From Bacillota bacterium (GTDB lineage: Bacteria > Bacillota > Bacilli > Alicyclobacillales > SLC66), in contig JAJZZT010000356.1 of assembly GCA_021797415.1 (NCBI GenBank), positions 1-8,596 of the forward strand: DNA of 8,596 nt, given 5' to 3'. The notes under the pieces were generated by a model. The model searched no databases. It worked only from the letters and a program-made list of their open reading frames with translations, and was not told the origin of the DNA. Every line of letters begins with the position of its first letter. Within the stretch, counting starts at the first letter, position 1. The position numbers and the translations under genes were made by a program. Shown here piece after piece: positions 1 to 8,596 of the stretch.

Positions 1-486
1 GGTGATTTCAAAACCGGGCAGAGCAGCGACGGATTCACCTACACGTCGCGCAAACATCCGGGAGTGGCCGTTGACCTGAGCTTTCAGACGGTGGGTTCCC
101 ATCGAACACTGCTGCGTTACTGGGTGAAGGACGTTCTGGTGCCCGCCCGGTCGCCCGCTTCTCTGCTGCCGTCCAATACGGTGAGTATCGAAGTGCAGTA
201 CAGCGCCGCGGAAGGGAAGACACCTGTCATTTTGGAGATTGTCAACCCGCAGGTCATCCGCAGTTGGGTGCAGCAGATCAATGCGCTGCCTGTCGATACG
301 CGAAGTATTCAGTGCAGTGCGGGAAAGACGGAAAACGCCGTCGTGAGTTTTATGGACGCGTCCGGTCAGACCGTCGCGGTCAAGGTCGATCCCACGTGCG
401 ACCAGGTCATCCTGCCGGAGTATCCACCGCTGTTGGACAAGGGCATTTGGAAATTGGTTCTGCAGGCGGTCCACAAGTCTTCCTGA
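1..486 (+). CDS. Unrecognised protein, C-terminal fragment (probably exported)
   Basis: The frame is open from the first base of the window to a TGA at 484-486, giving 161 residues; the true start lies off the left edge, so the GTG at 64 is just an internal Val. I do not recognise the family. The fragment is rich in alternating hydrophobic/polar stretches, suggesting beta structure. It has two cysteines, at fragment residues 105 and 133, that bracket a segment with the pattern Cys...VVSFMDASGQTVAVKV...Cys. This resembles the 'Cys - strand - DxxG - strand - Cys' layout of small disulfide-bonded domains in secreted or lipid-anchored proteins, so an extracytoplasmic location is inferred, not shown. 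No catalytic motif or membrane segment is visible in the part present. The gene converges on the PBP gene, with repeat copy A lying between them. Confidence 0.8.
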   Translation, partial: GDFKTGQSSDGFTYTSRKHPGVAVDLSFQTVGSHRTLLRYWVKDVLVPARSPASLLPSNTVSIEVQYSAAEGKTPVILEIVNPQVIRSWVQQINALPVDTRSIQCSAGKTENAVVSFMDASGQTVAVKVDPTCDQVILPEYPPLLDKGIWKLVLQAVHKSS

Positions 487-513
487 CAGACTCCCATGGC
501 GCCGACGCGCCAC

Positions 514-739
514 CATCGGCAGGATGAAAGTTAGCCGGGACGGCGGCCGCGCGCCAAACCAGTCTTAGGGTGATGGTTTGCTGGGCTGGCGTTATCCCCT
601 TTTCTCGTCGCGAGCTTGGCGCCATGGACAAGGTTTGCTGGGCCGGCGTTATCCCCTTTTCTCGTCGCGAGCTTGGCGATAGCGGTGTCCGAGCAGGAGC
701 AAAGGGATACTGGCGGCTAGCAGAGAAGACATTTTCAAG
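514..739. repeat. Modular foldback repeat, copy A
   Basis: This gene-free stretch is related to copy B (5595-5892) in the same orientation. The left end (514-545) matches 5595-5626 at about 25 of 32 bases, both beginning CATCGGCAGG. The core 621-699 matches 5654-5731 with about 9 substitutions and one 1-bp indel. The right end 704-739 matches 5859-5892, including GGGATACTGGCG and AGACATTTT. Within A the core can fold back: 645-663 (GGCGTTATCCCC then TTTTCTC) opposes 697-716 (GAGCAAAGGGATACTGGCGG), with the small palindrome CTCGTCGCGAG in the loop. The right arm 697-715 is the exact reverse complement of copy B's left arm 5677-5695 (19 of 19), so both derive from an ancestor with fully complementary arms and A's left arm has decayed. 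It lies between two convergent genes. No transposase is seen; it could be a MITE, a REP/BIME-like element or a structured RNA. Confidence 0.8.
575..678. repeat. Tandem duplication of a 47-bp unit inside copy A
   Basis: Bases 575-621 and 632-678 are direct repeats of 47 bp, starting GGTTTGCTGGG and ending CGAGCTTGGCG. They differ at one base (T at 586 versus C at 643) and are spaced with a 57-bp period. The 10-bp spacer is CCATGGACAA; the same CCATGGACAAGGTT junction occurs in copy B at 5655-5668, where the preceding unit has diverged strongly. A third, degenerate unit may begin near 530 (GTTAGCCGGGACGGCG). The near identity points to a recent duplication of one building block of the repeat. 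Confidence 0.85.
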
Positions 740-742
740 ACA

Positions 743-775
743 GGGCGCGCGGACCGATGTTCGGTCCGCGCGCCC
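743..775 (-). terminator. Hairpin downstream of the PBP gene
   Basis: A perfect 15-bp inverted repeat (arm GGGCGCGCGGACCGA) with the 3-base loop TGT begins 20 bp beyond the PBP stop codon. Position and stability fit an intrinsic terminator for the leftward PBP transcript. The downstream tract on the minus strand is CTGTCTTG rather than a true T-run, so termination could be imperfect or could involve other factors. It might also serve the convergent rightward gene. Confidence 0.65.
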
Positions 776-795
776 TCGTGGTGCGTCGGCAGAGG

Positions 796-2853
796 TCATG
801 GACCGGAGCCGTAGGTTGCTGATGTCGTGGTTGTCGGGCTGGACGGCGTCGGCAACTGGGAAGGAAATTCGGGGCCTGCGGCGGGCGGAACGCCGAATGT
901 ACCACCGTGCGCCGGCCAGCCCTGGCGGATGATTGCAGAAAACATCTCGGGCGGGAATTTGCTGGACCACTGCGGTAGGCTGTTGGAGAGCGTCGTGGTT
1001 GGATACCCTTCCCAGATGGCCCCCACCACATTGGGAGTAAAAGCGGCCACCCAGAGGTCGCTGTCTGTCTGCGACGTGTTCGTGTAGGCAACCGATCCGG
1101 TCTTGCCCGCCACCTGGTGACCGGGCGCGGCGGCCCCTGCCACGATGCCGTTCACGACGTTGTTCTGAAGCAGCGCCACCATCTGTTGCGCGGTGGACGG
1201 AGACATGACCGTTACGGGATTTGCGTTGTACTGGTAAAGCACGGTTCCCTTGTTGTTGACAATGCGGTCAATCGCGTGCGCCGGCAGCCGGACTCCCTGA
1301 TTGGCAAACGCGCTGTAGGCGTCGGCCAGGGTGAGAGGGGAGATGCCGGGCACCACGTTGCCAAGCGCGATGGTGAGGTTGTTGTTGGCCGGATTGCTCA
1401 GATTGACACCCGCCTTTGCAGCGAACTGGATGCCGGTGGGTATCCCGATCTGGCTGAGCAGCCAGACGGCGGGCGCGTTCCAAGATTCGGCGAGCGCCCA
1501 GCGCAGGCTGACGTACCCGTGGTAGGTGGCATGGCTCTCCCAGTCGCTCACCGTGTAGTTGCCAAATGACAGGTGGTTGTTGACGCCGTCCAGCAGCGCG
1601 GAATTCGCGTTCCACTGTCCGGACTGAATGGCGGGGCCATAGACGACAAGCGGCTTCATGGCGGAACCAGGCGAACGCTGGGTCTGTGTGGCGTAATCAA
1701 ATCCGCGGAATGTGTACTGGTTCTGCTTGCCGCCGACTAGGGCCATGATGGCTCCGGTGTGCGGGTTCAAAAAGACGGCGGCGCCCTGGATCTCCTGTGT
1801 TGCGCTGGACAGAGGAGTGGGGTAATAGGCCGGACTGTTGACCGCGTTATATGCCGCCTGTTGCAGTTGTGGGTCCAGTTCCGTGTAGATCTTCACACCG
1901 CCGCGCGTGAGGATCTGCGTGCTGATGTGCAGTTGGTTCAACTGCTGGTAGAGATAGTCGCGAAAATACGCGTATTGTGGCGGAACGCCCGTGCCCGTCG
2001 GCTGACCGGGGTGGAGTTCCAGGGGCGCCTTCTGGGCGGCGTGCATCTGTGTCAGCGTGATGTAGTGCGAGACGTACATACGCTGCAGGACTTCGTTGCG
2101 CCGCGTGATGGCCAATTTCGGATTGATGAGCGGATCGTACAGTGAGGGCGCCTGCGGCAAGCCTGCGATCAGCGCGCACTGCGGAAGTGTCATGCGCTTC
2201 ATCTGCGCCGGTTCGAGGCCGAAGTACGTATAGGCGGCCTGCTGGATTCCGGTTGCGTCATTGCCGAAATAGACATGGTTGAAGTACATGTCCAGCACCT
2301 GGGCCTTGCTGTAGTGCTTGGCGATCTGAATGGCGAGAATGAGTTGCTGCAGTTTGCGGGTCAGTGTTTTCGCGTCGCTCAGATAGACAAATTTCGCCAA
2401 TTGCTGGGTGATGGTGCTGGCACCCTGCGCGTAGCTGTGGTGGATGATGTCGTAAATCGCCGCGCGGATGTAACCGCGCAGACTGAATCCCTGATGATGG
2501 TAGAAACCCGCGTCCTCTGTCGCGATCAGCGCCTGCTGCAACTTGATGGGGATATCGCGCAGCGGAACATCGATCACGCCTTTGGGAGGGATCTGGAACA
2601 CAAGTTTTCCGTAGCGATCATAGACCTGTGTCGGCGCGCTCGTCTGGTCCAGCGTTTTGATATTGTATCTGTTTGTCTGCAGCATGTGAAGAAACGCGCT
2701 GACCATCGCCGCGAATGCAATGACCGCAAAGCTCAGTGTCCACGCGAGCTTTGTCCAGAACGACATGCGTTTGCGTTTTTTTCGCGGTTTTGCGTTTGAT
2801 CTTGCCTTGGCTGTCGGTTTCACAGTGGTTGTCGCTTTTATCCTGTTGCTCAT
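796..2853 (-). CDS. Class A penicillin-binding protein (PBP1A-type, bifunctional)
   Basis: The 685-residue protein has a cytoplasmic Lys/Arg-rich tail (1-30), one membrane anchor (about 33-56), a GT51 glycosyltransferase domain (about 75-260) and a transpeptidase domain (about 350-620). It ends in a Pro/Ser/Thr-rich tail (about 652-685). It would polymerise lipid II and cross-link peptidoglycan outside the membrane. GT51 motifs seen: EDAGFYHHQGF (Glu113), GASTITQQ (144-151), RKLQQ (166-170), KAQVLDMYFN (183-192) and RRNEVL (251-256). The third motif is normally RKxxE, so the usual Glu is Gln170 (CAA). Transpeptidase motifs are intact: SAMK with Ser397 as the expected acyl-enzyme, SWN (457-459) and KTGS (584-587). 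The ATG is preceded by AGGAGGT at 2864-2858 with good spacing. It diverges from the hydrolase at 2944 across a palindromic promoter region. Family assignment is firm; full GT activity is open because of Gln170. Confidence 0.96.
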   Translation of the reverse strand: MSNRIKATTTVKPTAKARSNAKPRKKRKRMSFWTKLAWTLSFAVIAFAAMVSAFLHMLQTNRYNIKTLDQTSAPTQVYDRYGKLVFQIPPKGVIDVPLRDIPIKLQQALIATEDAGFYHHQGFSLRGYIRAAIYDIIHHSYAQGASTITQQLAKFVYLSDAKTLTRKLQQLILAIQIAKHYSKAQVLDMYFNHVYFGNDATGIQQAAYTYFGLEPAQMKRMTLPQCALIAGLPQAPSLYDPLINPKLAITRRNEVLQRMYVSHYITLTQMHAAQKAPLELHPGQPTGTGVPPQYAYFRDYLYQQLNQLHISTQILTRGGVKIYTELDPQLQQAAYNAVNSPAYYPTPLSSATQEIQGAAVFLNPHTGAIMALVGGKQNQYTFRGFDYATQTQRSPGSAMKPLVVYGPAIQSGQWNANSALLDGVNNHLSFGNYTVSDWESHATYHGYVSLRWALAESWNAPAVWLLSQIGIPTGIQFAAKAGVNLSNPANNNLTIALGNVVPGISPLTLADAYSAFANQGVRLPAHAIDRIVNNKGTVLYQYNANPVTVMSPSTAQQMVALLQNNVVNGIVAGAAAPGHQVAGKTGSVAYTNTSQTDSDLWVAAFTPNVVGAIWEGYPTTTLSNSLPQWSSKFPPEMFSAIIRQGWPAHGGTFGVPPAAGPEFPSQLPTPSSPTTTTSATYGSGP

Positions 2854-2888
2854 GGATACCTCCTGGCCATCCCGCGTAGGCCACGTTT

Positions 2889-2917
2889 ATTGTATTACGA
2901 TTCTTTGTGATTCACAA
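2889..2917 (-). promoter_or_regulatory. Promoter for the PBP gene
   Basis: On the minus strand, TTGTGA (2917-2912, 4 of 6 to the -35 consensus) and TACAAT (2894-2889, 5 of 6 to the -10 consensus) are separated by exactly 17 bp. The predicted transcript starts near 2882 and has a leader of about 30 nt containing the AGGAGGT ribosome site. The -35 box lies inside the 21-bp palindrome at 2901-2921. Confidence 0.6.
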
Positions 2918-2921
2918 AGAA
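2901..2921. promoter_or_regulatory. Perfect 21-bp palindrome, candidate operator for both divergent genes
   Basis: The left arm TTCTTTGTGA (2901-2910) and right arm TCACAAAGAA (2912-2921) are exact inverted repeats around a single T at 2911. The site covers the -35 box of the leftward PBP promoter and the region just upstream of the extended -10 of the rightward hydrolase gene, so a bound dimer would control both. The half-site TTGTGA resembles those of Rex and CRP/FNR boxes. Those families have several bases between half-sites, not one, so the regulator is unknown. Confidence 0.65.
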
Positions 2922-2927
2922 AATTCG

Positions 2928-2936
2928 TGGTATAAT
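2928..2936 (+). promoter_or_regulatory. Extended -10 promoter for the coiled-coil hydrolase
   Basis: TGGTATAAT gives a consensus TATAAT (2931-2936) with a TG one base upstream, an extended -10. The best -35-like hexamer, TTGTGA at 2905-2910, leaves a 20-bp spacer, which is too long, so the extended -10 probably carries recognition. Transcription should begin near 2943, at or next to the ATG at 2944. This rules out the in-frame ATG at 2935, which overlaps the -10. Confidence 0.6.
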
Positions 2937-2943
2937 GCAGGGC

Positions 2944-4140
2944 ATGAGAGTGATAGACACATATCGACGCAAAATGGCAAAGTTTGCCGCATGCAGTGTG
3001 GTGTTGTCGCTTTTTGCGGCTGTGTCGGCGGGAGCGCCGGCGCAGGCTGCATCGTTGGCTTCGGAACAGCAACTGATCACTCAACTCCAGAATGCCGTCT
3101 CCACGAACAACGCGACGGTTGCGAACCATCAACAGGCGAGTCGCCTGCTGAACCTTCAAATTCAACAGTATGACGCTTCCATGGTGTCCATTCAAGAAGC
3201 GGTGCAGCGAAACGGCGGCAGCATGCGAAAGCTGGAGGCGAGACTCACCCGTCTGAAAGCGCAGACGCGCAAAAACGACGCGCAGCTTGCGCAGTGCAGG
3301 CAGGACTTGAAGAGTCAGTTGGTTGTCATGTACGAACGGGGTGCGGTATCCTATCTGTCGGTTCTGTTCAAAGCCACCTCCTGGCAGGATTTTCTCAATC
3401 GCATGAATCTCCTCCTGACAATCTCAAAGACCAACAAGAAACTGGAACTGCGCACGATGGCGCTGCAGCAGGCCGTTGCGGCGGATGCGCGCCGGACGGC
3501 TGTCGGCTACCGGACCCTGGCGCAAAAGCGCAACGAGGACGAAATCCTGCTGCAACAGGATGGACTGTTGGTGCAGCGCAAACGCACGGCGCTGTTTGAG
3601 ATCCGGCACGCGATTGCGAGCGAGATGGCCCGGCACGGACTGTTGGAAACGCAGATCCGGCTGACCAGGAAGCAGATTGCGGAGATTCAGACGGAAACTT
3701 CCAACGCGGAGTCGCTCATGCAAAGTAAAACGTATGTCCAGCAGGCTGAGGCCAACATGACCGGACTGAGCGCCCACAGCCTGTTGTCGTATGCGGATAA
3801 GTTTATGGGCACGCCGTACGTCTGGGGTGGGACAAGCCCATCCGGATTCGATTGTTCCGGTTTTGTCCAGTACGTGTTCAACCATTTTGGCGTATCGCTG
3901 CCCAGAACGTCCGAGGAGCAGTTTGCGACCGGCGTATCGGTATCGCAAAACAACCTCCAGCCTGGCGATCTCGTATTTTTCAGCACGTACGCTCCGGGCG
4001 CCACGCACGTGGGCATCTACATGGGCAACGGCCTCATGATCGACGCGCAGGACTACGGGGTTGTGATCGACAGCGTGTTCAATTCCTACTGGGGCCCCAA
4101 ATACCTGGGAGCCCGCCAGGTATTCAAGAGCGGCAACTGA
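2944..4140 (+). CDS. Secreted coiled-coil NlpC/P60 peptidoglycan endopeptidase (CwlO/PcsB-like)
   Basis: From ATG 2944 the protein has 398 residues. A signal peptide has a basic n-region (RRK), a hydrophobic core and likely cleavage after APAQA (about residue 35). Residues about 40-265 are a long, Gln/Arg/Lys-rich coiled coil. It includes the segment LSVLFKATSWQDFLNRMNLL, typical of the hinge of CwlO/PcsB proteins, which in known cases are switched on by FtsEX. The C-terminal NlpC/P60 domain (about 278-395) has PYVWGG, FDCSGF (Cys304), LQPGDLVFF and THVGIYMGNG (His355). It should cut the D-Glu to diamino-acid bond of stem peptides. The third catalytic position, usually His, appears to be Asp367 (MIDA). 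No Shine-Dalgarno sequence suits the ATG at 2944 or the alternative at 2974, and the promoter suggests leaderless translation. Neither ftsE nor ftsX is in the window. Confidence 0.93.
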   Translation: MRVIDTYRRKMAKFAACSVVLSLFAAVSAGAPAQAASLASEQQLITQLQNAVSTNNATVANHQQASRLLNLQIQQYDASMVSIQEAVQRNGGSMRKLEARLTRLKAQTRKNDAQLAQCRQDLKSQLVVMYERGAVSYLSVLFKATSWQDFLNRMNLLLTISKTNKKLELRTMALQQAVAADARRTAVGYRTLAQKRNEDEILLQQDGLLVQRKRTALFEIRHAIASEMARHGLLETQIRLTRKQIAEIQTETSNAESLMQSKTYVQQAEANMTGLSAHSLLSYADKFMGTPYVWGGTSPSGFDCSGFVQYVFNHFGVSLPRTSEEQFATGVSVSQNNLQPGDLVFFSTYAPGATHVGIYMGNGLMIDAQDYGVVIDSVFNSYWGPKYLGARQVFKSGN

Positions 4141-4147
4141 GACGGCC

Positions 4148-4182
4148 GCGGCGCTACTGCCGTTCAACAGCAGTAGCGCCGC
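4148..4182. terminator. Bidirectional hairpin across the convergent 3' ends
   Basis: A perfect 13-bp inverted repeat (arm GCGGCGCTACTGC at 4148-4160, partner 4170-4182) encloses a 9-base loop. It begins 8 bp after the hydrolase stop, and its loop and right arm contain the iadA stop codon (4164-4166) and last codons. There is no T-run on either strand. Its place between convergent genes only 23 bp apart makes a shared terminator the likeliest role. Confidence 0.6.
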
Positions 4183-5498
4183 CCTGCCTTGCGCTGTCGC
4201 TCGTCGCGGTCGGGGAAATCGTCCGGGTCGTCGTCGTCCGGATTCATCATGGTCCGTCCGCGTTCGTCGTCCACCCGGCCCGTGCTGTCCTTTCCGCCGG
4301 GCGCCCCGGGCACCCCGTCCACCTGTTCAAACGTACCCAGTACAATGGCCTTTCCTTCGTCGACCACCTGCCGCCCCTTGGCGAAGACATGGCGGATGCG
4401 GTACTGTTCGTCCGTCAGCACGATATCCGCGTCCGCGCCGGGACGGACCCTTCCCTTGTGGCCCAGCTTCAGCACGCGCGCCACGTTGCTGGTGACGATC
4501 GAAACGGCCTGTTCGACAGGCACGTTCTCGTGCACAATGGCGTCGCGCACCTCTTCCCAGAGTGTGGCGATGGATCCGATGCCCATGGCGACCAGCTTGC
4601 CTTTTTCGTCAAAGATGGGGGAACTGCCGTTGCTGTCGGAACTCATCGTGATCCAGTGCGGCTGCACGCCGGCGTCCAGCAGCCGGCGGATTGCCCTGGA
4701 CGGCTTGACCGAGATGTGATCGTGCTCATCGGGCCGTATGCCCGATGTCACGTCGACATAGCCGCCCTGCTTGCCGTATTGGATCGCCTGTTTCAATAAA
4801 TCCGGATTGCGGTTGAGGTGTGTCGGGGTGAAGACTGACCGGGGCAGTTCAGTCTGTTTGAGAACGTCGAAGAGAATCGCCAGTCCTTCTTCATCGTCGC
4901 CGACATGCAGGTGGAGGACGCCCGCTTTTCCCGCCAGCAGCCCTCCCACACGGGCTTCGCTTGCCAGTTCGGACAGATCGCGGTCGCTCGGATGGCTGGA
5001 GCGTGAGTCCGCGATGGCGATTTCTCCGACGCCGATCACTTTGTCGATGAGCACGATGTCGGTGCGCGGCATGCCCGTGATGGTGCGCGTCGGGACCTGG
5101 TAGGCGCCGCAGTAGATGTACGTGGTGATTCCTTCAAAGTCAAGGCCGTTTGCTTTGGCCAGCAATTCCCGCGTTCCCCGCGTGATGCCGTCTGTTCCGA
5201 GCACGCCGACGGCCGTCGTCACGCCTGCGGTCGTGATGTGGCTGAGCGAGATCTCCGGCGTGCGGTAGTGGAAGCCGCCTTCGCCGCCGCCGCCGGCCAT
5301 GTGGACGTGCTGGTCGATCAGGCCGGGGAACGCCAGCAGGCCGTCCGCGTCAAGTTCCGGGATGTCGATCCCGGAACCGTGAATGTGCAGATCGTCGCCT
5401 ATGGCAAGGATCTGTCTTCCGCCGAGCAGGATGTCCTTTTTGCCAAGCGGGCGCGGAGCGAATACGCGGGCCTGCCGAATGATCGTCAGAATGGACAT
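4164..5498 (-). CDS. iadA: Isoaspartyl dipeptidase (beta-aspartyl peptidase, IadA)
   Basis: This metal-dependent amidohydrolase hydrolyses beta-aspartyl (isoAsp) dipeptides in the cytoplasm. From ATG 5498 it has 444 residues against about 390 for E. coli IadA. Metal and active-site motifs align well: DQHVH (His64, His66), GGGGEGG, RTPE, GAYQVPTRTITG, HLHVGD (His198), PTHLNRN (His227) and SSDSNGS (Asp288). The bridging position, a carboxylated Lys in E. coli, is Glu159 (VGEIAIADSRS), as I recall for many Firmicute homologues. Family similarity ends at GTFEQ (about residue 391); about 50 extra residues follow, very Asp-rich (NPDDDDPDD), then basic, ending in two Cys. I chose ATG 5498 because it matches the family N-terminus and has AAGGA about 8 bases upstream. 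ATG at 5522 (AGGA only 3 bases upstream) and 5597 are alternatives, the latter overlapping the edge of repeat copy B. Confidence 0.95.
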   Translation of the reverse strand: MSILTIIRQARVFAPRPLGKKDILLGGRQILAIGDDLHIHGSGIDIPELDADGLLAFPGLIDQHVHMAGGGGEGGFHYRTPEISLSHITTAGVTTAVGVLGTDGITRGTRELLAKANGLDFEGITTYIYCGAYQVPTRTITGMPRTDIVLIDKVIGVGEIAIADSRSSHPSDRDLSELASEARVGGLLAGKAGVLHLHVGDDEEGLAILFDVLKQTELPRSVFTPTHLNRNPDLLKQAIQYGKQGGYVDVTSGIRPDEHDHISVKPSRAIRRLLDAGVQPHWITMSSDSNGSSPIFDEKGKLVAMGIGSIATLWEEVRDAIVHENVPVEQAVSIVTSNVARVLKLGHKGRVRPGADADIVLTDEQYRIRHVFAKGRQVVDEGKAIVLGTFEQVDGVPGAPGGKDSTGRVDDERGRTMMNPDDDDPDDFPDRDERQRKAGRRYCC

Positions 5499-5533
5499 GG
5501 TCATCATCCTTGCGCGTAACATTTTTCCTTTTT

Positions 5534-5561
5534 GTAGTATGGCCTGGGGGTGCAGTGACAA
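5534..5561 (-). promoter_or_regulatory. Weak candidate promoter for iadA
   Basis: On the minus strand, TTGTCA (5561-5556, 5 of 6) is followed after 16 bp by TACTAC (5539-5534), only 3 of 6 to TATAAT. A start near 5527 would give a short leader to ATG 5498 and would exclude the start at 5597. The weak -10 keeps confidence low; readthrough from the upstream NlpC/P60 gene is the alternative. Confidence 0.3.
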
Positions 5562-5594
5562 TCCAGATTCAACCTTCATGGTGCCGAAACTCCC

Positions 5595-5892
5595 CATCGG
5601 CAGGCTGAAAATTTGCTGGACTGGCGCCCTGTCCCGTGCCCGGCGAGTTCCGCGCCATGGACAAGGTTAGCTGGGTCGCCAGTATCCCTTTGCTCGTCGC
5701 GAGTTTAGCGATAGCGGTGTACGAGCAGGAGTCCGGGGACATGGGATCCAGTCTTTGAAGGGCGGGCGGACTCGTTTGGATCGAACGTTTGAGGCGTTAG
5801 ACAAACGTCCGATCGACCCGCATCGCCTGCCAAAGATGGGTGGATCCAATGTCCCCGGGGGATACTGGCGACTAGCAGAAGACATTTTTAAG
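5595..5892. repeat. Modular foldback repeat, copy B (with extra hairpin domain)
   Basis: This is the second member of the family at 514-739 and fills the gap of more than 400 bp between iadA and the SH3-NlpC gene. It starts CATCGGCAGG, has one degenerate unit, then the CCATGGACAAGGTT junction. The outer stem is GTCGCCAGTATCCC (5675-5688) with its exact complement at 5859-5872, 14 of 14. Inside are a small hairpin with arms TGCTCGT (5690-5696) and ACGAGCA (5720-5726), and a long foldback (5733-5858) that copy A lacks. Drawn as RNA it is a closed three-way junction. The right end ACTAGCAGAAGACATTTTTAAG matches copy A. Both copies lie just beyond the 3' end of a leftward cell-wall gene, in the same orientation. 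There is no transposase and no obvious target-site duplication. Confidence 0.8.
5733..5858. repeat. 126-nt long foldback specific to copy B
   Basis: The stretch folds on itself almost end to end. 5733-5750 pairs with 5841-5858 (17 of 18, arm CCGGGGACATGGGATCCA). TCTTTG at 5752-5757 pairs with CAAAGA at 5831-5836. GCGGGCG at 5762-5768 pairs with CGCCTGC at 5824-5830 with one wobble. GATCGAACGTTTG at 5779-5791 pairs with 5802-5814 (12 of 13), closed by the loop AGGCGTTAGA. In copy A the position is occupied only by CAAA (700-703), so this is a discrete gained or lost domain. It could be an RNA arm or a nested miniature insertion. Confidence 0.75.
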
Positions 5893-5898
5893 GTTGGA

Positions 5899-5926
5899 GG
5901 ATGTCCTGCGCTCCCTCAGAACATCC
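5899..5926 (-). terminator. Possible terminator overlapping the end of the SH3-NlpC gene
   Basis: On the minus strand GGATGTTCTG pairs with CAGGACATCC over 10 bp (one G-U pair) around an 8-base loop, with the TGA stop codon inside the structure. No T-run follows (TCCAACCTT). Its position at the gene end, mirroring the hairpin between copy A and the PBP gene, supports a termination or mRNA 3'-end role, with modest confidence. Confidence 0.4.
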
Positions 5927-7067
5927 GGCGGGCGGCGACGAGATGGTGTGACCAGAATCCGGTGGTGATAGACAGGTAGCCTGCCTTTCCGAGCCCTCCA
6001 CCTTCCTGGATCATCCGGCCATTGCCGATGTAGATGCCGACGTGCGCGGAACCCGTTGGGTTGGTGGTGTTGGAGAAAAACAGCAGATCGCCCGGTTGGA
6101 TGGCGTTCAACGCCACGGGCCAGCCCACGCTGTGAAACTGCACGGCAGACGACGTGGAGAAAAGATAGCCGAGCGCGTGGTGAAAGACGTATTCGACGTA
6201 GTTCGAACAGTCAAAGCCGTATTGTCCCCGGTCTTCGTTGTGTCCCCAGATGTACGGCGTGCCGAGTTTGCTTTGCGCAATCTGCAAAACAGCCTGGAAT
6301 TTGGCTTGCGGGCTTGCGCTTGTCCCGGCGGCGGGCGTGATTGACGGGTCCAGATGTACGCCGGGGGGGAGAGAGAAGCCGTTTGACGGCGCCGGGGACA
6401 GGCTTGCGCCACTCGGGACAGAGCTTTGGCTTCCAGCGCCGGAAGTCGCCTGAGACGCGCTTGGAGAGGCACTCTGCGGTGTGGCTGGTGTCTTTGCGGT
6501 GACTTTGACGTAGGTCTGGTTCCCTGTGATATAGCCGGACTTTCCGTTCGGGAGCCGGACATGCAGCCAGTATGCGTTGCCGCCGGACAGCAGTTGCATC
6601 TGCGTGCCCGCAGGCACAAGCGAAATCAGGTTGTTCCATCCAAGTTGAGGCGATGTTTTCAGATACGCCGCGCGCTGCACGATTGCGCCGCCTGCGGCAG
6701 ATGGCGTCGCCTGCCGCACGGTGGACGGTGCGGACCGGAGGGCTGCGGTCGTCGGTTGCACCTGGACGTAGTACCGGTCCGCCGTGATGTAGCCAGTCTT
6801 TCCGTCGGGCAGCCGGACGTGCAGCCAGTATGCGTTGCCGCCGGAAAGGATGCTCATATCGGTGCCTGCGGGAACGAGCGTGATCAGATTGTTCCAGCCG
6901 AGCCGTGCGGATGTCTTGAGATACGCGGCATGCGCCACGACGGCTTGCCCGCCCTGCGCGGCGAGCGCGGCGGCCGGAGGTCCTGCGCCGATTGCCGCCG
7001 CAAGTGCGACGGCGGTTATGAACGCCCTTGTCGGATGCTTGTGTGAAACATGCTGCATCGATGCCAT
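5916..7067 (-). CDS. Secreted NlpC/P60 cell-wall endopeptidase with two SH3 domains
   Basis: The 383-residue protein has a signal peptide (basic residues near 10-14, Ala-rich core, likely cleavage near AALA, residue 36). Two bacterial SH3-like domains follow (about 43-104 and 129-190), then a Ser/Pro/Ala/Gln-rich linker (about 192-255) and a C-terminal NlpC/P60 domain (about 256-383). The SH3 domains should bind wall peptides and position the enzyme, which would cleave stem peptides outside the cell. Catalytic motifs are GTPYIWG, FDCSNYV (Cys287), IQPGDLLFF and AHVGIYIGNG (His342). The third polar residue is Gln354 (MIQE), an accepted variant where His is commoner. ATG 7067 is preceded by GGGAGGA (7080-7074), spacing about 7, which decides the start. 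It lies 122 bp after lysR on the same strand; no clear promoter of its own was found, so co-transcription or a promoter in the hairpin region is possible. Confidence 0.94.
   Translation of the reverse strand: MASMQHVSHKHPTRAFITAVALAAAIGAGPPAAALAAQGGQAVVAHAAYLKTSARLGWNNLITLVPAGTDMSILSGGNAYWLHVRLPDGKTGYITADRYYVQVQPTTAALRSAPSTVRQATPSAAGGAIVQRAAYLKTSPQLGWNNLISLVPAGTQMQLLSGGNAYWLHVRLPNGKSGYITGNQTYVKVTAKTPATPQSASPSASQATSGAGSQSSVPSGASLSPAPSNGFSLPPGVHLDPSITPAAGTSASPQAKFQAVLQIAQSKLGTPYIWGHNEDRGQYGFDCSNYVEYVFHHALGYLFSTSSAVQFHSVGWPVALNAIQPGDLLFFSNTTNPTGSAHVGIYIGNGRMIQEGGGLGKAGYLSITTGFWSHHLVAARRMF
6501..6929 (-). repeat. Internal duplication encoding the two SH3 domains
   Basis: Codons 47-103 (6929-6759) and 133-189 (6671-6501) encode 57-residue blocks identical at 44 positions, both with AAYLKTS, LGWNNLI, SGGNAYWLHVRLP and GYIT. 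At the DNA level a 35-bp stretch (6553-6587 and 6811-6845) differs at one base. The repeat period is 258 bp. This indicates a fairly recent in-frame duplication or gene conversion. Confidence 0.85.
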
Positions 7068-7108
7068 TGGTTGTCCTCCCCGGATGCAGGCTTCGTGGTG
7101 TGCCGACA

Positions 7109-7151
7109 GACAGGAAACTGTCCCTGCGGACGATTGACAGCTTGTCCGTCC
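7109..7151. other. Two adjacent small hairpins between lysR and the SH3-NlpC gene
   Basis: GACAGGAAACTGTC (7109-7122) is a 5-bp stem with a four-base loop. 7128-7151 forms a second stem, GGACG with CGTCC enclosing GACA-GCT-TGTC. The GACAG/CTGTC pentamer recurs at 7105-7109, 7136-7140 and 7151-7155. They lie in the 122-bp gap in the leader of the SH3-NlpC gene or the trailer of lysR. They may be a weak terminator, an attenuator or regulator half-sites; there is no T-run and no firm assignment. Confidence 0.35.
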
Positions 7152-7189
7152 TGTCTAATGGTAACACCGGGGGAGATGGCCGTCAGCGA

Positions 7190-8074
7190 TCAAATTTTTC
7201 CGCGTTTGCTTGCCGCGGCGAGGAATGCCTTGACGAGAGGGCGTTCGAGCGCGTCCATTTTGCACGCCAGATAGAAGGAGCGCTTCACTTCAAGCTGTTT
7301 GATGGGAGATACGGTGTGTGACGCGATATCGTCGCGCACGGCAAGCTCCGATACGATCGCAAATCCGACGCCGTTTTTCACCAGTGCGACGATTGCGTTG
7401 GTATCGTCGACTTCCCCCAGCAGCGTCAGGCGGGTGCTGCCGACGCCCTGTTCCCGCAGGGCGTGCAACGCGGCCGCGCGCGTGCCCGATCCGCTCTCGC
7501 GCAGGATGAGAGGAACCTTCTCCCAGGACCAGTCTGTTTTGCTCTCGTCTTTTGCGACTGCCGGGGGACCGATCAGCACGAGCTGGTCGTAACCGCAGAC
7601 GGCGCGCCAGAGATCGCCGTGCGGCGGCTCCATGCCCACCATGCCGACATCCAGTGCGCCGTGATGGATCATCTCCACAATTTCTTCCGAGTCGCGCACC
7701 GTTACGCTCAGTTCGATGAGGGGATGGCGTTCGTGCAGAGTGGCCAGCACGGAGGGAAGCAGATGAGAAGCGGGGATTGTGCTGGCGCCGATTCGCAATC
7801 GTCCGGAAAGGGCGCCCGCGCGGGTGTGGCGGATGTCGTCCATTTCCTGCCATGTAGCCAGCATCTGTTTGCCGAGCAGATAGATGCGCCGGCCGGCGTC
7901 TGTAAAGCGTACGCTGTTCGCATCGCGTTCCAGCAGGGTGACGCCAAGCGTTTGCTCTAATTTTTGAATCTGCTTGCTGATGCCCGGCTGGGTCAGACCG
8001 AGCGCGGCGGCGGCGGCCGTAAAGCTCTCCAGTTCGCATACTGTGATGAATGTCTGAAGGTACTTGAGGTTCAT
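7190..8074 (-). CDS. LysR-type transcriptional regulator (CysL-like group)
   Basis: The 294-residue protein has the LysR layout. The N-terminal winged helix-turn-helix (about 1-60) contains FTAAAAALGLTQPGISKQI and LERDANSVRFTDAG. A linker helix (about 60-88) follows, then a two-lobed effector domain (about 91-290) starting GRLRIGAS. The segment LRESGSGTR (191-199) is typical of the CysL/CbbR-type effector pocket, which often senses anions or small metabolites; the ligand here is unknown. The frame is open further upstream (to 8185), but ATG 8074 begins MNLKYLQTF, the standard family start. Its ATG overlaps the stop of the upstream glycosyltransferase as ATGA, which explains the lack of a strong Shine-Dalgarno sequence and implies translational coupling. 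Unlike many LysR genes it has no divergent target here, so its regulon may lie elsewhere. Confidence 0.93.
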   Translation of the reverse strand: MNLKYLQTFITVCELESFTAAAAALGLTQPGISKQIQKLEQTLGVTLLERDANSVRFTDAGRRIYLLGKQMLATWQEMDDIRHTRAGALSGRLRIGASTIPASHLLPSVLATLHERHPLIELSVTVRDSEEIVEMIHHGALDVGMVGMEPPHGDLWRAVCGYDQLVLIGPPAVAKDESKTDWSWEKVPLILRESGSGTRAAALHALREQGVGSTRLTLLGEVDDTNAIVALVKNGVGFAIVSELAVRDDIASHTVSPIKQLEVKRSFYLACKMDALERPLVKAFLAAASKRGKI

Positions 8075-8596
8075 GGCTGTTCCAGCCGTCTCGCGAGCGA
8101 CTTTTTCCGGCGGGACGGGATGTGGGCCATCTGCGCGAGCACCTGCGCATAGTGGTCGAGAAGTCCGTCCGTGGCCGCACGCCAATCCAGGGCGGCCATC
8201 TCTTTGCTCCGGCGCGCGGCTTTCACCTTTTCGCCGGCGAGGTTGTCGCGCAGCGCACGCACGCTGTCGTACAGAGAGGCCGGCTGATCGGGATCAAACA
8301 GCAGTTCGTTGTCCTCCCCGAGCAATTCCATAGTCGGTTTGCTGCGCGCGGCGATAATCGGCAACCCGGCCGTCATCGCTTCCAGCAGGACAAGACCGAG
8401 TGTCTCCGAAGTCGACGGGAACACGAACGCGTCCGCGGAGGCGTATGCGGCGCTCAGTTCGGCACCCTGCAGATAACCGGTAAACACGGCGGGCAACCCC
8501 GCGAAGACGGTTTCCAGACGGTTCCGCTCCGGTCCGTCGCCGACGAACGCGAGCGACGCATCCTTCATTTGTTCCAGCAAGGACCGGAGTGTATCG
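8071..8596 (-). CDS. GT4-family glycosyltransferase, C-terminal fragment
   Basis: The frame is open to the right edge (about 174 codons seen), so the start and the N-terminal acceptor-binding half are missing. The part present is the nucleotide-sugar-binding half of a GT-B enzyme: SLAFVGDGPERNRLE, then FTGYLQGAELSAAYASAD. Next comes FVFPSTSETLGLVLLEAMTAG with the E-x7-E motif (Glu64 and Glu72 of the fragment) that contacts the donor sugar. A helical tail rich in Lys and Arg follows. Such retaining enzymes act at the cytoplasmic face, commonly making glycolipids or polysaccharides; donor and acceptor cannot be read from this fragment. The stop overlaps the lysR start by 4 bp (ATGA), so the two form a translation-coupled pair. 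Confidence 0.92.
   Translation of the reverse strand, partial: DTLRSLLEQMKDASLAFVGDGPERNRLETVFAGLPAVFTGYLQGAELSAAYASADAFVFPSTSETLGLVLLEAMTAGLPIIAARSKPTMELLGEDNELLFDPDQPASLYDSVRALRDNLAGEKVKAARRSKEMAALDWRAATDGLLDHYAQVLAQMAHIPSRRKKSLARRLEQP

What the first reader, a model, noticed from the sequence alone, without database searches (positions are those of the whole stretch)
514..739. Copy A of a modular foldback element, partner of 5595-5892
Two gene-free regions about 5 kb apart share ends, core and orientation. The 19-base arm CGCCAGTATCCCTTTGCTC in copy B (5677-5695) is the exact reverse complement of copy A's right arm (697-715). Each copy thus preserves the half the other has lost, implying a common ancestor with complementary arms. 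Both copies sit just downstream of leftward cell-wall genes. No known element name fits what I see.
Basis: partly seen in the sequence, partly recalled or inferred. Interest (0 to 1): 0.7.

Follow-up and report, generated by a model that had tools for sequence, protein, structure and literature searches.

The report
Clade-specific mobile DNA hairpin repeat family
Two gaps between genes in this bacterium's DNA carry copies of an apparently unnamed hairpin repeat whose stem keeps changing in matched pairs while its tip stays the same, and which some relatives carry in tens of copies that come and go between species.

Summary
Copy A (about 497-739) and copy B (5594-5892) belong to a high-copy, modular hairpin repeat. 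A covariance model built here finds it in 5 of 59 genomes of the order (42, 78, 80, 80, 12 copies; only 80 candidates per genome scored) and in 4 of 398 drawn from the class, all of them among those five. The unit is a 16-19 bp stem around a constant ~30-nt tip. In 44 chosen copies 94.4% of pair cells are paired and 16 of 19 stem pairs change on both sides (173 double-change cells against 41.6 shuffled). A relative collinear with most of the window lacks the element at both sites. Best reading: a non-autonomous mobile hairpin whose structure is needed for propagation; the mobiliser is unknown and an RNA role stays open. No Rfam match; REP features tested are not met. A new variant of the small interspersed hairpin repeats.

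The parts
497..739 (+). copy A of the hairpin repeat, with its 5' module
   Evidence: the 5' part (CATGGCGC..GCGCCACCATC.GCAGGATGAAA) recurs in relatives' copies; the left end is set by eye
575..621 (+). first, partial left half of the hairpin (tandem duplicate)
   Evidence: 98% identical to 632-678 (D2)
641..660 (+). copy A stem, 5' arm (drifted)
661..696 (+). copy A constant tip CTCGTCGCGAG..GAGCAG
   Evidence: model R2 match 640-719, 59.5 bits
697..718 (+). copy A stem, 3' arm
   Evidence: 697-715 is the exact reverse complement of B's 5' arm (I3)
719..739 (+). copy A 3' tail
   Evidence: D5, D8; compared by eye with relatives' tails
742..776 (.). perfect 16-bp inverted repeat beside copy A between convergent genes (terminator-like; not part of the element)
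   Evidence: I11; the syntenic G307 gap has a different hairpin and no element
5594..5892 (+). copy B of the hairpin repeat, interrupted
   Evidence: (5673-5748, 44.6 bits)
5675..5692 (+). copy B stem, 5' arm
   Evidence: I3, I21
5693..5728 (+). copy B constant tip
5732..5858 (.). 127-bp foldback inserted in copy B's 3' arm; probably a different MITE
   Evidence: arms 5733-5750/5841-5858 94% complementary (I8); fold z -7.73 for 5590-5900; weak matches to a multi-copy foldback in G309
5859..5872 (+). copy B stem, remaining 3' arm
   Evidence: 14-nt perfect complement of 5675-5688 (I21)
5873..5892 (+). copy B 3' tail
   Evidence: D5, D8
796..2853 (-). penicillin-binding protein (Transgly + Transpeptidase); neighbour of A
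5916..7067 (-). NlpC/P60 + SH3_3 protein; neighbour of B
4164..5597 (-). amidohydrolase ORF (longest frame; the real start is probably further in), other neighbour of B

Best explanation
A and B are copies of a non-autonomous mobile repeat. The working part is one hairpin: a 16-19 bp stem around a constant ~30-nt tip, flanked by short modules that duplicate and drop out. The hairpin is needed for copying: it is recognised through the constant tip, most simply as single-stranded DNA, by an enzyme supplied in trans. Stems therefore change mainly by matched pairs in the copying lineages, while individual copies decay. Copies tolerated between genes accumulate and are later lost or replaced. B was afterwards hit by a different foldback element. 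Shown: family, copy number, clade restriction within the genomes searched, stem covariation, constant tip, presence/absence at orthologous sites. Inferred: mobility in trans, recognition of the tip, the single-strand step.
For: High copy number in 5 of 59 genomes of the order, no match at E<=0.01 in the other 54. Stem: 94.4% of 960 cells paired (shuffled 74.4), covariation 0.532 (shuffled 0.156; slid 0.059-0.187). The tip is kept in G254 although arms and flanks differ: 12 of 13 fetched loci carry it with 0-5 edits, one does not. At both window sites the collinear relative G307 has a short gap without the element: flanks aligned, gaps read, no model match there. Between G310 and G311 a model-supported hairpin is present in one and absent in the other at four of 14 junctions examined (3, 7, 10, 11); at 10 the difference is little more than the hairpin. 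Among orthologous copies of one arm type several stems carry a pair-breaking change (L033, L081, L082, L100, G310_C123), as expected if selection acts on propagation and not on each copy.
Against: No mobiliser found. All five carriers have Y1 transposase genes, but so do 8 of 13 non-carriers; of the 53 Y1 places only 12 were fetched, 5 of them in carriers, and none has an element nearby. RVT_1 is absent from two carriers. With the elements masked, no protein family recurs at three loci of one genome (112 loci). No clear target-site duplication at hairpin junctions. An orientation bias in tandem gaps of some carriers hints at a transcript-level constraint. Some orthologous pairs do show compensated changes (G310_C96/G311_C86; L027/L033). 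Copy A's own fold is no better than shuffles (z 0.02 as DNA over 500-760; z -1.28 as RNA over 627-739).
Confidence: 0.66

Rival explanations
1. A structured RNA or mRNA leader/trailer element: the hairpin acts when transcribed (stability, attenuation or protein binding at the constant tip) and is kept by the host at many loci.
For: A constant tip on a compensated stem is typical of RNA motifs; in tandem gaps 56 same-strand against 19 opposite copies; by genome 14:2 (G309), 11:2 (G310), 16:6 (G311, p 0.05), 3:0 (G254); at least one compensated change between orthologous copies.
Against: No bias in G307 (9:7), and B is antisense to both neighbours; copies in G309-G311 are partly the same loci, so counts are not independent; presence/absence and different hairpin families at the same locus; pair-breaking changes in single copies; no Rfam match.
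Confidence: 0.22
2. A member of the REP/BIME class moved by a RAYT (REP-associated tyrosine transposase).
For: Extragenic, palindromic, many copies, mosaic arrays, 3' end often GGGATAG or GGGTAG; all five carriers have Y1 genes.
Against: Stem and loop are longer than in the published GTAG and CGTC families (PMC3733652, passages); the 5 carrier Y1 loci examined have no element nearby, and Y1 genes also occur in 8 of 13 non-carriers.
Confidence: 0.07
3. One reading: one ancestral foldback of which A and B each kept one half.
For: The exact 19-nt reverse complement between A and B.
Against: Both copies contain both arms; A's left arm is drifted and duplicated, B's right arm is split by an insert.
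Confidence: 0.03

Closest known systems
GTAG-/CGTC-tagged REPs and BIMEs
   Same: Small extragenic palindromes in high copy; CGTC REPs also lack a known transposase (PMC3733652, abstract and passages).
   Different: There: stems 5-13 bp with loops of 2-20 nt (CGTC: 8-9 bp, 4-5 nt) and a terminal tag. Here: 16-19 bp with a constant ~30-nt tip that can itself carry an extra hairpin.
Pneumococcal BOX elements
   Same: Composite modules with a repeatable internal one (boxB there, the left half here), intergenic, predicted structured (PMC3049150, passages).
   Different: Those pneumococcal repeats are over-represented between convergent genes; here 11 of 119. Sequences were not compared.
bcr1 and other stem-loop families of bacterial genomes
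   Same: Intergenic, tens to hundreds of bp, predicted common fold (PMC2267715, passages).
   Different: Not compared by sequence; 'alicyclobacill' occurs 0 times in that paper's main text.
Hairpins processed by IS200/IS605-type and other HUH enzymes (recalled, from no call)
   Same: A stem free to vary while a recognised single-stranded motif stays fixed; insertion without target duplication.
   Different: No dedicated enzyme is linked to this family.

Membership tests
REP (GTAG or CGTC super-family) | short stem (5-13 bp) and short loop with terminal GTAG or CGTC tag | tested here: not met
   stem 16-19 bp, ~30-nt tip; CGTC lies inside the tip and reads CGAG in one subfamily; definition from PMC3733652
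REP (GTAG) / REPtron | copies flank a RAYT gene | tested here: inconclusive
   12 of 53 Y1_Tnp places fetched, 5 of the 12 in carriers; no element module or model match in any; 41 places not examined
BOX-like composite repeat | modular composition with a repeated internal module | tested here: met
   57-nt left half twice in A; optional modules in relatives
BOX (the pneumococcal family itself) | boxA/boxB/boxC sequence | not tested
   no BOX sequence was fetched or compared
MITE | terminal inverted repeats and target-site duplication | tested here: inconclusive
   no clear duplication at junctions 3, 7, 10, 11; a 52-bp associated module is flanked by a 12-15 bp direct repeat (junction 9), which deletion could also explain
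MITE | multi-copy and absent at some orthologous sites | tested here: met
IS200/IS605-derived element | a Y1 transposase that recognises the hairpin | not testable with these tools
   Y1 genes in all 5 carriers and 8 of 13 non-carriers; recognition cannot be tested here
any Rfam family | covariance-model match | tested here: not met
   0 matches at E<=1 in the window; 0 at E<=0.1 in 15 relatives' loci

The most novel reading that the evidence does not exclude
The constant tip is the recognition and nicking site of a still unidentified nuclease or transposase, so that stems are free to change by compensation: a hairpin mobile-element family defined by its loop and not by its ends, with its own unknown mobiliser in this clade.
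Probability: 0.22. Interest if true: 0.72.

Novelty: new variant of a known kind. Interest (0 to 1): 0.47.

Why it matters
Small hairpin repeats are common in bacteria, but for many of them the enzyme that moves them is unknown. Here one clade offers a natural series: the same tip, several stem families that changed pair by pair, related genomes with tens of copies or more, relatives without any match, and sites that are filled in one species and empty in the next. That makes it testable whether such hairpins are kept as DNA substrates for copying or as RNA elements useful to the host, and gives a fixed bait (the tip) with which to look for the enzyme. It also shows how a second foldback nested in the first can be misread as one element.

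Tried and rejected
Exact 20-mer scan of genome contigs: 8 loci, six of them labelled Proteobacteria-type organisms and two Bacillota, that match A or B only over about 20-31 nt around the pattern and are judged chance. The same pattern and a second one gave nothing in viral contigs. Plasmids: no match for window 5590-5895. Rfam: none. Mobiliser candidates: Y1_Tnp is in all carriers but also in 8 of 13 non-carriers; RVT_1 is missing in two carriers. Recurring ORFs beside copies disappear when the elements are masked, so they were frames through the elements. The first alignment A1 was out of register in the 3' arm and gave 11 pairs; A2 with 44 hand-chosen rows replaced it. The arm parser mis-anchored some copies (20 of 106 with 11 pairs or fewer), so its averages and its swapped-arm control are not used. 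Gene context was first run without removing ORFs that run through copies (70 copies overlapped a mechanical ORF of 80 aa or more, 8 of the 40 listed being 250 aa or more); one search drops or shortens such ORFs, an assumption. A pseudoknot between an upstream GCTC and GAGC in the tip was considered and not tested. Literature: five searches listed no paper that I recognised as describing this family; apart from passages or abstracts of PMC3733652, PMC2267715 and PMC3049150 only listings were seen.

Full report
OBSERVATION. Both copies exist at the stated places. Repeat finding gives the co-oriented shared segments and the exact 19-nt inverted match 697-715 / 5677-5695. Copy A holds its left half twice (575-621, 632-678). 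Copy B's right arm survives as 5859-5872, a perfect complement of 5675-5688, but is separated from the tip by a 127-bp foldback at 5732-5858. Model R2, built from 44 copies of which A is one and B is not, matches 640-719 at 59.5 bits and 5673-5748 at 44.6 bits; the next best place in the window scores 16.3.

WHOSE DNA. The window's genome is not held. The penicillin-binding protein's best named relatives are Sulfoacidibacillus (69-71%); an unnamed one is 86% identical and lies on a contig of the same length as G307:C90, so probably in that genome (inference). G307:C90:35195-42994 is collinear with most of the window; window 811-5547 aligns at 77.8%. I take the host to be a member of Alicyclobacillaceae or near it (inference).

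FAMILY AND DISTRIBUTION. A 146-base piece of B gives 53 matches in G307 and 46, 40 and 40 in G309, G310 and G311 among 18 genomes of one family (E<=1, at most 40 candidates scored per genome); six others had weak matches (best E 0.03 or worse), eight none. With R2, 5 of 59 genomes of the order are positive at E<=0.01: G307 42, G309 78, G310 80, G311 80, G254 12. At most 80 candidates per genome were scored, so the high counts are lower bounds, and strict filters may miss weak copies elsewhere. G254 alone gives 13 at E<=1. Of 398 genomes drawn from the class 4 are positive at E<=0.001, all among those five; only 11 candidates per genome were scored there, so this excludes many-copy carriers better than single copies. 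In fetched long stretches R2 finds, each place counted once, 9 copies in 393 kb of G307 and 19 in 369 kb of G311 and 28 in 382 kb of G310. These contigs were chosen because they bear copies, so scaling up would overestimate; I give no genome-wide figure beyond the counts above.

ANATOMY. On the element strand: a variable 5' part with short hairpins (CATGGCGC..GCGCC, ACCATCAGCAGGATGAAAA), a GCT motif, the stem, the tip, the other arm, a (G/A)GCA motif and a tail that in many relatives' copies ends ..TTTTCGGGATAG (by eye). Stem arms come in different families: GGAGTCATATATTGCG, GGATTCATATGCTGTG, GGAATCGTATGCTGTG (G309-G311), CGCCCGTATCCCTTTG (G307), CGGTCACGCATACTGG (G254) and the window's CGCCAGTATCCCTTTG. 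The tip stays close to GTCGCGAGTTYRGCG..GTGTCTGAGCAG; in many G307 copies it carries an extra hairpin, and in G254 it is kept in 12 of 13 fetched loci with 0-5 edits while arms and flanks differ.

COVARIATION. A2 has 44 copies that I chose and trimmed to be in register; the G307 copies with an extra tip hairpin and the interrupted copy B were left out, as were near-duplicates. 22 pairs: 94.4% of 960 cells paired (shuffled 74.4), 173 double-change cells (shuffled 41.6), covariation 0.532 (shuffled 0.156), 0 of 500 shuffles as high on any measure; slid versions 0.059-0.187. 16 of the 19 stem pairs change on both sides; the inner 3-pair helix is weakly supported (81.8% of cells, one pair unpaired in 21 of 44). 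Relatedness inflates shuffle tests; the slid control keeps relatedness. Six relatives' hairpins fold with z of -6.2 to -8.2; copy A's does not stand out (z -1.28).

GAIN, LOSS AND REPLACEMENT. At the syntenic sites G307 has 117 bp (site A, against 337 in the window) and 80 bp (site B, against 368), each with another hairpin that looks like a terminator. In the two 20-kb pieces holding these sites the model's only match at E<=0.01 is G307:C90:43931-44013, about 1.4 kb from site A. G310 and G311 are 91-97% identical in the long shared stretches. Of the breaks between them I examined 14. Four are presence/absence of a hairpin that R2 also detects in the filled genome (3, 7, 11 in G310; 10 in G311); 11 is a longer subfamily (44.6 bits). 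At 7 the shorter allele seems to keep a tail remnant, so loss occurs too. Two (6, 12) have the hairpin in both and differ in modules, one (2) has different hairpin families at the same place, and seven (1, 4, 5, 8, 9, 13, 14) are other insertions or deletions, 8 being a conventional MITE with duplicated TATAGA. No clear target duplication was seen for the hairpin. Among 22 orthologous or partly orthologous pairs (tandem copies counted more than once), three G310/G311 loci carry different hairpin families (C120/C83, C96/C86 at 37991/26897, C161/C79 at 10903/8545); differential loss from a tandem array is a simple account. In pairs of one family both compensated (G310_C96/G311_C86; L027/L033) and pair-breaking changes (L033, L081, L082, L100, G310_C123) occur; the sample is too small for a rate.

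PLACE RELATIVE TO GENES. Of 131 distinct copies, 11 were too near the end of a stretch; a longest-ORF gene finder, with ORFs running through a copy dropped or shortened, places 119: 56 tandem same-strand, 19 tandem opposite, 33 divergent, 11 convergent, and one in a gap over 1200 nt. With a stricter ORF limit: 53/18/31/12 of 114. By genome the tandem ratio is 14:2, 11:2, 16:6, 9:7 and 3:0, so the bias is not universal, and copies in G309-G311 are partly the same loci. Copy A was not placed (too near the window's end for the script); it lies between convergent genes by inspection.

MECHANISM. Shown: a high-copy, clade-limited hairpin family with paired change of the stem, a fixed tip and presence/absence between close relatives. 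Inferred: the hairpin is the substrate of an enzyme acting in trans and the fixed tip is what it recognises, as in hairpins processed by HUH enzymes (recalled comparison). Against: no such enzyme was found. All five carriers have Y1 transposase genes, but so do 8 of 13 non-carriers; of 53 Y1 places 12 were fetched, 5 in carriers, without an element nearby. RVT_1 is absent from G307 and G311. With copies masked by 150 or 300 nt, no protein family recurs at three loci of one genome among 112 loci; these loci extend only 1-1.5 kb. The RNA rival remains open.

COPY B'S INSERT. The 127-bp foldback has weak matches (E 0.02-0.06, 72-82%) at seven places in G309 and one in G310. The three of these whose DNA I read are foldbacks with the same kind of ends (..GGACATGTGATAAAGTC / TTTATCACATGTCCC..) and a shared GCCTGCCAAA..GGGT block. 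Short matches in G307, G302 and G313 are less informative. I read B as the hairpin repeat hit by a member of that second family; the ends are similar, not identical.

COMPARISON. It works like the small interspersed hairpin repeats. By stem, loop and tag it is not a tagged REP (PMC3733652, abstract and passages); it shares modularity with BOX but not convergent enrichment (PMC3049150, passages), and matches no Rfam family. Five literature searches listed nothing that I recognised as this family.

Noticed in passing
window 5732-5858: Foldback inserted in copy B, probably of a second MITE family with inverted ends like GGACATG..CATGTCC that has several copies in a relative (G309).
   Followed up: partly
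G311:C83 near 40746-40907 (L142) and G311:C86 near 2633-2788 (L143): Conventional ~155-160 bp MITE with ends like GGTTGTTCAAAAAGGG..CCCTTTTTGAACAAGCC; the C86 copy has a duplicated TATAGA and an empty site in G310.
   Followed up: no
L219, and L035 downstream of its hairpin: In G307 another small foldback (GGGAACTGTGAAAAAGTCCGGAGC..) occurs, once right beside a hairpin repeat.
   Followed up: no
G310:C96:15917-15968 (L195): A 52-bp module (CCAACAACCGGGAAGAAAATACGCC.. on one strand) lies in G310 between two copies of a 12-15 bp direct repeat and is absent in G311: an independent mobile module or a recombination deletion.
   Followed up: partly
window 6483-6682 and 6741-6940: The leftward NlpC/P60 gene carries two ~200-nt direct repeats (73% identical), probably duplicated SH3-like domains.
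   Followed up: no
window 3981-4041 / 6009-6069: The two NlpC/P60 genes, on opposite strands, share a 61-nt inverted match (77%).
   Followed up: no
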